A stretch of 64,000 nt of DNA from Rhodospirillaceae bacterium SYSU D60007 (GTDB lineage Bacteria > Pseudomonadota > Alphaproteobacteria > Reyranellales > Reyranellaceae): assembly GCA_003574685.1 (NCBI GenBank), contig QOCQ01000002.1:124001-188000 (forward strand), in the 5' to 3' direction. The notes below the pieces were generated by a model. The model had not been told where the DNA came from, did no database searches, and saw nothing but the letters and a program-made list of their open reading frames with translations. The position numbers were made by a program, and so were the translations under genes. This document shows positions 1-64,000 of this stretch, in pieces; within the stretch, counting starts at the first letter, position 1; every line of letters begins with the position of its first letter.

Positions 1-222
1 GAAGCGCGAGTACTGGAAGCGGTCGAGCGTGCCGGTGAACGCGGCCTCGGCTTCCTCGGCACTGCGGTAGACGTAACCGGACGTCAGGAACAGCGCTTCC
101 GATGTTTCCTCGAAGTCGCTGCGGCGCAGGCCGCCGCGTACCGCGCGGGTCTGCGCCCGCCAGCCCGCGATCCCCTCGTCCTGCCGGGTTTCGATACGCC
201 GCCCGCGGAAATCGCCGTCCAT
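1..222 (-). CDS. metZ: O-succinylhomoserine sulfhydrylase, N-terminal part (cut by window edge)
   Basis: Only the first 74 codons lie in the window; the gene runs off the left edge. The translation has the family's characteristic N-terminus, with SEALFLTSGYVYRSAEEAE followed by a FQYSRF segment, as in PLP-dependent Cys/Met-metabolism enzymes of the MetZ type. These make homocysteine from O-succinylhomoserine and sulfide in the cytoplasm. The ATG at 222 is preceded by a strong GGGAGGGAG ribosome site. The SAM-II riboswitch and terminator directly upstream independently support a methionine-biosynthesis role. The catalytic lysine region is outside the window. Confidence 0.88.
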   Translation of the reverse strand, partial: MDGDFRGRRIETRQDEGIAGWRAQTRAVRGGLRRSDFEETSEALFLTSGYVYRSAEEAEAAFTGTLDRFQYSRF

Positions 223-262
223 CACTCCCTCCCAAATGGCGCGACGCCAGGCGCACGCGCAA

Positions 263-299
263 CGAAAAAGCCCCGACCGGTGAAGGACGGGGCTTTTCG
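263..299 (-). terminator. Rho-independent terminator in the metZ leader
   Basis: Read on the minus strand, this is a GC-rich stem (AAAAGCCCCG pairing with CGGGGCTTTT) with a 12-base loop and a terminal T-run. It lies between the SAM-II aptamer and the metZ start, where it could act as the expression platform. The stem is nearly symmetric, so it could also stop transcription arriving from the other strand. Confidence 0.75.
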
Positions 300-307
300 G
301 AGCGCTC

Positions 308-362
308 CCGACCTTTTAGCGGTTTTTAACGTGGCCGCAAGCCGGTCGGCTTCAAATCCCAC
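308..362 (-). ncRNA. SAM-II riboswitch (metA/metZ leader aptamer)
   Basis: On the minus strand the leader carries the SAM-II signature in order: GGGATTTGAAG, then CCGACCGGCTTGCGGCCACG, then TTAAAAACCGCTAAAAGG, closed by GGTCGG. The CCGACC and GGTCGG arms can pair and the CGCTAAAA segment can form the pseudoknot that binds S-adenosylmethionine. It sits 85 bases before the metZ start. High SAM would be expected to lower metZ expression. Recognition is by consensus, from memory. Confidence 0.85.
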
Positions 363-372
363 GCAGGCAGCG

Positions 373-401
373 GTCATACATGCCGACAGGCGCGAAGGCA
401 A
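373..401 (-). promoter_or_regulatory. Candidate sigma-70-type promoter of the metZ leader
   Basis: On the minus strand TTGCCT (-35) and TATGAC (-10) are separated by 17 bases. Initiation would fall a few bases before the SAM-II aptamer, which is where this riboswitch class usually begins. The hexamers are only moderate matches, so the call rests mainly on position. Confidence 0.45.
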
Positions 402-479
402 GCGCCAAGCGCCTTCTCGAAAGCTGCGCACGGGGTTAGTCTTTGTCGGATCAGCAGGGATGAAACGACCGAGGCGAGC

Positions 480-1538
480 ATGGCCACCTATGTTTACGTG
501 GGCGCGGCGCCGGCTTTCGGCACTGACGCAAGGATTCCGATGGGAGGGCTCTACAGGCTTGATGTCGCGGCCGGCCAGTGGGAATCGCTGAGCCACGGTC
601 TGCCCGACAAGCCGGAAGTCCGCTGCCTGGTCACCCATCCGGATGCACCGCATGTCATCTATGCGGGCACGCAAGCCGGCCCGTACCGCAGCGACGACGG
701 CGGCGATACATGGACGGCCCTGACGCTGCCGGGAAAGGAACGGCTTGTCTGGTCGCTGCTGCTGCACCCGCGCGATCCGCAGGTTATCTATGCCGGCACC
801 CAGGGGACGACGATCTACCGCAGCCGCGATGGCGGGAGGACATGGCATGAACTCTCGCCGCCCGAACCGCGCGGCATGGTGAAGATGAGCTTCCCCTGCC
901 GGGTCATCCGGCTGGCCGTTGATCCGGCTCGCCCCGACGACCTCTATGCCGCGCTGGAAGTCGGCGGCGTCATGCGCAGCCCCGATGGCGGCGAGAGCTG
1001 GGAAAGCTGCAATGACAGCCTGCTGGAATATGCCGAGCAGCCACGGCTGAAGAGCCGCATCGTCAGCGACACCGAAACCGAGGGCATGATGGATTCGCAT
1101 GCGCTGGCCGTCAGCCCGGCGCGGCCGGGCACGGTGTTCCTCGCCAACAGGATGGGGCTGTTCCGCAGCGAGGATGGCGGCCGGCGCTGGACGGAAATGG
1201 AGATCGGCCGTTTCTCGCCGCTGACCTATGCCCGCGACGTGCGCGTCTCCCCGCACGCGCCCGACACCATGTACGCCGCGCTCAGCGTGGCGGCCGTGAG
1301 CGATGCCGGCTCGCTCTACCGCAGCCAGGATCTGGGCGAGACATGGCAGCGCTTCGATCATGACGTGTCGATCGAGAGCACCCTGATGATCGTGGCACCC
1401 AGCGCCTCCAGCCCCGACCGCATCTGGTGCGCCGCCCGGCGGGGCCAGGTTTTCGGCACCGAGGATGGCGGCAGGACCTGGCAGCAGCATCGCCTGCCGG
1501 GCGGCGTCGAAGGCGTCTACGCGCTCGCCACAACATAG
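480..1538 (+). CDS. BNR/Asp-box repeat beta-propeller protein
   Basis: This 352-residue protein has six Asp-box motifs of the S-x-D-x-G-x-x-W type spread through it, including YRSDDGGDTW, YRSRDGGRTW, MRSPDGGESW, FRSEDGGRRW and FGTEDGGRTW. Asp-box repeats cap the blades of sialidase- and sortilin-type beta-propellers. Many bacterial proteins of this kind are annotated as glycosyl hydrolase or photosystem-assembly-like without proven activity. There is no signal peptide and no recognisable catalytic site, so a binding or scaffold role is as likely as an enzyme. It stands alone, divergent from metZ. Confidence 0.75.
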   Translation: MATYVYVGAAPAFGTDARIPMGGLYRLDVAAGQWESLSHGLPDKPEVRCLVTHPDAPHVIYAGTQAGPYRSDDGGDTWTALTLPGKERLVWSLLLHPRDPQVIYAGTQGTTIYRSRDGGRTWHELSPPEPRGMVKMSFPCRVIRLAVDPARPDDLYAALEVGGVMRSPDGGESWESCNDSLLEYAEQPRLKSRIVSDTETEGMMDSHALAVSPARPGTVFLANRMGLFRSEDGGRRWTEMEIGRFSPLTYARDVRVSPHAPDTMYAALSVAAVSDAGSLYRSQDLGETWQRFDHDVSIESTLMIVAPSASSPDRIWCAARRGQVFGTEDGGRTWQQHRLPGGVEGVYALATT

Positions 1539-1590
1539 GACCGACACGACCTGCATCCTCGGCGAATTGGTCCGAAGGCCCCTCCGTCTG

Positions 1591-1633
1591 TTGCCTGATG
1601 CCGCCTCACCCTGCATAATGCACACGAGTGCAT
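1591..1633 (+). promoter_or_regulatory. Promoter with overlapping palindrome for the gene at 1650
   Basis: TTGCCT at 1591-1596 and CATAAT at 1614-1619 are spaced by 17 bases, a good sigma-70-like pair. The -10 overlaps a perfect palindrome, ATGCAC-ACGA-GTGCAT (1618-1633), which could be an operator. It sits just before the start of the unknown protein at 1650. Confidence 0.45.
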
Positions 1634-1649
1634 AAACAGGTAGCGAGGG

Positions 1650-2684
1650 TTGATTGAAATGGCGACGCCGGGGGCTCCGCTTATTTGTTATGACCTGCCG
1701 ACGGTCAGCCGCTTCTTCCGTTCGGTCGCGCTGGCCATTGCGTTCCAGAAGCACACATCGATCGAGTGGGTGACCTACAGGGACAGCAAGGTTCTGAATG
1801 CGGTCTATGCGGTGCTGTTCTGGAAGGAGCCGCCCGGCACCGCGGAAGTGAAGATGGCCAGCCGCCAGTCGATCGAGCGCACGACGGACGAACTTCATCA
1901 GCAATTCCTGTTCGCCTGGATCGACAAGCTGCACCAGGGTGGGCCGACGGCCGGCAACGACTACGTGAACCAGATGGCCAGGCTGCGCGACTATGCGCGG
2001 CAGGCGGTGCAGGACGTCTACCGCGATGCGAGCCAGATCAATGCCGAGGTGATCAACCAGACGCAGGATGCCATTGTGGCGCTGGCCCGCATCAAGCTTG
2101 CCGCCACGGTCGGCGTGGCCGTCATCGGCGGTGCCGCCGGCGTCGCCTTCGCCCTAGGCGCGGCCGGCGGCGCGGCGGCCGGCGGCATCACGGTGTTTGG
2201 CCTGCAGGCCGGCGCCTCGGCCACAACGTTCGGGCTGGCCGGCTTCGGCTACTCGGCCACCAACTCGATCCTCAAGACCTGGGAACAGGGGCCGCAGGCC
2301 AAGATAGCGGCGGTGAGTGTCGATACCGGCAAGTACGTTGCCAGCGAGGCTGGCGGCAAGATCGCGGGCGGGGTGCTTGACAAGGCGCTGGCGCAACAGG
2401 GCCGCTCGGCACAGATCATGAGCTCCGCCGAGGGACAGATCCGGAAGTACTCCCAGAAGCTGGCCGAGGAGACGCTGCGCAAGGGCCAGCGGCGCAAGGC
2501 GCAGAACATCGTCCACGGGGCAACTCAGCAGCTTGCGCGCGAGACAGCGAACTTCAACAAGGCGGCTCAGACCGCAAAGCTGGCGCGCGGTGTCGGAGTG
2601 GGTATCCCGGTGCTGTTTGCTGCCTGGGACATCAAGGACGCCTGGGGTGACTACCAGGAAACGATGCAGGCGGTTGGCCGCTAA
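1650..2684 (+). CDS. Uncharacterised protein with central glycine/alanine-rich hydrophobic region
   Basis: I do not recognise this 344-residue protein. Residues 1-140 are mixed helical and charged. Residues about 145-205 form a long Gly/Ala-rich hydrophobic stretch of the glycine-zipper type, with segments such as GVAVIGGAAGVAFALGAAGG. Residues about 215-320 are basic and helical, and a second short hydrophobic segment (GVGVGIPVLFAAWDIKDAW) lies near the C-terminus. Such zippers occur in membrane-inserting and pore-forming proteins and in secreted effectors. The listed start is TTG; an ATG at 1659 in the same frame is equally possible. Its stop overlaps the stop of the convergent methyltransferase gene. 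Confidence 0.6.
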   Translation: MIEMATPGAPLICYDLPTVSRFFRSVALAIAFQKHTSIEWVTYRDSKVLNAVYAVLFWKEPPGTAEVKMASRQSIERTTDELHQQFLFAWIDKLHQGGPTAGNDYVNQMARLRDYARQAVQDVYRDASQINAEVINQTQDAIVALARIKLAATVGVAVIGGAAGVAFALGAAGGAAAGGITVFGLQAGASATTFGLAGFGYSATNSILKTWEQGPQAKIAAVSVDTGKYVASEAGGKIAGGVLDKALAQQGRSAQIMSSAEGQIRKYSQKLAEETLRKGQRRKAQNIVHGATQQLARETANFNKAAQTAKLARGVGVGIPVLFAAWDIKDAWGDYQETMQAVGR

Positions 2685-4030
2685 CCGGATGCGGAACCGC
2701 CGGCTTTGACGCCGACGGCACAGTGCATGGGATGCGCCATGAACAGCAGTTCCTCGCGCCGCGCCGCGTCGCGCAGGGCGCGCCATGCGGTCGTCTCGTC
2801 GGGCGATAGCTGCGAGAGCACGTGGTCCTCGCGATAGCGCCAGATCTGGCCGTCAGGACGATCGAGCGTGACGAGCGAGGGAAAGCAGACGAGGCGCTGC
2901 AAGCCGGCCTGCCGCATGCGCCGATAGAGGCTTGCATCAGCGACGCCGTGCGCGGCCACTGACTGTGGCGGGACGTCGATCTTGCGGCGCAGCGTCTCCG
3001 GCGCCGGCAGGTTCCACCATTGCGGCATATCGATGGCGCGCACGATGATGCCGACACGACCGCCCGGCCGCGCCACCCGAACCATTTCCGCGATGGCACG
3101 GTCAGCGTCGCACTCCTCCAGCACCGTTACGCTGTAGACGCAGTCGAAGCTTTCGTCCGGGAACGGCAGCGCCTCGGCGTTGCCCGGCCCGAACGCGATG
3201 GCACCATCCACACCCTCAGCCCCGGCAAGGGCGCGCGCTTCTTCCAGCAGAAAGGGATTAACGTCGACTGCAGTGATTCTCTGGCCGTGTCCGGCTTGCC
3301 GCGCCAGCCGTCGGGTCAACGAGCCTGATCCGCAGCCGACCTCGAGGAAGGCGCTATCCAACGCCGGCGCCATAAAGTCGATCAGGGTGCGGAACGTGGC
3401 CTGGTAGCTGGGTGCCCGAGCGCGGTCCTCCAGCGCAGCGACGCCGCCAAGATACGGTCCACCCAGCGTCACGACCGTGAAACGGGAAGCGAGCCACGAC
3501 AGAACAGGTTGCCACTGCGATGGCGCCAGGAAGAATGGCATCAGGACCAGTGCCGGTCCGGTCCCCTGCATGCGCCAGGTAATGCCCGCATGCGAGCCTG
3601 CTTCGGCAATCCGGCCGGGCGATGCAACCGCATGGCCGGTCGGTCCGATGCGGTCAAAAAAACGGATCATGGTGTCGGCAATGTCGGGCCGGTCAGCCGC
3701 GGCATCGGCCCAGCCCTGCGCCTCATAGCCGTCCAGCACGACGCGGGTGGCGCCGGGCAGGCGCTCGGCGGCCCGCGCCGTCGTCCCGGCCGTGGGCCCC
3801 GTCGATCCTGCGATCATCAGGACGCGGTCGGCGATTGCTGCAAACGGCGCCGGATCGAGCCGGGTGGGTACGCACAGAACGAGACCGCTCAGACGATCCG
3901 GATGATGCGCAGCAAAATCCGCGATGTCGGCCGGGACCTGGGTCGCGACGTGTGCCGAGCGAATGCCGAGATGGTCCCACAGCGCGGCAAGCCGCTCGCG
4001 CGCCGGACGGACGGCTTCGTCGAGAGACAT
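2681..4030 (-). CDS. Class I SAM-dependent methyltransferase fused to hydrolase-like N-terminal region
   Basis: The C-terminal half (residues about 215-449) is a Rossmann methyltransferase: motif I is FLEVGCGSGSL at about 228-238, followed by the acidic strand ITAVDVNPF and the FDCVYSVTVLEE post-motif. The N-terminal 200 residues look like pieces of an alpha/beta-hydrolase in unusual order. A strand with VLCVPTRL and VLMIAGS comes first, then a YR-type opening (TWRMQGTGPALVLMPFF). No nucleophile elbow is visible, so this part is probably not catalytic. The ATG at 4030 was chosen over an upstream start because GGAGGG precedes it. The methyl acceptor is unknown. Confidence 0.75.
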   Translation of the reverse strand: MSLDEAVRPARERLAALWDHLGIRSAHVATQVPADIADFAAHHPDRLSGLVLCVPTRLDPAPFAAIADRVLMIAGSTGPTAGTTARAAERLPGATRVVLDGYEAQGWADAAADRPDIADTMIRFFDRIGPTGHAVASPGRIAEAGSHAGITWRMQGTGPALVLMPFFLAPSQWQPVLSWLASRFTVVTLGGPYLGGVAALEDRARAPSYQATFRTLIDFMAPALDSAFLEVGCGSGSLTRRLARQAGHGQRITAVDVNPFLLEEARALAGAEGVDGAIAFGPGNAEALPFPDESFDCVYSVTVLEECDADRAIAEMVRVARPGGRVGIIVRAIDMPQWWNLPAPETLRRKIDVPPQSVAAHGVADASLYRRMRQAGLQRLVCFPSLVTLDRPDGQIWRYREDHVLSQLSPDETTAWRALRDAARREELLFMAHPMHCAVGVKAGGSASG

Positions 4031-4160
4031 GACCCGCCCTCCGGAGCAGAATGAGAACGTCCTCAGCATGCGGCCTGCCCCACCGGGCTGCAAGCGCACT
4101 GCGCAACCTCTCCATCGGAGCGAGCTGGGTGATCAGGTTCGCATCTGGCGAGTTACTGTC

Positions 4161-4276
4161 GTCCTGAGCGAAGCGAAGGACCTTGCGGCGGTTCTCTCAA
4201 AGAACGGCGGCGACGGTTCACCAACGTCGTCATTCTCTGGTCGCACGACCGCAGGGTCCTTCGCTTCGCTCAGGAC
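4161..4276. repeat. Inverted repeat with GAGCGAAGCGAAGGAC arms
   Basis: Two 28-base arms (4161-4188 and 4249-4276) are reverse complements with one mismatch and flank a 60-base centre. It lies between the methyltransferase gene and the AhpD-like gene. Related arms occur at 9198-9219, 46911-47000 and 58771-58846, so this is a genome-dispersed, REP-like element that can form a large hairpin. Confidence 0.75.
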
Positions 4277-4331
4277 AACGAAGACGCCGTTACAGGGCCA
4301 TCAGAATGCGCGGCCCGAAGAGGAGACGACG

Positions 4332-4769
4332 TTAGCTCTTGGGGGACATTCGCAGCGAGACGCCGATCCGGTTCCAAGCGTTCATGGCTGCGACCGCTAT
4401 GGTGAGATCGGCGATCTCCTTGTCGCTGTAGTGTTGCCGTAGCGCCTCGAAGGCTTCCTCGGGCACGCGCTGATGATCCAGGCGCGTCACCGCCTCTGCC
4501 CAGGCCAGCGCTGCCCGCTCGCGTTCGTCGAACAGCGGCGATTCCCACCACGTGGCCGTATTCAGAATCTTGATCGCAGAAGCGCCGCGACTGGCGGCGT
4601 CGCGGCCATGCGCATCGACGCAATAGGCGCAGCCATTGATCTGAGAGATGCGCAGCCAGAGAATGTCGAGAAACGGCCGCGGCACGTTGTCGACAAGGTA
4701 CGCGCGACTGGCAAACAGGGCCTTGTAGCCCTCGGGGGCAAGCGTGGCAGCAGCAAGGCGCTGGGTCAT
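4332..4769 (-). CDS. AhpD-like carboxymuconolactone decarboxylase family protein
   Basis: This 145-residue single-domain protein has the AhpD core CAYCVDAHG with redox-active CxxC and downstream histidine. The surroundings (APEGYKALFASRAYL near the start, FDERERAALAWAEAVT in the middle) are typical of the alkylhydroperoxidase/CMD family. Such proteins reduce peroxides through a cysteine pair. The ATG at 4769 is preferred over one at 4787 because AAGGAG lies about ten bases before it and the family normally starts MTQRL. It stands next to a TPP-enzyme gene on the same strand, 72 bases apart. Confidence 0.85.
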   Translation of the reverse strand: MTQRLAAATLAPEGYKALFASRAYLVDNVPRPFLDILWLRISQINGCAYCVDAHGRDAASRGASAIKILNTATWWESPLFDERERAALAWAEAVTRLDHQRVPEEAFEALRQHYSDKEIADLTIAVAAMNAWNRIGVSLRMSPKS

Positions 4770-4841
4770 CCGGCGTGGCTCCTTCATTCATCTGGACCCA
4801 CCCAAGACGCGCCAGCACCCGCTGCCGTGACATGCGGCCTG

Positions 4842-6551
4842 TCAGCCCTTCGCTCTTGCTGCCTCCCGCATTTTCGTGATGGTCGTGCGCGAGGTGATCT
4901 GCTCCATGTCGGTTTTCACGTGGATGATCGCGGGCAGTCCGGCTGCCAGAGATCGCTCGAAAGCCGGCGCGAAATCCGCCGTCTTCAGCACGGTTTCGCC
5001 GTGGCCGCCGAAGGCCCGGGCATAGGCGGCGAAGTCGGGGTTGCGCAGCTCAACCCCGTGCGCTCTGCCGGGATGCTCGCGCTCCTGGTGCATGCGGATG
5101 GTGCCATAGCCGCCATTGTCGACGACCACGATCACCAGGTTCGCGCCGTACTGCACGGCCGTTGCGAATTCCTGGCCAGTCATGAGGAAGCAGCCGTCGC
5201 CGGCGAAGGCGACGACCGTGCGCGAGGGTGCCACGATCTTGGCGGCAATCGCCGCTGGCACACCGTAGCCCATCGCACCGCTGGTCGGCGCAAGCTGCGA
5301 ACGCAGCCCGCGGTACTGGAAGAAGCGGTGCACCCAGCCGGCGTAGTTGCCCGCCCCGTTGGCGACAATCGCGTCGTCCGGCAGGCGCGTGTTCAGCCAG
5401 GTCACGATCTCGCCCAGGTCGACGGCACCGACCGCACCCGTCGGCTTCAGGTTCGCGAGGTAATCCGCCCGCGCCTGCTCCATGCCGCCCGCCCAGGGCG
5501 GATTCGGAATCGGCGGCAATGCCCGGGCGGCGCGGGCAAACTGCGGCATGCCGCTGTTGATCATCAGCGCCGCTTCATAGACACGCCCCAGCTCCTCGAC
5601 GCCGGCATGGACATGCACCAGCGGCTGTTTCGGAACCGGAATGTCGAACAGCGTATAGCCGCCGCTGGTCATTTCCCCCAGCCGCGGACCGACCGCGATG
5701 ATCAAATCGGACTCCCTGACCCGCCTGCCCAGCGGCGGGTTGATGCCGATTCCGACATCGCCGACGTAGTTGGGGTGCCGGTTGTCGATCAGGTCCGAGT
5801 TGCGGAATGCCGTGGTCACGGGCAGCCGGTTGGCCTCGATGAAGGCGCGGATGTCGTCGCAAGCCTCCTTCGTCCAGCCGCCACCGCCCAGGATCACCAG
5901 CGGCCGCTCGGCCCTGGCCAGCATCTCGCGCAGGCGCTCCATGTCCTGGGATGCGGGCGCCGGGCGAACCACCTTGTACGGCAGCGCGTCGGTCACCTCG
6001 ACACGGTCCGTCAGCATGTCCTCCGGCAGGGCCAGCAGCACCGGTCCGGGACGTCCGGACGTGGCGCGATGGAAGGCCTGGCTGACCAGCTCCGGGATGC
6101 GCCGCGCATCCTCGATCTGCGCCGCCCATTTGGTGAGCGGGCCGAACATGCGGCGGTAGTCGATCTCTTGGAACGCCTCCCGCTCCTCCTGGTCGCGCGC
6201 GACCTGGCCTACGAGCAGCACCAGCGGCGTGCTGTCCTGATAGGCGGTGTGAATGCCGATGCTGGCGTTTGTGGCACCCGGGCCACGTGTCACGAAGCAG
6301 ACCCCCGGCTTGCCGGTCAGCTTGCCGTAACCTTCAGCCATGTTGGCGGCGCCGCCTTCCTGGCGGCAGATCACGTACCTGATGGCATTGCGGGCATCGT
6401 GCAGCGCGTCGAGAGCGGCGAGGTAGCTTTCGCCTGGCACACCGAAAATATGGTCGACGCCATGGATGCGGAGCTGGTCGATCAGCACCTGTCCGCCGGT
6501 CCGCGCAAGGGGACTGGCGGCGGTACCGGCCGGGGTGGGAGTCGTGGACAT
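4842..6551 (-). CDS. Thiamine-pyrophosphate enzyme, acetolactate-synthase-like
   Basis: At 569 residues this is a full three-domain ThDP enzyme. The N-terminal pyrimidine-binding domain has FGVPGESYLAALDAL with the conserved glutamate and ICRQEGGAANMAEGYGKLTG. The central domain carries RPLVILGGGGW. The C-terminal domain has the diphosphate motif, GDGCFLMTGQEFATAVQYGAN then NNGGYGTIRMHQE. It resembles IlvB-type large subunits, but there is no IlvN partner and the context is not branched-chain biosynthesis. A stand-alone catabolic decarboxylase or carboligase is likely; the substrate cannot be told. A NIPSNAP-family gene lies 17 bases upstream on the same strand, so the two are probably cotranscribed. 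Confidence 0.82.
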   Translation of the reverse strand: MSTTPTPAGTAASPLARTGGQVLIDQLRIHGVDHIFGVPGESYLAALDALHDARNAIRYVICRQEGGAANMAEGYGKLTGKPGVCFVTRGPGATNASIGIHTAYQDSTPLVLLVGQVARDQEEREAFQEIDYRRMFGPLTKWAAQIEDARRIPELVSQAFHRATSGRPGPVLLALPEDMLTDRVEVTDALPYKVVRPAPASQDMERLREMLARAERPLVILGGGGWTKEACDDIRAFIEANRLPVTTAFRNSDLIDNRHPNYVGDVGIGINPPLGRRVRESDLIIAVGPRLGEMTSGGYTLFDIPVPKQPLVHVHAGVEELGRVYEAALMINSGMPQFARAARALPPIPNPPWAGGMEQARADYLANLKPTGAVGAVDLGEIVTWLNTRLPDDAIVANGAGNYAGWVHRFFQYRGLRSQLAPTSGAMGYGVPAAIAAKIVAPSRTVVAFAGDGCFLMTGQEFATAVQYGANLVIVVVDNGGYGTIRMHQEREHPGRAHGVELRNPDFAAYARAFGGHGETVLKTADFAPAFERSLAAGLPAIIHVKTDMEQITSRTTITKMREAARAKG

Positions 6552-6568
6552 GGACGCGAACCTGCTTC

Positions 6569-6883
6569 CTATTTGAGCGGTGCAAAGCTTGCCGGCACGA
6601 CGATGCGGTTGGTCATGGTCTGGAAATAGCCCGAGGCCTTGGCCAGGTACGCCTGCCAGGCCGGATCGGCGGTCATGGCCGCGCGCCGGGCCTGGCGGTC
6701 GGCGAAATCCTCGTAGGCCCAGATGTGGATGATCTCGTTTACGTTACCAACCTCGGTGGTGAACCAGGCGAACGGCTTGCCAAGGTGCCGCGTCTGAACG
6801 GGAAAGCCCTCGGCCTGATACAGGGTGAGGAAGTCGCGCAGCTTCCCCGGATGCAGAACATAGGTGCGATGGTCGAGGATCAT
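6569..6883 (-). CDS. NIPSNAP family protein
   Basis: The 104-residue product has the NIPSNAP layout: an opening strand MILDHRTYVLHPGKL, then FLTLYQAEGFPVQTRHLG, then NEIIHIWAYEDFADRQARR and a closing segment with an aromatic-rich helix. The family adopts a dimeric alpha/beta-barrel (ferredoxin-like) fold. Its bacterial roles are poorly known, but members often sit beside catabolic enzymes. The ATG at 6883 follows GGGAGAG. It precedes the TPP enzyme by 17 bases and is probably the first gene of that pair. Confidence 0.82.
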   Translation of the reverse strand: MILDHRTYVLHPGKLRDFLTLYQAEGFPVQTRHLGKPFAWFTTEVGNVNEIIHIWAYEDFADRQARRAAMTADPAWQAYLAKASGYFQTMTNRIVVPASFAPLK

Positions 6884-7206
6884 TGGGCTCTCCCGTGCGT
6901 TGATGACGGCATGGTGCCCCGCCGCCTTCATGACGACAAGCCGACGCCATATTTGCTGACCGTCAAATCCGACAGGGCCGGGTGGACAAGTGCGGGCGCA
7001 CGGGGCATATTTTGGTCTGTTGGAAGAGTCCTGGCGGTTGCATCCGCTGCCCCTCTGGATCCAGCTAGTTTTCGGTTGCGACTTCGGAAGTCTTTGGACA
7101 ACAGGGCCAGATACGTGTTTCCGACACCGGACCGCCTGAGCGGCACCGGATTTCTGGCGGCGCACCCGATGATTTCTTTCCTCACCCGTCAACGAGCCTC
7201 TTGGGA
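6884..7206. other. Divergent intergenic region before the RNA-binding protein gene
   Basis: About 320 bases between the NIPSNAP gene (minus) and the RRM protein gene (plus). I see no gene in it. It must hold both promoters, and the distance to the RRM gene leaves room for a long 5' leader, which is common for RRM and cold-shock-type proteins. No clear riboswitch or hairpin was recognised. Confidence 0.4.
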
Positions 7207-7866
7207 ATGAGCCGCAAACTTTTCGTAGGCAACCTGCCCTACACGTGCACGAACGAAGATCTGACCCAGCACTTTTCGCCCTACGGCGAGGTAGCTTCCG
7301 CCAAGATCATCATGGATCGCGAAACCGGCCGCAGCCGCGGTTTCGCGTTTGTCGAAATGGCCACTGACGAGGCCGGCGCCGCGGCGATGAAGGCGCTGGA
7401 CGGCTCGCAGTTTGGCGGTCGCGCGCTGGCTGTGCGCGAAGCAGTCGAGCGGCAGCCGGGCGGCGGTGGCGGGGGTGGCTTCGGCCGCGGCCCACGCTCG
7501 TTCGGCGATTCCGAGGGCGGCGGGGGCGGCTTCCGGCCCCGCGGCCCTGGCGGCTATGGCCGCGGACCCGGTGGCGGCGGTGGCTTTGAACGTACACCGC
7601 GCAGCCCCTATGGCCGTGGCGGCGAAGGTGGTGGCGGCGGCTTTGACCGTGGCGGCGGCTTCGACCGCGGCGGCGGCGGTGGCTATGGCCGCGGCCCGGG
7701 TGGTGGCGGCGGCTTCGGGCGTGGTCCCGGCGGCGGCGGCTTCGACCGCGGGCCCGGTGGTGGCGGTGGCTTCGATCCAGGGGCCCCCGACCGGGGTGGC
7801 GAGCGCCGCCGTGGCGGCTTCGATCGCGACCGCCGTCGCGAGCGCGACGACGACGACGAGATGTAA
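7207..7866 (+). CDS. RRM-domain RNA-binding protein with glycine-rich tail
   Basis: Residues 1-80 form one RNA-recognition motif with both signature elements: RNP2 (KLFVGNLPY) at the start and RNP1 (RGFAFVEM) in the middle. From about residue 85 the protein is a low-complexity tail of GGGGGFGRGP, GGFDRG and GGGYGRGPGG repeats, rich in Gly, Arg, Phe and Tyr, ending in a charged RDRRRERDDDDEM. This is the architecture of plant and cyanobacterial glycine-rich RNA-binding proteins, and RGG/FG tails of this kind favour RNA binding and phase separation. A TTG at 7201 is an alternative start. A strong terminator follows the stop. Confidence 0.9.
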   Translation: MSRKLFVGNLPYTCTNEDLTQHFSPYGEVASAKIIMDRETGRSRGFAFVEMATDEAGAAAMKALDGSQFGGRALAVREAVERQPGGGGGGGFGRGPRSFGDSEGGGGGFRPRGPGGYGRGPGGGGGFERTPRSPYGRGGEGGGGGFDRGGGFDRGGGGGYGRGPGGGGGFGRGPGGGGFDRGPGGGGGFDPGAPDRGGERRRGGFDRDRRRERDDDDEM

Positions 7867-7898
7867 TCGCCGGCGCTTCGGCGCCGCGCATAGTGACC

Positions 7899-7934
7899 AG
7901 AGCTTCGGCGAGCCTGCTCGCCGAGGCTCTTTTT
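7899..7934 (+). terminator. Rho-independent terminator after the RRM protein gene
   Basis: A 14-base stem (AGAGCTTCGGCGAG with CTCGCCGAGGCTCT, one mismatched position) around a CCTG loop runs into a T5 tract. It ends 22 bases before the threonine synthase start, so the two genes are separate transcription units. Confidence 0.85.
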
Positions 7935-7956
7935 CTGCACAGCAGCGAATTGCGCC

Positions 7957-9174
7957 ATGACCGAATATCCCTGGTTCGTTTCCCGGCTGGAATGCGGCAT
8001 GACCGGCGAGGTGCTGCCTGCCGGGGTCCTGCACAATCTGTCGCCCAAGGGCTTTCCGATCCTCGTGCGCTATGACCTGGACGGGGTGAGGCGCAGCGTT
8101 ACCCGGGAGGCCCTGCGCGAACGCCCGCAGGATATGTGGCGCTTCCGCGAGCTGCTCCCCGTCCGCAGGTCGGACAACATCGTCAGCCTCGGTGAAACCT
8201 GGACACCGCTTGTGCCCCTGTCGCGTCTTCAGAAAAAGCTGGGCACGGCGGAGATCCTCGTGAAGGACGAGGGCCGGCTGCCGACGGGCTCTTTCAAGAC
8301 GAGGGGGCTCGCCATGGCGGTGAGCATGGCGAAGGAGCTGGGAGTCTCGAAAATCGCCATGCCGACCAACGGCAATGCGGGGGCGGCGCTGGCCGCCTAC
8401 GCCACGCGTGCCGGCATCGACTCGATCGTCCTGTGTCCGGACGATACGCCCGTCGTGAACATGGCGGAAACCGCGCTGCAGGGCGCCCGCCTCTATCGCG
8501 TCAACGGGCTGATCAACGATTGCGGCCGCATCGTGGGGGCGGGCAAGGAGGCCGGCGGCTGGTTCGATTTTTCGACCCTCAAGGAGCCATACCGGATCGA
8601 GGGCAAGAAGACGATGGGTCTGGAACTGGCTGAGCAGCTCGGCTGGGACGTACCCGACGTTATTCTTTATCCCACCGGCGGCGGCACCGGCCTGATCGGC
8701 ATGTGGAAGGCGTTCAACGAGCTCGAGGCGATCGGCTGGCTCACACGCAAGCCGCGCATGATCGCGGTGCAGGCGACGGGCTGCGCCCCGATCGTAAAGG
8801 CCTGGCAGTCAGGCGCACGCCACGCCGAGCTTTTCGCCAACGCACACACGATCGCGGCCGGCATTCGTGTGCCCGCGGCGATCGGCGATTTTCTGATCCT
8901 CGATGCCGTACGCGAGTCCGGCGGCTTCGCCATCGCTGTGGACGACGAAGCCATTCTGGCGGCCCGTGCCGAAGTCGGCACCGAGGAAGGCCTGCTGCTG
9001 TGTCCGGAAGGCGCGGCCACGTGGGCCGCCTATACAAAGGCGCTGCGTGAGGGACTGATCCGGCGCGATGAGCGGGCGATGCTGTTCAACTGCGCCACCG
9101 GCCTGAAGTATCCCATGCCCGAACCGACAGCGCAGCTCGACAAGGACGCGCCCATCGATTACGCGCGGCTATAA
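7957..9174 (+). CDS. thrC: Threonine synthase (PLP-dependent)
   Basis: The 405-residue protein has the beta-family PLP fold. The Schiff-base lysine is in PTGSFKTRG (Lys about 114), a substrate and phosphate loop in PTNGNAGAALAAYA, and the PLP-phosphate glycine loop in YPTGGGTGLIGMWKAF. It opens with a short zinc-free N-terminal region typical of the class that uses O-phosphohomoserine to make threonine. Threonine-dehydratase-like or 2-aminobutyrate-type enzymes share these motifs, but length and the FRELLPV opening fit threonine synthase best. It is monocistronic between a terminator and an inverted repeat. Confidence 0.82.
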   Translation: MTEYPWFVSRLECGMTGEVLPAGVLHNLSPKGFPILVRYDLDGVRRSVTREALRERPQDMWRFRELLPVRRSDNIVSLGETWTPLVPLSRLQKKLGTAEILVKDEGRLPTGSFKTRGLAMAVSMAKELGVSKIAMPTNGNAGAALAAYATRAGIDSIVLCPDDTPVVNMAETALQGARLYRVNGLINDCGRIVGAGKEAGGWFDFSTLKEPYRIEGKKTMGLELAEQLGWDVPDVILYPTGGGTGLIGMWKAFNELEAIGWLTRKPRMIAVQATGCAPIVKAWQSGARHAELFANAHTIAAGIRVPAAIGDFLILDAVRESGGFAIAVDDEAILAARAEVGTEEGLLLCPEGAATWAAYTKALREGLIRRDERAMLFNCATGLKYPMPEPTAQLDKDAPIDYARL

Positions 9175-9197
9175 CGTCTTCTCGCCGTATTTGTCGT

Positions 9198-9305
9198 CGT
9201 CCTGAGCGCAGCGAAGGACCCTTCATGGTGAGCTTGTCGAACCATGAAGCGGCCCGCACCACCGCTCTGCCACGCCTTCATGGTTCGACAAGCTCACCAT
9301 GAAGG
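9198..9305. repeat. Nested inverted repeat between convergent genes
   Basis: Two 30-base arms (9220-9249 and 9276-9305) are perfect reverse complements, and each is itself a partial palindrome (CTTCATGGT...ACCATGAAG). A CCTGAGCGCAGCGAAGGAC core just upstream (9200-9218) ties it to the repeat family at 4161. It separates the convergent threonine synthase and YbaK genes and could act as a bidirectional terminator. Confidence 0.75.
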
Positions 9306-9336
9306 CTTCTTAACACCGATCGGAGGCAGCCGGATA

Positions 9337-9849
9337 TCAGGTTTGCGAATGCCCTGGCGCTCCGGGCGTCGCGCCCTTCTTCACGTCGACGACTTGCCCG
9401 CCGCTCAGGGCGGCCAGCTCGTTGCCGGTGAGCCGGAAGACCGCAAACGGCGTACCGGCTGCCGCCCAGATCGGATCGAGCAACAGCAGGTCGGCATCGA
9501 TCAGGGTTGTCATACTCTCGTCATGGCCAACCGGCGGCACGCCACCGATGACGTAGCCGGTGGTGCTGCGCACATAGTCAGCGTCCGGCCGGGCGATGCG
9601 CTCGCCGACCAGCCGCGCCAGCTTTGTCTCGTCTACCCGGTTGGCGCCGCTGGCGATCACCAGCACCGGGCGGCCACTGTCACGGCCGCGAAATAGCAGC
9701 GACTTCGCGATCTGTGCCACTTCGCAGCCGATTGCGGCTGCGGCTTCCTCCGATGTGCGGGTCGTAGCCGGCATTTCGATAACCCGCCCGCCCAGGCCGC
9801 GGGCCGCGAGCCAGTCTTCAACCTTCTGTGCGGAGGGTGCCAGCGGCAT
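9337..9849 (-). CDS. YbaK/EbsC-family aminoacyl-tRNA deacylase
   Basis: The 170-residue protein matches the YbaK/ProX editing domain: TSEEAAAAIGCEVAQIAKSL with the conserved lysine, then VLVIASGANRVDE, then the glycine-rich YVIGGVPPVGHDES loop that lines the active site. These enzymes hydrolyse mischarged aminoacyl-tRNAs such as Cys- or Ala-tRNA(Pro). The exact specificity cannot be read from the sequence. It is divergent from the DUF1194 gene. Confidence 0.87.
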   Translation of the reverse strand: MPLAPSAQKVEDWLAARGLGGRVIEMPATTRTSEEAAAAIGCEVAQIAKSLLFRGRDSGRPVLVIASGANRVDETKLARLVGERIARPDADYVRSTTGYVIGGVPPVGHDESMTTLIDADLLLLDPIWAAAGTPFAVFRLTGNELAALSGGQVVDVKKGATPGAPGHSQT

Positions 9850-9972
9850 GGAAACTGCCTCTCTTGAGCCGGGGCCATATCACCGCCGCACTTGGCGGCC
9901 GGCGGCTTTGGAGCGACCATAGCCGGTCGGCCGGCCAGGCAAAATGCCCTGCCGGACCGCAAGGAGACGACA

Positions 9973-10704
9973 ATGCGGCGACGGACCCTGCTGCGCAGCG
10001 CCGGGGGTACAGCGCTGATGGCGGCCGCTCCTGCCGCGCTCCGGGCCGATGAGATCGTCGAGGTGGACCTCCGGCTGGTCATCGCGGTCGACGTCTCGCG
10101 CAGCATCGACGAGGACGAGGCGCGCCTGCAGCGCCGCGGTTATCTCGAAGCGCTGGCCGACCGGCGGGTGATCGACGCCATGACCGGCGGCCCGTTGCAA
10201 CGCGTGGCGCTGGCCTATGTGGAATGGGCGGGAACGCACTATCAGCGCACCATCGTCAACTGGACGCTGATCGACAGTGCCGCGACCGCCGCCTCGTTCG
10301 CCGCCCAGCTCGATGAATCGCCGTTGACGGCCCAGAGCTGGACCGCCGTCGGCGCCGGCCTCGCCTATGCCGGCGCCAAGTTCGACGAGCCGCTGTTTCG
10401 ATCGAAGCGAAACATCATCGACATCTCAGGCGACGGCAAGAACAACAACGGGCCGCCGGCCGAGCTGGTGCGTGACGAGCTGGTCCGGCGCGGCATCGTG
10501 ATCAACGGCTTGCCGATCATCAGCGACCGGCCCAATTTCGGCCGCCCGCCCGAGGCGGATCTCGACGCCTACTACGAGGAGAAGGTGATCGGGGGGCCCG
10601 GCTCATTCATCGTCGTGGCCCGCGGCTTCGAGGATTTCGGCCGTGCAATCCGCAACAAGATGACCCGGGAGATTTCGAAAGCAATCACGCCGCACAGTTC
10701 ATGA
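9973..10704 (+). CDS. DUF1194 family secreted VWFA-like protein
   Basis: The 243-residue protein starts with an MRRRTLLRSAGG twin-arginine-like signal peptide ending near AALRADE. The mature part has a MIDAS-like DVSRSID (D-x-S-x-S) after a hydrophobic strand, a GAGLAYAGAKFDEP helix, and IIDISGDGKNNNG, all typical of DUF1194. These von Willebrand A-like domains bind a divalent metal and protein partners; the physiological role is not known. The ATG at 9973 was chosen for its AAGGAG site eight bases before. The gene is convergent with the hydrolase gene at 10685 and overlaps its end by about 20 bases. Confidence 0.85.
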   Translation: MRRRTLLRSAGGTALMAAAPAALRADEIVEVDLRLVIAVDVSRSIDEDEARLQRRGYLEALADRRVIDAMTGGPLQRVALAYVEWAGTHYQRTIVNWTLIDSAATAASFAAQLDESPLTAQSWTAVGAGLAYAGAKFDEPLFRSKRNIIDISGDGKNNNGPPAELVRDELVRRGIVINGLPIISDRPNFGRPPEADLDAYYEEKVIGGPGSFIVVARGFEDFGRAIRNKMTREISKAITPHSS

Positions 10705-12142
10705 CGGCTTTCAGCCGCAGCATCGGCCGGCTGTCGCGCATCAGCGCCACCGGCATAGCCAGATGCCCGACGTTGAGCTCGAACACGTTTTCGGCCGGCA
10801 GCGACCATGCCCGCGCCACCTCCTGGCCGGTTTCGAAAGGCAGCAGCCGGTCGGCAATGCCGAGCACGGAGACGATCTGTCCGGGCGGCAGGCCGGGCGC
10901 ACCCGCTGGGTTGAGCAGGCCCTCCCAGCGCATCAGGGTTTCACGCGTCCAGCCGGCCGCGGTCAGCCAGCGGGTCAGCCCCAGCGCCCGGATCAGGGAG
11001 CCGGAGAACGTCACCTCCTCGATCCGCCCGGAGTGACTCACCAGCAGCAGCCCGTCGGGACGCAGCGCCGGCGGCCAATCGTGGCAGCGGACCGCCAGTT
11101 GCTGGGCGACGAACGAACTCATGGAGATGCCTGCGACAGCCAGCGGACCACTGAACTGACGGCGGCACCAGTCGATCAGCACGGCGGTTTCCCGGGTCTG
11201 TCCGACAATCAGGTCGAGCGTGCCCAGCGGCGCGGCTGCGAAGAAGGGTTCGCCGCCATAGGTCCCCGTCTGGGTCCGAAGACCGTGATAGGGCGACACG
11301 GCCTCGACGACACGAAAGCCCAGCGGCGCTAGCACACGGGCAGGATCGACGCTCTCGACCAGGATATCCGTTTCTATGCACAGCCCGTTGCCGGCGATCA
11401 CGGTCGGTGTGTTCCGCGTGCAGCCCTCGGGCTCGACCACGCGTGCGTAGACCGTCTCGCAACCAGTACGGGTTGCCAGCGGTGCATGCGGAGTCGGAAA
11501 GCGCAGCCAGCGTTCCGTCCTCCCCCGTCGCACCGCTGGATGCGAAATCTCGACCGCTGGCATCGAGGAGGGTACGGCGTAAACTGCGGCAGGATCGGCA
11601 AGGCCGGCGCCATAGGCAGCTTCGACGACAGCAGGTGGGGCGACCGCCCATGCCGCCAGCGGCGCGCGGCGGGGAAACAGCAGCGGATAGAAGAGGCCGC
11701 GCGTCGCCATGTGCAGCGAGGCGGCGCGCCGGCGCGCTGAGTCCAGCCGCGCGAGCACGGCAGGCGACACGGGGTCGGAACCGAAGGCCGCCGTCTCCCA
11801 GCGTTGCCGCTCGCTTGCCGCGCGCCGGCGGGCGCCTTCATGGCGTGGCAGGACAGAGCCGGCCACACGGCGCGACCATGGCCCGTCCACCGGTGCGCCG
11901 GCCTCGGCGAAAAACCGGTCGACATTGCCCTGCGCCGCATTCGCGGCGGCCCACAGCCGCGACAGCGGGAAATACCAGCGGCGCAGCGCACCCACCACCA
12001 CCGGATCGATCCATGGCTGCGCCGCGAGTGCCGCCCATCGGGCGCGGACCGCAGATCCACTGCTGGTAACCGGCAGAACTGCTTGTTCCGCCGTGGCGGC
12101 ACGTACGATCTTCCACCTCTTCCGCGGCAACCATTCGACCAT
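10685..12142 (-). CDS. Alpha/beta-hydrolase, large form
   Basis: The C-terminal 280 residues form an alpha/beta-hydrolase. A TPTVIAGNGLCIETDIL strand region precedes the nucleophile elbow AGISMSSF (Gly-x-Ser-x-Ser, a variant of GxSxG), and the late GIADRLLPFETG acid and LNVGHLAMPVA histidine complete the triad. The N-terminal 200 residues are helical, Arg/Ala-rich and not recognised. The start is uncertain: the ATG at 12142 is used, but clear coding character begins only around 12070. The gene is divergent from the class II aldolase gene. The substrate is unknown. Confidence 0.68.
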   Translation of the reverse strand: MVEWLPRKRWKIVRAATAEQAVLPVTSSGSAVRARWAALAAQPWIDPVVVGALRRWYFPLSRLWAAANAAQGNVDRFFAEAGAPVDGPWSRRVAGSVLPRHEGARRRAASERQRWETAAFGSDPVSPAVLARLDSARRRAASLHMATRGLFYPLLFPRRAPLAAWAVAPPAVVEAAYGAGLADPAAVYAVPSSMPAVEISHPAVRRGRTERWLRFPTPHAPLATRTGCETVYARVVEPEGCTRNTPTVIAGNGLCIETDILVESVDPARVLAPLGFRVVEAVSPYHGLRTQTGTYGGEPFFAAAPLGTLDLIVGQTRETAVLIDWCRRQFSGPLAVAGISMSSFVAQQLAVRCHDWPPALRPDGLLLVSHSGRIEEVTFSGSLIRALGLTRWLTAAGWTRETLMRWEGLLNPAGAPGLPPGQIVSVLGIADRLLPFETGQEVARAWSLPAENVFELNVGHLAMPVALMRDSRPMLRLKAVMNCAA

Positions 12143-12274
12143 GCGACAGACATGCCCATCAATGGTGACGAATTCGTGTCGTGCAACGCCGCTACGCACC
12201 ACGAGAAACGGATCGGGCTTGTCGGCTGCCCGGACATGCGACGTAATAGGCAGGCCCCTTGTTCGAGGACGCGC

Positions 12275-13018
12275 ATGCCCGCCATTGATCCCGTTGCCCA
12301 GGCCCGCATCGATCTGGCCGCCGCCCTGCGCTGGGCAGCCCGCCACCAGCTCAACGAGGGGATCGACAATCACTTCAGCATGGTGGTGCCGGGGCGCGAG
12401 GACTGCTTCCTGATCAATCCTCACGGGCTGCACTGGTCGGAGATCACGCCGGCCGACCTCGTGATGACCGACGCGACCGGGAAAATCATCGAGGGCCGGC
12501 ACCCGGTCGAGGCCACCGCCTTCTACATCCATGGCCGCGTTCATCTCGGCAATCCCAGGGCGAAAGTGGTACTGCACACGCACATGCCGTATGCCACGGC
12601 GCTCACCACGCTGGCCGGCGGCCGCATCGAGATGTGCACGCAGAACGCCTTCCGCTACTACGACCGGATCGCCTACGACGAAGAGTACAACGGCCTGGCG
12701 CTGGACGACGAGGAAGGCGACCGGCTGTGCCGCGCGATGGGTGGCAAGGAGATCCTGCTGCTGCGCAACCATGGCGTGATCGTCGCCGGCGACAGCGTGG
12801 CCACGGCCTATGAGGATCTCTACTTCCTCGAACGCACGGCGCTGGTGCAGGTTCTGGCCATGCAGACGGGCCGGCCGCTGGAGATCGTGCCGACCCAGAT
12901 TGTGGCCCGCACCGCGCGCCAGATCGCCGAGGGCGGCCGGGAACAGGCGATCCTGCACTTCGAGGCCCTGAAACGCATGCTCAGTCGCGACGAGCCGGGC
13001 TGGGATCGCCTCAACTAA
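12275..13018 (+). CDS. Class II aldolase/adducin family protein
   Basis: The 247-residue protein has the zinc-binding fold of fuculose-phosphate aldolase: NEGIDNHFSMVVPG near the start, an HTHMPYAT motif with metal-ligand histidines at about 101 and 103, and a third ligand in LLLRNHGVIVAG. The EATAFYIHGRVH segment carries the catalytic acidic region. Relatives without sugar-phosphate context often act as decarboxylases or lyases on hydroxy acids. The start at 12275 follows a GAGGAC site, and the next gene begins 29 bases after its stop. Confidence 0.85.
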   Translation: MPAIDPVAQARIDLAAALRWAARHQLNEGIDNHFSMVVPGREDCFLINPHGLHWSEITPADLVMTDATGKIIEGRHPVEATAFYIHGRVHLGNPRAKVVLHTHMPYATALTTLAGGRIEMCTQNAFRYYDRIAYDEEYNGLALDDEEGDRLCRAMGGKEILLLRNHGVIVAGDSVATAYEDLYFLERTALVQVLAMQTGRPLEIVPTQIVARTARQIAEGGREQAILHFEALKRMLSRDEPGWDRLN

Positions 13019-13047
13019 CGTCTGTTCCCGCTGCTCCGGAGGCCAGC

Positions 13048-13620
13048 ATGCGCGTTCCAGTCGTCCTGACAGCCCTGCTGGCCATCGCAGCGGTGCCGGC
13101 CAACGCCCAGATCCAGCCGGCGGTTGAGGTCCAGGCGAAGCGACCGCTGCCGGCCGGCAAGTACGCCGTCGATCTCGCCAGCGACAGTGCGCTGGGCCGC
13201 GACATCCGGCGGCTGGTGATGGAGAAGCTGGCCGCGCGCGGCCACCAGATCGGCTTCAGCGGCGGCCACGTCATGAAGCTGCAGGTCGACCAGACCCGGC
13301 ACTTCGCGGGCGGTTCATCAGCGGACGGTGTGCTTGCCCTGCCGCGCGGCCAGATCGGACAGGCCGGGCCGCGCGGCGAGGACAGGCCGCTGCCCGACAG
13401 GCGGGTGAGCGATCTCGAACCGCGTGCCAGCGTGAGCGTCGAGATGCTGCGGCTCACGCTGACCTTGCGAACGGCGGGAAGCGGCGAAGCGACGTGGGTG
13501 GCATTCGCCGCCTGTCCCGTGCGCGAAGGACGTGCCCTTGCGGCCGGACGCAGCATGGTCGACGCCATCTTCGCCAATCCGAACCGCACCCGCCGTGGCG
13601 AGGTCGACTGCCCGGCCTGA
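13048..13620 (+). CDS. Secreted hypothetical protein
   Basis: A cleavable signal peptide is clear: MRVPVVLTALLAIAAVPANA followed by Gln, with an AxA cleavage site. The remaining 170 residues have no motif I recognise. They start with a beta-like stretch (KRPLPAGKYAVDLASDSALG), and the C-terminal half (SVSVEMLRLTLTLRTA) looks like a beta-sandwich. A periplasmic protein is likely. It follows the aldolase gene by 29 bases and precedes the AhpD-like gene by 34, so the three may be one transcript. Confidence 0.65.
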   Translation: MRVPVVLTALLAIAAVPANAQIQPAVEVQAKRPLPAGKYAVDLASDSALGRDIRRLVMEKLAARGHQIGFSGGHVMKLQVDQTRHFAGGSSADGVLALPRGQIGQAGPRGEDRPLPDRRVSDLEPRASVSVEMLRLTLTLRTAGSGEATWVAFAACPVREGRALAAGRSMVDAIFANPNRTRRGEVDCPA

Positions 13621-13654
13621 TCGCGGCCCCAATACACTGCAGGAGATGCCCGGG

Positions 13655-14296
13655 ATGGCTGCCGAAAAGTACCGTCTTGCCCCACTCGATCTGGCGAAGC
13701 TGTCGCCCGAGCAGCGGTCCGTCGCCGATGCCATTATGAGCGGACCGCGCGGCGGTCTGCGCGGCCCGTTCGAGCCATGGCTGCGCAGCCCCGTGCTGGC
13801 CGACCGGGCGCAGAAGCTGGGGGAGTACTGCCGCTTCAGCAACTCGCTGCCCAGGGATCTGTCGGAGCTGGCGATCCTGCTGACCGGCAAGCGCTTCCGG
13901 GCGCAGTTCGAGTTCTGGGCGCACGCGCGCCTGGCGCGGCAGGCCGGCCTGCCCGACGACATCATCGAGGCGGTGCGGCTCGGGCGCACGCCGAAATTCC
14001 AGCGCCCGGTCGAGAAAGTCGTATACGACGTCGTCACCGAATACTTCGCCACCAACCGCCTCAGCGATGCCACCTACAAGCGTGCCATCGATGCGCTGGG
14101 CGAGCAGGGGCTGGTCGATCTGGTGGGAGTCGTCGGCTACTACAGCCTCGTATCGATGACGTTGAACGTGTTCCAGATGGAGCTGCCGCCCGGCGAGAAG
14201 CCGCCGCTGGCGGCGCCCCGTGCCACCGCCGCACCGAAGCGCGCCGCAAAGAAGGCCCCGGCACGCAAGAAGGCAGCCGCGAAAAGGCGACGTTAG
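13655..14296 (+). CDS. Carboxymuconolactone decarboxylase family protein with basic tail
   Basis: The first 170 residues follow the CMD/AhpD fold: GPFEPWLRSPVLADRAQKLGEY, then LPRDLSELAILLTGKRFRAQFEFWAHARLARQ. The usual CxxC is absent, and an FEFWAHAR segment stands in its place, so peroxidase chemistry is unlikely. Gamma-carboxymuconolactone decarboxylases also lack it. The last 30 residues are a Lys/Ala/Arg-rich, histone-like tail (RAAKKAPARKKAAAKRRR), unusual for the family and possibly nucleic-acid binding. The ATG at 13655 was chosen because AGGAG lies nine bases before it. Its stop abuts the convergent cyclase gene. Confidence 0.8.
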   Translation: MAAEKYRLAPLDLAKLSPEQRSVADAIMSGPRGGLRGPFEPWLRSPVLADRAQKLGEYCRFSNSLPRDLSELAILLTGKRFRAQFEFWAHARLARQAGLPDDIIEAVRLGRTPKFQRPVEKVVYDVVTEYFATNRLSDATYKRAIDALGEQGLVDLVGVVGYYSLVSMTLNVFQMELPPGEKPPLAAPRATAAPKRAAKKAPARKKAAAKRRR

Positions 14297-15073
14297 CTAT
14301 TCGTCGAAGATCGCGACCGCGCGGGTCCAGCCGGCGGAGGCGCCGCGGATCTTGTGCGGAAAGCACGAAATCATGAAGCCATCCGGCGGCAGCGCTTCGA
14401 GGTTGTGCAGCTTCTCGAGGTGGCAGTAGCCGATGTGGCGGCCGGCCTTGTGCCCCTCCCAGATGATCGACGGATCTTTGGTTTCCGCATAGCGCTGGGC
14501 GGTAAAGTAGAACGGCGCGTCCCAGCTCCAGGCATCGGTGCCTGTGAGACGCACACCGCGTTCCAGCAGGTACATCGTTGCGTCGTAGCCCATGCCGCAG
14601 CCGGAGTTCACGTAGTCGTTGCTGCCGTAGCGTGATCCCGCGCGCGTGTTGACCACAACGATCTCAAGCGGCTTGAGCTCGTGACTGATCCGTTTCAGCT
14701 CGTCCTCGATGTCGCCAGCCGTCAGCACGTAGCCGTCGGGCCGGTCGCGGAAGTCGAGCTTCACGCCCGGCTGGAAGCACCATTCCAGCGGCACCTCGTC
14801 GATGGTGATGGCGCGCTCGCCGCGATTCATCGTCGGGTGGAAATGATACGGTGCATCGAGGTGCGTACCGTTGTGCGTACTGAGCCGCACGTTTTCGACC
14901 GCCCAGCCGGCGCCGTCCGGCATGTCCTCCTTCTTCAGGCCGGGGAAGAAGCCGGCGATCTGGCCCACCGTGTCTTCGTGCCGGTGATAATCGATCTTCG
15001 GCCCGAAGGGCACCGGATCGGAGATCACATCATTCTCCAGGTAGATCGACAGGTCGACGAAGCGGCGCGGCAT
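14297..15073 (-). CDS. Cyclase family protein (kynurenine-formamidase-like)
   Basis: The 258-residue protein has the metal-binding cyclase motif STHNGTHLDAPYHFHP, in which the HxGTHxDxPxH residues bind divalent metal, plus a conserved C-terminal GYCHLEKLHNLE segment that supplies the catalytic His and Glu. The family includes bacterial kynurenine formamidase and metal-dependent cyclic-amide or polyketide-type hydrolases; this longer form is usually seen in catabolic clusters. GGAGGG precedes the ATG at 15073. An AraC-type regulator is divergent, 180 bases away, and is the obvious candidate controller. Confidence 0.86.
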   Translation of the reverse strand: MPRRFVDLSIYLENDVISDPVPFGPKIDYHRHEDTVGQIAGFFPGLKKEDMPDGAGWAVENVRLSTHNGTHLDAPYHFHPTMNRGERAITIDEVPLEWCFQPGVKLDFRDRPDGYVLTAGDIEDELKRISHELKPLEIVVVNTRAGSRYGSNDYVNSGCGMGYDATMYLLERGVRLTGTDAWSWDAPFYFTAQRYAETKDPSIIWEGHKAGRHIGYCHLEKLHNLEALPPDGFMISCFPHKIRGASAGWTRAVAIFDE

Positions 15074-15188
15074 GGCGATGGACCCTCCGGTTGATGTGGT
15101 GTCGCCGGAGTGTCGCCCATCAGCGCGAGGCTGGCGAGGGGGTCCGTCCCTGTCGGAAATCGCAATACGGCGGCACGGTCCGGCTGCT

Positions 15189-15216
15189 ATATTTGCCGGA
15201 GCCGCGGGAATATTTG
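15189..15216. promoter_or_regulatory. Direct repeats ATATTTG spaced 21 bp, possible AraC-type operator
   Basis: ATATTTG occurs at 15189-15195 and again at 15210-15216, exactly 21 bases apart, i.e. two helical turns, and both copies continue into CCGG-rich sequence. They lie in the short region between the divergent cyclase gene and the AraC regulator. AraC-family proteins commonly bind tandem half-sites with this phasing. Confidence 0.4.
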
Positions 15217-15253
15217 TCGCCGGCGGCATGTTGTCAGTGAAGGGGGCCGGATC

Positions 15254-16249
15254 ATGGGCACCGCTGACATCGGGGTTCTGCAACACCGCCGCGTCCTGGA
15301 GAGCCGGGACCCGGAGATGACGCGCCACTTCATGGCGTCCAAGGAATTCTACCTCGATCCGCGCCCGCGCGCCGTGCCAGCGTTCGATTTCGCGGCCAGC
15401 GCCGTCTATCTGCCCAACAGCTATCTCGGCTACATCCAGTACGGCGCGGAAGTAGCCGTACACGTGCCTTCGGGTCGCCAGCGCGACGACTATTTCATGC
15501 ACCTGCCGCTGCGAGGCCGCGCGGAGGTCGTCAACCGCGCCGCCAGCATCGTTTGCGGCGCCAATCAGGCGGTCATCTCGTCGCCCGCCGGCCACCTCAT
15601 GCGCTCGCAGGCCGGCAGTGCCCGCATCACGCTCTCGCTTACCGCCGCGGCCGTCACGGGCCAGCTCGCGGCGCTGCTCGGTGAGCGGGTGCGGGAACCG
15701 CTCGACTTCGCCGCCGCGGTCGACCTCTCCTCACCCGCCGGCCGGCGCATCGGCCGCCAGATCCGCCTGGCCATCGCCGAGCTCGATGACGATGCGCTGC
15801 CCGCCAACCCGATCATGGCCAGCATGTACGAGCAGCTCATCATCACTGGCCTGCTGCTCTACCAGCCGAGCAACTATACCGCCGCGCTGGAACGGCGCGC
15901 CACGCAGGCCGCACCGCACGACGTGCAGCGCGCGGTCGACTACATGCAGGGGCATCTCGATGCCCCGATCACGCTGGCCGACATCGTCAAGGCATCAGGC
16001 ATTCCCGGCCGGACGCTGCTGAAGCATTTCCGGGACCATCACGGCGTCTCGCCCATGCGCTACCTGCGCGATGCGCGCCTGGCGCGGGTCCGCGACGCGC
16101 TGAGCCGCGCCGGTCCCGCCGACAGTGTCACCGCGATCGCGCTGACCTGGGGCTTCAGCCACCTCGGACGCTTCGCCGTCGAATACCGCGCCCGCTTCGG
16201 CGAAAGCCCCTCCGACACCTTCCGCCGTAGCCGCATCAGCCAGTGCTGA
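15254..16249 (+). CDS. AraC-family transcriptional regulator
   Basis: The 331-residue protein has an N-terminal AraC-binding-like domain of about 200 residues (VYLPNSYLGYIQYGAEVAVHV, then a cupin-like strand set ending NQAVISSPAGHLMR). The C-terminal double helix-turn-helix has VQRAVDYMQGHLDAPITLADI and ending WGFSHLGRFAVEYRARFGES, a close match to the AraC signature. The ATG at 15254 is the first after the operator region. It probably controls the divergent cyclase gene and itself. Confidence 0.9.
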   Translation: MGTADIGVLQHRRVLESRDPEMTRHFMASKEFYLDPRPRAVPAFDFAASAVYLPNSYLGYIQYGAEVAVHVPSGRQRDDYFMHLPLRGRAEVVNRAASIVCGANQAVISSPAGHLMRSQAGSARITLSLTAAAVTGQLAALLGERVREPLDFAAAVDLSSPAGRRIGRQIRLAIAELDDDALPANPIMASMYEQLIITGLLLYQPSNYTAALERRATQAAPHDVQRAVDYMQGHLDAPITLADIVKASGIPGRTLLKHFRDHHGVSPMRYLRDARLARVRDALSRAGPADSVTAIALTWGFSHLGRFAVEYRARFGESPSDTFRRSRISQC

Positions 16250-16288
16250 GCACCGCTTGACAATGGGATGTTTGTCCCTCCGCGGCCG

Positions 16289-17479
16289 TCATGAAACGCG
16301 AGAAGCGCGACTGCGGCCCGCATCCACCAGCAATGCCATCATATCTCGCAAGCCAATGGCGTCGATGCCGGGTGCCATGGGGTACTGTTGGTCGCCCGAG
16401 TAGACAACAAAACTTCGGGTCGGCCTCAGGTCGGCGCGCGCGTGATGAAAGCCCTTCTCAGCCTTTGGCACCAGACCACGCTTGATCTCGATGGCCCACA
16501 ACTCGCTGGCGGACATCTTGAGTACCAGATCGACTTCCGCCCCGGCACCGGTGCGGTAAAAGGACGCCTCAGCCCGGTCCGGCGAGGCGGCAACCAGGTT
16601 CTCCAGCACGAATCCTTCCCAGCTGCCGCCCGCGACGGGATGGCCGAGAAGAGCATCACGATCGGCAACGCCCAGCAGTGCATGAACGATGCCGCTATCG
16701 CGCACATAGACCTTTGGTGAACGTACGAGGCGCTTGCCAGTATTGCGGTGGAACGGCGGAAGTCGGCGGACCAGCAACAGGTCCACCAGCAGATCGAGAT
16801 AGCGCGCGACTGTCTTGCCGTCGATGCCCAGTCCACGCGCAATCTGTGCCATATTTAGCATGGTACCCTGCAAGTGGGCGAGCATGGTCCAGAACCGGCG
16901 CAATGTTTCGGCCGGAATGCGTGGTCCCAACTGAGGGATGTCACGCTCAAGATATGTGCGGATGAAGTTCTCGCGCCAGACGGCGCTGGCGTCATCGCTG
17001 TCCGCAAGAAAGCTCTCGGGAAAGCCACCGCGGACCCAGAGTCTGTCGCGCGCGGCAGCCCCGACCTCAAGCACGGTGAACGGCCCCAGCTCGACATACG
17101 CAATACGGCCGGCCAGGCTTTCACCTGACTGTCTAAGCAGGTCTATGGAGGCCGAGCCCAGCAACAGAAAGCGTCCTGCCCTCAGACCGCGACGGCGGCC
17201 CGCGTCAATCATGCCGCGCAGCGTCTGGAACAGGTTGGGCAGGCGCTGCACCTCGTCAAAGATGACAAGCTTGTCTTCGTGAGCTGAAAGATAGAGCGCA
17301 GCGTCAGCCAGTTTCGCCCGATCTGCCGGCGCTTCGAGATCGAGATAGACGCTGGGACGTTCGGCTGCGATCTCGAGAGCCAAGGTGGTCTTCCCGGCCT
17401 GCCGTGGACCCAACAAGGCTACTGCGGGAAACTGCTCCAGCCGTTCGAGGAGGACATGAAACTTTTGACGTAACAACAT
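16289..17479 (-). CDS. AAA ATPase with DUF4143 domain
   Basis: The N-terminal AAA_14 module has Walker A ALLGPRQAGKTT, Walker B LVIFDEVQRLP and sensor-like LLLGSAS. The C-terminal half has the DUF4143 layout: winged-helix MAQIARGLGIDGKTVARYLDLL, a GSWEGFVLENL segment, and a nuclease-like FYRTGAGAEVDLVLK...AIEIKRG, whose E-VD-x-IK residues resemble the PD-(D/E)XK core. Function is not established; members are abundant, mobile and often linked to toxin-antitoxin or defence contexts. The start at 17479 is preferred because the alternative ATG at 17515 lies inside a palindrome. It appears to stand alone between other operons. Confidence 0.87.
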   Translation of the reverse strand: MLLRQKFHVLLERLEQFPAVALLGPRQAGKTTLALEIAAERPSVYLDLEAPADRAKLADAALYLSAHEDKLVIFDEVQRLPNLFQTLRGMIDAGRRRGLRAGRFLLLGSASIDLLRQSGESLAGRIAYVELGPFTVLEVGAAARDRLWVRGGFPESFLADSDDASAVWRENFIRTYLERDIPQLGPRIPAETLRRFWTMLAHLQGTMLNMAQIARGLGIDGKTVARYLDLLVDLLLVRRLPPFHRNTGKRLVRSPKVYVRDSGIVHALLGVADRDALLGHPVAGGSWEGFVLENLVAASPDRAEASFYRTGAGAEVDLVLKMSASELWAIEIKRGLVPKAEKGFHHARADLRPTRSFVVYSGDQQYPMAPGIDAIGLRDMMALLVDAGRSRASRVS

Positions 17480-17480
17480 A

Positions 17481-17517
17481 CCTTGCAATTCTGGCACGAT
17501 ATGCCATTTTTGCAAGG
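17481..17517. promoter_or_regulatory. Long palindrome immediately before the DUF4143 ATPase start
   Basis: The 37 bases are symmetric: CCTTGCAA, three bases, TGGCA, CGATA, TGCCA, three bases, TTGCAAGG. The palindrome lies directly in front of the ATG at 17479 and is AT-rich compared with its surroundings. It could be an autoregulatory operator or a hairpin that hides the ribosome site. Confidence 0.6.
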
Positions 17518-17642
17518 ATCAAAATTGCGGCTGACATGCTGGATGGCATGAAGATCATTTCAAAGCTTCCCCTTACGTGTCGTCGATGCGGTCACCAGAC
17601 CAGGCTTGACGGGCCCTGTTCGAAGAGCGGCTTGGCGAGCCG

Positions 17643-17904
17643 TTGACCACGCCTTGTCGCATCTGCGGCAATCCCATTCCGCTCCCGCGTCTTGCCGCCT
17701 TGCCGGAGAGCAACGTTCGTGTGGCATGCGCCGCCGAGGGTGCACAGGCAGCACCAGCAATTCCCTACCCCCAGCCGCCCGCCGTTATCCAAATGTCCGC
17801 GCTGCGGGAGTCCTGCCATCGTCCGTCAGAACGCAGAGGATCTTGAGTTCTTTGTGGGATGCACAGGATTTCCACGATGCCGGTGGACCGCCAGCCTGCC
17901 GTAG
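17643..17904 (+). pseudogene. Frameshifted small zinc-ribbon protein gene
   Basis: Two adjacent reading frames each hold a zinc-finger half. From a TTG at 17643 the first frame reads TTPCRICGNPIPLPRLAALP and ends NVRVACAAEG. The second frame reads KCPRCGSPAIVRQ, then FFVGCTGFPRCRWTASLP and a stop at 17902, which is the topoisomerase-type C4 zinc finger. They join if one base is skipped, most simply in the C5 run at 17768-17772. Either the gene is broken or this is a homopolymer sequencing error. Otherwise 17520-18095 has no other gene I can support. Confidence 0.6.
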
Positions 17905-18095
17905 TGCCGGCAATGTTCCCGCAACCGCACCCTTGTCCGGGACCAAGGAGCAGGAAGTCAAACGCCTCGTCTAATCCGCCGCACGGAACATAAGCCTTGC
18001 GCCGATGGTGACGGGCCATGCGCCGGCGCGCGTGGACAGCATTGCGGCCGGCGTGTCAGCCTCATGGGCTGTGACAGCAGCGATCAGGACTGCCC

Positions 18096-19313
18096 ATGGC
18101 CACTTCCGGTCGTCCGCCGCTTGCAGGCATCCGCGTCCTTGACTTCTCGCGCGTGATCGCGGGGCCTGCCTGCACGCAGGCGCTGGCCGACATGGGCGCC
18201 GAGATCATCAAGATCGAGGACCCGGACGGCGGCGATGACACGCGCCGCGCGCCAGGGCCGAAGATCGGGCCGCAGACGCATTTCTTCCTCGCCTTCAACC
18301 GCGGCAAGAAGAGCCTTGCGCTCGATGTCGGCACGCCCAAGGGCCAGGCGCTGGTGCTGCGCTTGCTGGAACACTGCGATGTGCTGGTCGAGAATTTCCG
18401 GCCAGGCGTGATGAAGCGCTTCGGGCTCGACTACGACTCGCTGAAGGACCGGTTCCCGCGGCTGGTCTATCTCTCGATCTCGGCCTACGGCCAGACCGGC
18501 GCGAAATCGGACCGGCCGGGATTCGACCCGGTGCTGCAGGCCGAGTCGGGCATGATGTCGCTGACCGGCGAGCCCGATGGTCCGCCGCTGCGCCACCCGC
18601 TGGCGATCGTCGATACGCTGACCTCGATCCATGCCACCGCCGCGATCCTGGCGGCGCTCTACGCCCGGCGCGATACTGACCGCGGCCAGTATATCGATCT
18701 CGCCCTGTTCGACGTGGCCGTCGCGGCGCTGGGCAATGCCGGGCTGTACTACCTGAGCTCCGGCCAGCAGCCGCCACGCACGGGCAACGCGCACATGACC
18801 TCGACGCCAACCAATGCCTTCGCCACCGCCAACGGGCTGCTCTACATGGCGGTATCGAACCAGAAGCTGTTCGCCGGCATGTGCCGCGCGGTGGGCCATC
18901 CGGAATGGATCGATGACCCGCGCTTCGCCACAACCACCGCCCGCACGCAGAACCGGGCCGCCCTGTTCGCGCTGATGGATGCGGTGCTGGCCACCGACAC
19001 CAAGGAGAACTGGGCAAAACGGATGCGGCACCTGCCGGTCGGGCCGGTACGTACGCTTGCCGAAGCGCTGGAGTCCGCAGACGTCACCGAACGCGGCATG
19101 GTGCGCACCATGCATCATCCCGGGGTTGGCGATTTCCGCGTGTTCGGCACCGTCTATCGTCTGTCCGAAACGCCCACCGGTACCGACAGGCCGCCGCCAC
19201 TGCTGGGCGAGGACGGCACTGCGGTGCTGCGCGACCTTGCCGGGCTGGGCGAGGATGAGATCGCGGCGCTGCGGGAAAGGGGGATCGTGAGCGGCGAAAA
19301 GGAACCGGGATAG
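18096..19313 (+). CDS. CaiB/BaiF family CoA-transferase
   Basis: The 405-residue protein has the class III CoA-transferase signatures: PLAGIRVLDFSRVIAGPACTQ at the start, the ADMGAEIIKIEDPDGGDDTR loop with the catalytic aspartate region, LDVGTPKGQALVLRLLEHCD, and VENFRPGVMKRFGLDY. These enzymes move CoA between carboxylic acids, with the attacking Asp in the ALYARRDTDRGQYIDLALFD region. The acyl substrate is unknown. The next gene, an acyl-CoA ligase, begins directly at its stop, so the two are translationally linked. Confidence 0.9.
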   Translation: MATSGRPPLAGIRVLDFSRVIAGPACTQALADMGAEIIKIEDPDGGDDTRRAPGPKIGPQTHFFLAFNRGKKSLALDVGTPKGQALVLRLLEHCDVLVENFRPGVMKRFGLDYDSLKDRFPRLVYLSISAYGQTGAKSDRPGFDPVLQAESGMMSLTGEPDGPPLRHPLAIVDTLTSIHATAAILAALYARRDTDRGQYIDLALFDVAVAALGNAGLYYLSSGQQPPRTGNAHMTSTPTNAFATANGLLYMAVSNQKLFAGMCRAVGHPEWIDDPRFATTTARTQNRAALFALMDAVLATDTKENWAKRMRHLPVGPVRTLAEALESADVTERGMVRTMHHPGVGDFRVFGTVYRLSETPTGTDRPPPLLGEDGTAVLRDLAGLGEDEIAALRERGIVSGEKEPG

Positions 19314-20954
19314 ATGGAGTGGTACGCCAGACGCCGATTCGGCGACTTGCCGGCGGAGGCTGCGGCGCGCTTTGCGTCGGCCGAAGGGCTCGTCTTCGGT
19401 GCGGCGCGCTACTCGTTCCGCGAGATCGCCGCCCGCACGGACGAGGCCGCGCGGCGGCTGATGGCCGCCGGTGTCGGTCATGGCGATCACGTAGCCTTGT
19501 GGCTGAACAATTGCGACGAATGGATCTTCATCGCCTTCGGCGCATTGAAAATCGGTGCCGTGCTTGTACCGGTCAACACGCGCTTTCGCGCCCGCGACCT
19601 TGCCTATGTGGTGAAACAGTCCGACAGCGCCGTGCTGGTCACGCACGACCGTTCGGGCCCGATTGACTATCTCGCGATGGTGCGCGAGGCGATTGCCTTG
19701 ACGGCCAGCGGCGAAACCGTCAAGGACGCGAACTTCCCGCGCCTGCGCCGCGTCATCGTTCTTGGCGAAAGGCTGCACGCCGGCACGACGGACTGGGCTG
19801 CATTGGCCGATGCAGCTACGGCCATTGCCGACAGCGCGCTGGCGGCGCGGACGCAGGCCGTCGATCCGGATGCGCCCTGTTTCATCCTCTATACATCAGG
19901 CACGACCGGCTTCCCCAAAGGTGTGGTGCACACGCATCGCATCATCCGCAATGTCGAGGAACGGGCCTTCCGGATGGGCATCACGCGCAACGACGTGATC
20001 CTGAACTACCTGCCGCTGTTCCATGTCTTCGGTCTGTCGGAAGGCACGTTCGTCTCGCTGCTGACCGGCGCCCGGCAGATCGTCACGCGCACCTTCGATG
20101 CCGAAGAGAGTCTCAACCTGATCGAACGCGAGCGCGTCAGCATCGTGCACGGTTTCGAAGCGCACATGAAGGGCCTGACCGATGCCCAGGAGGCGCGCCC
20201 GCGCAACATCTCCAGCCTGCGCACCGGCATCTTCGCGGCCGGGACGCTGGCCGCCACGCCCATCGCGCGGCGCGGCGCGAAGGTGCTGGCGCCGCTGCGC
20301 AACCTCTCGGCCTACGGCATGACGGAGTGCTGGGCCGGTGCGGCGCTGTGCGCGCTGGATGACGACGAGATGCATCGCTGCGAATCATCGGGATACCCTT
20401 GCCTTGGCTACGAGCTGCGCATTGTCGACGGCATGACCGGCGAGGCGCAGCCACCGGGTGTACCGGGCGAACTGCAGGTGCGCGGCTACAGCGTCATGCG
20501 CGAGTACTACCGCAAGCCGGCCGAAACGGCGGCGGCGTTCACCGCCGACGGCTGGCTGCGCACCGGGGACACGGCGCTGTGGCTCGAGGACGGCTACATC
20601 CGCTTCCTCGGCCGCTACAAGGACATGCTCAAGGTGGGCGGCGAAAACGTCGATCCCATGGAAACCGAGGGCCTGCTGCTGGAGCATCCCGCGATCCGCC
20701 AGGCCGCCATCGTCGGTCTGCCCGATCGGCGGTTGAGCGAGGTGCCGGTGGCTTATGTCGAGCCCGTGCCCGGCGCAACGCTCGATGCCGAGGCGGTGAT
20801 CGCGTGGTGCCGCGGCAAGGTGGCGAGCTTCAAGGTACCGCACCATGTGATCTTCCTCGACGCTTTCCCGATGACCGAGTCGGGCAAGATCCGCAAGACC
20901 GAGCTGCGCGAGGACGCGAGGCGCCGCCTGGCGCACAAGGAGGATGCATCATGA
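19314..20954 (+). CDS. AMP-forming acyl-CoA synthetase
   Basis: At 546 residues this is a complete ANL-superfamily ligase. The P-loop motif FILYTSGTTGFPKGVVHTH, the YGMTECWAGA adenylate motif, the TADGWLRTGDTALW hinge region, and the GRYKDMLKVGGENV and PMTESGKIRKTEL C-terminal catalytic lysine segment are all present. It would activate a carboxylic acid to its CoA thioester in the cytoplasm. Its ATG abuts the stop of the CoA-transferase and its stop overlaps the LLM oxidoreductase start (ATGA), so the three genes form one operon. The acid is unknown. Confidence 0.92.
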   Translation: MEWYARRRFGDLPAEAAARFASAEGLVFGAARYSFREIAARTDEAARRLMAAGVGHGDHVALWLNNCDEWIFIAFGALKIGAVLVPVNTRFRARDLAYVVKQSDSAVLVTHDRSGPIDYLAMVREAIALTASGETVKDANFPRLRRVIVLGERLHAGTTDWAALADAATAIADSALAARTQAVDPDAPCFILYTSGTTGFPKGVVHTHRIIRNVEERAFRMGITRNDVILNYLPLFHVFGLSEGTFVSLLTGARQIVTRTFDAEESLNLIERERVSIVHGFEAHMKGLTDAQEARPRNISSLRTGIFAAGTLAATPIARRGAKVLAPLRNLSAYGMTECWAGAALCALDDDEMHRCESSGYPCLGYELRIVDGMTGEAQPPGVPGELQVRGYSVMREYYRKPAETAAAFTADGWLRTGDTALWLEDGYIRFLGRYKDMLKVGGENVDPMETEGLLLEHPAIRQAAIVGLPDRRLSEVPVAYVEPVPGATLDAEAVIAWCRGKVASFKVPHHVIFLDAFPMTESGKIRKTELREDARRRLAHKEDAS

Positions 20955-22036
20955 AGTTCGGAGTGACGGTCGTACCGCGCGTCTCGGACTGGCGGCTCTT
21001 CGTCGAGCTGGAGGAGATGGGCTACGACTGCGCCTGGGCCGCCGACTCGCAGATGATCTATTCCGACGCCTATGCAGTGCTGTCGCTGGCGGCGGCGCAT
21101 ACCTCGCGCATCCGGCTGGGGACAGGCGTGGCGGTGGCACCGACTCGGCTGGCGCCGGTCACGGCGCATTCGATAGCGACCGTCAACCAGCTCGCGCCCG
21201 GCCGTGTGTTCCTCGGCATCGGCACCGGCCACACGGCCATGCGGGTGATGGGCAAGGACCCGATGAAAGCCGGCGCCTTCCGCGAATATCTGCGCGTGCT
21301 GCGGGCGCTGCTGCATGGCGAGGAGGTGGACTACCCGATCGATGGCGGCGAGCGAACCGATATCCGCTTCCTTCACCCGAAGGACGGATTCATCAATGTC
21401 GAGCAGCCAGTGCCGATCTACGTCGCCGCCGATGGACCGCTGGCGCTGAAGGCGGCGGGCGCCTATGGCGATGGCCGCGTCTGCTCGCACAACCAAACCC
21501 GCACGCGCTTGCAGAAGAGCATGGAAACCATGCAGGCCGGCGCAGCTGCGGTGGGCCGCACTCTGCCCGCCGATTTCCATACGGCGGCCCTGAGCTACGC
21601 CTGTGTGCTGGCGCCGGGCGAGAAGATGACGTCGGACCGCGTGATCGATGAGATCGGCCCGATGGCGGCCGCCACGCTGCACTACTGGTGGGAGCTCTAC
21701 CAGATGAACGGCGACACCAGCACGGTGGCGCGGAGCTGCCAGAATCTGTGGCAGGAGTATCTCGAGTTCACCAACAGGATGGAGACTCCGCCGGCGAAAC
21801 GCTATCAGCAGGTCCATTTCGGCCACTGCGCGTTCCTGCCGGCCGAGGAGCGCCGGTTCATCACCGAAGACCTGATCCGCGCGACTGGCGGCCTGGTCGG
21901 CCCGCCCGACGAGATCATCGCCATGCTGCGCGAACGCGAGGCCATGGGCCTGAACGAAATCACCCTGCTGCCCGCCATGGCCACCGCCCGCCGCAACCTC
22001 AAGGACTTCGCCGACAAGGTCATCGCGCGCTACTGA
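20951..22036 (+). CDS. LLM class flavin-dependent oxidoreductase
   Basis: The 361-residue protein has the luciferase-like TIM barrel: MKFGVTVVPRV at the start, CAWAADSQMI, IRLGTGVAVAPTRLAPVTA and FLGIGTGHTAMRVMGK. The C-terminal GPPDEIIAMLREREAMGL helix is characteristic of the family. It would use FMN or F420. It is the third gene of the CoA-transferase/ligase operon, with a four-base overlap, so it probably acts on the same substrate family, for instance as a monooxygenase or a CoA-ester dehydrogenase. The substrate is not predictable. Confidence 0.88.
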   Translation: MKFGVTVVPRVSDWRLFVELEEMGYDCAWAADSQMIYSDAYAVLSLAAAHTSRIRLGTGVAVAPTRLAPVTAHSIATVNQLAPGRVFLGIGTGHTAMRVMGKDPMKAGAFREYLRVLRALLHGEEVDYPIDGGERTDIRFLHPKDGFINVEQPVPIYVAADGPLALKAAGAYGDGRVCSHNQTRTRLQKSMETMQAGAAAVGRTLPADFHTAALSYACVLAPGEKMTSDRVIDEIGPMAAATLHYWWELYQMNGDTSTVARSCQNLWQEYLEFTNRMETPPAKRYQQVHFGHCAFLPAEERRFITEDLIRATGGLVGPPDEIIAMLREREAMGLNEITLLPAMATARRNLKDFADKVIARY

Positions 22037-22037
22037 A

Positions 22038-22169
22038 GCCGGGAGCGCGCCACTCCAGTGGCGGACCGCCCGGAGCGAGAGCGCAGGGCAGCCGTCGGCC
22101 TCGCGTCACATCGAGCATTTGGCTTCGCTGCGCTTCGCCAATGCGCCACTGGAGTGGCGCGCTCCCGGC
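22038..22169. repeat. Inverted repeat with CGCCACTCCAGTGGCG core between convergent genes
   Basis: Two 26-base arms (22038-22063 and 22144-22169) are perfect reverse complements, around an 80-base centre. Both carry the core CGCCACTCCAGTGGCG-like palindrome. A related element is at 46839-46858. It lies between the convergent LLM oxidoreductase and hydrolase genes. Confidence 0.75.
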
Positions 22170-22175
22170 AAACGT

Positions 22176-22877
22176 TCACGCCGTCAGCCACTCCACCAGC
22201 GCGCGGTTGACGGCGGCGGGCTGTTCCATGGTCGAGAGGTGGCCGCAATCCTCGATCACCACGAGCCGGGCGCCGGCAATACCGGATGCGATCTCCTCCG
22301 ACAGCGCCAGCGGCGTGGCCGCATCCTGCCGGCCGCACAGCACGAGCGTCGGGCAGGTGATGGCCGCGAGTGAAGGGCGGCTGTCGATACGCTGCATCCC
22401 CGCGCGCTCCTGGCGCACGTAGGTCGCCGCGCCCACCCGGCGCATCATCCTGAGCGCACGGTCGACCAGCAGCACGTCGCCCAGCCTGGTGAGCGGCAGA
22501 AAGCGCGCGAGCTGCAGGCCCAGCACGATATCGACGTGGCCCGCCTGCACCAGCGCGATACGCCCGGCGCGGACCTTGAGTTCTTCCCCGGTGTTGGCCC
22601 GTGCGCTGGTGTCAAGCAGCGCCAGCCGGGTCACGCGGTCCGCGGCCTGGCGCATCAGCTCCAGCGCGACCATGCCGCCCATCGAAAGGCCGGCCAGCGC
22701 AAACCGCGGCGGCGCCGCGGCGAGGATGGCAGCGGCTATCGCGCTGATGCTGTCGTGCCGCGTCTGTTCCATGGTGATGCTGACGTCGGCGTGCGCGGCG
22801 AGTGCCGGTAGCTGGTCGCGCCACAGATCCTCGTCGCACAGCAATCCCGGAATCAGGATCAGCGGCTGGCCCGGCAT
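22176..22877 (-). CDS. Alpha/beta-hydrolase
   Basis: The 233-residue protein is a compact hydrolase. LILIPGLLCDEDLW supplies the oxyanion region, FALAGLSMGGMVALEL the nucleophile elbow (Ser in GLSMGG), the acid lies in VLCGRQDAATP, and the histidine in IEDCGHLSTMEQP. It opens with a PGQPLILIPG segment typical of small cytosolic esterases and haloalkane-dehalogenase relatives, and no signal peptide is visible. It is convergent with the LLM operon, across an inverted repeat, and upstream of nothing else on its strand. The substrate is unknown. Confidence 0.85.
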   Translation of the reverse strand: MPGQPLILIPGLLCDEDLWRDQLPALAAHADVSITMEQTRHDSISAIAAAILAAAPPRFALAGLSMGGMVALELMRQAADRVTRLALLDTSARANTGEELKVRAGRIALVQAGHVDIVLGLQLARFLPLTRLGDVLLVDRALRMMRRVGAATYVRQERAGMQRIDSRPSLAAITCPTLVLCGRQDAATPLALSEEIASGIAGARLVVIEDCGHLSTMEQPAAVNRALVEWLTA

Positions 22878-22930
22878 GACGATCTCCCCCTGCCCGTCCC
22901 TGCCAGCCTAACCGTGCCCCGGGACTGTCG

Positions 22931-24763
22931 TCACGCTGCGGCGCGGTCGGTGTGCGCCACCTGGCGTGTCAGCAGGTCGCGGAAGGGGCCGGGGCGGCGT
23001 GCCAACTCCGCAGGCGGTCCATCCTGCACGATGCGGCCGCCATCCATCACGACGATGCGATCGAAGTCGCGCAGCGTCGAGAGCCGGTGAGCGATGGCGA
23101 TGACGGTGCGGCCGCGCATCAGCCGGCACAGCGCCTCATGCACGGTCTGTTCGGATTCGCTGTCCAGCGCCGACGTCGCCTCGTCGAGCAGCACGATCGG
23201 TGCATCCTTGAGGAACGCGCGGGCAATCGCGATGCGCTGGCGCTGTCCACCCGAGAGCTTCACGCCACGGTCGCCCGCGACGGTGTGCAGGCCGTACGGC
23301 AGCGCCGCGATGAAGGCAGTGCAGCCTGCGGCCTCCGCCGCTGCTGCGACTTCGGCCTCGCTCGCGTCAGGCCGGCCGTAGCGGATGTTCTCCAGCAGCG
23401 AGCGGTGGAACAGGGAGATGTCTTGCGGCACCACGGCAATGGCCTCGCCCAGGCTCTGATGAGTCAGCAGGCTGACATCCTGCCCGTCGATCAGAATGCG
23501 GCCGTCATCGACATCGTAGAAGCGCTGCAGCAGGGCCAGCATCGTCGACTTGCCCGAACCCGAGCGACCCACCAGTCCGATTCGCTGGCCCGGCTGGATA
23601 TGCAGGTTGAAATGCCGCAGCACGGGCCGGCCGGCGGGATAGGTGAAGCTTACGTCATTGAACTGCACGCGCCCGCCCTGCACGGCAAGCGGCGCCGCGC
23701 GCGGATGTTCGTTGAGTTCGTGTGGCACGAGCAGGGTCTGCAGCGCCTCGTTCAGCCGCGCCACGTGCTGCGTCACTTCGACCAGCGCCACGGCGAAATC
23801 GCGCGAGGCGTGCAGGATCGTGAAGCCGAGCGAGCAGACCAGCACGACATCGCCGGTGCTCACTGCACCCTTTAGCCACAAGCTTACGGCCCACCCCAGC
23901 GCCGCAGCCGTGAGCGCGGCCGTAAGCGCTGCGTGCAACAGCCGCAGTTTCTCCAGATAACGCAGGCTGCGGCGGCGGGCGTCGATCTCACCGTCCAGCC
24001 GGCTGGCAAAACGCTGGCGCTCGCGCAGGGTGGCACCGAAGGCGCGCACCACGCCGATGTTGCCGATCACGTCAACGAGCTCGCCGTCCACCCTTGCCGC
24101 CTGATCGGCGAAGGCGTGATGCAGCGGCCGCCCCTGCCGCGCGAGCCGGAACATGACGCCGACGATGAGGCCCGCCACGGCCACCAGCGCCACCGCCATG
24201 GGGACGTGCACGACACCCAGCAGGCAGAGGGCCGAGAGCACGGCAATCGCCGGCGGCAGCACGTTCCACGCGCACATCGTCTCCGTCTGGTAAACGGCAT
24301 TGGCCGTGGCGGTCACCCGGCTGGCCAGCGTTCCAGGCAGGCGGTCGGCGAAATAGCGCGGCGCATGGCCGGTAAGATGACGGAACAGATCGCGCCGCAG
24401 ATCGCCTGTAACCGTGACGAAGGCATGACTCGCCGCCCAGCCGCCGACACGCCACAGCAGATTGTCGGCGGCAACAAGTCCGGTCAGCAGCGCGAAAGCC
24501 AGCCACACCGCCGCTTCCGCGGGCGCGCCGGAGAGCACATCGATCAGATGCTTGATCGCGTACTGCGCCCCGATGGCGCACCCGACGGCCGCCAGCACGG
24601 ACAACAACACAATCGCGTGAGATGGCGCGCGGTGGCGGATGTAGCGCAGGATGAACGCCAGCGGCCGGTGCGCGTAGCGGGTCAGCGGTCCGGTGTGTCC
24701 GTCTGCCGCATCACCGACAAATGCATGGAGGCGCATGGCTTGCTGGCGGTAGCGATCTTGCAT
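22931..24763 (-). CDS. ABC exporter, fused permease and ATPase
   Basis: The 610-residue protein has an N-terminal six-helix membrane domain (AIVLLSVLAAVGCAIGAQYA, FALLTGLVAADNLLW and later helices). The C-terminal ATPase carries Walker A GLVGRSGSGKST, signature LSGGQRQRIAIARAF, Walker B IVLLDEATSALD and the H-loop IAIAHRLSTLRD. It is a half-size exporter of the MsbA/lipid-A type and would work as a homodimer. The ATG at 24763 is taken because AGGAG lies about 14 bases before it, with GAGG closer. The cargo is unknown; a glycosyltransferase gene is divergent next door. Confidence 0.88.
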   Translation of the reverse strand: MQDRYRQQAMRLHAFVGDAADGHTGPLTRYAHRPLAFILRYIRHRAPSHAIVLLSVLAAVGCAIGAQYAIKHLIDVLSGAPAEAAVWLAFALLTGLVAADNLLWRVGGWAASHAFVTVTGDLRRDLFRHLTGHAPRYFADRLPGTLASRVTATANAVYQTETMCAWNVLPPAIAVLSALCLLGVVHVPMAVALVAVAGLIVGVMFRLARQGRPLHHAFADQAARVDGELVDVIGNIGVVRAFGATLRERQRFASRLDGEIDARRRSLRYLEKLRLLHAALTAALTAAALGWAVSLWLKGAVSTGDVVLVCSLGFTILHASRDFAVALVEVTQHVARLNEALQTLLVPHELNEHPRAAPLAVQGGRVQFNDVSFTYPAGRPVLRHFNLHIQPGQRIGLVGRSGSGKSTMLALLQRFYDVDDGRILIDGQDVSLLTHQSLGEAIAVVPQDISLFHRSLLENIRYGRPDASEAEVAAAAEAAGCTAFIAALPYGLHTVAGDRGVKLSGGQRQRIAIARAFLKDAPIVLLDEATSALDSESEQTVHEALCRLMRGRTVIAIAHRLSTLRDFDRIVVMDGGRIVQDGPPAELARRPGPFRDLLTRQVAHTDRAAA

Positions 24764-24945
24764 TTGCCTCAATCTCCTGCGTAGATCATCGGGCGTTCCG
24801 CGTTGCTGCATAGAAATGAGTCGAGACGCGGGGGGTCGGCGGTGATCGCGTTCGTCATCGCCTGAAACGCGCAAGGCGCCTCGATCGGCGCTCATCAAAC
24901 AAAAGAATCCGTCCCTGCACTGAACCTTACCCGAGGTGCTCACCG

Positions 24946-26001
24946 ATGCGTATTGCCCAGATCGCTCCACTCACCGAGGCCATTCCGCCGAAGCTCTACG
25001 GCGGCACGGAGAGGGTCGTCTCATTCCTGACAGAAGAACTGGTGGCGATGGGACACGACGTCACGCTCTTTGCCAGTGGCGATTCTGAGACCACAGCCGA
25101 GCTGGACGCGACCTGGCCGCGCGCGCTGCGCCTCGACCCCAGCGTCCGCGACCCCATAGCGCTGCATATGCTGCTGCTGGAGCGCGTGCGCCAGCGCGCG
25201 CACGAGTTCGACCTGCTGCACTTCCATCTCGACTACTATCCATTCTCGCTGTTCACACGGCAGCGCACGCCCTTCGTGACGACCCTGCACGGCCGGCTCG
25301 ATCTGCCGGAGCAGCAGCCGGTCTTCGACGCCTTCACCTCGGTGCCGGTGATCTCGATCTCTGACGCCCAGCGCCGCCCGCTGCCGCAGGCAGGATGGGT
25401 TGGCACCATTCACCACGGTCTTCCTGACCGCTTGCTGACACCGCAACCCGCCGAGCCGGCATACCTCGCCTTCCTCGGCCGCATCGCACCGGAGAAGTGT
25501 GTCGATCGTGCGATTCACATTGCGCAGCTTTGCGGGCTGCCGCTGAAGATCGCCGCCAAGGTCGACAAGGCCGATGCGGCCTATTTCAAGAAGGAGATCG
25601 AGCCGCTGCTGGGACAGCCGAATATCGAGTTCATCGGCGAGATCACCGATGCGCAAAAACCGGAGTTTCTCAGCGGCGCGCTGGCACTGCTGGTCACCAT
25701 CGACTGGCCCGAACCCTTCGGCCTGGTGATGATCGAGGCGATGGCCTGCGGCACGCCGGTGATCGCCTTCAACCGTGGCTCGGTGCCGGAGATCGTCGAG
25801 GAAGGCACGACCGGCTTCATCGTCGAGGACGAGGTCGGCGCCGTGGCCGCCGTGCAGCGCCTGTCGCAGCTGTCGCGGGCGACCATCCGCCGCCAGTTCG
25901 AGCGTCGCTTCACGGCACGCCGCATGGCGGAGGACTACCTGCACATCTACGGCGCCCTGGCGCGCCGCGACCACCATCACCTGCGTGTGGTCAAGACCTG
26001 A
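24946..26001 (+). CDS. Family 4-type glycosyltransferase
   Basis: The 351-residue enzyme has the GT-B fold. MRIAQIAPLTEAIPPKLYGGTERVV at the start binds acceptor, with HFHLDYYPF and a TLHGRLDLPEQQ segment. The C-terminal nucleotide-sugar domain has the retaining-enzyme motif EPFGLVMIEAMACGTPVIAFNRGSVPEIVEEG, with the conserved E-x7-E pair, and YLAFLGRIAPEKCVDRAI. It probably adds a sugar to a surface polysaccharide or lipid. It is divergent from the ABC exporter, 182 bases apart, but no wider glycan cluster is adjacent here. Confidence 0.88.
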   Translation: MRIAQIAPLTEAIPPKLYGGTERVVSFLTEELVAMGHDVTLFASGDSETTAELDATWPRALRLDPSVRDPIALHMLLLERVRQRAHEFDLLHFHLDYYPFSLFTRQRTPFVTTLHGRLDLPEQQPVFDAFTSVPVISISDAQRRPLPQAGWVGTIHHGLPDRLLTPQPAEPAYLAFLGRIAPEKCVDRAIHIAQLCGLPLKIAAKVDKADAAYFKKEIEPLLGQPNIEFIGEITDAQKPEFLSGALALLVTIDWPEPFGLVMIEAMACGTPVIAFNRGSVPEIVEEGTTGFIVEDEVGAVAAVQRLSQLSRATIRRQFERRFTARRMAEDYLHIYGALARRDHHHLRVVKT

Positions 26002-26012
26002 CACCTCATTGT

Positions 26013-26149
26013 CCTTCCCCCGGAGGGGGAAGGTGGCGCGCCAGCGCCGGAAGGGGATGCCTCAACAAGCAGGCGTCAACAGCGAGACACCGTACGTGTT
26101 GCACCATCCCCCTTCCGCCCTTCGGGCACCTTCCCCCTCCGGGGGAAGG
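26013..26149. repeat. Inverted repeat with CCTTCCCCCGGAGGGGGAAGG arms
   Basis: A 21-base palindrome at 26013-26033 and a second at 26129-26149, joined by GGTGGCGCGCCAGCGCCGGAAGG-like arms, form a large hairpin between the convergent glycosyltransferase and tartrate-dehydratase-like genes. The same design recurs at 58453-58593 and, in shortened form, at 61540-61738. The right arm could terminate the minus-strand operon. Confidence 0.75.
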
Positions 26150-26155
26150 CGAGAT

Positions 26156-27319
26156 TCAATCGAGCAGCGTCTTCATCACGGTCCAGAGATCGTTCCTGGC
26201 CTCGAATCCGATTCCCGGGATGTCGGGTAGCCGCACGCGACCATCGACCACCGGGCAATTGTCGGCGAAGCCGCCGAAGGGCGCGAACACCTGCGGGTAG
26301 GATTCGTTGCCGCCAAGCTGAAGCCCGACCGCGATGTTCAGCGCGAACTGATGCCCGCCATGCGGCACGCAGCGCCGCGGTGACCAGCCGTGCACCTTCA
26401 GCATCTCGAGCGTGCGCAGGTACTCGACCAGCCCGTAGCTCAGCGCCGGATCGAACTGCAGCACATCGCGGTCCGGGCGCAGGCCGCCATGACGCACGAG
26501 GTTGCGCGCGTCCTGCATCGAGAACAGGTTTTCTCCCGTGGCAATCGTGCCGTGGTACTGCGTCGCCAGCGCCGCGTGCGCGAGATAGTCGAGCGGATCG
26601 AGCGGCTCCTCGTACCATTTCAGCCCGTACGGTGCGAGCGCACGGCCCCATTCCATGGCCGTCGGCAGGTCGAAGCGGCCGTTCACGTCCACCGCCAGCC
26701 GCTCGCCGTCGCCTACCAGCTTCAGCACCGCCTCGATGCGGCGCAGATCGTCGGCCAGCGGCACGCCGCCGATCTTCATCTTCACGTGCCGGTAGCCGAG
26801 ATCAAGATAGTGCCGCATCTCCGCGACGAGCTGCTCGATATCCTTGCCCGGATAGTAGTAGCCGCCGGCCGCGTAGACCCAGGCCGCATCATCGGCGGCG
26901 CCGCCGCTGTAGCGCCCGGCCAGCAGCTTCCACAGCGGCACGCGCTCTGCCTTGGCCACCGCATCCCAGATCGCCATGTCGATCACGCCCACCGCCACCG
27001 AGCGCTCGCCATGGCCGCCCGGCTTCTCGTTTTTCATCATCGCCGCCCAACACTTTGCCGGATCGAGCAGCCCCTGCGCGTCGAGCAGGGAGTCGGGCGC
27101 CGCTTGCTGCAGGCGCGGGACGAAGCGCTCGCCCAGCAGCCCGCGCTGCGCGTAGCGGTCGTTCGAGTTGAAGCCAAAGCCCATGACAGGCTTTCCGTCC
27201 ACGAACTTGTCGGTGACCACGGCAACGACGCTCGCCGTCATCTGACTGAAGTCGATATAGGCGTTGGCGATCTGCGAACGGATCGGCGCGACGATGTCAC
27301 GGATGGCTACAATGCGCAT
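26156..27319 (-). CDS. tarD: D-tartrate dehydratase-like enolase-superfamily enzyme
   Basis: The 387-residue protein aligns in memory closely with Bradyrhizobium D(-)-tartrate dehydratase over its whole length: NAYIDFSQMTASVVAVVTD, NEKPGGHGERSVAVGVIDMA, YVYAAGGYYYPGK-like segments. The catalytic pair is present: the KxK lysines about 180-182 in HVKMKIGG, and the histidine in PHGGHQFALN. Metal ligands are in VDVNGRFDL, WYEEPLD and ATGENLFS. The reaction would dehydrate tartrate to oxaloacetate. It is the last gene of the selenoprotein operon, 20 bases after the permease. The exact hydroxyacid substrate remains to be proven. Confidence 0.82.
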   Translation of the reverse strand: MRIVAIRDIVAPIRSQIANAYIDFSQMTASVVAVVTDKFVDGKPVMGFGFNSNDRYAQRGLLGERFVPRLQQAAPDSLLDAQGLLDPAKCWAAMMKNEKPGGHGERSVAVGVIDMAIWDAVAKAERVPLWKLLAGRYSGGAADDAAWVYAAGGYYYPGKDIEQLVAEMRHYLDLGYRHVKMKIGGVPLADDLRRIEAVLKLVGDGERLAVDVNGRFDLPTAMEWGRALAPYGLKWYEEPLDPLDYLAHAALATQYHGTIATGENLFSMQDARNLVRHGGLRPDRDVLQFDPALSYGLVEYLRTLEMLKVHGWSPRRCVPHGGHQFALNIAVGLQLGGNESYPQVFAPFGGFADNCPVVDGRVRLPDIPGIGFEARNDLWTVMKTLLD

Positions 27320-27339
27320 CAGAAGCTCCCCTCCACCGG

Positions 27340-28113
27340 CTAGCCGATGATCCAGCCCCGAAGCAGCCCGAAGGTGCCGGCGCCGAACAGGATGGCAAGC
27401 GCAACGCCGCGGTAAAGCCGCTCGTCGCGCGGATTGAACAGGCGATGGCCGATCCACGCGCCCAGCAGCATCAGCGGCAACAATACCAACCCGCGCACGA
27501 CCGAGCCGAGACCGGCAAGTCCCGACCAGTACATGATGAGGATCAGCGGAAACTGTGTCGCCATGTAATAGGTGATGATGTTGGCACGATGCCGCGCCGG
27601 CGGATCGTTGCCGGCCAGCAGGTACATCAGCACCGGCGGCCCGCCCACGCTGGTGGTCGCCATCATCATGCCGGAGAGAAAACCGACTCCCATGCCGGCC
27701 ACCGCCGAGCGCCGGCCGTGGTAGCGCAGGCCCATTGTCATGATCAGCACGAAGGCGACGATGATCCCTGACACCACCTTCACGATCAGGTTCTTGTCGA
27801 CGCTGGCCAGCAGCCATGCACCGAACGGCATGGCAAGGCAGGCCACCACGCTCATGGGACCGACGATGCGCCAGTCGCACTCGCGGCGCGCCGCGGGAAA
27901 GAGCTGCAGGCTGACGGCCAGCTCGATGGTCACCACCGTGGCGATCATGTCGGTGGGGCCGAACAGCACGGCGAAGACCGGTGCCATCAGCATGGCCGAG
28001 CCGAATCCGGCAAAGCCGCGCATCAGCCCGGCCACCAGTACGACGACTGCGGGCAGCCAGAAGCCGGTACCCGCAAATAGCCCAGCGAGATAAGCAATGA
28101 CGGAGTCGAACAC
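27340..28113 (-). CDS. TauE/SafE-family membrane permease
   Basis: The protein has about eight hydrophobic segments, with a pair of repeats typical of the TauE/SafE (DUF81) family: WLPAVVVLVAGLMRGFAGFGSA in the first and FLSGMMMATTSVGGPPVLMYLL in the second. The family moves anionic compounds such as sulfite, sulfoacetate or other organic anions across the inner membrane. The start is uncertain: GTG at 28113 is used, and another GTG at 28155 is possible. It lies 20 bases before tarD, so it probably serves the operon's substrate or product. Confidence 0.85.
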   Translation of the reverse strand: MFDSVIAYLAGLFAGTGFWLPAVVVLVAGLMRGFAGFGSAMLMAPVFAVLFGPTDMIATVVTIELAVSLQLFPAARRECDWRIVGPMSVVACLAMPFGAWLLASVDKNLIVKVVSGIIVAFVLIMTMGLRYHGRRSAVAGMGVGFLSGMMMATTSVGGPPVLMYLLAGNDPPARHRANIITYYMATQFPLILIMYWSGLAGLGSVVRGLVLLPLMLLGAWIGHRLFNPRDERLYRGVALAILFGAGTFGLLRGWIIG

Positions 28114-28202
28114 GCGGGGAAATATCCGGCGGGCAGAACGCCCGCACGACGCCACGGGCCCGGTGGTGGTAGCACCGCGCGCAACGAACAGACAAGCTCG
28201 CG

Positions 28203-28910
28203 CTAGCCGGCGAGCAGGCCAGTCAGTACGGGATCGTCGGGGGACAGGCGCGCGGCGGCGCCGGAGAGCAGGATGCTGCCGTGCGCCAGCACCACGGCCT
28301 CGTCGGCGATGGCCAGCGCGCGTGCGGCGTTCTGCTCCGCCAGCAGCACGGCGACGCCGTCATCGGCGATGGCGCGCAGGCGGTGGAACACGTCTTGCGC
28401 CACGCGCGGTGCCAGGCCGAGCGACGGCTCGTCCAGCAAGAGTGCTCGCGGGCGGCGCACGAGCGCCCGGGCGATCGCCAGCATCTGCTGCTGTCCGCCC
28501 GAGAGTCGCCAGGCGCGTTCCGATGCCTTGTCGGCCAGATCCGGGAACAGCGCCAGCATGCCGGCCACGCGCGCCCCCCGTTCGGCCGCGCCCGCATCCA
28601 TGCCCACCTCGATGTTCTCGCGTACGGTCAGTCCGGGGAAGACGCGCCGGCCTTCGGGCACGTAGCTGAGCCCGGCATCGGCGCGCCGCTCCGGTGACAG
28701 GCCGGCGAGATCAGTGTCGCCAAGGCTCAACTGCCGGACAGTGGACGGTACCAGCCCCACGACTGCTTGCAGCAGCGAGCTCTTGCCTGCGCCGTTGGCG
28801 CCCAGCAGCGCCACGATGCGGCCGGCCGGCACTGCCAGCGCCACGTTGTCCACGGCAAGCGCGCCGCCATAGCTCACCGACAGGCCTTCGATGCGCAGCA
28901 CGCCCGTCAT
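28203..28910 (-). CDS. livF: Branched-chain-type ABC transporter ATPase, LivF-like
   Basis: The 235-residue ATPase has Walker A LLGANGAGKSS, the LSYVPEGRRVFPGLTVRENI segment characteristic of LivF, signature LSGGQQQMLAIARAL, Walker B LLLDEPSLGLAP and the LLAEQNAARAL H-loop region. It pairs with the LivH and fused LivM-LivG proteins upstream (start overlaps the LivM-LivG stop as ATGA). The set would form a HAAT-family importer, of which the periplasmic binding protein is not encoded in the operon. Liv here names the family; the substrate need not be an amino acid. Confidence 0.88.
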   Translation of the reverse strand: MTGVLRIEGLSVSYGGALAVDNVALAVPAGRIVALLGANGAGKSSLLQAVVGLVPSTVRQLSLGDTDLAGLSPERRADAGLSYVPEGRRVFPGLTVRENIEVGMDAGAAERGARVAGMLALFPDLADKASERAWRLSGGQQQMLAIARALVRRPRALLLDEPSLGLAPRVAQDVFHRLRAIADDGVAVLLAEQNAARALAIADEAVVLAHGSILLSGAAARLSPDDPVLTGLLAG

Positions 28911-30649
28911 GCTGCGCCCTCCTCGTGGTCGATACCGAACCAGGCCAGCCGCACGCGCGGATCGCGGCGCACCGCCTCGACCGGCCCATCGGCCACGACC
29001 TGGCCGCGGTCGAGGCAGATCAGTCGATTGGTGCAGGCTGCGAGGAAATCAATGTCGTGGTCGATGATCAGCAGCGTCGTACCTTCGGCGCACACCGCGC
29101 GCAGATGACGCGCCAGCGCAGCACGCTCGGACCGCGACAGGCCGGCCCCGGGCTCGTCGAGCACCAGCAGATGCGGGCGTGCCATCAGGGCGCGCGCGAC
29201 CTCCACCAGCCGCCGCCGGCCGGCAGGCAGCGCGCCGCACGGCCTCGCCGCGTCGCTGCCGGCATCGAGTCGCGCCAGCCAATGTGATGCCTCGGCGCGC
29301 GCCGCCGGCAACGATGGACGCGGGCTGCGCCGCCATGCTGCCGCGGCGACGGCATCCTCGGCCGGCGCCGCTGCGACGAGCTGCGCCTGCTGAAAGGTGC
29401 GCGATACGCCCAGCCGGGCAATGGCGTAGGCGGCGCGATCGCGCAGGGTTTCGCTACCGAGACTGATCCGGCCGGCGTCAGCAGCGATGATGCCGGTGAC
29501 GACATTGACCAGCGTGGTCTTGCCCGAGCCGTTGGGCCCGATCACACCGACGGCCTCGGCCGGCGCCACCTCGAAGCTCACGCCATCGAGCGCGCGGACG
29601 CCGCCGAAAGACTTGCCGACGCTTTCCAGTCGCAACGTACCCGGTGCGGCCGCGCGCGCGACTGTCGGCGGCTGCGGCGCCGGCGCTGACGTTGGGGTGA
29701 CGGGCGGCCGGAGGCGGCGGCGCGCATCCGTCACCAGGGCGGCCAGCCCGTCGGGGGCCACGATCACCATAGCCAGCGCCAGCAGGCCGAAGGCGATGAG
29801 GTGGCGGTTCTCGAGGAAGCGGAACCATTCCGGCGCGTGTGTCAGCAGGATGGCGCCAAGGGCCGCTCCCAGGACCGCCCGGCGGCCGCCGATCACGGTG
29901 GCGATCAGGCAGCCTATCATGACCGGCATGTCGGCGACGTCGGGGGACACGACGCCCACCACCTGCGCGTGCAGCGCACCGGCGAGTCCTGCGAGGCCGG
30001 CGCCTGCGACGAAGGCGCTGAAGCGCAGCGCCGCGACGTCGATGCCCAGCGATTGCGCCGCCTGCGGGTGCTCGCGCGCGAGATCCAGCACCGGACCGGC
30101 CAGCCCCGCCAGGACTCGCGCCACCATCCATCCGGCCGCGCCGAACAGACCCCACACCAGCAACAGCATGGGCCAGCCGCGCGGCACCACCGGCAGAATC
30201 CCGGCCAGTCCATTGGCACCGCCGGTCAGCGTTTCGAGATTTACGGCCGCCAGATGGATGAGCTGCGCCACGGCGAGCGTCGCCAGCGCGAAATAGTGCG
30301 TCTGGAGCCGCAGCACGGCGACACCGACCATCGCCGCCACCAGCATGGCCGCCAACGCCGCGGCCGGCAGCGTCAACGCCATGGCCCAGGGCACGTGCAG
30401 GGACAGCAGGGCCGCCACGTAGGCGCCGAGGCCAAACAGGCCGCCTTGCGCCAGCGAGAGCGCGCCGGCATGGCCGAACACGAGCTGGTAGCCCAGCACC
30501 AGCAGGGCCTGTGCGCCAGCGAGCGTGGCGAGGCGGATGGTATAGGAGTCGCCCGCCAGCGCGAGCCACGCCAGCGCTGCGCCAGCCGCCGCCAGCGCCG
30601 GTGCTGGCCCCTGCGCCAGCAGGATGCGCAATGTGCTGCCGGGCTTCAC
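28907..30649 (-). CDS. Fused LivM permease and LivG ATPase
   Basis: This 580-residue protein joins two subunits. Residues about 1-310 are a LivM-type permease with about ten membrane segments, including YQLVFGHAGALSLAQGGLFG and the FVAGAGLAGLAGALHA segment. A Pro/Ala linker (about 320-345) leads to a LivG-type ATPase: Walker A VIGPNGSGKTT, a RTFQQAQLV segment, Walker B LLVLDEPGAGLS and IIDHDIDFLAACTNRL. The signature is degenerate: where LSYGQ is usual the protein reads ALPAGRRRLVEVARAL. The GTG start overlaps the LivH stop (GTGA), showing coupling. Such fusions exist in other alphaproteobacteria. Confidence 0.87.
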   Translation of the reverse strand: MKPGSTLRILLAQGPAPALAAAGAALAWLALAGDSYTIRLATLAGAQALLVLGYQLVFGHAGALSLAQGGLFGLGAYVAALLSLHVPWAMALTLPAAALAAMLVAAMVGVAVLRLQTHYFALATLAVAQLIHLAAVNLETLTGGANGLAGILPVVPRGWPMLLLVWGLFGAAGWMVARVLAGLAGPVLDLAREHPQAAQSLGIDVAALRFSAFVAGAGLAGLAGALHAQVVGVVSPDVADMPVMIGCLIATVIGGRRAVLGAALGAILLTHAPEWFRFLENRHLIAFGLLALAMVIVAPDGLAALVTDARRRLRPPVTPTSAPAPQPPTVARAAAPGTLRLESVGKSFGGVRALDGVSFEVAPAEAVGVIGPNGSGKTTLVNVVTGIIAADAGRISLGSETLRDRAAYAIARLGVSRTFQQAQLVAAAPAEDAVAAAAWRRSPRPSLPAARAEASHWLARLDAGSDAARPCGALPAGRRRLVEVARALMARPHLLVLDEPGAGLSRSERAALARHLRAVCAEGTTLLIIDHDIDFLAACTNRLICLDRGQVVADGPVEAVRRDPRVRLAWFGIDHEEGAA

Positions 30650-31533
30650 GCGCGCTGTCCGATCGCCTCGCCGAACAAGCCCTGCGGGCGCCATAGCAGA
30701 ATGATCAGCAGCGTCAGATAGAGCAGTGCTTGCGCCCACACAGCCGACAGCGCCGCCGAAACCAGCGTCTCGAACAGCGCGATCAGCAAAGCGCCCAGCA
30801 ACGCGCCGGGCACACTGCCCCAGCCGCCGATCGCGGCAGCGATATAGGCCTTGACCATGTAGGCCGGTCCCTGGCCGGCGTGGACGAAGAACTGGTGGCC
30901 CAGCAATGCACCGGCCAGACCTGCCAGCCCGCCGCCCAGTGCAAAAGCGCCCACGACCAGACGCGCGGCACGGATGCCAAGCGCGCGCGCCATGTCGCGG
31001 TCTTGCGCCACGGCACGAAAGCGGCGGCCGGTCTGGGTGCGCTCCAGCAGCAGGTAGACGCCGGCGACGCAGAGCCCGGCAACCAGGATCAGTGCCAGCG
31101 GCTGGCGGCCGAACGCGACGCCGCCGATCATCAGCGCGGCCCCCTCCCACAACGCCGGCGCCGTGCGCGGCTCGGGACCGAAGAAGGCCATCGCCGATTG
31201 CTCAAACACCGCGGCGAGCGCAATGGTGGCCACGAACATCGCCGCTGGCGGTCTGTCCCGCAGCGGCCAGAAACCCAATGCTGCCACCAGCAACCCCACC
31301 AGGCCTGATACGACGACCACCAGCGGCAGCAGCACAACGCCCGGCAGCCGCACACCGGCGAGAGTCAGCAGCCCGGACAGGGTAACGGCCGCTACGCCGC
31401 CCAGCATCACCATGTCGCCCTGCGCGAAGTTCACCGCGCCCGCGGCGTTGAGCACCAGCACGAAGCCCAGCGCCACCAGCGCATAGGCGGCACCCAGCGC
31501 CAGCGCATTGACCAGAAGCTGTGCCGTCACCAT
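30646..31533 (-). CDS. livH: Branched-chain-type ABC permease, LivH-like
   Basis: The 295-residue permease has about eight membrane segments and the LivH hallmarks: LGAAYALVALGFVLVLNAAGAV, NFAQGDMVMLGG, RRFRAVAQDRDMARALGI and IGGWGSVPGALLGAL. It is the first transporter gene of the operon, 12 bases after the partner-protein gene and overlapping the LivM-LivG fusion. It would form the membrane channel with that fusion. Substrate specificity comes from the missing binding protein and cannot be inferred. Confidence 0.9.
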   Translation of the reverse strand: MVTAQLLVNALALGAAYALVALGFVLVLNAAGAVNFAQGDMVMLGGVAAVTLSGLLTLAGVRLPGVVLLPLVVVVSGLVGLLVAALGFWPLRDRPPAAMFVATIALAAVFEQSAMAFFGPEPRTAPALWEGAALMIGGVAFGRQPLALILVAGLCVAGVYLLLERTQTGRRFRAVAQDRDMARALGIRAARLVVGAFALGGGLAGLAGALLGHQFFVHAGQGPAYMVKAYIAAAIGGWGSVPGALLGALLIALFETLVSAALSAVWAQALLYLTLLIILLWRPQGLFGEAIGQRA

Positions 31534-31545
31534 GGCGCGGTTATA

Positions 31546-32514
31546 CTACACGGCGCGCGTGATGGTCCTTGTGCCGCCGGCCCAGAGCGGCAGGTAGGTC
31601 ATCTTGATGCCCGGGCCACCGGTCACGATGACGTGGATGTCGTCCGGCGCACGTGCCGCCCGCGGCTCGCCGGTCGCTTCGAAGAGCCAGCGTTGAATGC
31701 GCAGCAGATCCCAGCCGTGCCGGACGATCAGCCGCGCCAGCTCGGGCGGCAACAGCAGCACCTGCTCGCCGCGTTCCGGCCGGCGCGCGGCACCGGAAAC
31801 GGCGATGGCCGCCTGCATGGCGGTGGCGACAGGGCGCAGCACCACCTCGGGCGTGTCGCCATCGCCTGACGGCAGGATCTCGGCGGTACCGGACACGCCG
31901 AGCACCGTGACGGCACTGGCATTGATCGCAAGGCCACGGCGCGCGCCAAGCGGCGGGAAGATCGCCTCGGCATTCTCGGCAAAGCAGAACGTGTACTTGC
32001 CGGGCTGCCCCATGGTCGCCATGTCGCCGATGCCGGGCTGCGCCCCGCCGATGTTGCGCAGCACCAGCGCCAGCGCGCGGCCGATACTGGCATTGGCGCG
32101 ATTGCCCGGGCCAAGGCAGTTGATGCCGGCGTTCAAACCCAGCGTATCGACGATCGGGCCGTGCACCAGCATTGCGACGGCAGTCGTGCCCGTGGTCGTC
32201 AGGATGCCAAGCAGGTTGAAGTCCGGTTCAAGGCACGCCACCGCCGCGGCCAGCACCACCGGCAGCTCCGCGGGCCGCGCGCCGGCCAGCACGCAATTGT
32301 AGGCAACAGCGGCGGGCGTGAGCTCGCCGAATAGCGGCGGCATCTGGCCATAGCTGCGATCTCGCTCATCGACGCCGACCAGCATCGAGTCCAGGCGCCG
32401 ACGCGTTGGCGGCACCAGCGGCAGGCCGTCAGCGAGCCCCGCCTCCTCCAGCGCCGCCTGCGCCTGATCCCAGGATGTCGACTCCCCGAACAGGAGAAGG
32501 TCGTCGGCGATCAT
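31546..32514 (-). CDS. UGSC-operon partner protein, short paralogue (function unknown)
   Basis: The 322-residue protein shows no known catalytic domain that I can name. It is a paralogue of the protein just upstream: both share the GLADGLPL/GWGDGMPL opening and an AVAYNCVLAGARP-type helix. Both also have an RANASIGRAL/RANATIGRAL segment followed by NIGGA-x-PG, and a late GTAEI/GTAVI strand region. Conserved cysteines and the INCLGPGNRANA segment suggest an enzyme or a cofactor-binding partner. Its ATG at 32514 overlaps the stop of the other paralogue (ATGA). The operon context ties it to the UGSC selenoprotein and transporter. Confidence 0.72.
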   Translation of the reverse strand: MIADDLLLFGESTSWDQAQAALEEAGLADGLPLVPPTRRRLDSMLVGVDERDRSYGQMPPLFGELTPAAVAYNCVLAGARPAELPVVLAAAVACLEPDFNLLGILTTTGTTAVAMLVHGPIVDTLGLNAGINCLGPGNRANASIGRALALVLRNIGGAQPGIGDMATMGQPGKYTFCFAENAEAIFPPLGARRGLAINASAVTVLGVSGTAEILPSGDGDTPEVVLRPVATAMQAAIAVSGAARRPERGEQVLLLPPELARLIVRHGWDLLRIQRWLFEATGEPRAARAPDDIHVIVTGGPGIKMTYLPLWAGGTRTITRAV

Positions 32515-33551
32515 GCCGTAGCGACGCGCACCGAGATCACCGCGGTGCCGCCGAACGACGGAATCCACGCCGAATGCTTGCCCGGTCCGCCAGCCACCAC
32601 GATGTGGATGTCCTGCGGCGTAGGGGCGATCTTGTAGTAGCCATCTTCAGGCACATGGCCAGAGCCGGCGTAGCTTGCCTGGTTCTCCTTGGACACGCGC
32701 GAGACAGGCACGCGGGCACGCTCGAAGAGATGCTGCTGCATGCGCTCGATGGTCCAGCTGTCGCGATGCAGCGTCTCGGCATGCTCCGGCCCCAGCACAA
32801 CGACGTACGGTCCCTTGCCGTAGATGTTGTTGGCGCCGGGCTGCGCGATGCTGCCGGCAATAGTGGTCATCAGGCCTTCGCCCGAGGTGCTGCCATGGTC
32901 GTTGATGTTGTGCGGCGGCTCGCCGGCCATCACCGTGACCACGCTGTCCGAGGCAGCGAAGCCGTGGCGCACATGGTACGGCGTCCACGGGCTTTCCTCC
33001 TCGTTCTCGCCGAAGCAGTAGGCAAACTTCGCCGGCGACCCGTGGGTGGCGCGGTCCATCACCCCCGGTCTGGCGCCGCCGATATTGAGCAGGATGAGCT
33101 GCAGGGCGCGGCCGATGGTGGCGTTGGCACGCCAGCCCTGGCCGAAGCAATTGCTGCCGCAGTTGATGTCGAGCGTTTTGCGGATGGGGCCGCTTACCAG
33201 CACCATCGGCGCGCAGGGATGGGTCGTGGCCAACGTGCCGTGCAGGTTGTAGTCGGCGTTCAGCACGCCGCGCAACCCCGCCAGCACGACGGGAAAGTAC
33301 TCAGGCTTGCAGCCGGCCATCACGGCGTTGGCGGCCAGGCTTTGCAGGGTAGGCACGATCTGGCGCGGCGAAACGGGCGCGAAGGGCTGGTTGTCGCCGC
33401 GGCAGACCGCGACGAACTTCGCCACCGCCGCCTCGGTGGGCAGGGCCAGCGGCATGCCGTCGCCCCAGCCTTGCTCAAGTGCGTATTCGTTCCAGCCCTC
33501 TGCATCGAACTCGGGGATGTCGAGGAGTTCCGTCTCAGGCGTGTCAGTCAT
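32511..33551 (-). CDS. UGSC-operon partner protein, long paralogue (function unknown)
   Basis: The 346-residue protein carries the same core as the neighbour: GWGDGMPLALPTEAAVAKFV, NAVMAGCKPEYFPVVLAGL, NCGSNCFGQGWRANATIGRA, then NIGGARPGVMD and FCFGENEEE-like stretches. The end has the VVAGGPGKHSAWIPSFGG segment. It begins 19 bases after the selenoprotein stop. I recognise it only as a family that travels with UGSC-motif proteins. A heteromeric complex of the two paralogues with the selenoprotein is my inference from pairing and spacing. No signal peptide is present, so it is cytoplasmic. Confidence 0.72.
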   Translation of the reverse strand: MTDTPETELLDIPEFDAEGWNEYALEQGWGDGMPLALPTEAAVAKFVAVCRGDNQPFAPVSPRQIVPTLQSLAANAVMAGCKPEYFPVVLAGLRGVLNADYNLHGTLATTHPCAPMVLVSGPIRKTLDINCGSNCFGQGWRANATIGRALQLILLNIGGARPGVMDRATHGSPAKFAYCFGENEEESPWTPYHVRHGFAASDSVVTVMAGEPPHNINDHGSTSGEGLMTTIAGSIAQPGANNIYGKGPYVVVLGPEHAETLHRDSWTIERMQQHLFERARVPVSRVSKENQASYAGSGHVPEDGYYKIAPTPQDIHIVVAGGPGKHSAWIPSFGGTAVISVRVATA

Positions 33552-33570
33552 CTGCTGTTCCGTACGCAGC

Positions 33571-34089
33571 TCATGCGCCGATGGCCTGGGTCAAGCCCGC
33601 GGTGGCGGTGTCGATGCGCTCGGCGAGTTCCTGTGCATTCAGCCCGCCGATGGGATGCTTCACCACGATCAGCCGCGGTTCGATCTTGCGCGCCTTGGCC
33701 TGCGCAAGCACCAGCGGACGGAACGTTTCCGTGGCGATCACGTAGCCCGCCACGCCCTTTTTCTGAAGTTCAACGAAGTCGTGGAAACTCCACGATGAGC
33801 AGGACCCTCAATCGGCTATGGCCAGGAGGGCGCCCTTGTACTTGCCCGCAACCTGCTCGATCAGCTCGGCCGGCGCCGGCTGGCTGGCGCTGTTCTTGTG
33901 CACGAACTCGATGTTGTCGACGCGGCGGATTTCGCCCAGCCGCGCACGGATGCCTTCGAGAAGCTCGCGTGCATTCGGCTTGGAGTTGGAGAACAGCACG
34001 ATGGGATCGGCCCGCCAGTCGACCGGCTTGACGGCGACCGCCTCGCCGCCGGCGGCCGATACGCCGTAGGTGGGATTGACGATATGCAT
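33571..34089 (-). CDS. UGSC-motif selenoprotein, UGA codon 94 read as selenocysteine
   Basis: The reading frame from ATG 34089 (after GGAGG) runs 93 codons to an in-frame TGA at 33810-33808, then continues GSCSSWSFHDFVEL with no break to a TGA stop at 33571. The 172-codon product therefore holds the Sec-Gly-Ser-Cys motif of the UGSC family, known as a Cys- or Sec-containing group. The second half (GYVIATETFRPLVLAQ, IVVKHPIGGL) is as well-formed as the first, so a dead gene is unlikely. A hairpin starts 12 nt after the UGA. Simple gene callers would split this gene or drop one half. Function is unknown; a thiol/selenol redox or lyase role is inferred. Confidence 0.82.
33779..33795 (-). promoter_or_regulatory. 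Bacterial SECIS-like hairpin after the UGA
   Basis: On the minus strand TCGTGGA-GTT-TCCACGA forms a perfect seven-base-pair stem with a three-base loop. The loop begins with G, 20 bases after the UGA. This fits the bacterial SECIS rules: a stem downstream of UGA, G in the first two loop positions, and 16-37 nt distance. SelB would bind it to deliver Sec-tRNA. No covariation could be tested. Confidence 0.65.
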
Positions 34090-34115
34090 GCCTTTTCCTC
34101 CCTTTCGGTATGGGC

Positions 34116-34143
34116 ATGATGTGGCCTGCAGCGTGCCGGTCAA
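34116..34143 (-). promoter_or_regulatory. Candidate promoter of the selenoprotein operon
   Basis: On the minus strand TTGACC (five of six to the -35 consensus) and CATCAT (four of six to -10) are 16 bases apart. Initiation would fall about 20 bases before the GGAGG site of the selenoprotein gene. It lies in the 143-base region shared with the divergent DMT-permease gene. Confidence 0.45.
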
Positions 34144-34232
34144 GCGGCGTCCCTGCAAGGCTGACCACCGGCAGCGTGCCGGGCGGACAGCGCGAGGATG
34201 ACGGGACCGTCCGCGCCGCCTATACCCCATCC

Positions 34233-35096
34233 ATGCTCGGTGTGGTCCTGGCCCTGTTGGCCGCTGCGGTTTATGGCGCCGGCGATTTTGTTGGCGGGTT
34301 GGCCACACGCAAGGTTTCCGTCCTCTTCGTCGTGGGCCTGGGGCAGCTTGCCGGGCTCATGATTCTGGTGCTGCTGGCTCCGTTGCTGCCGGCCGAAGAC
34401 GTCCGTCGCGCCGATCTCTGGTGGGGCGCGGCCAGCGGCCTGTCGACGGCTGTCGGCATCACGCTGCTTTACCAGGCGCTCGCCACCGGACGCATGAGCG
34501 TGGCGGCACCCGTCACCGCGGTATCGGCACTGTCCCTGCCGGTATTGTTCGCTTATGCCAGCGGCGAGTGGCCGGGCTGGCTGCCCACCGCCGGCATCGC
34601 TCTGGCTGTCATTGCCGTGGCGCTGATCAGCCGCGAGGAGGACCGTGCCGGTATCGCCGCCGGCACCGCCCGACGCGCCATGCTGCTGTCGGTCACGGCC
34701 GGGATGGGCATCGGCGTCTTCTACATCACGATGAAACATACGCAGGCAGGTTCGGGATTGTGGCCGCTGGTGGCTGCCCGCGCCGTCTCGGCGGCATTGT
34801 TCGCCATGCCCGTCCTGGCATTGGCTGGCCGCTGGCGCGGCACCGTCCGGCCTCCGGCGCAACTCTGGGCCTGGGCAGCCCTGTCGGGCGTCCTCGACAG
34901 CCTCGCCAACGCGCTCTACCTGCTGTCCAGCCGCGCAACGGCACTGGCGGTCGCCGCGACGCTGACCTCCCTCTATCCAGCCAGCACCGTGCTACTGGCC
35001 CGCTTCGTTCTGAAGGAGCGCCTGCGCCCGGTGCAGCTCATTGGTCTTGCGCTCGCGGTCGCCGCGGTGGTGATGATCGTGGGCAATGTGGGATAG
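34233..35096 (+). CDS. EamA/DMT-family membrane transporter
   Basis: The 287-residue protein has ten hydrophobic segments in two EamA repeats: LALLAAAVYGAGDFVGGLATR opens the first, and the second closes with LYPASTVLLARFVLKERLRP, the classic DMT signature. Such proteins export metabolites or amino acids or import nucleotide sugars; the substrate is unknown. It is divergent from the selenoprotein operon and is followed by the OpgC gene after 45 bases. The ATG at 34233 was chosen because the upstream reading frame lacks membrane character. Confidence 0.87.
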   Translation: MLGVVLALLAAAVYGAGDFVGGLATRKVSVLFVVGLGQLAGLMILVLLAPLLPAEDVRRADLWWGAASGLSTAVGITLLYQALATGRMSVAAPVTAVSALSLPVLFAYASGEWPGWLPTAGIALAVIAVALISREEDRAGIAAGTARRAMLLSVTAGMGIGVFYITMKHTQAGSGLWPLVAARAVSAALFAMPVLALAGRWRGTVRPPAQLWAWAALSGVLDSLANALYLLSSRATALAVAATLTSLYPASTVLLARFVLKERLRPVQLIGLALAVAAVVMIVGNVG

Positions 35097-35141
35097 TCTT
35101 AAAGCCCACGTCAGTAGCCATCCCGATCGAAGAGGAACGGC

Positions 35142-36380
35142 GTGAAGCGGCTCAAGTCGATCATCGGTGCACTGGCGGCGGCACTTGTCATGCCGGGCGG
35201 CGCGACGCCCGCAAGCCGCGACCTGCGGCTCGACTTCTTCCGGGGCCTGGCCCTGTGGTTCATTTTCCTCGACCACATTCCCGACAACGTCGTGAGCTGG
35301 CTGACCGTGCGCAACTACGGCTTCAGCGACGCCACCGAGATCTTCGTATTCATTTCCGGATACACTGCTGTGATCGCCTATTCGGGGATCATGCGGCGCC
35401 AGGGGTGGCTGCGCGCGGCATCGCGCATCCTCGCCCGCGTCTGGCAGCTCTATGTCGCGCATATCATGCTGTTCGTGGTGCTCACTACATCGGTCGCCTG
35501 GGCTGCCGTCGCGCACAGCAAGGGCGACACGTTTGTCGAGCACATGAACCTTGCCGGGCTGGGTCAGTCGCCCTTCGAGACGCTGGTGCAGGCGGCCCTG
35601 CTGAAGTTCCGGCCGATCAATCTCGACGTGCTGCCGCTGTACATCGCCTTGCTGGTCAGCTTTCCGCTGATGCTGCCGCTGGTCGTGCACCGGCCGTGGA
35701 TCGCGCTCTGCATCGCGCTGGCAGTGTACATCCTGGCGCGGCGATGGGAATGGAACCTGCCGGCACACCCCGAAGGCACGACGTGGTTCTTTAATCCGTT
35801 CACCTGGCAGCTCGTCTTCTATACGGGCGCTGCCTTCGCCAGTGCGGGGCGCATCGTGGAACGCCTGCGGCCCGCCTGGCGGATTCTCGATGTGCTGGCA
35901 CCCGTCTGGCTGCTTTTCGCCGGGTTCATCACGCTGGGCTGGTATGTGCCGGCGCTGGAAAGGCTGCTCCCCGATACCCTCGGGCGGCTGATCTACCCGA
36001 TCGACAAGACCAGCTTTGACCCTCTGCGCATGGCGCACTTCCTCGCGGTCGCCTGGATCGTGGCCCGTCTGGTGCGGCCGGAAGCTGCATTCCTCCAGCG
36101 CTGGTACGCCCGGCCGCTGCGGCGCTGCGGCGAGAATTCGCTGGCCATCTTCTGCCTGGGCACCTTCCTGTCCTTTGCGGGCTATGTCATGGTCGATACT
36201 TATGCGGACCAAGTATCGTGGCCGACGCTGCTGGATATTCTTGTCAGCGCCGCGGGACTCGTCATTATGACCGCAGCAGCGTATTTTGCACATTGGTACA
36301 AGAGTTCCGACTCAGCGAGGCGGGCTGCGCCTGTCGTCGTGCCCGCCAACGAATCCTCACCCGAGCCCAAGCGTGTCTGA
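35142..36380 (+). CDS. OpgC-family membrane acyltransferase
   Basis: The 412-residue protein has about ten membrane segments and the OpgC opening DLRLDFFRGLALWFIFLDHIPDNVVSW, followed by SDATEIFVFISGYTAVIAY. OpgC proteins add succinyl groups to osmoregulated periplasmic glucans and related acyltransferase_3 proteins acylate other surface glycans. The short N-terminal extension (about 25 residues) is a membrane-anchor-like or signal segment. An SGNH hydrolase gene overlaps its end, the usual pairing for transferase/esterase modification of a glycan. The glycan acceptor is unknown. Confidence 0.88.
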   Translation: MKRLKSIIGALAAALVMPGGATPASRDLRLDFFRGLALWFIFLDHIPDNVVSWLTVRNYGFSDATEIFVFISGYTAVIAYSGIMRRQGWLRAASRILARVWQLYVAHIMLFVVLTTSVAWAAVAHSKGDTFVEHMNLAGLGQSPFETLVQAALLKFRPINLDVLPLYIALLVSFPLMLPLVVHRPWIALCIALAVYILARRWEWNLPAHPEGTTWFFNPFTWQLVFYTGAAFASAGRIVERLRPAWRILDVLAPVWLLFAGFITLGWYVPALERLLPDTLGRLIYPIDKTSFDPLRMAHFLAVAWIVARLVRPEAAFLQRWYARPLRRCGENSLAIFCLGTFLSFAGYVMVDTYADQVSWPTLLDILVSAAGLVIMTAAAYFAHWYKSSDSARRAAPVVVPANESSPEPKRV

Positions 36381-37140
36381 AGTCGTGCGCCGCCTGCCGT
36401 TCCTGATCCCGGGCCTGCTGCTCGGCGCCCTGGTCGCGACCGCGCCGTCACCGGGCTGGGCCGGAAGCGGGAAGTGCCCAGCGTCGGCCGAGAACCTGAA
36501 ACTCGGCACATCCCTGCCGCGGGTGAAGGCGGCCGTGCGCGAGCGCAAGAAGGTGGTGATCGTCGCGCTCGGCTCCTCGTCGACCCAAGGCTTTGGTGCG
36601 ACGGCCGAAGCCAATACCTACCCTTACCAGATGCAGATCACGCTCGCCCGGCAGTTCCAGGACGTGCGGCTGAATTTCACCATCTTCAACAAGGGCATCG
36701 GCGGCCAGGACGTGACCGAGATGCTGGAGCGGCTGGAGCGGGATGTGATCGCCCGCGATCCCGATCTGGTGATCTGGCAGGCCGGTACCAACGCCGCCAT
36801 CAGGGGCATGCCGCTCGACGTTTTCCGGCTGAAACTGTCGACGGGAGTCGACCGGGTCAAGAAAGCCGGCGCCGATGTTGTGCTGATGACGCCGCAATAC
36901 GTGCCGGCGGTGATCTCGCTGGCCAACGAAGACGACTATGTCGGTACCATGGAGGCGATCGCCCGCGAAACCGGAGTCGGGGTCTTCCGGCGCTTCCAGA
37001 TCATGCGCGAGTGGGTAGACGGAGAGCATATGTCCTACGCGCAGTTCATGATCGCCGACGGGCTGCATCTCAACGATCACGGCCACCGCTGCATGGGGAA
37101 GCTGCTGGCCAAGGCGATCGAGCTCACGATCCGTGACTGA
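36373..37140 (+). CDS. Secreted SGNH/GDSL hydrolase
   Basis: The 255-residue protein begins with an N-terminal signal sequence (LPFLIPGLLLGALVATAPS) and has the SGNH blocks: VALGSSSTQGFG with the nucleophile serine (block I), GIGGQD (block II), WQAGTNAAI (block III, GTNA in place of GxND) and DGLHLNDHGH with the catalytic Asp and His (block V). It would act as an esterase or acyltransferase in the periplasm. The GTG start overlaps the OpgC stop by eight bases, so the two are coupled and probably modify the same glycan. Confidence 0.84.
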   Translation: MSEVVRRLPFLIPGLLLGALVATAPSPGWAGSGKCPASAENLKLGTSLPRVKAAVRERKKVVIVALGSSSTQGFGATAEANTYPYQMQITLARQFQDVRLNFTIFNKGIGGQDVTEMLERLERDVIARDPDLVIWQAGTNAAIRGMPLDVFRLKLSTGVDRVKKAGADVVLMTPQYVPAVISLANEDDYVGTMEAIARETGVGVFRRFQIMREWVDGEHMSYAQFMIADGLHLNDHGHRCMGKLLAKAIELTIRD

Positions 37141-37640
37141 GTGCGGGGTGCGTCATGTTGGCGCACCTCCGATCGTTACCCAAGCCCGGCGCCGGAGCTC
37201 GCGGCAGCGCCATTCCGTTCGTCGCCTGCGCCGGCTTTGTTATTTTCTGATGTACTTTACCTTGTCCTGTTGAGCATCTGCTTCAGGTATGGAAGTCCCT
37301 CGTCTGAGCGCGGGCAATCTATATGCGGGGCGTTTCAGACCAAACTAACGAGAAAGACCACTATATCTAGTAGCCAAGCAAGATTTTGACTCGGCCGCCA
37401 TGTTTACGTACGAGTCGAATTGCGTTCAGAAACAAGGGGCAAGGGGCATCTATGGGGATGGAGTCTCCGGCACCTTCTGAACGGGGTCGTCGTCGGTTTC
37501 CGCATTTTCCCGTGCGGTAGTTCGGAAAATCGGAAGGGGTTCTATCTACCCCGCGTCCGCGGAGGCACATGTGCGTGGTGTGTCCGTTTGTGCACCAGCC
37601 GGCAGGGGTGGTGCATCCATCCCCAGGGCGCGATGAGCCC
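37141..37640. other. Gene-free AT-richer interval before the glycosidase gene
   Basis: About 500 bases between the SGNH hydrolase and glycosidase genes. It is visibly less GC-rich than its neighbours in 37230-37400 and carries only short open frames with no family likeness. No terminator hairpin with a T-run was recognised. A promoter for the glycosidase gene is probable, but I cannot place it. Confidence 0.4.
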
Positions 37641-40127
37641 ATGGCCCGGATCGTTTCCGTCTCGGGTCAACGCGTGGCTGCGCTGACAGCGGATTGGCAT
37701 CTCGTGCCGACAGCACCCGGTGCGGTACCGGACCCGTCCGGGCTTGCGGACATACGCACATGGATGGCGGCGCCGGTCCCCGGCACTGCGGCTCAGGCGC
37801 TGCATCAGGCCGGCCGCTGGTCGCTCGATGCACCCGATCCGCTTCACAACCAGGATTTCTGGTACCGCGCGCGCTTTGCTGCCGAGGGCCGTCGCAGGCT
37901 GCGCCTCCACGGGCTCGCCACGCTGGCCGAGGTCTGGCTGAACGGCGAGCGGCTGCTGAGCTCCGACAACATGTTCCACGCGCATGACGTCGAAGCACGG
38001 TTCCGTGGCGACAACGAGCTCTGCATCGCCTTCCGGGGGCTGCACCCTGTCTTGGCCTCGAGGAAGGGCCGCGCGCGCTGGCGGCCGCGCATGATAGAGC
38101 CGGGTGCGCTGCGCTTCGTACGCACGACCTTGCTGGGTCACATGGCAGGCTGGTGCCCTCCGGTGCACGCAGTCGGCCCGTGGCGGCCGGTCGAGCTCGT
38201 CGAGGAAAGCGGCCCGCTGCGGGTGCGCCGCGCCGATGTGCGCACGCGCCTCGACGGCACGACAGGCGTGCTGAGCGTCACCCTGAAGGCCGCATGGACT
38301 GGCACCACGCACCCCGATGCTGCCATAGAAGTCAATGATACCCGCACGCCCCTGGCATGGCAGGACGCAGAGACGCTTTGCGGCGAGCTGCACCTGCCGG
38401 ATGTTCCGCTGTGGTGGCCGCACACCCATGGCATGCCGGCGCTGCATGATGTGCGTGTGCGCGTTGGAGACGTGACCGTTGACCTCGGTCGGGTCGGCTT
38501 TCGTACCATCGAGATCGACCGCGGCCCGGACGAAGCGGGCTTCGCGCTCAAGATCAACGGCGAACGCGTCTTCTGCCGTGGCGCCTGCTGGAGCAGCGCC
38601 GACATCGTGTCGCTGCCGGGAAGCCGCGCAGCCTATGCGCCCTGGCTCGAACGGATGCGCGATGCCGGCATGAACATGGTGCGTGTCGGCGGCACCATGG
38701 TCTACGAAAGCGACGATTTCTTTGCGCTGTGCGACGAGCTGGGCCTGCTGGTATGGCAGGATTTCATGTTCGCCAATCTCGACTATCCGGCCAATGACCC
38801 GGCGTTCGCCGAAAGCGTCAGCCGCGAAGCCAGCCAATTGCTCGACCGCACGCAGGCTAGCCCGTCGCTGGCGGTGCTGTGCGGCGGCAGCGAGGTCGCG
38901 CAGCAGGCGGCGATGCTGGGCCTGCCGCGCGCCGCATGGAGCGGGCCGTTGTTCGATGAGGTCTTGCCCGCAGCGGTGCGCACGCTGCGGCCAGACGTGC
39001 CGTACGTGTCCAACTCGCCCTGCGGCGGCCCCCTGCCCTTCGCCGCCAACAGCAACGTGGCGCACTACTACGGTGTCGGCGCCTACCTGCGTCCGCTGGA
39101 CGACGCCCGTCGTGCCGAGGTGCGTTTCGCTTCGGAGTGCCTGGCTTTCGCCAATGTGCCGGAGGCCGCCGCCGTCGCGCGCGTGCTCGATGCCGGCGAG
39201 GCCGCGCCGCACCATCCGAAATGGAAGGCCCGGGTGCCGCGCGACGCCGGCGCGCCGTGGGATTTCGATGACGTGCGCGACCACTATCTGCGGCTGCTCT
39301 ACGACGTCGATCCGCTCGGGCTGCGCTATGCCGATCCCGATCGCTATCTGCGGCTCTCGCGTGCTGTCACCGGCGAGGTCATGGCCGAGGTGTTCGCCGA
39401 GTGGCGCCGCGGCCGCTCGACCTGCGGCGGCGCTCTGGTGTGGATGTATCAGGATCTGTGGCCAGGCGCCGGCTGGGGCGTCGTGGACGCACTCGGTGCG
39501 CCCAAGTCTGCGTGGCATGCGCTGAAGCGCACCTTGCAGCCGGTGCAGGTGACCCTGACGGACGAGGGCGTGAACGGCCTGGCGATCCACCTGATCAACG
39601 AAACACCGCGCCCGGTCGCGGCGACGCTGTCGTTGACCTGTCTGCGCCACGGCGAGGTGCCGGTGCTGCGGGCGGAGCGCGCCCTGGCGTTGCCGCCGCG
39701 CTCCGTGCAGGAAATCGCCGCCGCCTCGCTGTCGGACAGCTTCTTTGACTTCACCTGGGCCTACCGCTTCGGACCGCCACCGCACGACGTGACAGTCGCA
39801 GCGCTGGTCGATGAAGCGGGTGTGCGGCTGAGCGAAGCATTCCATTTCCCGCAAGGCCGCGGCCATCAGCGGACGGAGCTTGGCCTCTCGGCCGAGCTCC
39901 AGGAAACGAAAGGGCAGTGGACGTTGCGCCTGCAGACGAAGCGCTGCGCGCAGTCCGTCCATGTCGAGGATGAAGGTTTTCGCGCCGAGGACGAGTGGTT
40001 CCATCTTGCGCCGGGGGTTGAGCGGGTGGTGCGGCTGATCGCGCGCGAAGGCGCGTCGGGTGCCGTTCCCGACGGCGAGGTCCATGCGCTGAACGGCCTG
40101 TCTGCCGTGCGTTTCAGGAGATCCTGA
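37641..40127 (+). CDS. Glycoside hydrolase family 2, beta-mannosidase-like
   Basis: The 828-residue protein has the GH2 order: a jelly-roll sugar-binding domain (DFWYRARFAAEGRRRLRLHGL, AEVWLNGERLLSSDNMFHAHD), an immunoglobulin-like middle, and a TIM barrel from about residue 300. The acid/base region is LAVLCGGSEVAQQ, where the usual NE is GSE. The nucleophile glutamate is in RFASECLAFANVPE, like the FVSEFG of beta-mannosidases. The altered acid/base neighbourhood raises doubt about standard activity. There is no signal peptide. The next gene overlaps its stop (TGATG). Confidence 0.82.
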   Translation: MARIVSVSGQRVAALTADWHLVPTAPGAVPDPSGLADIRTWMAAPVPGTAAQALHQAGRWSLDAPDPLHNQDFWYRARFAAEGRRRLRLHGLATLAEVWLNGERLLSSDNMFHAHDVEARFRGDNELCIAFRGLHPVLASRKGRARWRPRMIEPGALRFVRTTLLGHMAGWCPPVHAVGPWRPVELVEESGPLRVRRADVRTRLDGTTGVLSVTLKAAWTGTTHPDAAIEVNDTRTPLAWQDAETLCGELHLPDVPLWWPHTHGMPALHDVRVRVGDVTVDLGRVGFRTIEIDRGPDEAGFALKINGERVFCRGACWSSADIVSLPGSRAAYAPWLERMRDAGMNMVRVGGTMVYESDDFFALCDELGLLVWQDFMFANLDYPANDPAFAESVSREASQLLDRTQASPSLAVLCGGSEVAQQAAMLGLPRAAWSGPLFDEVLPAAVRTLRPDVPYVSNSPCGGPLPFAANSNVAHYYGVGAYLRPLDDARRAEVRFASECLAFANVPEAAAVARVLDAGEAAPHHPKWKARVPRDAGAPWDFDDVRDHYLRLLYDVDPLGLRYADPDRYLRLSRAVTGEVMAEVFAEWRRGRSTCGGALVWMYQDLWPGAGWGVVDALGAPKSAWHALKRTLQPVQVTLTDEGVNGLAIHLINETPRPVAATLSLTCLRHGEVPVLRAERALALPPRSVQEIAAASLSDSFFDFTWAYRFGPPPHDVTVAALVDEAGVRLSEAFHFPQGRGHQRTELGLSAELQETKGQWTLRLQTKRCAQSVHVEDEGFRAEDEWFHLAPGVERVVRLIAREGASGAVPDGEVHALNGLSAVRFRRS

Positions 40128-41899
40128 TGATACCGGTTGTGTTCGAGGGCTGCTTCGGCTGGCTGCATCCTGCGGCGGGGAACCGCGGGGTGGTGCTGTG
40201 CGCGCCGCACGGTTACGAGGAGCTGTGCGTGCACCGGCAGTGGGCCGGGCTGGCGGAACGACTCGCCTCAGCCGGCATGCCGACCCTGCGTTTCGACTAT
40301 CGCGGCACGGGAAATTCGATCGGCGATGACGAGGAGCCGCAGCGGCTGCGTACATGGATCGACAGCGTGCGCGATGCGGCGTCCTGGATGCGCGCGCAGC
40401 CCGGTATCAACGAGGTGGCGCTGGTCGGACTGCGGCTGGGGGGCACGCTCGCAACCCTGGCGGCGAAGGAACTGGGCGACGTGGACATGCTGGCGCTGCT
40501 GGCGCCGGTCGTCGCGGGCCGGGCCTACGCCCGGGAAATGAAGGCACTGGCCGCTTTCTCGCCGCTGCCCGACGACGCACCGCCACCGGACAGCGACGAC
40601 ATCGAGGCCGGCGGCTTCGTGCTGACCGCCGAGACCGTTGCGGCGCTGAAGGGCGTGGACCTCCTGACGCTCGACCGCAAGCCTGCGCCGCGCGTGCTGC
40701 TGATCGATCCCGCCGCCGATCCCGCCGGGTCACGGCTGGCGCAGCGCCTCGGCGCACTGGGAGCCGGCGTGCAGGCCGCGGCGTTCGACGGCTTCGAGGA
40801 GTTTATCTGCGAGATCCACTACGGGCAGCGCACGCCGGAAGCAGCCTTTGCGACCCTGACCGACTGGCTGCGGCAAGGCGCGACAATGGCAGCCCAGGTG
40901 GGCGAGCCCCGGGCCGCAGCGCGCCTGGAAATGCCGGATGCGATCGAAACCCCGGTGTTCTTCGGCCGCGATGCGCGGCTGGTCGGCATCTGTTGCGAGC
41001 CCCGGCCGCAAATCGCGGACCGCAGCGCGCCGGCCGTCGTTTTCATCAACACCGGCCACCATCACCACATCGGCATCAACCGCATGGCGGTAACGCTTGG
41101 ACGCCGGCTGGCGGCCCAGGGCATCACTTCCATGCGCATCGACATAGCGGGCATCGGCGATAGTCCCGCATGGCCGGGCCGGCCCGAGAACGAACTCTAT
41201 GACAGGCGGTCATGCGCCGATGTGAGGGCCGCGATTGACTGCCTGGAAGCGCACGGCCATCACGAGTGCGTGCTGGTCGGCCTGTGCTCCGGGGCGTATC
41301 TCGCCTTTCACACGGCGGTCCAGGACAGCCGCGTGGCAAGCCAGGTCATGGCGAATCTCCAGCGCTTCATCTGGCGCAAGGGGGACTCGCTGGAAGTCGC
41401 CACGCGCACGAACAACAAGCGGTCGGGCGATCTGGCCGACGAACTGGCAGGGGTCCTGCGCGATCCCAACAAGTGGCTGCGCCTGCTGCGCGGCGGTCGC
41501 AAGGAATGGCGCACCGCCTGGGCACTGCTGCGGCGGGCCGGCGAACTGGCGGGCGCTGCGGCGCGGCGGGCATCGACAGCGGCCTTTGGCACCGAAGGCG
41601 AGATTGCGCGCTCCTTCCGACTGCTCGCGGGCATGGGCACGCAGAGCCTGCTGGTCTATAGCGCGGGCGATCCGGGGCTGGTCGAGCTGGAAGTGCACAA
41701 TCTGCGCATTGATGGCGCCCGCCTTGCCGGCCACCGGAATGTCCGGGTTTCGATCATCACCGGCGCCGACCACACGCTGACGCGCCGCGCGGCGCGTGAA
41801 GCATTCGCCCGCCTGCTGGAGCAGCATCTGCACACCTGCCCGCGGCCGCAAGCAGCGCCGCTGCCGCAGCCTGCCTGGCGACGTGCAGAGGCGGCGTAA
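40127..41899 (+). CDS. Tandem alpha/beta-hydrolase (two fused domains)
   Basis: The 590-residue protein has two hydrolase domains in a row. Domain one (about 1-255) has LRFDYRGTGNSIGDD and VGLRLGGTLATL, where the expected nucleophile serine is replaced by Leu. Domain two (about 280-570) has FINTGHHHHIGINRMA, MRIDIAGIGDSPAWPG and LVGLCSGAYLAF, with Ser in GLCSG. The overall style recalls the hydrolases associated with exosortase and polysaccharide systems. Only the second domain looks active. It is translationally coupled to the glycosidase gene. Confidence 0.8.
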   Translation: MIPVVFEGCFGWLHPAAGNRGVVLCAPHGYEELCVHRQWAGLAERLASAGMPTLRFDYRGTGNSIGDDEEPQRLRTWIDSVRDAASWMRAQPGINEVALVGLRLGGTLATLAAKELGDVDMLALLAPVVAGRAYAREMKALAAFSPLPDDAPPPDSDDIEAGGFVLTAETVAALKGVDLLTLDRKPAPRVLLIDPAADPAGSRLAQRLGALGAGVQAAAFDGFEEFICEIHYGQRTPEAAFATLTDWLRQGATMAAQVGEPRAAARLEMPDAIETPVFFGRDARLVGICCEPRPQIADRSAPAVVFINTGHHHHIGINRMAVTLGRRLAAQGITSMRIDIAGIGDSPAWPGRPENELYDRRSCADVRAAIDCLEAHGHHECVLVGLCSGAYLAFHTAVQDSRVASQVMANLQRFIWRKGDSLEVATRTNNKRSGDLADELAGVLRDPNKWLRLLRGGRKEWRTAWALLRRAGELAGAAARRASTAAFGTEGEIARSFRLLAGMGTQSLLVYSAGDPGLVELEVHNLRIDGARLAGHRNVRVSIITGADHTLTRRAAREAFARLLEQHLHTCPRPQAAPLPQPAWRRAEAA

Positions 41900-41911
41900 G
41901 GCAGCAGGGCC

Positions 41912-42793
41912 TCACAGGAAGGCGCGAAGCTCGGCGAGGAAAGCATCAAGCCGGTCATGGTGCACCCAGTGGCCGGCGCCGTCGAAGGACACGACCTTCG
42001 CGGTCGAGAAGTGCCGGATGCGTCCATCCTCAACCGGATTCGAAGCCCAGCTCTCCTTGCCATAGACCAGAAGTGTCGGGCAGGCGATGCGCGACCACAG
42101 ATGCTCGACGTCGCTGTCAGGCATGTCATAGGGCGGCCAGGCGCGCACGTAGTTGTCGAACTTCCAGCTATAGGTGCCGTCCTCGTTCTGATTGACGCCG
42201 TGCTGCGTGAGGTGCCGCGCCTGGTCCGGCGAGAGGTGCTTGTTTTCCTCCTGCATACGCCGGAAGGCGTCCTCGATCGAGGCATAGCGCCGCGGCAGGC
42301 GGCCTGACAGGTTGCGCTGCTCGTCGATCCACTGGCGCATGCGCTGATCGATGCTCTTCTTCGCGCGCTCGGCCTGCAGGCGCGGCGAGGGCCCCAGACC
42401 CTCGATCGCTACCAGCTTGCGCACGTTCTCCGGATAGATGCCGGCGTAGCGCAACGTGATGTTGCCGCCCAGCGAATGCGCCACGATGGTCACCGGCGCC
42501 AGCGCCTGCTGATGGATGAGCTGCGCCAGATCGTAGACGTAGCCCGCCATCGAATAGTTGCCGTCGGGCGACCACTGGCTGTCGCCATGCCCGCGCAGGT
42601 CGGGGGCGATCACATGCCAGTCGTGACGCAGCGCTTGCGCCACCCAGTCCCAGTTACGGCAATGGTCGCGGCCACCATGCACCAGCAGCAGCGGCGGCGC
42701 GCCGGGATTGCCCCAGTCGACATAGTGCAGCCGCAGCCGCTGGGAGAAATAGATGCGCGAGGTCGGGCCGGCAGGATCGATGATAGCTGTCAT
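41912..42793 (-). CDS. Alpha/beta-hydrolase
   Basis: The 293-residue protein has a full hydrolase layout: LHYVDWGNPGAPPLLLVHGG, the oxyanion DHCRNWDWVA, VIAPDLRGHGDS, and the nucleophile elbow IVAHSLGGNITLRYA. The acid lies in LLVYGKESWASNP and the histidine in FDGAGHWVHHDRLD. The style is that of epoxide hydrolases, dehalogenases and C-C-bond hydrolases. It is convergent with the double hydrolase gene and divergent from the LLM oxidoreductase gene. The substrate is unknown. Confidence 0.87.
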   Translation of the reverse strand: MTAIIDPAGPTSRIYFSQRLRLHYVDWGNPGAPPLLLVHGGRDHCRNWDWVAQALRHDWHVIAPDLRGHGDSQWSPDGNYSMAGYVYDLAQLIHQQALAPVTIVAHSLGGNITLRYAGIYPENVRKLVAIEGLGPSPRLQAERAKKSIDQRMRQWIDEQRNLSGRLPRRYASIEDAFRRMQEENKHLSPDQARHLTQHGVNQNEDGTYSWKFDNYVRAWPPYDMPDSDVEHLWSRIACPTLLVYGKESWASNPVEDGRIRHFSTAKVVSFDGAGHWVHHDRLDAFLAELRAFL

Positions 42794-42879
42794 GCCCTTT
42801 TCCTATCAGGATTCCGGCCGGCGTCCACTGGAGCAGTGCATCCGCAACCGCTATGGTCGCAGGGTCGGGAGAAAGCGCC

Positions 42880-43983
42880 ATGGCCCAGCAGCTCGGCATG
42901 TTCAGCATGCCGTTTCACCATCCGGACCGCGACTACGCCACCATCCTGGAGGAGGATGGTGCGGCCATCATCCTGGCGGACCGGCTGGGCTTCAGCGAAG
43001 CCTTTGTCGGCGAGCACTATAGCTCGCTGTCGGAGCGGATTCCTTCGCCGCTGATCTTCATGGCCACGCTGATCGCGCAGACCCGGCGCATCCGTTTCGG
43101 CACCGGCGTCTTCAACATGACGGCGCAGCATCCGGCGGTGATCGCCGGCCAGGCGGCGCAGTTCGATCACCTGAGCCGCGGCCGTTTCATCATGGGTATC
43201 GGGCCAGGCGGGCTGATCAGCGATCTGGAGATGTTCGACACCGGCCCGCCCGAGCTGCGCCCGCAGATGGTCGTGGAGTCGATGGACACCATCCTCAGGC
43301 TGTGGAGTCAAGATCCGCCCTATCGCATCGACGGCAAGTTCTGGAAGGTCCGCATCGAAAACGGCATCTGGCCCGAATTCAAGGTCGGCACGATTCCGCG
43401 CCCGTATCAGAAACCGCATCCGCCGATCGCGCTGTCGCTGATCACCCCCAACTCCTCGAGCGCGGTCACCGCCGGTGAGCGCGGCTGGATTCCGGTGTCG
43501 GGCAATTTCTTTCATCGCCGCTACCTGCGCGGGCACTGGGAGCGCTACGCCGAGGGATGCGAGAAGGCCGGCCGGCGGCCGGATCCCTCGATCTGGCGCG
43601 TGGCGCGCTGCATCCTGGTGACAGAGAGCGACGGCGAAGCCGACGACTATCTCGCGGAAGCCGGCAACGGCATGGACTATTACTACAGTTTCTTCCGCTA
43701 CAGCTTCGCGCAGGGCCGCAAGGCGCTGTTCATGATCAAGCCGGATCTGGAAACGCCGGACGACGCCCTGACTGTCGACCAGATCAAGCGGGCGCTGGTG
43801 ATCGCCGGCAGCCCGCGCCGCGTACTCGACCAGCTCGTGGCCCTGCGCGAGGAAATCGGACCGTTCGGCACGTTGCTGATGACCGGCCACGACTGGGACC
43901 GGCCCGCCATGTGGAAGCGCTCGATGGAGCTGCTCGCCAGCGAGGTGATGCCGCGTTTCAGCCGGCACGCGACCGCAGCCTAG
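42880..43983 (+). CDS. LLM class flavin-dependent oxidoreductase
   Basis: The 367-residue protein has the luciferase-like fold: QLGMFSMPFHHPDRDYATIL, FSEAFVGEHYSS, IRFGTGVFNMTAQHPAVIAG and FIMGIGPGGLISDLEMF. The long substrate-specific insert after that is typical of the bacterial luciferase-like monooxygenases of the alkanal or limonene type. The start at 42880 was chosen because GGGAGAAAG precedes it. It heads a run of same-strand genes: 2-hydroxyacid oxidase 26 bases later, then a TPP decarboxylase 20 bases after that, so the three probably share a catabolic pathway. Confidence 0.87.
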   Translation: MAQQLGMFSMPFHHPDRDYATILEEDGAAIILADRLGFSEAFVGEHYSSLSERIPSPLIFMATLIAQTRRIRFGTGVFNMTAQHPAVIAGQAAQFDHLSRGRFIMGIGPGGLISDLEMFDTGPPELRPQMVVESMDTILRLWSQDPPYRIDGKFWKVRIENGIWPEFKVGTIPRPYQKPHPPIALSLITPNSSSAVTAGERGWIPVSGNFFHRRYLRGHWERYAEGCEKAGRRPDPSIWRVARCILVTESDGEADDYLAEAGNGMDYYYSFFRYSFAQGRKALFMIKPDLETPDDALTVDQIKRALVIAGSPRRVLDQLVALREEIGPFGTLLMTGHDWDRPAMWKRSMELLASEVMPRFSRHATAA

Positions 43984-44009
43984 GCACGCTCGAACAGAAG
44001 GACGGATGA

Positions 44010-45110
44010 ATGGACACGCAGGTACGGCTGGGCAGCGGGCTGGAGGAGGAGTTCCAGAACCTGCACGAGTTCGTGAAGGCGGCGAAGGGCAAGCTGGCGC
44101 CGCGCATCTGGGACTACCTGACAGGCGCTGCCGAAACTGAAACCACGATGAAGCGCAACCGGCAGAGTCTTGACTCGCTGGCCTTCCGCCCGCGCGTGCT
44201 GCGGGATGTCTCAGCCTTCGACAGTTCGGCGACGCTTCTCGGCAAGCAGATGCGGCTGCCGGTGCTGCTGGCGCCGATCGGCTCGCTGGAGTCGTTCGAT
44301 CCTGGCGCCGGCGTCACGGTGGCGCGCGCTGCCGAACGGTTTGGCGCCGGCATGCTCCTGAGCTCGGTGACGACGCTGGAGATCGAGTCCGTGGGCAAGG
44401 CGGCTGGCGGCTTCAAGATCTTCCAGCTTTACGTGCGCGGCGATGATGCCTGGGTTGACGAGCGTGTCAGGCGTGCTGTCGATTCCGGCTATGACGCGTT
44501 CTGCATCACGGTGGATACCGCCGTCTACAGTCGCCGCGAGCGCGATATTGCGCGCCGTTTCGTGAAGCCGTGGCGGCAGAACCTCAGCGGCACCAACTAC
44601 CAGGCGGCCCTCTCCTGGAAGAACATCGAGCATTTCAAGAAGACGCACCGCATCCCGCTGATCCTCAAGGGAATCGCGACGGCCGAGGACGCGGAGATCG
44701 CCTGCCAGCACGGCGTCGATGTGGTCTATGTCTCGAACCATGGCGGCCGGCAGCTCGATCATGGGCGCGGTATCATGGAGGTGCTGCCCGAAGTGGTGGC
44801 CGCCGTGAACGGCCGCGCCCGCATCATCGTCGATGGCGGCATCAGCCGGGGCACCGATCTGGTGAAGGCCATTGCGCTTGGCGCCGACGCCGTCGGTATT
44901 GGCCGGCTGTTCTGCTATGGCCTCGCCGCTGCCGGCGAAGCGGGCGTGGTGCGCATGCTGGAGCTGCTGGAAGACGAGGTGCGCAGTTGCCTCGGCCTGC
45001 TGGGCGCAACGCGGCTGACAGAGGTCGACAAGACATACTTGCACCCTGCGCAGCCCGTCGTGGCGCCGCACGTGCACAGCGCCTTCCCGCTGCTGGGCGA
45101 GGGATACTGA
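44010..45110 (+). CDS. FMN-dependent alpha-hydroxyacid oxidase/dehydrogenase
   Basis: The 366-residue protein has the lactate/glycolate/mandelate oxidase layout. PRIWDYLTGAAETETTMKRN opens it, LPVLLAPIGSLESFDPGAG and IFQLYVRGDD bind FMN, and LILKGIATAEDAEIACQHGVD supplies the catalytic lysine. The active-site SNHGGRQLDHGRG contains the base histidine, and GADAVGIGRLFCYGL is near the end. It oxidises an L-2-hydroxyacid to the 2-oxoacid. The next gene is benzoylformate-decarboxylase-like, the classic partner that removes CO2 from that product. Confidence 0.9.
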   Translation: MDTQVRLGSGLEEEFQNLHEFVKAAKGKLAPRIWDYLTGAAETETTMKRNRQSLDSLAFRPRVLRDVSAFDSSATLLGKQMRLPVLLAPIGSLESFDPGAGVTVARAAERFGAGMLLSSVTTLEIESVGKAAGGFKIFQLYVRGDDAWVDERVRRAVDSGYDAFCITVDTAVYSRRERDIARRFVKPWRQNLSGTNYQAALSWKNIEHFKKTHRIPLILKGIATAEDAEIACQHGVDVVYVSNHGGRQLDHGRGIMEVLPEVVAAVNGRARIIVDGGISRGTDLVKAIALGADAVGIGRLFCYGLAAAGEAGVVRMLELLEDEVRSCLGLLGATRLTEVDKTYLHPAQPVVAPHVHSAFPLLGEGY

Positions 45111-45130
45111 CACCGAAGCTGGAGGAGCCA

Positions 45131-46807
45131 GTGCCGGACGCGAGGAGTTCGAACACCATCACCGGCCGCAGCGCCTTCCTGGCGCTGATGCGCGACGAGG
45201 GCGTGACACGCATGTTCGGCAATCCCGGTACGACCGAGCTGCCAATCATGCATGCGCTGACCGCACAGACCGATATCGGCTATGTGCTGGGCCTGCAGGA
45301 GGCGGTGGTGATCGCGATGGCCGACGGCTTCGCACGCGCCTCGGGCGAGCTCGTGTCGTGCAACGTGCATGTCGCGCCGGGCCTGGGCAACGCCATCGGC
45401 TCGATCTACACGGCTCAGATGTCGGGCACGCCGATGATCGTGACGGCCGGCCAGCAGGAGCAGGGTCACGGGCTGACGGAACCCCTGCTCTACGCGCCGC
45501 TGGTGCCGATCGCCCAGCCGGTGGTGAAATGGGCGGTCGAGGTGAACCGTATCGAGGATCTGCCGCGCATCCTGCGGCGCGCCGCCAAGGTGGCGCTCAC
45601 GCCGCCCACCGGCCCAGTGTTCATCTCCCTGCCCGGCGACATCCTGAACAACGAGGCGGCGATCGACCTCGGCCAGCGCACGCGCGTGGACACGCGCACG
45701 CGTCCCTCGGATGCAGCGGTGGAGGCCTGCGCGCGCCGCATGTTGTCAGCGCGCAATCCGGTCATCCTGGCCGGCACCGAGATCGTCACCTCCGATGCGC
45801 TGCAGGAAGCGGCGCGGCTGGCCGAAATCCTGGGCGCGCCGGTGCTGCAGCAATCGGTGCAGACCGGCGCGCATTTCCTGTCGCAGCACCCGGCCTTCAT
45901 CGGCGCGCTGAACCGTGACCAGGCGCAGGTCCGCCGCATGCTGGAGCCCTACGATTTGCTGATCTGCATCGGCGCCGAGCTCTTGCAGATGTCGGTGTAC
46001 AGCGAGATCGAGCCGCTGCCGCCGGATACGCGGGTGATCCAGATCGGCCTGCGCGACTGGGAGATGGGCAAGAACTTCCCGGCCGAGATCGCCCTGCGTG
46101 CCGATGTGAAGGAGACGCTGTCGGCGCTCAACCCGGTGCTGGAGCGTCTGGGTGGTGCCGAGCGCATGGCGGCGGCGAAGGTCGCGCTGGCGGCGCTGGC
46201 CGAGCGCAACTGGTCGGCGCAGCGCGCCAAGAAAGCCGAGGCCGCGCGGGCACGTGCCGACGCGCTGCCGATCGATCCCGACTGGCTGATGCTGCGGCTC
46301 GCCGAGAGCCTGCCCGGCGACGCTATCGTCGTCGATGAGGGTCTGACCTCGGCGCGCAGCCTGCTGGCCTTCTGGCCGTTCCGCGACCGCTACAGCTACT
46401 TCGGCAACGTCAGCGGCGGCATCGGCTGGGGCATTGCGGCGGCCGTCGGCGTGCAGATGGCGCAGCCCGGCCGACGTGTGGCGGCGGTGATCGGCGACGG
46501 CAGCGCCATGTACTGTGTCCAAGCGCTGTGGAGCGCAGCGCACTACAAGCTGCCGGTGATTTTCGTGATCGCCAATAATGGCGGCTACCGCATCCTCAAG
46601 CAGCGGCTGAAGGCGTTCCACGGCAACGACAAGCCGATCGGCATGGATTTCCGCGACCCGCCCATCGACATCGCCGGCCTCGCCCGCGCCTACGGCGTCG
46701 AGGCGCACCGCATCGAGACTGCGGCCCAGTTCGACGCAGCATTCAAGGCAGCCCTCGCCAGCCCCGGCCCCGTCCTCCTCGACGTCATCGTCCAGGGCGG
46801 CGTTTGA
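45131..46807 (+). CDS. Thiamine-pyrophosphate 2-oxoacid decarboxylase, benzoylformate-decarboxylase-like
   Basis: The 558-residue protein is a three-domain ThDP enzyme: GNPGTTELPIMHAL with the catalytic glutamate (PGTTE) and GLQEAVVIAMADGFARASGE at the N-terminus, ARNPVILAGTEIVTSD in the middle, and GDGSAMYCVQALWSAAHYKLP with NNGGYRILKQ at the C-terminus. The histidine-bearing VHVAPGLGNAIG segment and overall style are those of benzoylformate decarboxylase. GGAGGAG lies just before the GTG start at 45131. It forms a pair with the hydroxyacid oxidase, analogous to MdlB-MdlC of mandelate catabolism; the real aryl or alkyl substrate is not known. Confidence 0.85.
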   Translation: MPDARSSNTITGRSAFLALMRDEGVTRMFGNPGTTELPIMHALTAQTDIGYVLGLQEAVVIAMADGFARASGELVSCNVHVAPGLGNAIGSIYTAQMSGTPMIVTAGQQEQGHGLTEPLLYAPLVPIAQPVVKWAVEVNRIEDLPRILRRAAKVALTPPTGPVFISLPGDILNNEAAIDLGQRTRVDTRTRPSDAAVEACARRMLSARNPVILAGTEIVTSDALQEAARLAEILGAPVLQQSVQTGAHFLSQHPAFIGALNRDQAQVRRMLEPYDLLICIGAELLQMSVYSEIEPLPPDTRVIQIGLRDWEMGKNFPAEIALRADVKETLSALNPVLERLGGAERMAAAKVALAALAERNWSAQRAKKAEAARARADALPIDPDWLMLRLAESLPGDAIVVDEGLTSARSLLAFWPFRDRYSYFGNVSGGIGWGIAAAVGVQMAQPGRRVAAVIGDGSAMYCVQALWSAAHYKLPVIFVIANNGGYRILKQRLKAFHGNDKPIGMDFRDPPIDIAGLARAYGVEAHRIETAAQFDAAFKAALASPGPVLLDVIVQGGV

Positions 46808-46838
46808 AGATGGTGAAGAAAGGAATGCTCGCTGGGGG

Positions 46839-47000
46839 CGCGTCACTCCAGTGACGCGTCATGCCGCGGAAACTGGATAACTCCTTCAATGTCCTGTCCC
46901 GGAAGCAACTCCTGTCATCCCGAGCGAAGCGAGGGATCTTTAACCTGCCGATGCGTGAGATACGGCGACAAAGATCCCTCGCTTCGCTCGGGATGACAGG
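46839..47000. repeat. Inverted repeats between convergent genes
   Basis: A palindrome CGCGTCACT-CC-AGTGACGCG is at 46839-46858, related to the element at 22038. It is followed by two 31-base perfect arms (46911-46941 and 46970-47000) with GAGCGAAGCGAGGGATC core, related to 4161. They separate the TPP decarboxylase from the convergent reductase gene and may terminate both. Confidence 0.75.
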
Positions 47001-47057
47001 AACGTCCTTGATGTCATGCCATCTCTGTCAACGACGCTAAATTGTGCGGCATGGCTG

Positions 47058-48116
47058 CTAGCCGCCGAGCGTGGCCGGAGAGTGCTTGAGGTCGCCGCGC
47101 TCGACGCGCTTCACGACCTCGGTGAGCTTCACGTGCGAGGGTGCGGGCACGCCGATGTATTGGCCGCGCTCGGCGATGTAGCCGTTCATGAATTCGATCT
47201 CGGTGCGGCGGCCCTTGATGATGTCCTGGGCCATCGAGGGACGCTGGATGTCGGCGCGCGGATTGACGTTGGAGCCGGGCTGCATCAGCTTTTCGATCTC
47301 CTCCAGCGCCGCCTTGTCGCCTTCGGCCGCCAGCGCCAGCCGCTCGGGATCGAATTTCTGGATCTTCTCGATCTGGTAGCCGAGCGCCTGCCCCACGCGC
47401 ACCGCCTCGCCGCCGAGCTTGATGGAGAAGCGGCGGATGGCGTCATTGCGATCGCAGTCGCCGCTGGATAGCCCGGTTGCGGCCGAGACGCCATTGCGCA
47501 TGCCGTTCTGGCAGAGCTTCGACCAGCGCTCGCCCCACAGGTTCGTCGTGGTCTTGGCGCTGTCGATCAGCGCAAACATCTCGCGCAGCTCCTCGATGCG
47601 CTTGGTGATGCGGCCGTGTACTTCGCCGACACGGAACACCGTGTGCTTGTCGCCGCCCTTGGCGATGGTGCGCCGGATGCGCGCCGCTTCGTGCATGTCG
47701 ACCGAGATCAGCGAGGCGATCACCCCCACCGTCTTGCCCCAACCCACCACCGAGGCGATTCGTTCCTCGTTCAGGCAGTTCTGCAGCGACACCACGTAGC
47801 CGTCCGGCGCGAGATATTGCCGGATCATCATCGTGGCCCATTCCGTGTCGTAGGACTTCACGGCCACGAAGGCGATGTCGACCGGCTTCTGCTTGCTGAG
47901 ATCCTGCACCTCAGTCAGGTGCATAGTGCGTGCCCTGGTGACGGTGAAGCGTTCCTCCGGCGTGACACCGTCCAGCTCCAGGCCGCGCTTGCGGATGGTC
48001 TCGATGTTCTCAGGCCACATGTCGATCAGCGTGACGTCCATGCCGTTATGCGCGAGATAGCCGCCGACATACCCGCCCAGCGCGCCGGCGCCGACCACCG
48101 CTATCCGTTTCCGCAT
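47058..48116 (-). CDS. Ketopantoate-reductase-family dehydrogenase
   Basis: The 352-residue protein has an N-terminal Rossmann domain with MRKRIAVVGAGALGGYVGGYLA (GxGxxG) and FVAVKSYDTEWATMMI. The C-terminal helical domain has KLCQNGMRNGVSAATGL, in the family's KxxxN active-site arrangement, and a late GRRTEIEFMNGYIAERG. This resembles 2-dehydropantoate 2-reductase (PanE) but is longer, and the context is catabolic, so a 2-oxoacid or hydroxyacid dehydrogenase is likely. GGGAGG precedes the ATG at 48116. It is divergent from the TauD dioxygenase gene. Confidence 0.84.
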   Translation of the reverse strand: MRKRIAVVGAGALGGYVGGYLAHNGMDVTLIDMWPENIETIRKRGLELDGVTPEERFTVTRARTMHLTEVQDLSKQKPVDIAFVAVKSYDTEWATMMIRQYLAPDGYVVSLQNCLNEERIASVVGWGKTVGVIASLISVDMHEAARIRRTIAKGGDKHTVFRVGEVHGRITKRIEELREMFALIDSAKTTTNLWGERWSKLCQNGMRNGVSAATGLSSGDCDRNDAIRRFSIKLGGEAVRVGQALGYQIEKIQKFDPERLALAAEGDKAALEEIEKLMQPGSNVNPRADIQRPSMAQDIIKGRRTEIEFMNGYIAERGQYIGVPAPSHVKLTEVVKRVERGDLKHSPATLGG

Positions 48117-48207
48117 GGCTTCCCTCCCGAGTTTGGCGTTTGCGACCTTCGGCGAATCGGCCAAACATAGACGCCTTGCAGGCGGCAGAGAAACGCGGAG
48201 AGGGCAG

Positions 48208-49056
48208 ATGAGCTACGACAGGATCGAGGTAACGCCGCTGGCCGGCGCGCTGGGCGCCGAAATCCGCGGCGTCGATTTGCGGCGCCTGGACAACCAGACC
48301 TGGTCCGAGGTGCACGAGGCCTTCCTCGAGTTCCACGTGCTGGCGATCCGCGACCAGGAGCTGTCGCCCGACGACATCATGACCACCGGGCGCCGCTTCG
48401 GCGAACCCAATTTCTATCCCTTCGTGACGGGGATGGACGGCTATCCTTATATCTTCGAGGTGATCAAGGAGCCGTCGGAAACCCGCAATTTCGGCGGCGG
48501 CTGGCATTCCGACACCACCTACCTCCCGCAACCGCCGCTGGCCACGCTGCTCTATGCGCTGGAGACGCCGGCGCGCGGCGGCGACACCCTCTATTGCAAC
48601 ACGGCCGCGGCCTATGACGCGCTCTCCGACACGATGAAGGACCTGCTGGGCCGCCTGAAAGGCGTGAACAGTGCCGGGCTGAAGCATTCCGGCGGCCGTT
48701 CGGCCCACCACGCCGCGATCGGCGGCATGAAGATCCAGGGCGCCGACACTGCCGATTCGTACGAGGCAGTGCATCCGGTCGTGCGCACCTGCCCCGACAC
48801 CGGCCGCAAGTCGCTCTACGTCAGCAGGGCACACACCATCCGCTTCGAGGGCATGACCGAGGACGAGAGCCGGCCGCTGATCGAGTGGCTCCAGGCGCAC
48901 CAGATCCGGCCCGAGTTCACCTGCCGCGTGCATTGGGAGCCGGGCACGCTCACGGTATGGGACAACCGCTGCACCCAGCACAACGCCGTCAATGACTACA
49001 ACGGCCAGCGCCGCGTCATGCGCCGCCTTACGGTGGGACCGCAGACGCCAATCTGA
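48208..49056 (+). CDS. TauD/TfdA-family Fe(II)/2-oxoglutarate dioxygenase
   Basis: The 282-residue enzyme has the HxD iron ligands in GWHSDTTYLPQPP and the distal histidine in CTQHNAVNDYNGQRRVMRRL, where the following arginine binds 2-oxoglutarate. It opens with VTPLAGALGAEIRGVDLRRL, standard for the family. It hydroxylates an organic acid, sulfonate or herbicide-like compound; the target is unknown. The ATG at 48208 was chosen because it matches the family's opening. It is divergent from the reductase gene, about 90 bases apart, and convergent with the monooxygenase gene. Confidence 0.9.
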   Translation: MSYDRIEVTPLAGALGAEIRGVDLRRLDNQTWSEVHEAFLEFHVLAIRDQELSPDDIMTTGRRFGEPNFYPFVTGMDGYPYIFEVIKEPSETRNFGGGWHSDTTYLPQPPLATLLYALETPARGGDTLYCNTAAAYDALSDTMKDLLGRLKGVNSAGLKHSGGRSAHHAAIGGMKIQGADTADSYEAVHPVVRTCPDTGRKSLYVSRAHTIRFEGMTEDESRPLIEWLQAHQIRPEFTCRVHWEPGTLTVWDNRCTQHNAVNDYNGQRRVMRRLTVGPQTPI

Positions 49057-49068
49057 TCTCCGCAGCGC

Positions 49069-50268
49069 TCAGACGAACGTCAGGTCGGGATCGCCGCCCA
49101 GCAGCCACGCACCGACCGTCTCGTAATGCGCCATGCGACCCTGGAGCTGCTGGCTTACCGTGTGAATGTCGCGGAAACGGCGCTCGAGCGGGTGGCTGTC
49201 GAAGATCGCCGAGGCGCCGGCGGCGTGATAGGCAAAGTCGACCGCATCGCGCGCCTGATGGATGGCGTGGGTCGAGGCCAGGCGGATCGCCATGCGCCGT
49301 TCCAGGGTGAAGCTGCCGCCCGGCGCTGTCACGCCTTCCCAGATGCTGCCGATCACGTGCAGCAGGTATTGCCGCGCCGCCAGCACCCTCACCTCGGCCT
49401 GCGCTGCGCCTGATTGCGTGACGGCATTGTCGCGGATCGGGCTTTTCATGCCGCGCGGCACCTTGTTGCACGCGAAGTCCATGAAGCTGTCCAGCGCCGC
49501 GCGTGCGATCCCCAGCGCCACACCGGCGAAGGCGATCTCGTAGAGGCATAGCGCCGACAGGCGATAGAGCGGGCCCGGCTCGCGGCACTCCTGCGTCCAG
49601 TCGCGGGTGATGGAATGGTCGTGACGCACGAAGTGGTCACGTAGCGTGAAGGCATCGCTGGCCGTGCCGCGCAGGCCGGTGACGTTCCAGATATCCGTCC
49701 AGGCGACCTCGGACGCCGGCACCAGCAGGGTGCGCTCGGCACGGCGGCCATCGGGCAGCAGCCGCGGCGTCGTGCCGTCAGGTTCGAAGATCGGCGCGTG
49801 CGCGCCCAGCCACGTCGCGTGCCGGCCGCCGCTGTTGAAGCTCCAGGTGCCGCTGACGCGATAGCCGTCACCGTCGGCAATGGCCCGCGCCCTCGGGTCG
49901 GGCCCCCAGGCCAGCACGGCGCGCGGATCGCTGCCGAAGATCTTCCACGCCACCGCCGGTTCGAGATAAGCGGCCGACATCGCGCAGCCGCCCGCCTGCC
50001 CCAGGCACCAGGCCGTGCTGCCATCCCCCCGCGCGATGGTTTCGATGACCCGGAAATGCGTCAGCGGATCGACCTCGCCGCCATTCTGCGAGCGCGGCAA
50101 AAGCAGGCGGAAGAAGCCGGCCGCATGCAGCGCATCCAGCACCTCCGGTGCCAGCCGCCGCTCGCGCTCCATGCGCGCCGAGAGCTTCTCAAGCATCGGC
50201 ACCAGTGCCTCGGCGCGCGCCACGTAGTCTATCCCGGCTCCCGGACGCTCCAGACTGTCAGGAGTCAA
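49069..50268 (-). CDS. Acyl-CoA-dehydrogenase-fold flavin monooxygenase
   Basis: The protein of about 399 residues has the acyl-CoA dehydrogenase fold without the usual catalytic-base signature. LDALHAAGFFRLLLPRSQNGGE and GDGSTAWCLGQAGGCAMSAAYL recall the group D flavin monooxygenases such as HpaB-type or indole-3-acetate hydroxylases. The C-terminal AVDFAYHAAGASAIFDSHPLERRFRD is characteristic of that group. A TTG at 50268 preceded by GGAGG is preferred over a GTG at 50286. It follows the MFS gene by 48 bases, so uptake and first hydroxylation of one aromatic substrate is a reasonable guess. A reductase partner is not nearby. Confidence 0.82.
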   Translation of the reverse strand: MTPDSLERPGAGIDYVARAEALVPMLEKLSARMERERRLAPEVLDALHAAGFFRLLLPRSQNGGEVDPLTHFRVIETIARGDGSTAWCLGQAGGCAMSAAYLEPAVAWKIFGSDPRAVLAWGPDPRARAIADGDGYRVSGTWSFNSGGRHATWLGAHAPIFEPDGTTPRLLPDGRRAERTLLVPASEVAWTDIWNVTGLRGTASDAFTLRDHFVRHDHSITRDWTQECREPGPLYRLSALCLYEIAFAGVALGIARAALDSFMDFACNKVPRGMKSPIRDNAVTQSGAAQAEVRVLAARQYLLHVIGSIWEGVTAPGGSFTLERRMAIRLASTHAIHQARDAVDFAYHAAGASAIFDSHPLERRFRDIHTVSQQLQGRMAHYETVGAWLLGGDPDLTFV

Positions 50269-50316
50269 TGCTCCACCCTCCAGCACGTGTACGGCCGATC
50301 CGGGATGATCGACACG

Positions 50317-51747
50317 TCATTGGCCACCACCAGTGTGTTGCACCGCGGACACCGTCGGCGGTAACGCAGGACCGGCGCGAGGTTCGTCCAGCGACCGGTC
50401 GATTTCCTCGATCGAGCGGCCCCTGGTTTCGATGCCGAGGAAAAAGTACACGGCGCCGGCCATCGCAAACCAGCTCGCGAGATAGATGAACGCCGGCACG
50501 ATGTTGTCTACCGGCGCACCCGGTTTCAGCACGTCCGAGGCGCCGATGATCAGGGCCAGCCCCAGCGGCCCGATGATCTTGCCGATGCCGCCAAAGCCGT
50601 AGGCCGAGCCCATGCCGCTGGTGCGCAGGTGTGCCGGCCAAACCTCCGCTGCGTAGGGACCCACCACTGCGAAGCCGCCATCGGCGAAGAAGGCGGCAGC
50701 GATCAGCAGCAGCCAGTAGACAGAGATCCCGGCGAGGAACGCGTCATGGAAGATGCCGGCCAGCACCAGCAGCACGGCCGCGCCGAAGCCCAGAAGGCCC
50801 CCCGACACGCGCCGCCCCAGCCGCTCGGAGAACCAGGAAAAGCCGACACGGCCCACCATGCCGCCCAGGGTGATGACGAAGACCATCTTCGACGCCTCGG
50901 TGGGCGCGATATTCAGGATCGCCACGAACAGGGTCGGCGCCCACAGCGTGACACCATAGACGCCGGTCTGCGCGCCGAGATTGCCCAGCCACGATACAAT
51001 CAGGCTGCGGGGATACTTGAACAGCTCCAGCCATGAGGTACGCCGCTCGGCGACGTCCGCGGCTGTGGGAAGCGGCAAGCTTTGGGGCTCCACCTGCAGC
51101 GCCCAGGCAAGCGATGTGCGCGCCTCTTCGTAGCGGCCCATGCGCGCCAACCAGCGCGGCGACTCCGGTACCCAGATGCGCACCAGCAGGGTGAGGAACG
51201 CGGGCAGCACGCCGATCGCGAACAGCCCCTGCCAGCCGATCAGCGGCGTCAGGTAGCCGGCCAGCAGCGCGCCGATGCCAACACCTATGGGAATGAACAC
51301 CGTGACCAGGCCGCTCACGAACCCGCGCTTGGACGAGGGCACGAACTCCTGCACCAGCGGCAGATCCACGCAGTACAGCCCGCCAACGCCGAAACCGACG
51401 AAAAAGCGCATCACCGTCAGATAGAGCCAGCCATTCTCAGGCGTGAAGTAGAGCAGTCCGGTCGCCAGCGAGAAGTTCAGCACGGTGGCGATGAACACCT
51501 TGCGCCGGCCGATCCGGTCCGCCACCCAGCCCCAGATCGCCGCGCCGAGCATGGCACCGATGCCCGATGACAGCAGGATCACGGCCGACTGGCCATAGGT
51601 GAGCTGCCACGGTCCGATGATGAAGGCGAGTACGAAGCCAATGAGAAAATAGTCGAAGAACTCCAGCGCACCGCCGATGATGGCGGCAACGACGATCTTC
51701 TTCTGGTTGCCGGTGAGGGTTGTCTGCCGGTCGAGTACCTCGAACAT
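50317..51747 (-). CDS. MFS transporter, aromatic-acid/sugar symporter type
   Basis: The 476-residue protein has 12 predicted membrane segments. The MFS loop motif GWVADRIGRRKVF is in the first half and GRVGFSWFSERLGRR in the second, with PESPRWLARMGR before the central loop. The style resembles the metabolite:H+ symporter and aromatic-acid families. It is the first gene of a pair with the flavin monooxygenase and probably imports its substrate. The C-terminal 30 residues are polar and unusual. Confidence 0.88.
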   Translation of the reverse strand: MFEVLDRQTTLTGNQKKIVVAAIIGGALEFFDYFLIGFVLAFIIGPWQLTYGQSAVILLSSGIGAMLGAAIWGWVADRIGRRKVFIATVLNFSLATGLLYFTPENGWLYLTVMRFFVGFGVGGLYCVDLPLVQEFVPSSKRGFVSGLVTVFIPIGVGIGALLAGYLTPLIGWQGLFAIGVLPAFLTLLVRIWVPESPRWLARMGRYEEARTSLAWALQVEPQSLPLPTAADVAERRTSWLELFKYPRSLIVSWLGNLGAQTGVYGVTLWAPTLFVAILNIAPTEASKMVFVITLGGMVGRVGFSWFSERLGRRVSGGLLGFGAAVLLVLAGIFHDAFLAGISVYWLLLIAAAFFADGGFAVVGPYAAEVWPAHLRTSGMGSAYGFGGIGKIIGPLGLALIIGASDVLKPGAPVDNIVPAFIYLASWFAMAGAVYFFLGIETRGRSIEEIDRSLDEPRAGPALPPTVSAVQHTGGGQ

Positions 51748-51900
51748 CAGGTGCTCCGTCGGTGTTTCCTCCGACAGGCTCGCCCCTGTTGTCCGAGCGG
51801 ACGTTCACCTGTCGCGGAAACCGTAGGCCCTGAGAATTGCCGGTCGAAAGGCGTGGGCACGCAACACTGCCATGCGCCTCTCCGCCCGGCGGGGATTTAA

Positions 51901-52659
51901 TCACGGCAATGCTGTCAGGAATGCCGTCACCGCGCGATTGAAAGCTTCCGGCTGGTGCAGGTTTGCAGCGTGTCCTGCGCCCGGGACCACCACCTTGCTC
52001 GCACCCCTGATCTTCGTTGCCATGTAGTCAGTGGCGGCCAGGAAGTTCTTGTCGTCCGCGCCCACGAGTACCAGCGTCGGCACGGCGATGCGCTCCAGCG
52101 AGCGGATCACGCGATCGTCGGCCTGGGCCAACATGCCGCGCGCGGCACGTGCCAGCCCGTCGGCCGAGCGGTGCCGGCTGGTCCGCACCTCCTCGCTGCT
52201 GCCCAGCGCCGCCAGTCCCTTCGTCTCCAGATTGGCCGCGCGCTGCTGTGCGGTCTCGTTCCACGACTGGCGCGCCTGGTCGTTCTTGAACCCCGGCCCG
52301 GTGTCGAACAGCATCAGCGCGCGCGTCATGTCGGGATGCGTGGCATGAAACGCCAGCGACATGTAGCCGCCCAGCGACAGCCCGGCGATGACCGCGCGCG
52401 AAGCCCCGCAGGCGCGCAGGATCGCCGCCATGTCCTCGACCGTCAGCGTCTCGGAATAGGCCTGCGGATCGGCCGGATAGTCCGACTCGCCATGCCCGCG
52501 CATGTCCCAGACGATCACCTGCCAGCGGTCCTTCAGCGCCGCGATCTGGCCATCCCACATGCGGCACGTCGCGCTGTAGCCGTGGCTCAGCAGCACCGGC
52601 GGCCCGGCGCCATGAACCTCGTAGTGGATGCGCACGCCATTGCGGTCGAGCATCGGCAT
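51901..52659 (-). CDS. Alpha/beta-hydrolase
   Basis: The 252-residue protein has a complete triad layout: VLLSHGYSATCRMWDGQI, VIVWDMRGHGESDYP, and VIAGLSLGGYMSLAF with nucleophile Ser. The acid is in LVLVGADDKNFLAAT and the histidine in VPGAGHAANLHQPEAF. It belongs to the 3-oxoadipate enol-lactonase/carboxylesterase style. A short leader precedes it, and it is divergent from the SDR gene across a 145-base gap. The substrate is unknown. Confidence 0.88.
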   Translation of the reverse strand: MPMLDRNGVRIHYEVHGAGPPVLLSHGYSATCRMWDGQIAALKDRWQVIVWDMRGHGESDYPADPQAYSETLTVEDMAAILRACGASRAVIAGLSLGGYMSLAFHATHPDMTRALMLFDTGPGFKNDQARQSWNETAQQRAANLETKGLAALGSSEEVRTSRHRSADGLARAARGMLAQADDRVIRSLERIAVPTLVLVGADDKNFLAATDYMATKIRGASKVVVPGAGHAANLHQPEAFNRAVTAFLTALP

Positions 52660-52804
52660 CGGCGTTTCCCCTCTTTCGCTGTGCCATCAGCATAGGCGAA
52701 GGATCGTGCACCCGTCCCGCCGCGCCGCTGCATGGCTGCCAGCAGCGCAAGAACGGGGTTCCTGGTCTATCGTCCTGCGCACGGGGCTCAACGGGAGAGA
52801 CATC

Positions 52805-53611
52805 ATGGGACAGCTTGAAGGCCGGGTTGCGATCGTCACGGGCGGTGCGTCGGGTATCGGTGCGGCCTGCGCCGAAACGCTGGCACGCGAAGGCGTGGCC
52901 GTCGTTGTTACCGACCTCGACGATACGGGCGGCAAGGCCGTGGCGGCACGCATCGCGGCAGCCGGTGGCCGGGCGCTGTTCCTGCACCAGGACGTGACCG
53001 ACGAGGCGCGCTGGGCGGAAGTGGTGACTGAGACAGAAAGGGCATATGGCCGGCTCGACATCCTGGTCGCCAATGCCGGTATCGGCATCTCCACGCTCAG
53101 CATCGCCGAGATGTCGCTTGCCGACTGGCGGCGGCAGACCGCGATCAACATCGATGGCGTGTTCCTGTCGGTGAAGCACTGCCTGCCGGCGATGCGGCGC
53201 GGCGGGCGCGGCGGCTCGATCATCATGATCTCATCGGTGGCCGGCCTGCGCGGTTCGCCGACTCTGGCCGGATATTCCGCCACCAAGGGGGCGGTACGCC
53301 TGTTCGCGAAGTCGATCGCCATGGAATGCGCCGCCACGGGCGATGGCATCCGCGTGAACTCCGTACATCCCGGCATCATCGACACGCCGATCTGGACCAA
53401 GCTGCCGCTCAGCGCCGGCAGCGGCCGCAACGCGCCCATCGATCCGCATGAGCTCGCGAAAATCGGCGCGCCGCTGGGCCGCGCCGGCACACCGCAGGAC
53501 ATCGCCAACGGCGTGCTGTTCCTCGCCTCCGACCAGTCCAGCTACATGACCGGCGCCGAGCTGGTGATAGACGGCGGCATCATGGCCGGCACTGCCGTGC
53601 GCCGCACGTAA
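52805..53611 (+). CDS. Short-chain dehydrogenase/reductase
   Basis: The 268-residue SDR has the coenzyme motif VTGGASGIGAACA (TGxxxGIG), the LVANAGIGISTLS (NAG) strand, the active-site serine in IIMISSVAGLRG, and the YSATK catalytic tyrosine-lysine pair in AGYSATKGAVRLFAK. It ends with VIDGGIMAG, a C-terminal feature of classical SDRs. The D at the end of the second strand (VTDLDD) suggests NAD preference. The substrate is unknown. GGGAGAG precedes the ATG at 52805. Confidence 0.92.
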   Translation: MGQLEGRVAIVTGGASGIGAACAETLAREGVAVVVTDLDDTGGKAVAARIAAAGGRALFLHQDVTDEARWAEVVTETERAYGRLDILVANAGIGISTLSIAEMSLADWRRQTAINIDGVFLSVKHCLPAMRRGGRGGSIIMISSVAGLRGSPTLAGYSATKGAVRLFAKSIAMECAATGDGIRVNSVHPGIIDTPIWTKLPLSAGSGRNAPIDPHELAKIGAPLGRAGTPQDIANGVLFLASDQSSYMTGAELVIDGGIMAGTAVRRT

Positions 53612-53668
53612 GCCTGCCGCCTCCAAGCCCTCCTTATTGCGGCGATTAGAAGAAACAATTGGGCCGCA

Positions 53669-53693
53669 GCGCCGGTATCGACGATACCGGCGC
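53669..53693. repeat. Perfect 11-bp inverted repeat before the peroxidase gene
   Basis: GCGCCGGTATC-GAC-GATACCGGCGC forms a stable hairpin with a three-base loop, 63 bases before the di-haem protein start and 58 after the SDR stop. There is no T-run, so it may be a factor-dependent terminator for the SDR gene or an operator. Confidence 0.6.
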
Positions 53694-53755
53694 CGGCTTA
53701 GTAGGCAGCACGTGTTGCTTCCCGCGAGCCAAACAGGGACACGGCGGGGCAAGCG

Positions 53756-54829
53756 GTGAAGCGCGAAGTGACAGGAGGCGGCCCGTGGCACCAGGCGGTG
53801 CTGCTGGCGACGGCGGTGGCGGCCAGCGTGGCGCTGGCCTTGCACCTCGTTTCCACTGCACGCACGCAGCCGCCCGCGCCCTTCGACATGCTGGCGGCCA
53901 AGGCCGCTTTCCAGCGCCCGCCGCCTGCGCCGATCGCCAATCCGCCGCTGGCCGAGCTGGGGCGGCTGCTGTTCTGGGACCCGCGCCTTTCCGCTTCGGG
54001 CCGCACGAGCTGCGTGAGCTGCCATCAGCCGTGGCTGGGATGGGCCACGACCGAGGCACGCAGCCGCAGCGATTCGGGCGCACCGACGCCGCGCAAGTCG
54101 CAGCCGCTGATCGGCATCGGCTACGCCGCCGACCTGCCTGGTGGCTGGGATGGCGCCCGGTCCTCTCTGCGGGCGCATGTCAGGGCGTCGCTCACCGTCG
54201 GCGCGATGTCGGCCGGTATTCCCGGTGCCGACCCGGAAGCCGAAGCGATCATGGCGCGCCTGCGCACCATCCCGGAATATGTGGCGATGTTCGCCGGTGC
54301 CCTGCCTGGCGCGCCCATTGATCTCGACGCCGTCGCGCGGGCGATCGATGCTTATGCCCGCACGCTGGAACCGGGCGTCGCTCCCTTCGACCGCTGGATC
54401 TGGGGCGACGAGGACGCGATCTCCGCTTCGGCCAAGCGCGGCTTCGTGCTGTTCAACACGAAGGCCCGCTGCGCCACGTGCCACGCCGGCTGGCGCTTCA
54501 CGGACGACAGCTTCCACGACATCGGCCTGCCCACCACCGACCGCGGCCGCGGCAAGCACGTGACGGATGTCGCGGCCATGCTGTTCGCGTTCAAGACCCC
54601 GACGCTGCGCTCGGTCGCGCTGCGGCCGCCCTACATGCACGACGCCTCGCTGGTCAGCCTCTATGACGTCGTGGCGCACTACGAGTCCGGCGGCGTCGCC
54701 CGCCCCGGCCGCGCCATCGGGCCGCTGACGCTCAACGAGCCGCAGCGGCTGGACCTGATCGCTTTCCTGCAAACCCTCACCGGCGTCCGCGAGGGCGAGG
54801 CCCCGCCACGGTTACCGGCGGTGGAGTAA
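53756..54829 (+). CDS. Di-haem cytochrome c peroxidase/MauG-type protein
   Basis: The 357-residue protein has an N-terminal membrane or signal segment (VLLATAVAASVALALHLV) and two haem c sites, CVSCH at about 82-86 and CATCH at about 242-246. LGRLLFWDPRLSASGRTSC and LRSVALRPPYMHDASLVSLYDVV match the CCP/MauG family, and the second domain's MHD-type axial region is present. It would reduce peroxide or carry out MauG-like oxidative maturation in the periplasm. The start is a GTG at 53756. It stands alone. Confidence 0.86.
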   Translation: MKREVTGGGPWHQAVLLATAVAASVALALHLVSTARTQPPAPFDMLAAKAAFQRPPPAPIANPPLAELGRLLFWDPRLSASGRTSCVSCHQPWLGWATTEARSRSDSGAPTPRKSQPLIGIGYAADLPGGWDGARSSLRAHVRASLTVGAMSAGIPGADPEAEAIMARLRTIPEYVAMFAGALPGAPIDLDAVARAIDAYARTLEPGVAPFDRWIWGDEDAISASAKRGFVLFNTKARCATCHAGWRFTDDSFHDIGLPTTDRGRGKHVTDVAAMLFAFKTPTLRSVALRPPYMHDASLVSLYDVVAHYESGGVARPGRAIGPLTLNEPQRLDLIAFLQTLTGVREGEAPPRLPAVE

Positions 54830-54880
54830 ATGTGCTGGGGCCGGAGGGTTAGCCTGTTCTCTTCTGTACTCAATGCTCCC

Positions 54881-54910
54881 TTGAACCGGCGAACATCTTG
54901 CAGTTTAAAT
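54881..54910 (+). promoter_or_regulatory. Candidate promoter of the AT-richer gene at 54974
   Basis: TTGAAC at 54881-54886 and TTAAAT at 54905-54910 are 18 bases apart, upstream of the start at 54974. The region is much more AT-rich than the surroundings. Confidence 0.4.
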
Positions 54911-54973
54911 ATTCACAGCATGCTGAACTTCAGCCATACTTCTGTGCTACTCAATTGAGCGAGGTTTCAAAGG

Positions 54974-56266
54974 GTGCCTGCTCGTTCATCTAGCGGCGTG
55001 GTTCGACTGACGGCATGGGACCGATCGCTGATCGAACGATATCTGTTGTTCTATGAGGATCTGCACCACGGGAGGCGACAACCAACCACGGAAGCGCAGC
55101 GACATTTCGTTCGCTTCTGCCGTGCGGAAACACGGCCAAGAACTCAGCACGAGATTGCCTACCACCGCTACCTGACTCAGTGCACGACGAGCAGGACATC
55201 ACCGGAACGTCCGGCCGCCGAACTCGCTATCGCGGCAAGTCCCCCCTCACCTGCGCCCGGGAAGCCACGGGAATTCGACAAGGGAAACGTAATCTCTTCT
55301 CAAGACCAGCGCATACAGATCATTGACCAGATTGAAGAGGTACAAATCCAGACCCCGAGGCGTTCACTTGCCTCGAATATCCTGGAGGAGCTGAAGGACC
55401 AATACCGTTCGCGCCGCAAGTGGATCTCTGGTTTGACGGCGGATGCTGCGATGTGGGTAAACACGCTGATCGCGCAAGACTTCCTGACAAAGGATATCGA
55501 GCGTTGGATGGGAAGTCAGTGGAACACCCTGACAGACGTATACACCCGCGCCATGGATGGGGATTTTGCTGCCGGTTTAAAGGGAGGCGTTGGCTACATT
55601 GACCCAGAGATCCATCGACTTCTTGAAGGTCATACGCTTCCTAGCGCGTGGCGCGCCATCAGTGATGCGTTGCCGGATCGAAGCCATGCTGAAAACTTCG
55701 TTGGCATGGTAAAAGCTCTTGCGAGCGATTTAACGTCAATGGTCGGCCTGCCAATCCTCACGTTGTCAAAGGAAAGCGCGCAGGCGTTCGGGGAGACTGC
55801 CGCGTCAATAGGCATTCCCAGACTCTGGTTGAACGACGCATTGCACTACAACGCACTCGAATTGTTCGGCAGCGCGATTCCGGTCCTTGCCCTCTTGCTA
55901 GACTGGAATACGGACGACAAAGAGAGGTTCGCGCGGCTGGCTGGAAGTCTTGGCGTGACCGCGGTAGCTGGGGGTAGTCCTATAGGTGCTTTGGTTTGCC
56001 TAGTGGTTCTCGCCCGATCCTACACGGACGCTCGCGGCAGCCAAAGCCGCCTTGATTGGATCGAGGCAATAGCTCATGGCGGAATTCTGAGTTGTATCGT
56101 TCTCGTTTCGAGCGCCGCCATTGCTGGGCCAGCATGGATCGGCTTGGCGACGGGGGTTGTGCTTGCAATGGTGTTGTCGGACCATGGCCGTGTCGTCCCC
56201 GTGAGCGAGCTTGTGACATTCGTGCGGCGGCAACTCACCTCAAAACGAGCCATCGTCACTGTATAG
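54974..56266 (+). CDS. Uncharacterised membrane protein with DUF413/MaoP-like N-terminus
   Basis: The 430-residue protein has an N-terminal domain (about 15-70) with SLIERYLLFYEDLHHGRRQP, then FVRFCRAE and HEIAYHRYL, which resembles DUF413/MaoP-type small domains. A polar linker, a charged helical centre, and two or three C-terminal hydrophobic segments (IGALVCLVVLARSY; a long one around IAHGGILSCIVLVSSAAIAG and IGLATGVVLAMVLSD) follow. Codons and base content are noticeably more AT-rich than all neighbours, suggesting recent transfer. The GTG start has GAGG about ten bases before. Function is unknown; a stress or defence role cannot be excluded. Confidence 0.62.
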   Translation: MPARSSSGVVRLTAWDRSLIERYLLFYEDLHHGRRQPTTEAQRHFVRFCRAETRPRTQHEIAYHRYLTQCTTSRTSPERPAAELAIAASPPSPAPGKPREFDKGNVISSQDQRIQIIDQIEEVQIQTPRRSLASNILEELKDQYRSRRKWISGLTADAAMWVNTLIAQDFLTKDIERWMGSQWNTLTDVYTRAMDGDFAAGLKGGVGYIDPEIHRLLEGHTLPSAWRAISDALPDRSHAENFVGMVKALASDLTSMVGLPILTLSKESAQAFGETAASIGIPRLWLNDALHYNALELFGSAIPVLALLLDWNTDDKERFARLAGSLGVTAVAGGSPIGALVCLVVLARSYTDARGSQSRLDWIEAIAHGGILSCIVLVSSAAIAGPAWIGLATGVVLAMVLSDHGRVVPVSELVTFVRRQLTSKRAIVTV

Positions 56267-56305
56267 CGACGTGGTTCGGTAAACGGCAACATTCACAAAA
56301 ATCGG

Positions 56306-56828
56306 TTACCGCCGCGGCTTGCGGTGTTGGGGCACGGGCACGCGGGCGGAGAAGGCCCAGGTGTCGTTCAGCTCCACGCGCTTCTCGACCGGATCCGGCG
56401 GAACGGCGATTGGCCCTTGTGGCGGCGGTTCGGCGGGATCGGCCGCATCGGGACCCCGGCTCTGCCGCCGGCGTCGACCCGTTTCAGGCTGATGCGCGAG
56501 TTGTCACCCTTGAGGATGGAGAGCGCGTCGCGCGTCATGACCAGCGTGAGCACCTCATCCGGGGCATAGGCGCCGGCCACCTTCCGCAGCACGTCGCCGC
56601 TCACCTGCACGCGGCCGGGCCAGTGCCTCGTCGCCCGCACGGCATGGCGGCGAGCCCATAGGCGGCCTCGCAAATCGTCAGCAGCCTGCTGTCAGAGTCG
56701 AACGTGATCGACACCGGCTGGCCTTTCAGCCGCCGGGGATCGCCGCGCCGGCGGCGCGCGAGTGCGGCGATGGTGATAGGCTCGACAAGCGCATCCGCGG
56801 TGATCTGGATCAGGCCATTGGCTTGCAT
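56306..56828 (-). pseudogene. Small gene with two frameshifts
   Basis: Three minus-strand frames read as one protein. From ATG 56828, MQANGLIQITADALVEPITI runs to about 56645. A second frame gives VQVSGDVLRKVAGAYAPDEV and LTLVMTRDALSILKGDNSR to about 56470. A third ends PPDPVEKRVELNDTWAF, SARVPVPQHRKPRR and a TAA at 56306. Each junction needs one missing base. No domain is recognised, but the pieces together look like an intact protein of about 170 residues. Decay or sequencing error are both possible. GGGAG lies just before the start. Confidence 0.55.
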
Positions 56829-56834
56829 GGCGAG

Positions 56835-56909
56835 TCACAGCTCCCACAGGATCGTCAGGATAAGGATGCCAAGGGCGATCTCCAGCAGCACGAGCAGCAA
56901 CCGGCCCAT
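56835..56909 (-). CDS. Candidate 24-residue single-span membrane peptide
   Basis: An ATG at 56909 with GGAGG five bases upstream opens a frame of 24 codons, MGRLLLVLLEIALGILILTI and four more residues, ending in a TGA at 56835. Nearly every residue is hydrophobic, so the product would be one membrane helix. It lies between the lipoprotein gene and the frameshifted gene, with gaps of 13 and 6 bases, as if part of one operon. Conservation has not been tested. Confidence 0.5.
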   Translation of the reverse strand: MGRLLLVLLEIALGILILTILWEL

Positions 56910-56922
56910 CACGCCTCCCGCG

Positions 56923-57357
56923 CTACTGCGGTGGAGCGCTGGCGGGTGCCGGCGGCGGCGCGGCCACGGTCGTGACGTTGCCCGGCGGCGCCACGGGCGG
57001 TGGCGGTGGCGCGCAGAGCCTCACCTTCATCGACTGGTCGACGGCGTCGTACTCGCCCTTCAGCCGGCCCAGCTCGTCCGTGCGGTCGCGCGTGGCGGCA
57101 AGCCCGAACAGGGCCGGCCAGAACAGGATGAGGCCGACGGTCATCATCGCGGCATCGGCATTGGCGTTCTCGCGCTGAAGACCGGAGACGCGCTGCACTT
57201 CGGAATGCAGCCGGTTGCGCTCCTCGACGAGTTGCTCGCAGTTCCACGACTGGTAGGTCTGCGGGCTGACATAGCGCGCGTCGATCGACGACGGGTGGCT
57301 GGCGCAACCGGCCTGGAGCAGGCACAGTCCGACCTTGGCGGCATTGGCAAGACGCAT
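56923..57357 (-). CDS. Small hypothetical lipoprotein
   Basis: The 144-residue protein begins with a short hydrophobic stretch and a lipobox-like LLQAGC followed by ASHPSSIDARYVSP. Next comes the QTYQSWNCEQLVEERNRLHS segment and a helix, then a membrane segment (AAMMTVGLILFWPALFGL), and a Pro/Ala-rich tail (APPPPPVAPPG). The YVSP-x-Y-x-x-x-x-C layout is found in many small uncharacterised bacterial lipoproteins. It probably sits in a membrane facing the periplasm. It heads the minus-strand group with the 24-residue frame and the frameshifted gene. Confidence 0.65.
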   Translation of the reverse strand: MRLANAAKVGLCLLQAGCASHPSSIDARYVSPQTYQSWNCEQLVEERNRLHSEVQRVSGLQRENANADAAMMTVGLILFWPALFGLAATRDRTDELGRLKGEYDAVDQSMKVRLCAPPPPPVAPPGNVTTVAAPPPAPASAPPQ

Positions 57358-57443
57358 GATGGTTCCCCCTCACATGACGCCGCCAACATGCTGCATGGGG
57401 GTGTCAAAAGCGGCTACCTCTCACACGCGCGGAGGGAGAGCAC

Positions 57444-57803
57444 ATGCAGCAGACCGACATCGCGGCCATCGAGAGCTGGCATGCGCACGTCTATTTCGAT
57501 GCCGGGAGCCGCGACCAGGCACACGGATTGCGCGAGGCGATCATGGTGCGCTTTGCGGGCCGCATGGAGATGGGCCGCTTCCATGAGCGCCTCGTCGGAC
57601 CGCATCCGCGGTGGAGCTATCAGATCGCCTTCGCGCCGGCCGCGTTCACCGAAATCATTTCGTGGCTGGTGCTGAACCGCGGCGAGCTGGTGGTGTTCAC
57701 GCATCCCAACACCGGCGATGCGCTGGGCGACCACCGCGATCGCGCCATCTGGATGGGCGACTGCCTGGCGCTGAACCTCGACGCCCTGCGCGCGGCGACC
57801 TGA
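57444..57803 (+). CDS. DOPA 4,5-dioxygenase-family protein
   Basis: The 119-residue protein has the family's histidine motifs: SWHAHVYFDAGSRDQA near the start, VGPHPRWSYQIAF in the middle, and VVFTHPNTGDALGDHRDRA near the end. The histidines are likely metal ligands for extradiol-type ring cleavage of DOPA-like catechols. Bacterial members of this size are common but mostly untested. It is followed 12 bases later by the CinA-like gene. Confidence 0.85.
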   Translation: MQQTDIAAIESWHAHVYFDAGSRDQAHGLREAIMVRFAGRMEMGRFHERLVGPHPRWSYQIAFAPAAFTEIISWLVLNRGELVVFTHPNTGDALGDHRDRAIWMGDCLALNLDALRAAT

Positions 57804-57815
57804 CGGAGAAAGACG

Positions 57816-58298
57816 ATGCAGACCCTGCTGCCCCAGGCCGAACGGATCGGCGCCCTGCTGAAGGCGCGCGATGAGACGATTGCGGTGTGCGAATCCTCGA
57901 TCGGCGGCCTGTTGTCGGCGGCACTGCTGTCGGTGCCGGGCGCCTCCGCTTATTACATCAGCGGCGCGGTGGTTTACACACGCGCCGGCGGGGATGCGCT
58001 GCTGGCGATCCCGCCCGAGGCGCGCCAGGGCCTGCGCGCCGCAACCGAGCCCTATGCGCTGCTGATGGCGCGCACCATCCGCGCGCGGCTGGGCGCCACC
58101 TGGGGCGTGGCCGAGACCGGCGCCAGCGGCCCGACCGGCAACCGCTACGGCGATGCGGCGGGGCATGCCTGCATCGCCGTCGTCGGACCGGCAGAGAAAT
58201 CGCTCACCATCGAGACCGGCAGCACCGACCGGATCGCCAACATGCGCGCCTTCGCCGCCGCCGCGCTCGACCTGCTGGAGCAGACGCTGCGCGGATGA
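57816..58298 (+). CDS. CinA-family nicotinamide-nucleotide amidohydrolase domain protein
   Basis: The 160-residue protein corresponds to the C-terminal domain of CinA (PncC-like): VCESSIGGLLSAALLSVPGASAYY, then GAVVYTRAGGDALL, then WGVAETGASGPTGNRYGDAAG with the active-site loop. These enzymes deamidate nicotinamide mononucleotide to nicotinate mononucleotide in NAD recycling. It differs from standard PncC in opening with MQTLLPQAERIG. It is the second gene of a pair with the DOPA-dioxygenase-like gene. Confidence 0.86.
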   Translation: MQTLLPQAERIGALLKARDETIAVCESSIGGLLSAALLSVPGASAYYISGAVVYTRAGGDALLAIPPEARQGLRAATEPYALLMARTIRARLGATWGVAETGASGPTGNRYGDAAGHACIAVVGPAEKSLTIETGSTDRIANMRAFAAAALDLLEQTLRG

Positions 58299-58318
58299 GC
58301 GTTCCCGGGCGGGCCAGG

Positions 58319-58410
58319 GAGACACTTTGAGACAGGTACGGAGAGACACTCGGAGACAGATACGGAGACACTGTGAGACAGGTGCGGGGAGACACTCCGA
58401 GGCAGGTACG
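58319..58410. repeat. Four tandem 22-base units
   Basis: Copies at 58319-58340, 58343-58364, 58365-58386 and 58389-58410 follow the pattern GAGACACT-NN-GAGACAGGTACG with one to three differences, separated by zero or two bases. A fifth related copy lies at 58594-58615, beyond an inverted repeat. The spacers are far too short for a CRISPR array. Their function is unknown. Confidence 0.7.
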
Positions 58411-58452
58411 GCAGTATTGGGGCACATGAATTTGGGCCTGCGCGTTCGTGGG

Positions 58453-58593
58453 CCTTCCCCCGGAGGGGGAAGGTGGCGCGCCAGCGCCGGAAGGGGGATG
58501 CCGCGGCAAGCACGGCGTCTGAATACGGGGCTCCGAGCGCGTTGAGACATCCCCCTTCCGCCCTTCGGGCACCTTCCCCCCTCCGGGGGAAGG
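58453..58593. repeat. Inverted repeat of the CCTTCCCCCGGAGGGGGAAGG family
   Basis: The left palindrome (58453-58473) and the right palindrome (58572-58593) frame arms with GGCGCGCCAGCGCCGGAAGG and CCTTCCGCCCTTCGGGCACC. The arrangement copies that at 26013-26149 closely, including the GGTGGCGCGCCAGCG segment, so these are two members of one dispersed element. Confidence 0.75.
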
Positions 58594-58770
58594 GAGACAC
58601 CTTGAGACAGGATAGAACAGGCAACTCCGCCTTCTCGTATCCCGCGGCAGCGTCGCCAGGACGCCGCTCGGCCGTCTGCCCGCGCATCTGCCCCATCGCC
58701 CTTGCTTCCAAAGGGATGCGATGGATGTACCATAGACTTATGGAAATTGCAAGCCTGGTGTGCTGTTCTC

Positions 58771-58846
58771 CGTCATCCCGAGCGCAGCGAGCGGCCTCCT
58801 GCGACCGATGTGCTGCGCGCAGTCCCTCGCTGTGCTCGGGATGACG
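58771..58846. repeat. Inverted repeat of the GAGCGAAGCGAGG family
   Basis: Arms at 58771-58791 (CGTCATCCCGAGCGCAGCGAG) and 58826-58846 are reverse complements with one mismatch. The core matches the elements at 46911-47000 and, more distantly, 4161. It lies in the gene-free interval. Confidence 0.7.
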
Positions 58847-59209
58847 CGTGTGTTCGCATGCCCGGAGCGCTCGGGATGGTGGTGCGCCATGCTGCTCCGG
58901 AAGCCGATCCCCGACCGAAGCCAAGAAAATCTTTCGAAGCCATAAAAAGAAAAAATGCGCGACCTCGGCCGGACTGGGTGCACTGTCAAGGAGGCGCAAC
59001 CGTGAGGGGAGTTGGGCCATGCCGGCCCGGCAGACGCCAGCGGCAAGCAGCGCGGCCGGCGTCGGCTGGGAGCGCACAGCCCGGATTGCGGCCCCTCGTC
59101 CTTGGCTCCCTGACGTGCATCGTCCCGGCCGAACGGGGTCCGCGCGCCAGGGCCCGACTTTCGACTGACGATCCACGTTTCTGAACCCCGCTCGGCGGAG
59201 GAGTTCGAC

Positions 59210-60601
59210 ATGGCAACCTGGACACCCGATCCCAGCTTCTATCCCTCGCCGCGAATGGCGATGAAGGCTGCGCCCGAAACCCTGGCCTATGTCGCGGCCT
59301 TCGACCCCGAGCGCAAGCAGCCCGACGCGATCGCCGTCGTCGACGTTGATCCCGCATCGACGAGCTACAGCCGGATCGTCGGCACGACGGCGATGCCCAA
59401 TGCCGGCGACGAGCTACACCATTTCGGCTGGAACGCCTGCTCGTCGTGCCTGTGCCCGAACGCCCCGCATCCGCATGTCGAACGGCGCTATCTCGTGGTG
59501 CCCGGCCTGCGATCCTCGCGCATCCACATCCTCGATACCAAACCGAACCCGCGGCAGCCGTCCATCGTCAAAGTGATCGAGCCGGCCGAAGTCGCGGAGC
59601 GCGCCGGCTATACGCGGCCGCACACCGTGCATTGCGGACCCGAAGGCATCTATGTCGCCGCGCTCGGCAACCGCGAAGGCAAGGGGCCAGGCGGCATCTT
59701 CCTGATGGACCACGATAGCTTCGACGTGCGCGGCCAATGGGAGATGGATCGCGGCCCGCAGCATTTCGCTTACGATGCCTGGTGGCATCTCGGCCACGAC
59801 ACCATGGTGACCAGCGAGTGGGGCACGCCCGACACCTTCGAGAACGGTCTGATCCCCGAGGTGCTGCTGGGCGCGAAGTACGGGCGGCGGCTGCACTTCT
59901 GGGATCTGCACAGGCGCAAGCACGTGCAGACCATCGATTTCGGTGACAAGTACCAGCTGGTTTTCGAGCTGCGCCCGGCACATGACCCCACCAAGGCGCA
60001 TGGCTTCGTCAACTGCGTCATCAGCCTGGAGAACCTGTCGTCGTCGATCTGGACCTGGTACCGCGATGGCGACAAGTGGGCCGTGAAGAAGATCATCGAG
60101 ATCCCGGCCGAGCCGGCGAACGAGGACCAGCTGCCGCCGGTGCTGAAGGGCTTCAAGGCCTGCCCGCCGCTGGTCACCGACATCGATCTGTCGATGGACG
60201 ACCGCTTTCTGTATGTCGCCTGCTGGGGTACGGGTGACCTGCAGCAATACGACGTCTCCGATCCGTTCAACCCGAAGCTCACCGGAAAGGTGCGCATCGG
60301 CGGCATCGTCTCGCGCGCGGCGCATCCGTCGGGCAGCGGCCCGCTCGATGGCGGCCCACAGATGGTCGAGATCAGCCGCGACGGGCGGCGCATCTACTTC
60401 ACCAACTCGCTCTACGGCGCCATCGACCCGCAGTTCTATCCCGACGGCATCGAGGGCTGGATGGTGAAGCTCGATGCCTCGCCCAATGGCGGCATCGCCT
60501 TCGATCCGAAGTTCTTCGTCAGGTGGCCCAAATCCCACCGCCCGCACCAGGTGCGGCTGGAAGGCGGCGACTGCTCGTCGGACTCCTACTGCTATCCTTG
60601 A
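59210..60601 (+). CDS. Selenium-binding protein SBP56 / methanethiol oxidase homologue
   Basis: The 463-residue protein matches the SBP56 family from end to end: AAPETLAYVAAFDPERKQPD, LHHFGWNACSSCLC with the conserved CxxC that binds selenium or metal, RPHTVHCGPEGIYVAALGN, and WGTPDTFENGLIPEVLLG. GFKACPPLVTDIDLSMDDRFLY and a C-terminal DCSSDSYCYP close it. Bacterial members act as copper-dependent methanethiol oxidases (MtoX), releasing H2S, H2O2 and formaldehyde. No signal peptide is visible here. The next gene, a membrane protein, follows after 38 bases. The link with the selenoprotein elsewhere in the window is suggestive only. Confidence 0.9.
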   Translation: MATWTPDPSFYPSPRMAMKAAPETLAYVAAFDPERKQPDAIAVVDVDPASTSYSRIVGTTAMPNAGDELHHFGWNACSSCLCPNAPHPHVERRYLVVPGLRSSRIHILDTKPNPRQPSIVKVIEPAEVAERAGYTRPHTVHCGPEGIYVAALGNREGKGPGGIFLMDHDSFDVRGQWEMDRGPQHFAYDAWWHLGHDTMVTSEWGTPDTFENGLIPEVLLGAKYGRRLHFWDLHRRKHVQTIDFGDKYQLVFELRPAHDPTKAHGFVNCVISLENLSSSIWTWYRDGDKWAVKKIIEIPAEPANEDQLPPVLKGFKACPPLVTDIDLSMDDRFLYVACWGTGDLQQYDVSDPFNPKLTGKVRIGGIVSRAAHPSGSGPLDGGPQMVEISRDGRRIYFTNSLYGAIDPQFYPDGIEGWMVKLDASPNGGIAFDPKFFVRWPKSHRPHQVRLEGGDCSSDSYCYP

Positions 60602-60639
60602 CTCCGCCTCCCGCTGGCGGGAGAGGGAGGGTCATAGCC

Positions 60640-61260
60640 ATGACCGACACTTGGTCGTGGCTGGCAATCGCCGGGTTTGGGGCGTTCCATGGCGTGAACC
60701 CCGCCATGGGCTGGCTGTTCGCGGTGGGATTGGGCCTGCATCGCGGCCAGCGCCGCGTCGTCTGGCTGGCGCTGTTGCCGATCGCGCTGGGACATGCGCT
60801 GTCGGTGGCGCTGGTGGCCGCCGCCTTCGTCTGGGCCGGCTTGACGGTCGATGCGCGCGCCGTACGCATCGCCGCGGCAATCGTGCTGATCGGCTGGGCG
60901 TTCTGGCACTGGTTCTACCGATCTCGTCACCGCGTGCGCGTCGGCATGACGACAGGGCTTGCCGGTTTGGGTCTGTGGTCCTTTCTCATGGCAACCGCGC
61001 ATGGCGCCGGCCTGATGCTGTGGCCTGCTCTGATGCCGCTCTGCTTCCCGGCCGGCGCGGTGGCGGACAGCGATCCGTTCCTGCCGGCGTTGCTCGGCGT
61101 CGGGCTGCACACGCTGGCGTTGCTGGGGACGACCGCCGTGATCGCGGTCACGGTCTATGAATGGGTCGGGCTCGAGATCCTGAAACGCGCCTGGATCAAC
61201 ATCGATATCCTGTGGACCGCCGCGCTGGTCGCCGCCGGCGCGTGGCTGTTGTTGGCGTGA
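60640..61260 (+). CDS. Membrane protein following the selenium-binding protein gene
   Basis: The 206-residue protein has about six hydrophobic segments (WLAIAGFGAFHGVNPAMGWLFAV; VVWLALLPIALGHALSVALV; further helices near 85, 110, 140 and 190). Conserved histidines, FHGVNPAMG and AHGAGLMLWPAL, suggest a metal-linked role. It follows the SBP56 gene by 38 bases, so the two are probably cotranscribed; I do not recognise the exact family. The ATG at 60640 has a GGAGG site before it. Confidence 0.68.
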   Translation: MTDTWSWLAIAGFGAFHGVNPAMGWLFAVGLGLHRGQRRVVWLALLPIALGHALSVALVAAAFVWAGLTVDARAVRIAAAIVLIGWAFWHWFYRSRHRVRVGMTTGLAGLGLWSFLMATAHGAGLMLWPALMPLCFPAGAVADSDPFLPALLGVGLHTLALLGTTAVIAVTVYEWVGLEILKRAWINIDILWTAALVAAGAWLLLA

Positions 61261-61820
61261 CGAGCCCAAGCGGATGCAGTGTCGCGGAACACCTTCCGTC
61301 ATCCCGAGCGCCAGCGAGAGATCTCCCGCGTGATAAGGCGGGGTTCGCGTTCGACCTGAAGTCGATGCGCCCCGGCGCGAGCAGCAGCCACACCTTCGCC
61401 AGGGCCGGTACCGGCGGTCATCGAATGCGCGCTGCACCCCTGCATGACATTCAAGCTGGTGGTCGAGCCCTGATGCGGAACCCTTCCTCCGCCGCACGAC
61501 GAGCATTTGCATACGGCCTTGCGTAGGCACGCTTCTTTGACCTTCTCCCGCCGGGGGAAGGTTGTTTTGAGCCATATGCGAACCTGATTACCCGGCGCCG
61601 GATGAGGGGCTTCGCGGCGCCGCAGCAAACACGGAACTCAGCGATGGTGGGAACATGGAGCTCACAGACCGTTGGCTTGCCCAAAAAGCCCCTCATCCGC
61701 CCTTCGGGCACCTTCTCCCCGCCTTCGCGGGGAGAAGGCAGAAAGCAGACGATTTCTACAGCGGAGCCAGCCGGGCAATCAGGTATGCGAATGCCCTGCC
61801 CCGCACGAGGGGCGAGGCGA
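61261..61820. other. Gene-free repeat-bearing interval before the acyl-CoA dehydrogenases
   Basis: About 560 bases between convergent genes with no supported coding. It holds fragments of the two main repeat families: a GAGCGCCAGCGAGAGATC half-element near 61302, and a hairpin pair at 61540-61738. Nothing else is recognised. Confidence 0.6.
61540..61738. repeat. Inverted repeat with GGATGAGGGGCTT arms and a 28-base hairpin
   Basis: CCTTCTCCCGCCGGGGGAAGG (61540-61560), GCGCCGGATGAGGGGCTT (61595-61612) and AAGCCCCTCATCCGCCC (61686-61702), followed by a hairpin at 61711-61738 (CCTTCTCCCC-loop-GGGGAGAAGG), make a nested inverted structure. It looks like a diverged member of the 26013/58453 family. 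Confidence 0.65.
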
Positions 61821-63044
61821 TCATTTCTTCCCGAGCTGGCTGAAGGGGACGTCCTTGTCGACGCGGATCTCCTGGGGAAGGCCGAGCACGCGTTCGGCGA
61901 CGATGTTGCGCAGGATCTCGTCGGTGCCGCCGGCAATGCGGAAGCCGGCGCCGCCGATCCATTGCTGCTGAAAGCCGCCGGCGCCGGGCACGTCCTTCGT
62001 CATGATCCCGGCCGGGCCCATCAGCTCCATGCCAAATGCACCAAGATCCTGCATCTTGGGCGCGGCCACGATCTTGGCGATCGAGGATTCCGGCCCCGGC
62101 GTCTGACCCTTGGACAGCGAGGTCAGCGTACGGAACTTGGTGTATTTCAGGCCCTGCGACTGCACGTACCACTCGGCGATCTTGCTGCGCACGCTGGCAT
62201 TGCGGATCGCCGGGCCGTCCTCCAGCTCGGTATCGCGCGCCAGCTCCAGCAGCTCGTCGACGTCCAGCCCGCCGGCCGGCGTGCCCACCGCCAGCCGCTC
62301 ATTCATCAGCGTGGTGAGCGCTACCTTCCAGCCGTCGCCGACCTTGCCCAGCCGCTGGCTGTCGGGCACGCGCACGTTGGTGAAGAACACCTCGTTGAAG
62401 TTGGCGCCGCCGGAGATCTGTTTGATCGGCCGCACCTCGACGCCCGGCGCTTTCATGCTGAGAAAGAACATGGTGAGGCCCTGGTGCTTGGGCACATCAG
62501 GGTCGGTGCGGGTGATGATGATGCCGTAGTCGCTGTAATGCGCGCCCGAGGTCCAGACCTTCTGGCCGTTGATCACCCAGTCATCGCCATCGCGCTCGGC
62601 GCGCGTGCGGATGCCGGCGACGTCGGAGCCGGCCGCCGGCTCGGAGAAGAGCTGGCACCAGATCTCCTCGCCATGCAGCGCCGGTTTGACGTAGCGCTGC
62701 AAGTGGTCGGGCGTGGCGTAGGCCATCATGGTGGGAATGCACATGCCCAGCCCGATGTCGAAAAAGCCCAGCGGCACCAGGTAGTTCGACTCCTCCTGGC
62801 TGTAGATCACCTGCTGGATCGGCGTGCCGCCCAGCCCGCCATATTCTTTCGGCCAGGTGATGCGGGCGTAGCCGGCTTCGGCCTTCTTCGCCTGCCAGGC
62901 TTTGGCGCGCTTCAGCAGCTCCACATCATCGACGCGGGCGCGGATGCTGGTCTTGTCGTCGCTCTTGCGCGCGGCGTTGGCATCGAGCCAGCTCCGCACC
63001 TGCTGACGGAAGGCGGCTTCCTCGGGGGTGTCGTTGAAATCCAT
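61821..63044 (-). CDS. Acyl-CoA dehydrogenase (first of a pair)
   Basis: The 407-residue flavoprotein has the ACAD layout: GLGGTPIQQVIYSQEESNYL, EIWCQLFSEPAAGSDVAGIRT for the FAD-binding SEP-x-AGSD loop, WVINGQKVWTSGAHYSDYG, and VPDSQRLGKVGDGWKVA. The C-terminal GGAGFRIAGGTDEILRNIVAERVLGLP ends the family, and a catalytic glutamate would lie in the last part. Alpha-alpha heterodimeric ACADs often occur as such pairs, acting on steroid, cycloalkane or branched acyl-CoA. The second dehydrogenase is 12 bases upstream on the same strand. Confidence 0.92.
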   Translation of the reverse strand: MDFNDTPEEAAFRQQVRSWLDANAARKSDDKTSIRARVDDVELLKRAKAWQAKKAEAGYARITWPKEYGGLGGTPIQQVIYSQEESNYLVPLGFFDIGLGMCIPTMMAYATPDHLQRYVKPALHGEEIWCQLFSEPAAGSDVAGIRTRAERDGDDWVINGQKVWTSGAHYSDYGIIITRTDPDVPKHQGLTMFFLSMKAPGVEVRPIKQISGGANFNEVFFTNVRVPDSQRLGKVGDGWKVALTTLMNERLAVGTPAGGLDVDELLELARDTELEDGPAIRNASVRSKIAEWYVQSQGLKYTKFRTLTSLSKGQTPGPESSIAKIVAAPKMQDLGAFGMELMGPAGIMTKDVPGAGGFQQQWIGGAGFRIAGGTDEILRNIVAERVLGLPQEIRVDKDVPFSQLGKK

Positions 63045-63056
63045 GATGCTTTCTCC

Positions 63057-64000
63057 TTACGCCGCGTTCTTGCGTTCCAGCCGCGTCACCAGCTTGTCTT
63101 TCCACGCGGTCGGGCCGCCGATGGCCAGCGCCAGCAGCCGCGAGCGGCGATAGTGGAATTGCGTGTCGGCCTCCCAGGTGAAGCCAATGCCGCCATGCGT
63201 CTGGATGTTCTCTTTCGCGGCGAAATCGTAGGCGTCGGTCGCGGCAACGCGGGCCGCCGCTGCAGCGATGGGCAGGTCCGCGCCATTCTCGGCATACATC
63301 ATCGCGCCGTAATAGGCGTTGGAGCGCGCCAGCTCGGTCTTCACATAGACATCCGCCAGCTTGTGCTTGATGGCCTGGTACGAGCCGATGACCCGGCCGA
63401 ACGCCTGGCGCTGCAGCGCATAGTCGCGCCCCATCCACATCGCGGCTTCAGCGCCGCCGATCTGCTCGAAGGCGAACAGCACCGCCGCGCCATCGTAGAG
63501 TTCGTTCAGAAGCTGCCAGCCCTTGCCCTTGCCGCCCAGCAGCTCGGCGGGCGCATTGCTGAAATCGAGCCGGGCGTGCTTGCGCGCGGGATCGACGGTG
63601 GCCACACGGGTGCGGCTCACGCCTTCGGCCGAGAGATCGACCAGCGCCAGCGACAGCGCGCGCTGACCCGAGCCGCCGGTGTTCACCACAACGACCGCAA
63701 CATGCGCCGCCTCTCCGTCCGCCACCGGCAGCTTGCTGCCCGTGAGGCGGCCATCGGTGAGCGCTGCACGCACCGTGCGCGGCGATGGCGGTTGCGGGCC
63801 CTCTGCGGTGGCCAGCGTGCCGATCGCTTCCCCGCGCGCCAGCTTCGGCAGCCAGGCCTTCTTCTGCGCCTCGCTGCCCCAGCGCCGGATCGCCTCGCTG
63901 GCGAGATAGACCGACGAGGAGAACGGCACCGGCGCGCAGGCGCGGCCCAGCTCCTCGGCGATCACGCACAGCTCCAGCGGGCCCAGTCCCAGCCCGCCAT
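63057..64000 (-). CDS. Acyl-CoA dehydrogenase (second of a pair), 5' end outside window
   Basis: The frame continues unbroken to the window edge; GLGLGPLELCVIAEELGRACA at the upstream end shows the true start lies beyond 64000. The visible 300-odd residues have the ACAD middle and C-terminal: PVADGEAAHVAVVVV, AFEQIGGAEAAMWMGRDYALQ, RQAFGRVIGSYQAIKHKLADV and ENIQTHGGIGFTWEADTQFHYRR. It is shorter and more diverged in the active-site helix than its neighbour, which is the usual state of the non-catalytic or helper subunit in two-gene ACADs. Confidence 0.88.
   Translation of the reverse strand, partial: GGLGLGPLELCVIAEELGRACAPVPFSSSVYLASEAIRRWGSEAQKKAWLPKLARGEAIGTLATAEGPQPPSPRTVRAALTDGRLTGSKLPVADGEAAHVAVVVVNTGGSGQRALSLALVDLSAEGVSRTRVATVDPARKHARLDFSNAPAELLGGKGKGWQLLNELYDGAAVLFAFEQIGGAEAAMWMGRDYALQRQAFGRVIGSYQAIKHKLADVYVKTELARSNAYYGAMMYAENGADLPIAAAAARVAATDAYDFAAKENIQTHGGIGFTWEADTQFHYRRSRLLALAIGGPTAWKDKLVTRLERKNAA

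Follow-up and report, generated by a model that had tools for sequence, protein, structure and literature searches.

Glycine and proline reductases were studied in anaerobes. A UxxCxxC motif has been described for GrdB in the available portions of PMC13188914 and PMC6778437. A second group, the UGSC-containing protein family, with selenocysteine (Sec) in a U-G-S-C motif, was in print by 2008 in the GOS survey (PMC2398784), the available text of which lists 255 Sec homologues and 21 Cys homologues, describes the family as likely thioredoxin-like and already contains a fusion of UGSC to a domain called 'Unknown_1'. Selenoproteins of the UGSC type encoded with UAG, together with a tRNA-Sec of anticodon CUA, are described for Geodermatophilaceae in the accessible part of PMC5330540, which credits its reference 56. 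The gene analysed here lies in a window of 64,000 nucleotides, the whole stretch of DNA under study, and is a new member of this known selenoprotein family. It shares with the GOS family the Pfam family (PF24696; the corresponding NCBIfam entry is NF041046) and Sec in U-G-S-C, but differs in scoring 108 against the NF041046 cut-off of 125, in reading UGSCSSW at the motif and in a structural model that lends a thioredoxin-like fold no support.

The UGSC gene of the window and its codon 94

The gene and the elements around its internal TGA are as follows.

33571-34089, minus strand: UGSC-family selenoprotein gene, 172 aa with putative Sec94; ATG at 34089, stop TGA at 33573-33571.
33808-33810, minus strand: in-frame TGA, codon 94, almost certainly selenocysteine in U-G-S-C; TGA or TAG is conserved here in relatives.
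34097-34101, minus strand: Shine-Dalgarno-like GGAGG, 7 nt 5' of the ATG, recognised from the sequence.
33780-33794, minus strand: SECIS-type hairpin spanning bases 17-31 when the U of the UGA is base 1, with a 5-bp stem and GU in the loop.

The interval 33571-34089 given by an earlier note on this DNA stands, whereas the strand detail differs, the gene being read from the minus strand. The frame that the note described as continuous and in phase across the TGA is indeed so, encoding 172 aa, and both halves belong to one family, as had been proposed: in the Pfam scan a single PF24696 match runs through the TGA over residues 3-167 (108.5 bits, cut-off 25), and codon 94 supplies the U of the UGSC motif, the Cys/Sec-Gly-Ser-Cys site at which the note had placed it. 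In the NCBIfam scan the UGSC_fam equivalog NF041046 was matched with 108 bits, under its curated cut-off, and the protein is therefore filed under the Pfam family and not under the equivalog. One frame of the program-made list of open reading frames ends at this TGA.

Forty-seven relatives were collected by a scan of a genome collection with peptide patterns that excluded codon 94, which reads TGA in 39, TAG in eight and Cys in none of them; the cysteine that the earlier note had expected at position 94 of homologues was thus not seen, all 47 having TGA or TAG. The sequence after the TGA, the loss of which in relatives would have counted against readthrough, is retained by the relatives, and between the window gene and six of them dN is lower than dS before the TGA as well as after it (for locus L010, dN/dS 0.065/0.458 upstream and 0.063/0.549 downstream). 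A scan of 190 genomes sampled from the class of the window, in which the UGSC, SelA and partner searches were taken as one set because their numbers and handles agree, gave among the matches listed 44 UGSC matches in 17 genomes, every one with exactly one internal TGA, and in all 31 of the 44 that were read this TGA lies inside a UG[SA]C motif. Since selection on both sides of the TGA, conservation of TGA or TAG at codon 94 and the single TGA of the 44 class matches all agree, the TGA is not there by chance, and the note's view that a random stop is unlikely is borne out. The genome of the window itself has three UGSC loci, each with one TGA and each with adjoining partner genes. The subgroup of the window has the motif UGSCSSW, most class loci have UGSC[TS][ST]C, and UGSCTSC or UGSCSSC is found in many UGSC paralogues. 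On the sequence evidence, the TGA of codon 94 almost certainly encodes selenocysteine in a member of a known protein family.

Selenocysteine machinery and the downstream hairpin

The genome was searched for the selA, selB, selC and selD genes that the earlier note had asked for, and all four types were found, the selD-type gene being a fusion that scores below its model cut-off. On contig C7 of the same genome, selA (26205-27314), a 649-aa open reading frame with SelB domains beside it and a tRNA-Sec gene (selC, 24090-24181) with anticodon UCA form one cluster, and the selD-type gene stands at a distance of about 3 kb from selA; two further matches to RF01852 above its cut-off are tRNA-Ser according to ARAGORN. 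The SelD-like protein, 741 aa (L127:8304-10526, contig C7), is joined to an NAD(P)H dehydrogenase-like domain (Pyr_redox_2) and matches the SelD model with 214.7 bits, under the cut-off of 299, with both AIRS domains present in the fusion. Across the 190 class genomes a near full-length SelA was found in 16 of the 17 with UGSC versus 8 of the 173 others (Fisher p 1.7e-16); this count takes near full-length matches (24 genomes), 37 genomes having a match of any length at E up to 0.001, and the one UGSC genome left without such a SelA, G017, is 77% complete.

All eight TAG-containing genes come from Geodermatophilaceae, in the genera Blastococcus, Modestobacter and Geodermatophilus. The best tRNA-Sec match in the TAG genomes has anticodon CUA in 3/3 checked, labelled tRNA-Pyl by ARAGORN, and in the TGA genomes anticodon UCA, again in 3/3 checked.

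Pairing in the hairpin, whose stem joins bases 17-21 with 27-31, was assessed in 54 sequences, comprising 24 of the 48 orthologue rows and 30 distant sequences (28 class loci and two paralogues from the same genome), the other 24 orthologue rows having been dropped before the count as near-identical by eye. Of the cells, 95.9% were paired; the shuffles gave 82.1%, with none of 500 as high, and sliding the stem along the alignment gave no more than 54.8%. The covariation score was 0.382 versus 0.162 in shuffles, 0/500 reaching 0.382. Of the five pair measures, pair changes on both sides (378/500) and further pair types (210/500) did not rise above shuffles. Pair 21-27 is C-G in 29 sequences and G-C in 25, a swap that mostly splits the subgroup of the window from the paralogues and may therefore be a single event, and five sequences of the fused subgroup, in which the stem is shifted and two pairs are unpaired, supply 5 of the 9 two-sided changes at pair 18-30. 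The serine codon at Sec+7, within the stem-loop, is AGT in 48/48 genes, whereas AGT makes up 23 of 380 serine codons elsewhere in the same genes (p 2.5e-46, kinship ignored). Taken as a single sequence the hairpin of the window is not unusually stable (z -0.81), RNAalifold predicted no structure, and an Rfam search returned nothing at the hairpin site. The sequence features by which bacterial selenoproteins are recognised are present together: a conserved in-frame UGA, a downstream SECIS-type hairpin, with RNAalifold and the z value speaking against it, and the machinery genes. Decoding of UGA94 as selenocysteine is in this way strongly supported at the level of sequence, and would be carried out by the SelA, SelB and tRNA-Sec of the same genome, guided by the downstream hairpin.

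Partner proteins, linked flavoprotein and neighbouring genes

Downstream of the UGSC gene, on the same strand, lie two partner genes followed by transporter and enzyme genes.

32511-33551, minus strand: P346 partner, 346 aa, beginning 19 nt downstream of the UGSC stop and matching neither a Pfam nor an NCBIfam family.
31546-32514, minus strand: P340, second partner, paralogous to P346 at about 36% identity; the ATG at 32514 is the probable start, giving 322 aa.
30646-31533, minus strand: LivH-like ABC permease (PF02653), 12 nt after P340, possibly on the same transcript.
28907-31150, minus strand: LivM-LivG-like permease/ATPase fusion (PF02653 and PF00005), true start inside the open reading frame.
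28203-28910, minus strand: LivF-like ABC ATPase (PF00005).
27340-28155, minus strand: TauE/SafE-type transporter (PF01925).
26156-27322, minus strand: enolase-superfamily enzyme (PF13378), with PDB relatives 4kem, 1tzz and 2dw7.

The probable ATG of P340 overlaps the stop of P346 as ATGA; the longer open reading frame starts at a GTG at 32568 and encodes 340 aa. Searches with the two partners gave no Pfam or NCBIfam family and nothing convincing among PDB sequences. A homologue of P346 follows UGSC in 47/47 loci (truncated by the end of the contig in L016 and L022), and a second partner gene is present in 42/47, with L035, L037 and L039 showing one partner within the flank examined. In the class scan the P346/P340 profile was found in 17/190 genomes, exactly the 17 that contain UGSC, a coincidence expected about once in 7e23 by chance when kinship is ignored. 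UGSC-partner fusions are seen in L052, in the copy on contig C21 of the window's own genome (L059) and in 4 of the 28 class loci read. In Alicyclobacillus (L052:6001-10317) the UGSC-P346 fusion has another UGSC-like stretch and additional partner copies after it. Compared as profiles, UGSC and P346 showed no relation (Prob 0.5).

A structural model of a P346/P340-type partner (pLDDT 88.1) had no clear structural relative. Foldseek returned weak candidates, the best (E 1e-3, TM 0.24) being a Leishmania fumarate hydratase, followed by cyclic amide hydrolases, and the best Z from VIA-align was 6.4; no function was drawn from these structural rows.

A flavoprotein resembling thioredoxin reductase (TrxR-like) is the third element of the neighbourhood, being encoded in 32 of 48 loci when the window is counted as a locus, in 24 as a separate gene and in eight fused in frame to UGSC; separate copies thus stand beside UGSC in 24 of the 47 relatives. 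It is like bacterial thioredoxin reductase in carrying PF07992 and, in 24/24 unfused copies, a CxxC motif (CxxCD), and the copy of L013 matches a solved thioredoxin reductase with a phmmer E of 4.5e-40. Unlike that enzyme, it continues at its C-terminus into UGSC, with no stop between them, in 8/8 Geodermatophilaceae loci. The fused genes (L047, L048, L049, L050, L051, L053, L054 and L056, at about 5000-6530) are those in which Sec would be encoded by TAG. The UGSC copy in the window has no TrxR-like gene beside it, and supply in trans is therefore assumed; the closest TrxR-like homologue in the same genome (40% identity) lies on contig C21 after another UGSC cluster. There, at the third UGSC locus, a UGSC-partner fusion, a second partner and a TrxR-like gene stand in a row (L124:4671-5588 together with the preceding UGSC-partner gene). 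Gene order, co-occurrence and fusions associate UGSC with the partners and the flavoprotein.

The remaining neighbours are less constant. The Liv genes are differently placed in the closest relatives, L010 and L011, in which the linkage of the Liv, TauE and enolase-superfamily genes with UGSC is not conserved, while other lineages have amidase-, amidohydrolase- and enoyl-CoA-hydratase-like neighbours, named by eye. The enolase-superfamily enzyme matches 1tzz with a phmmer E of 8.6e-157, and its PDB relatives are entries that we take to be 'D-tartrate dehydratase'. As the neighbouring genes vary between lineages, no substrate is proposed. Elsewhere in the window a SAM_alpha riboswitch (RF00521, 47.4 bits) was found at 296-372 on the minus strand.

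Predicted fold, profile link to GrdB/PrdB-type reductases and proposed function

The model of UGSC, with a pLDDT of 85.7, is built of five units in which strand and helix alternate, and Sec94 opens the helix 95-110. Among the best structural rows listed it aligned with generic chains of flavodoxin/Rossmann type (Foldseek E 3.3e-4 at best, with TM about 0.5; highest Z 9.7). The fold is therefore predicted to be Rossmann/flavodoxin-like, and a thioredoxin fold found no support in the model or in the best rows of the structure comparison.

The relation to GrdB and PrdB was examined by profile comparison. The protein of the window gave no match to PF07355 in a Pfam scan at E up to 0.1 and is accordingly not filed as a member of the GrdB/PrdB family. 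In 14 of 142 class genomes 22 PF07355-type (GrdB/PrdB-like) matches were found, 16 of them, as read, with an in-frame TGA at the Sec site, including one in the genome of the window. This protein (L071:1120-1950, contig C18) has 277 aa with putative Sec152 in U-P-V-C, and an open reading frame near its gene resembles RidA by eye. In 19 of the 22 (L071-L092) the match to PF07355 stops at position 344-346 of the 347 in the model, beside the Sec or Cys site, so that the model seems to finish at the Sec and to lack the shared active-site half. A profile of 34 diverse UGSC sequences was aligned in hhalign with one of 20 of the 22 PF07355-like sequences (15 TGA, 5 Cys), after L073 and L082 had been dropped from the PF07355-like alignment A2, and L108, L110 and L115 (3 of the 28 class loci) and most orthologues from alignment A5. 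The alignment of the two profiles spans 105 columns, places Sec opposite Sec and has a Prob of 85.5 (E 5.7e-6). Its score is 45.9, whereas 200 column shuffles stayed at or below 19.8 and the reversed profile gave 12.4. Among eight unrelated neighbour families the maximum, for an amidohydrolase (Prob 13.6), was 28.8, above the shuffles and below 45.9. A control with the TrxR-like family gave Prob 98.8 when fusions were included, a high score due to some members being TrxR-UGSC fusions, and Prob 0.6 (score 18.1) with the 24 unfused members. The narrow UGSC alignment reached a Prob of only 18.7 against the PF07355-like profile, and PDB sequence searches with UGSC and the PF07355-like set returned nothing usable. 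UGSC is thus judged from the profiles to have a Sec domain probably homologous to that of GrdB/PrdB-type proteins, the signal being weak with the narrow alignment. The likeness comprises this Sec-on-Sec relation, the UxxC motif, the UxxCxxC of UGSC paralogues and a linked reductant flavoprotein; the systems differ in that the partners of UGSC are P346 and P340, recognised by no Pfam or NCBIfam model. Members of the P346/P340 family (alignment A3) had no GrdE/PrdA pyruvoyl-type match in a Pfam scan at E up to 1.

We consider it rather probable that the gene encodes a selenoprotein with a small Rossmann/flavodoxin-like domain that works with P346 and P340 as a reductase, a reading in which we infer the chemistry, the electron flow and the substrate. 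Most likely, the partners would bind a small substrate and UGSC would provide the selenol subunit of the reductase that acts on it. Sec94-Gly-Ser-Cys97 would lie at the start of a helix, in a domain akin to the one that carries Sec in reductases of the GrdB/PrdB type; P346 and P340 would hold the substrate and present it to the Sec selenolate, which would attack it; the adduct might be released reductively, with Cys97 closing an Se-S bond, and the TrxR-like flavoprotein with NAD(P)H could then restore the selenol.

An unlikely alternative, close to the description of the family in the available text of the 2008 survey (PMC2398784), is a general thiol-disulfide oxidoreductase of the thioredoxin type with the partners as its protein substrates or regulators, which would suit the UxxC motif and the frequently adjacent TrxR-like gene; however, the alternating strand-helix fold predicted here resembles flavodoxin/Rossmann-type chains, the profile link goes to GrdB/PrdB-like proteins, and the confinement of the partner family to the same 17 of 190 genomes is unexpected for a general reductant. 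Somewhat less likely again is a selenoenzyme of other chemistry on P346/P340 (involving peroxides or organometals, or hydrolytic or isomerase in kind), with the GrdB/PrdB likeness being one of fold alone; the partners without a family and the neighbours that differ between lineages, most of them named by eye, are consistent with it, but the TrxR-like fusion in eight loci points to reduction, and the Sec-on-Sec profile alignment also speaks against it. That the TGA is a real stop, through pseudogene formation, sequencing error or a truncated 93-aa protein, accords with the standard code and with the frame ending in the open reading frame list, but is hardly credible and is contradicted by TGA or TAG in all 47 relatives, the class matches with one TGA each, protein-level selection on the downstream half and a hairpin 3' of the TGA that remains paired.

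In the searched portions of the literature no description was found of P346/P340, of the link or fusion to a TrxR-like flavoprotein, of the link to GrdB/PrdB or of the view of these proteins as a module. An annotation that halts at the TGA loses the UGSC active site. The constant partners, the natural fusions of UGSC with the reductase on one side and with a partner on the other, and the GrdB/PrdB link point to three or four definite proteins. There is about an even chance that UGSC, two members of the partner family and the TrxR-like flavoprotein together make up a selenium-dependent reductase that has gone unrecognised in Alphaproteobacteria and Geodermatophilaceae, where it would act on a small substrate and correspond to glycine and D-proline reductase. 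If true, this would place a selenium-dependent reductase in groups outside the anaerobes of the glycine and proline reductase work.
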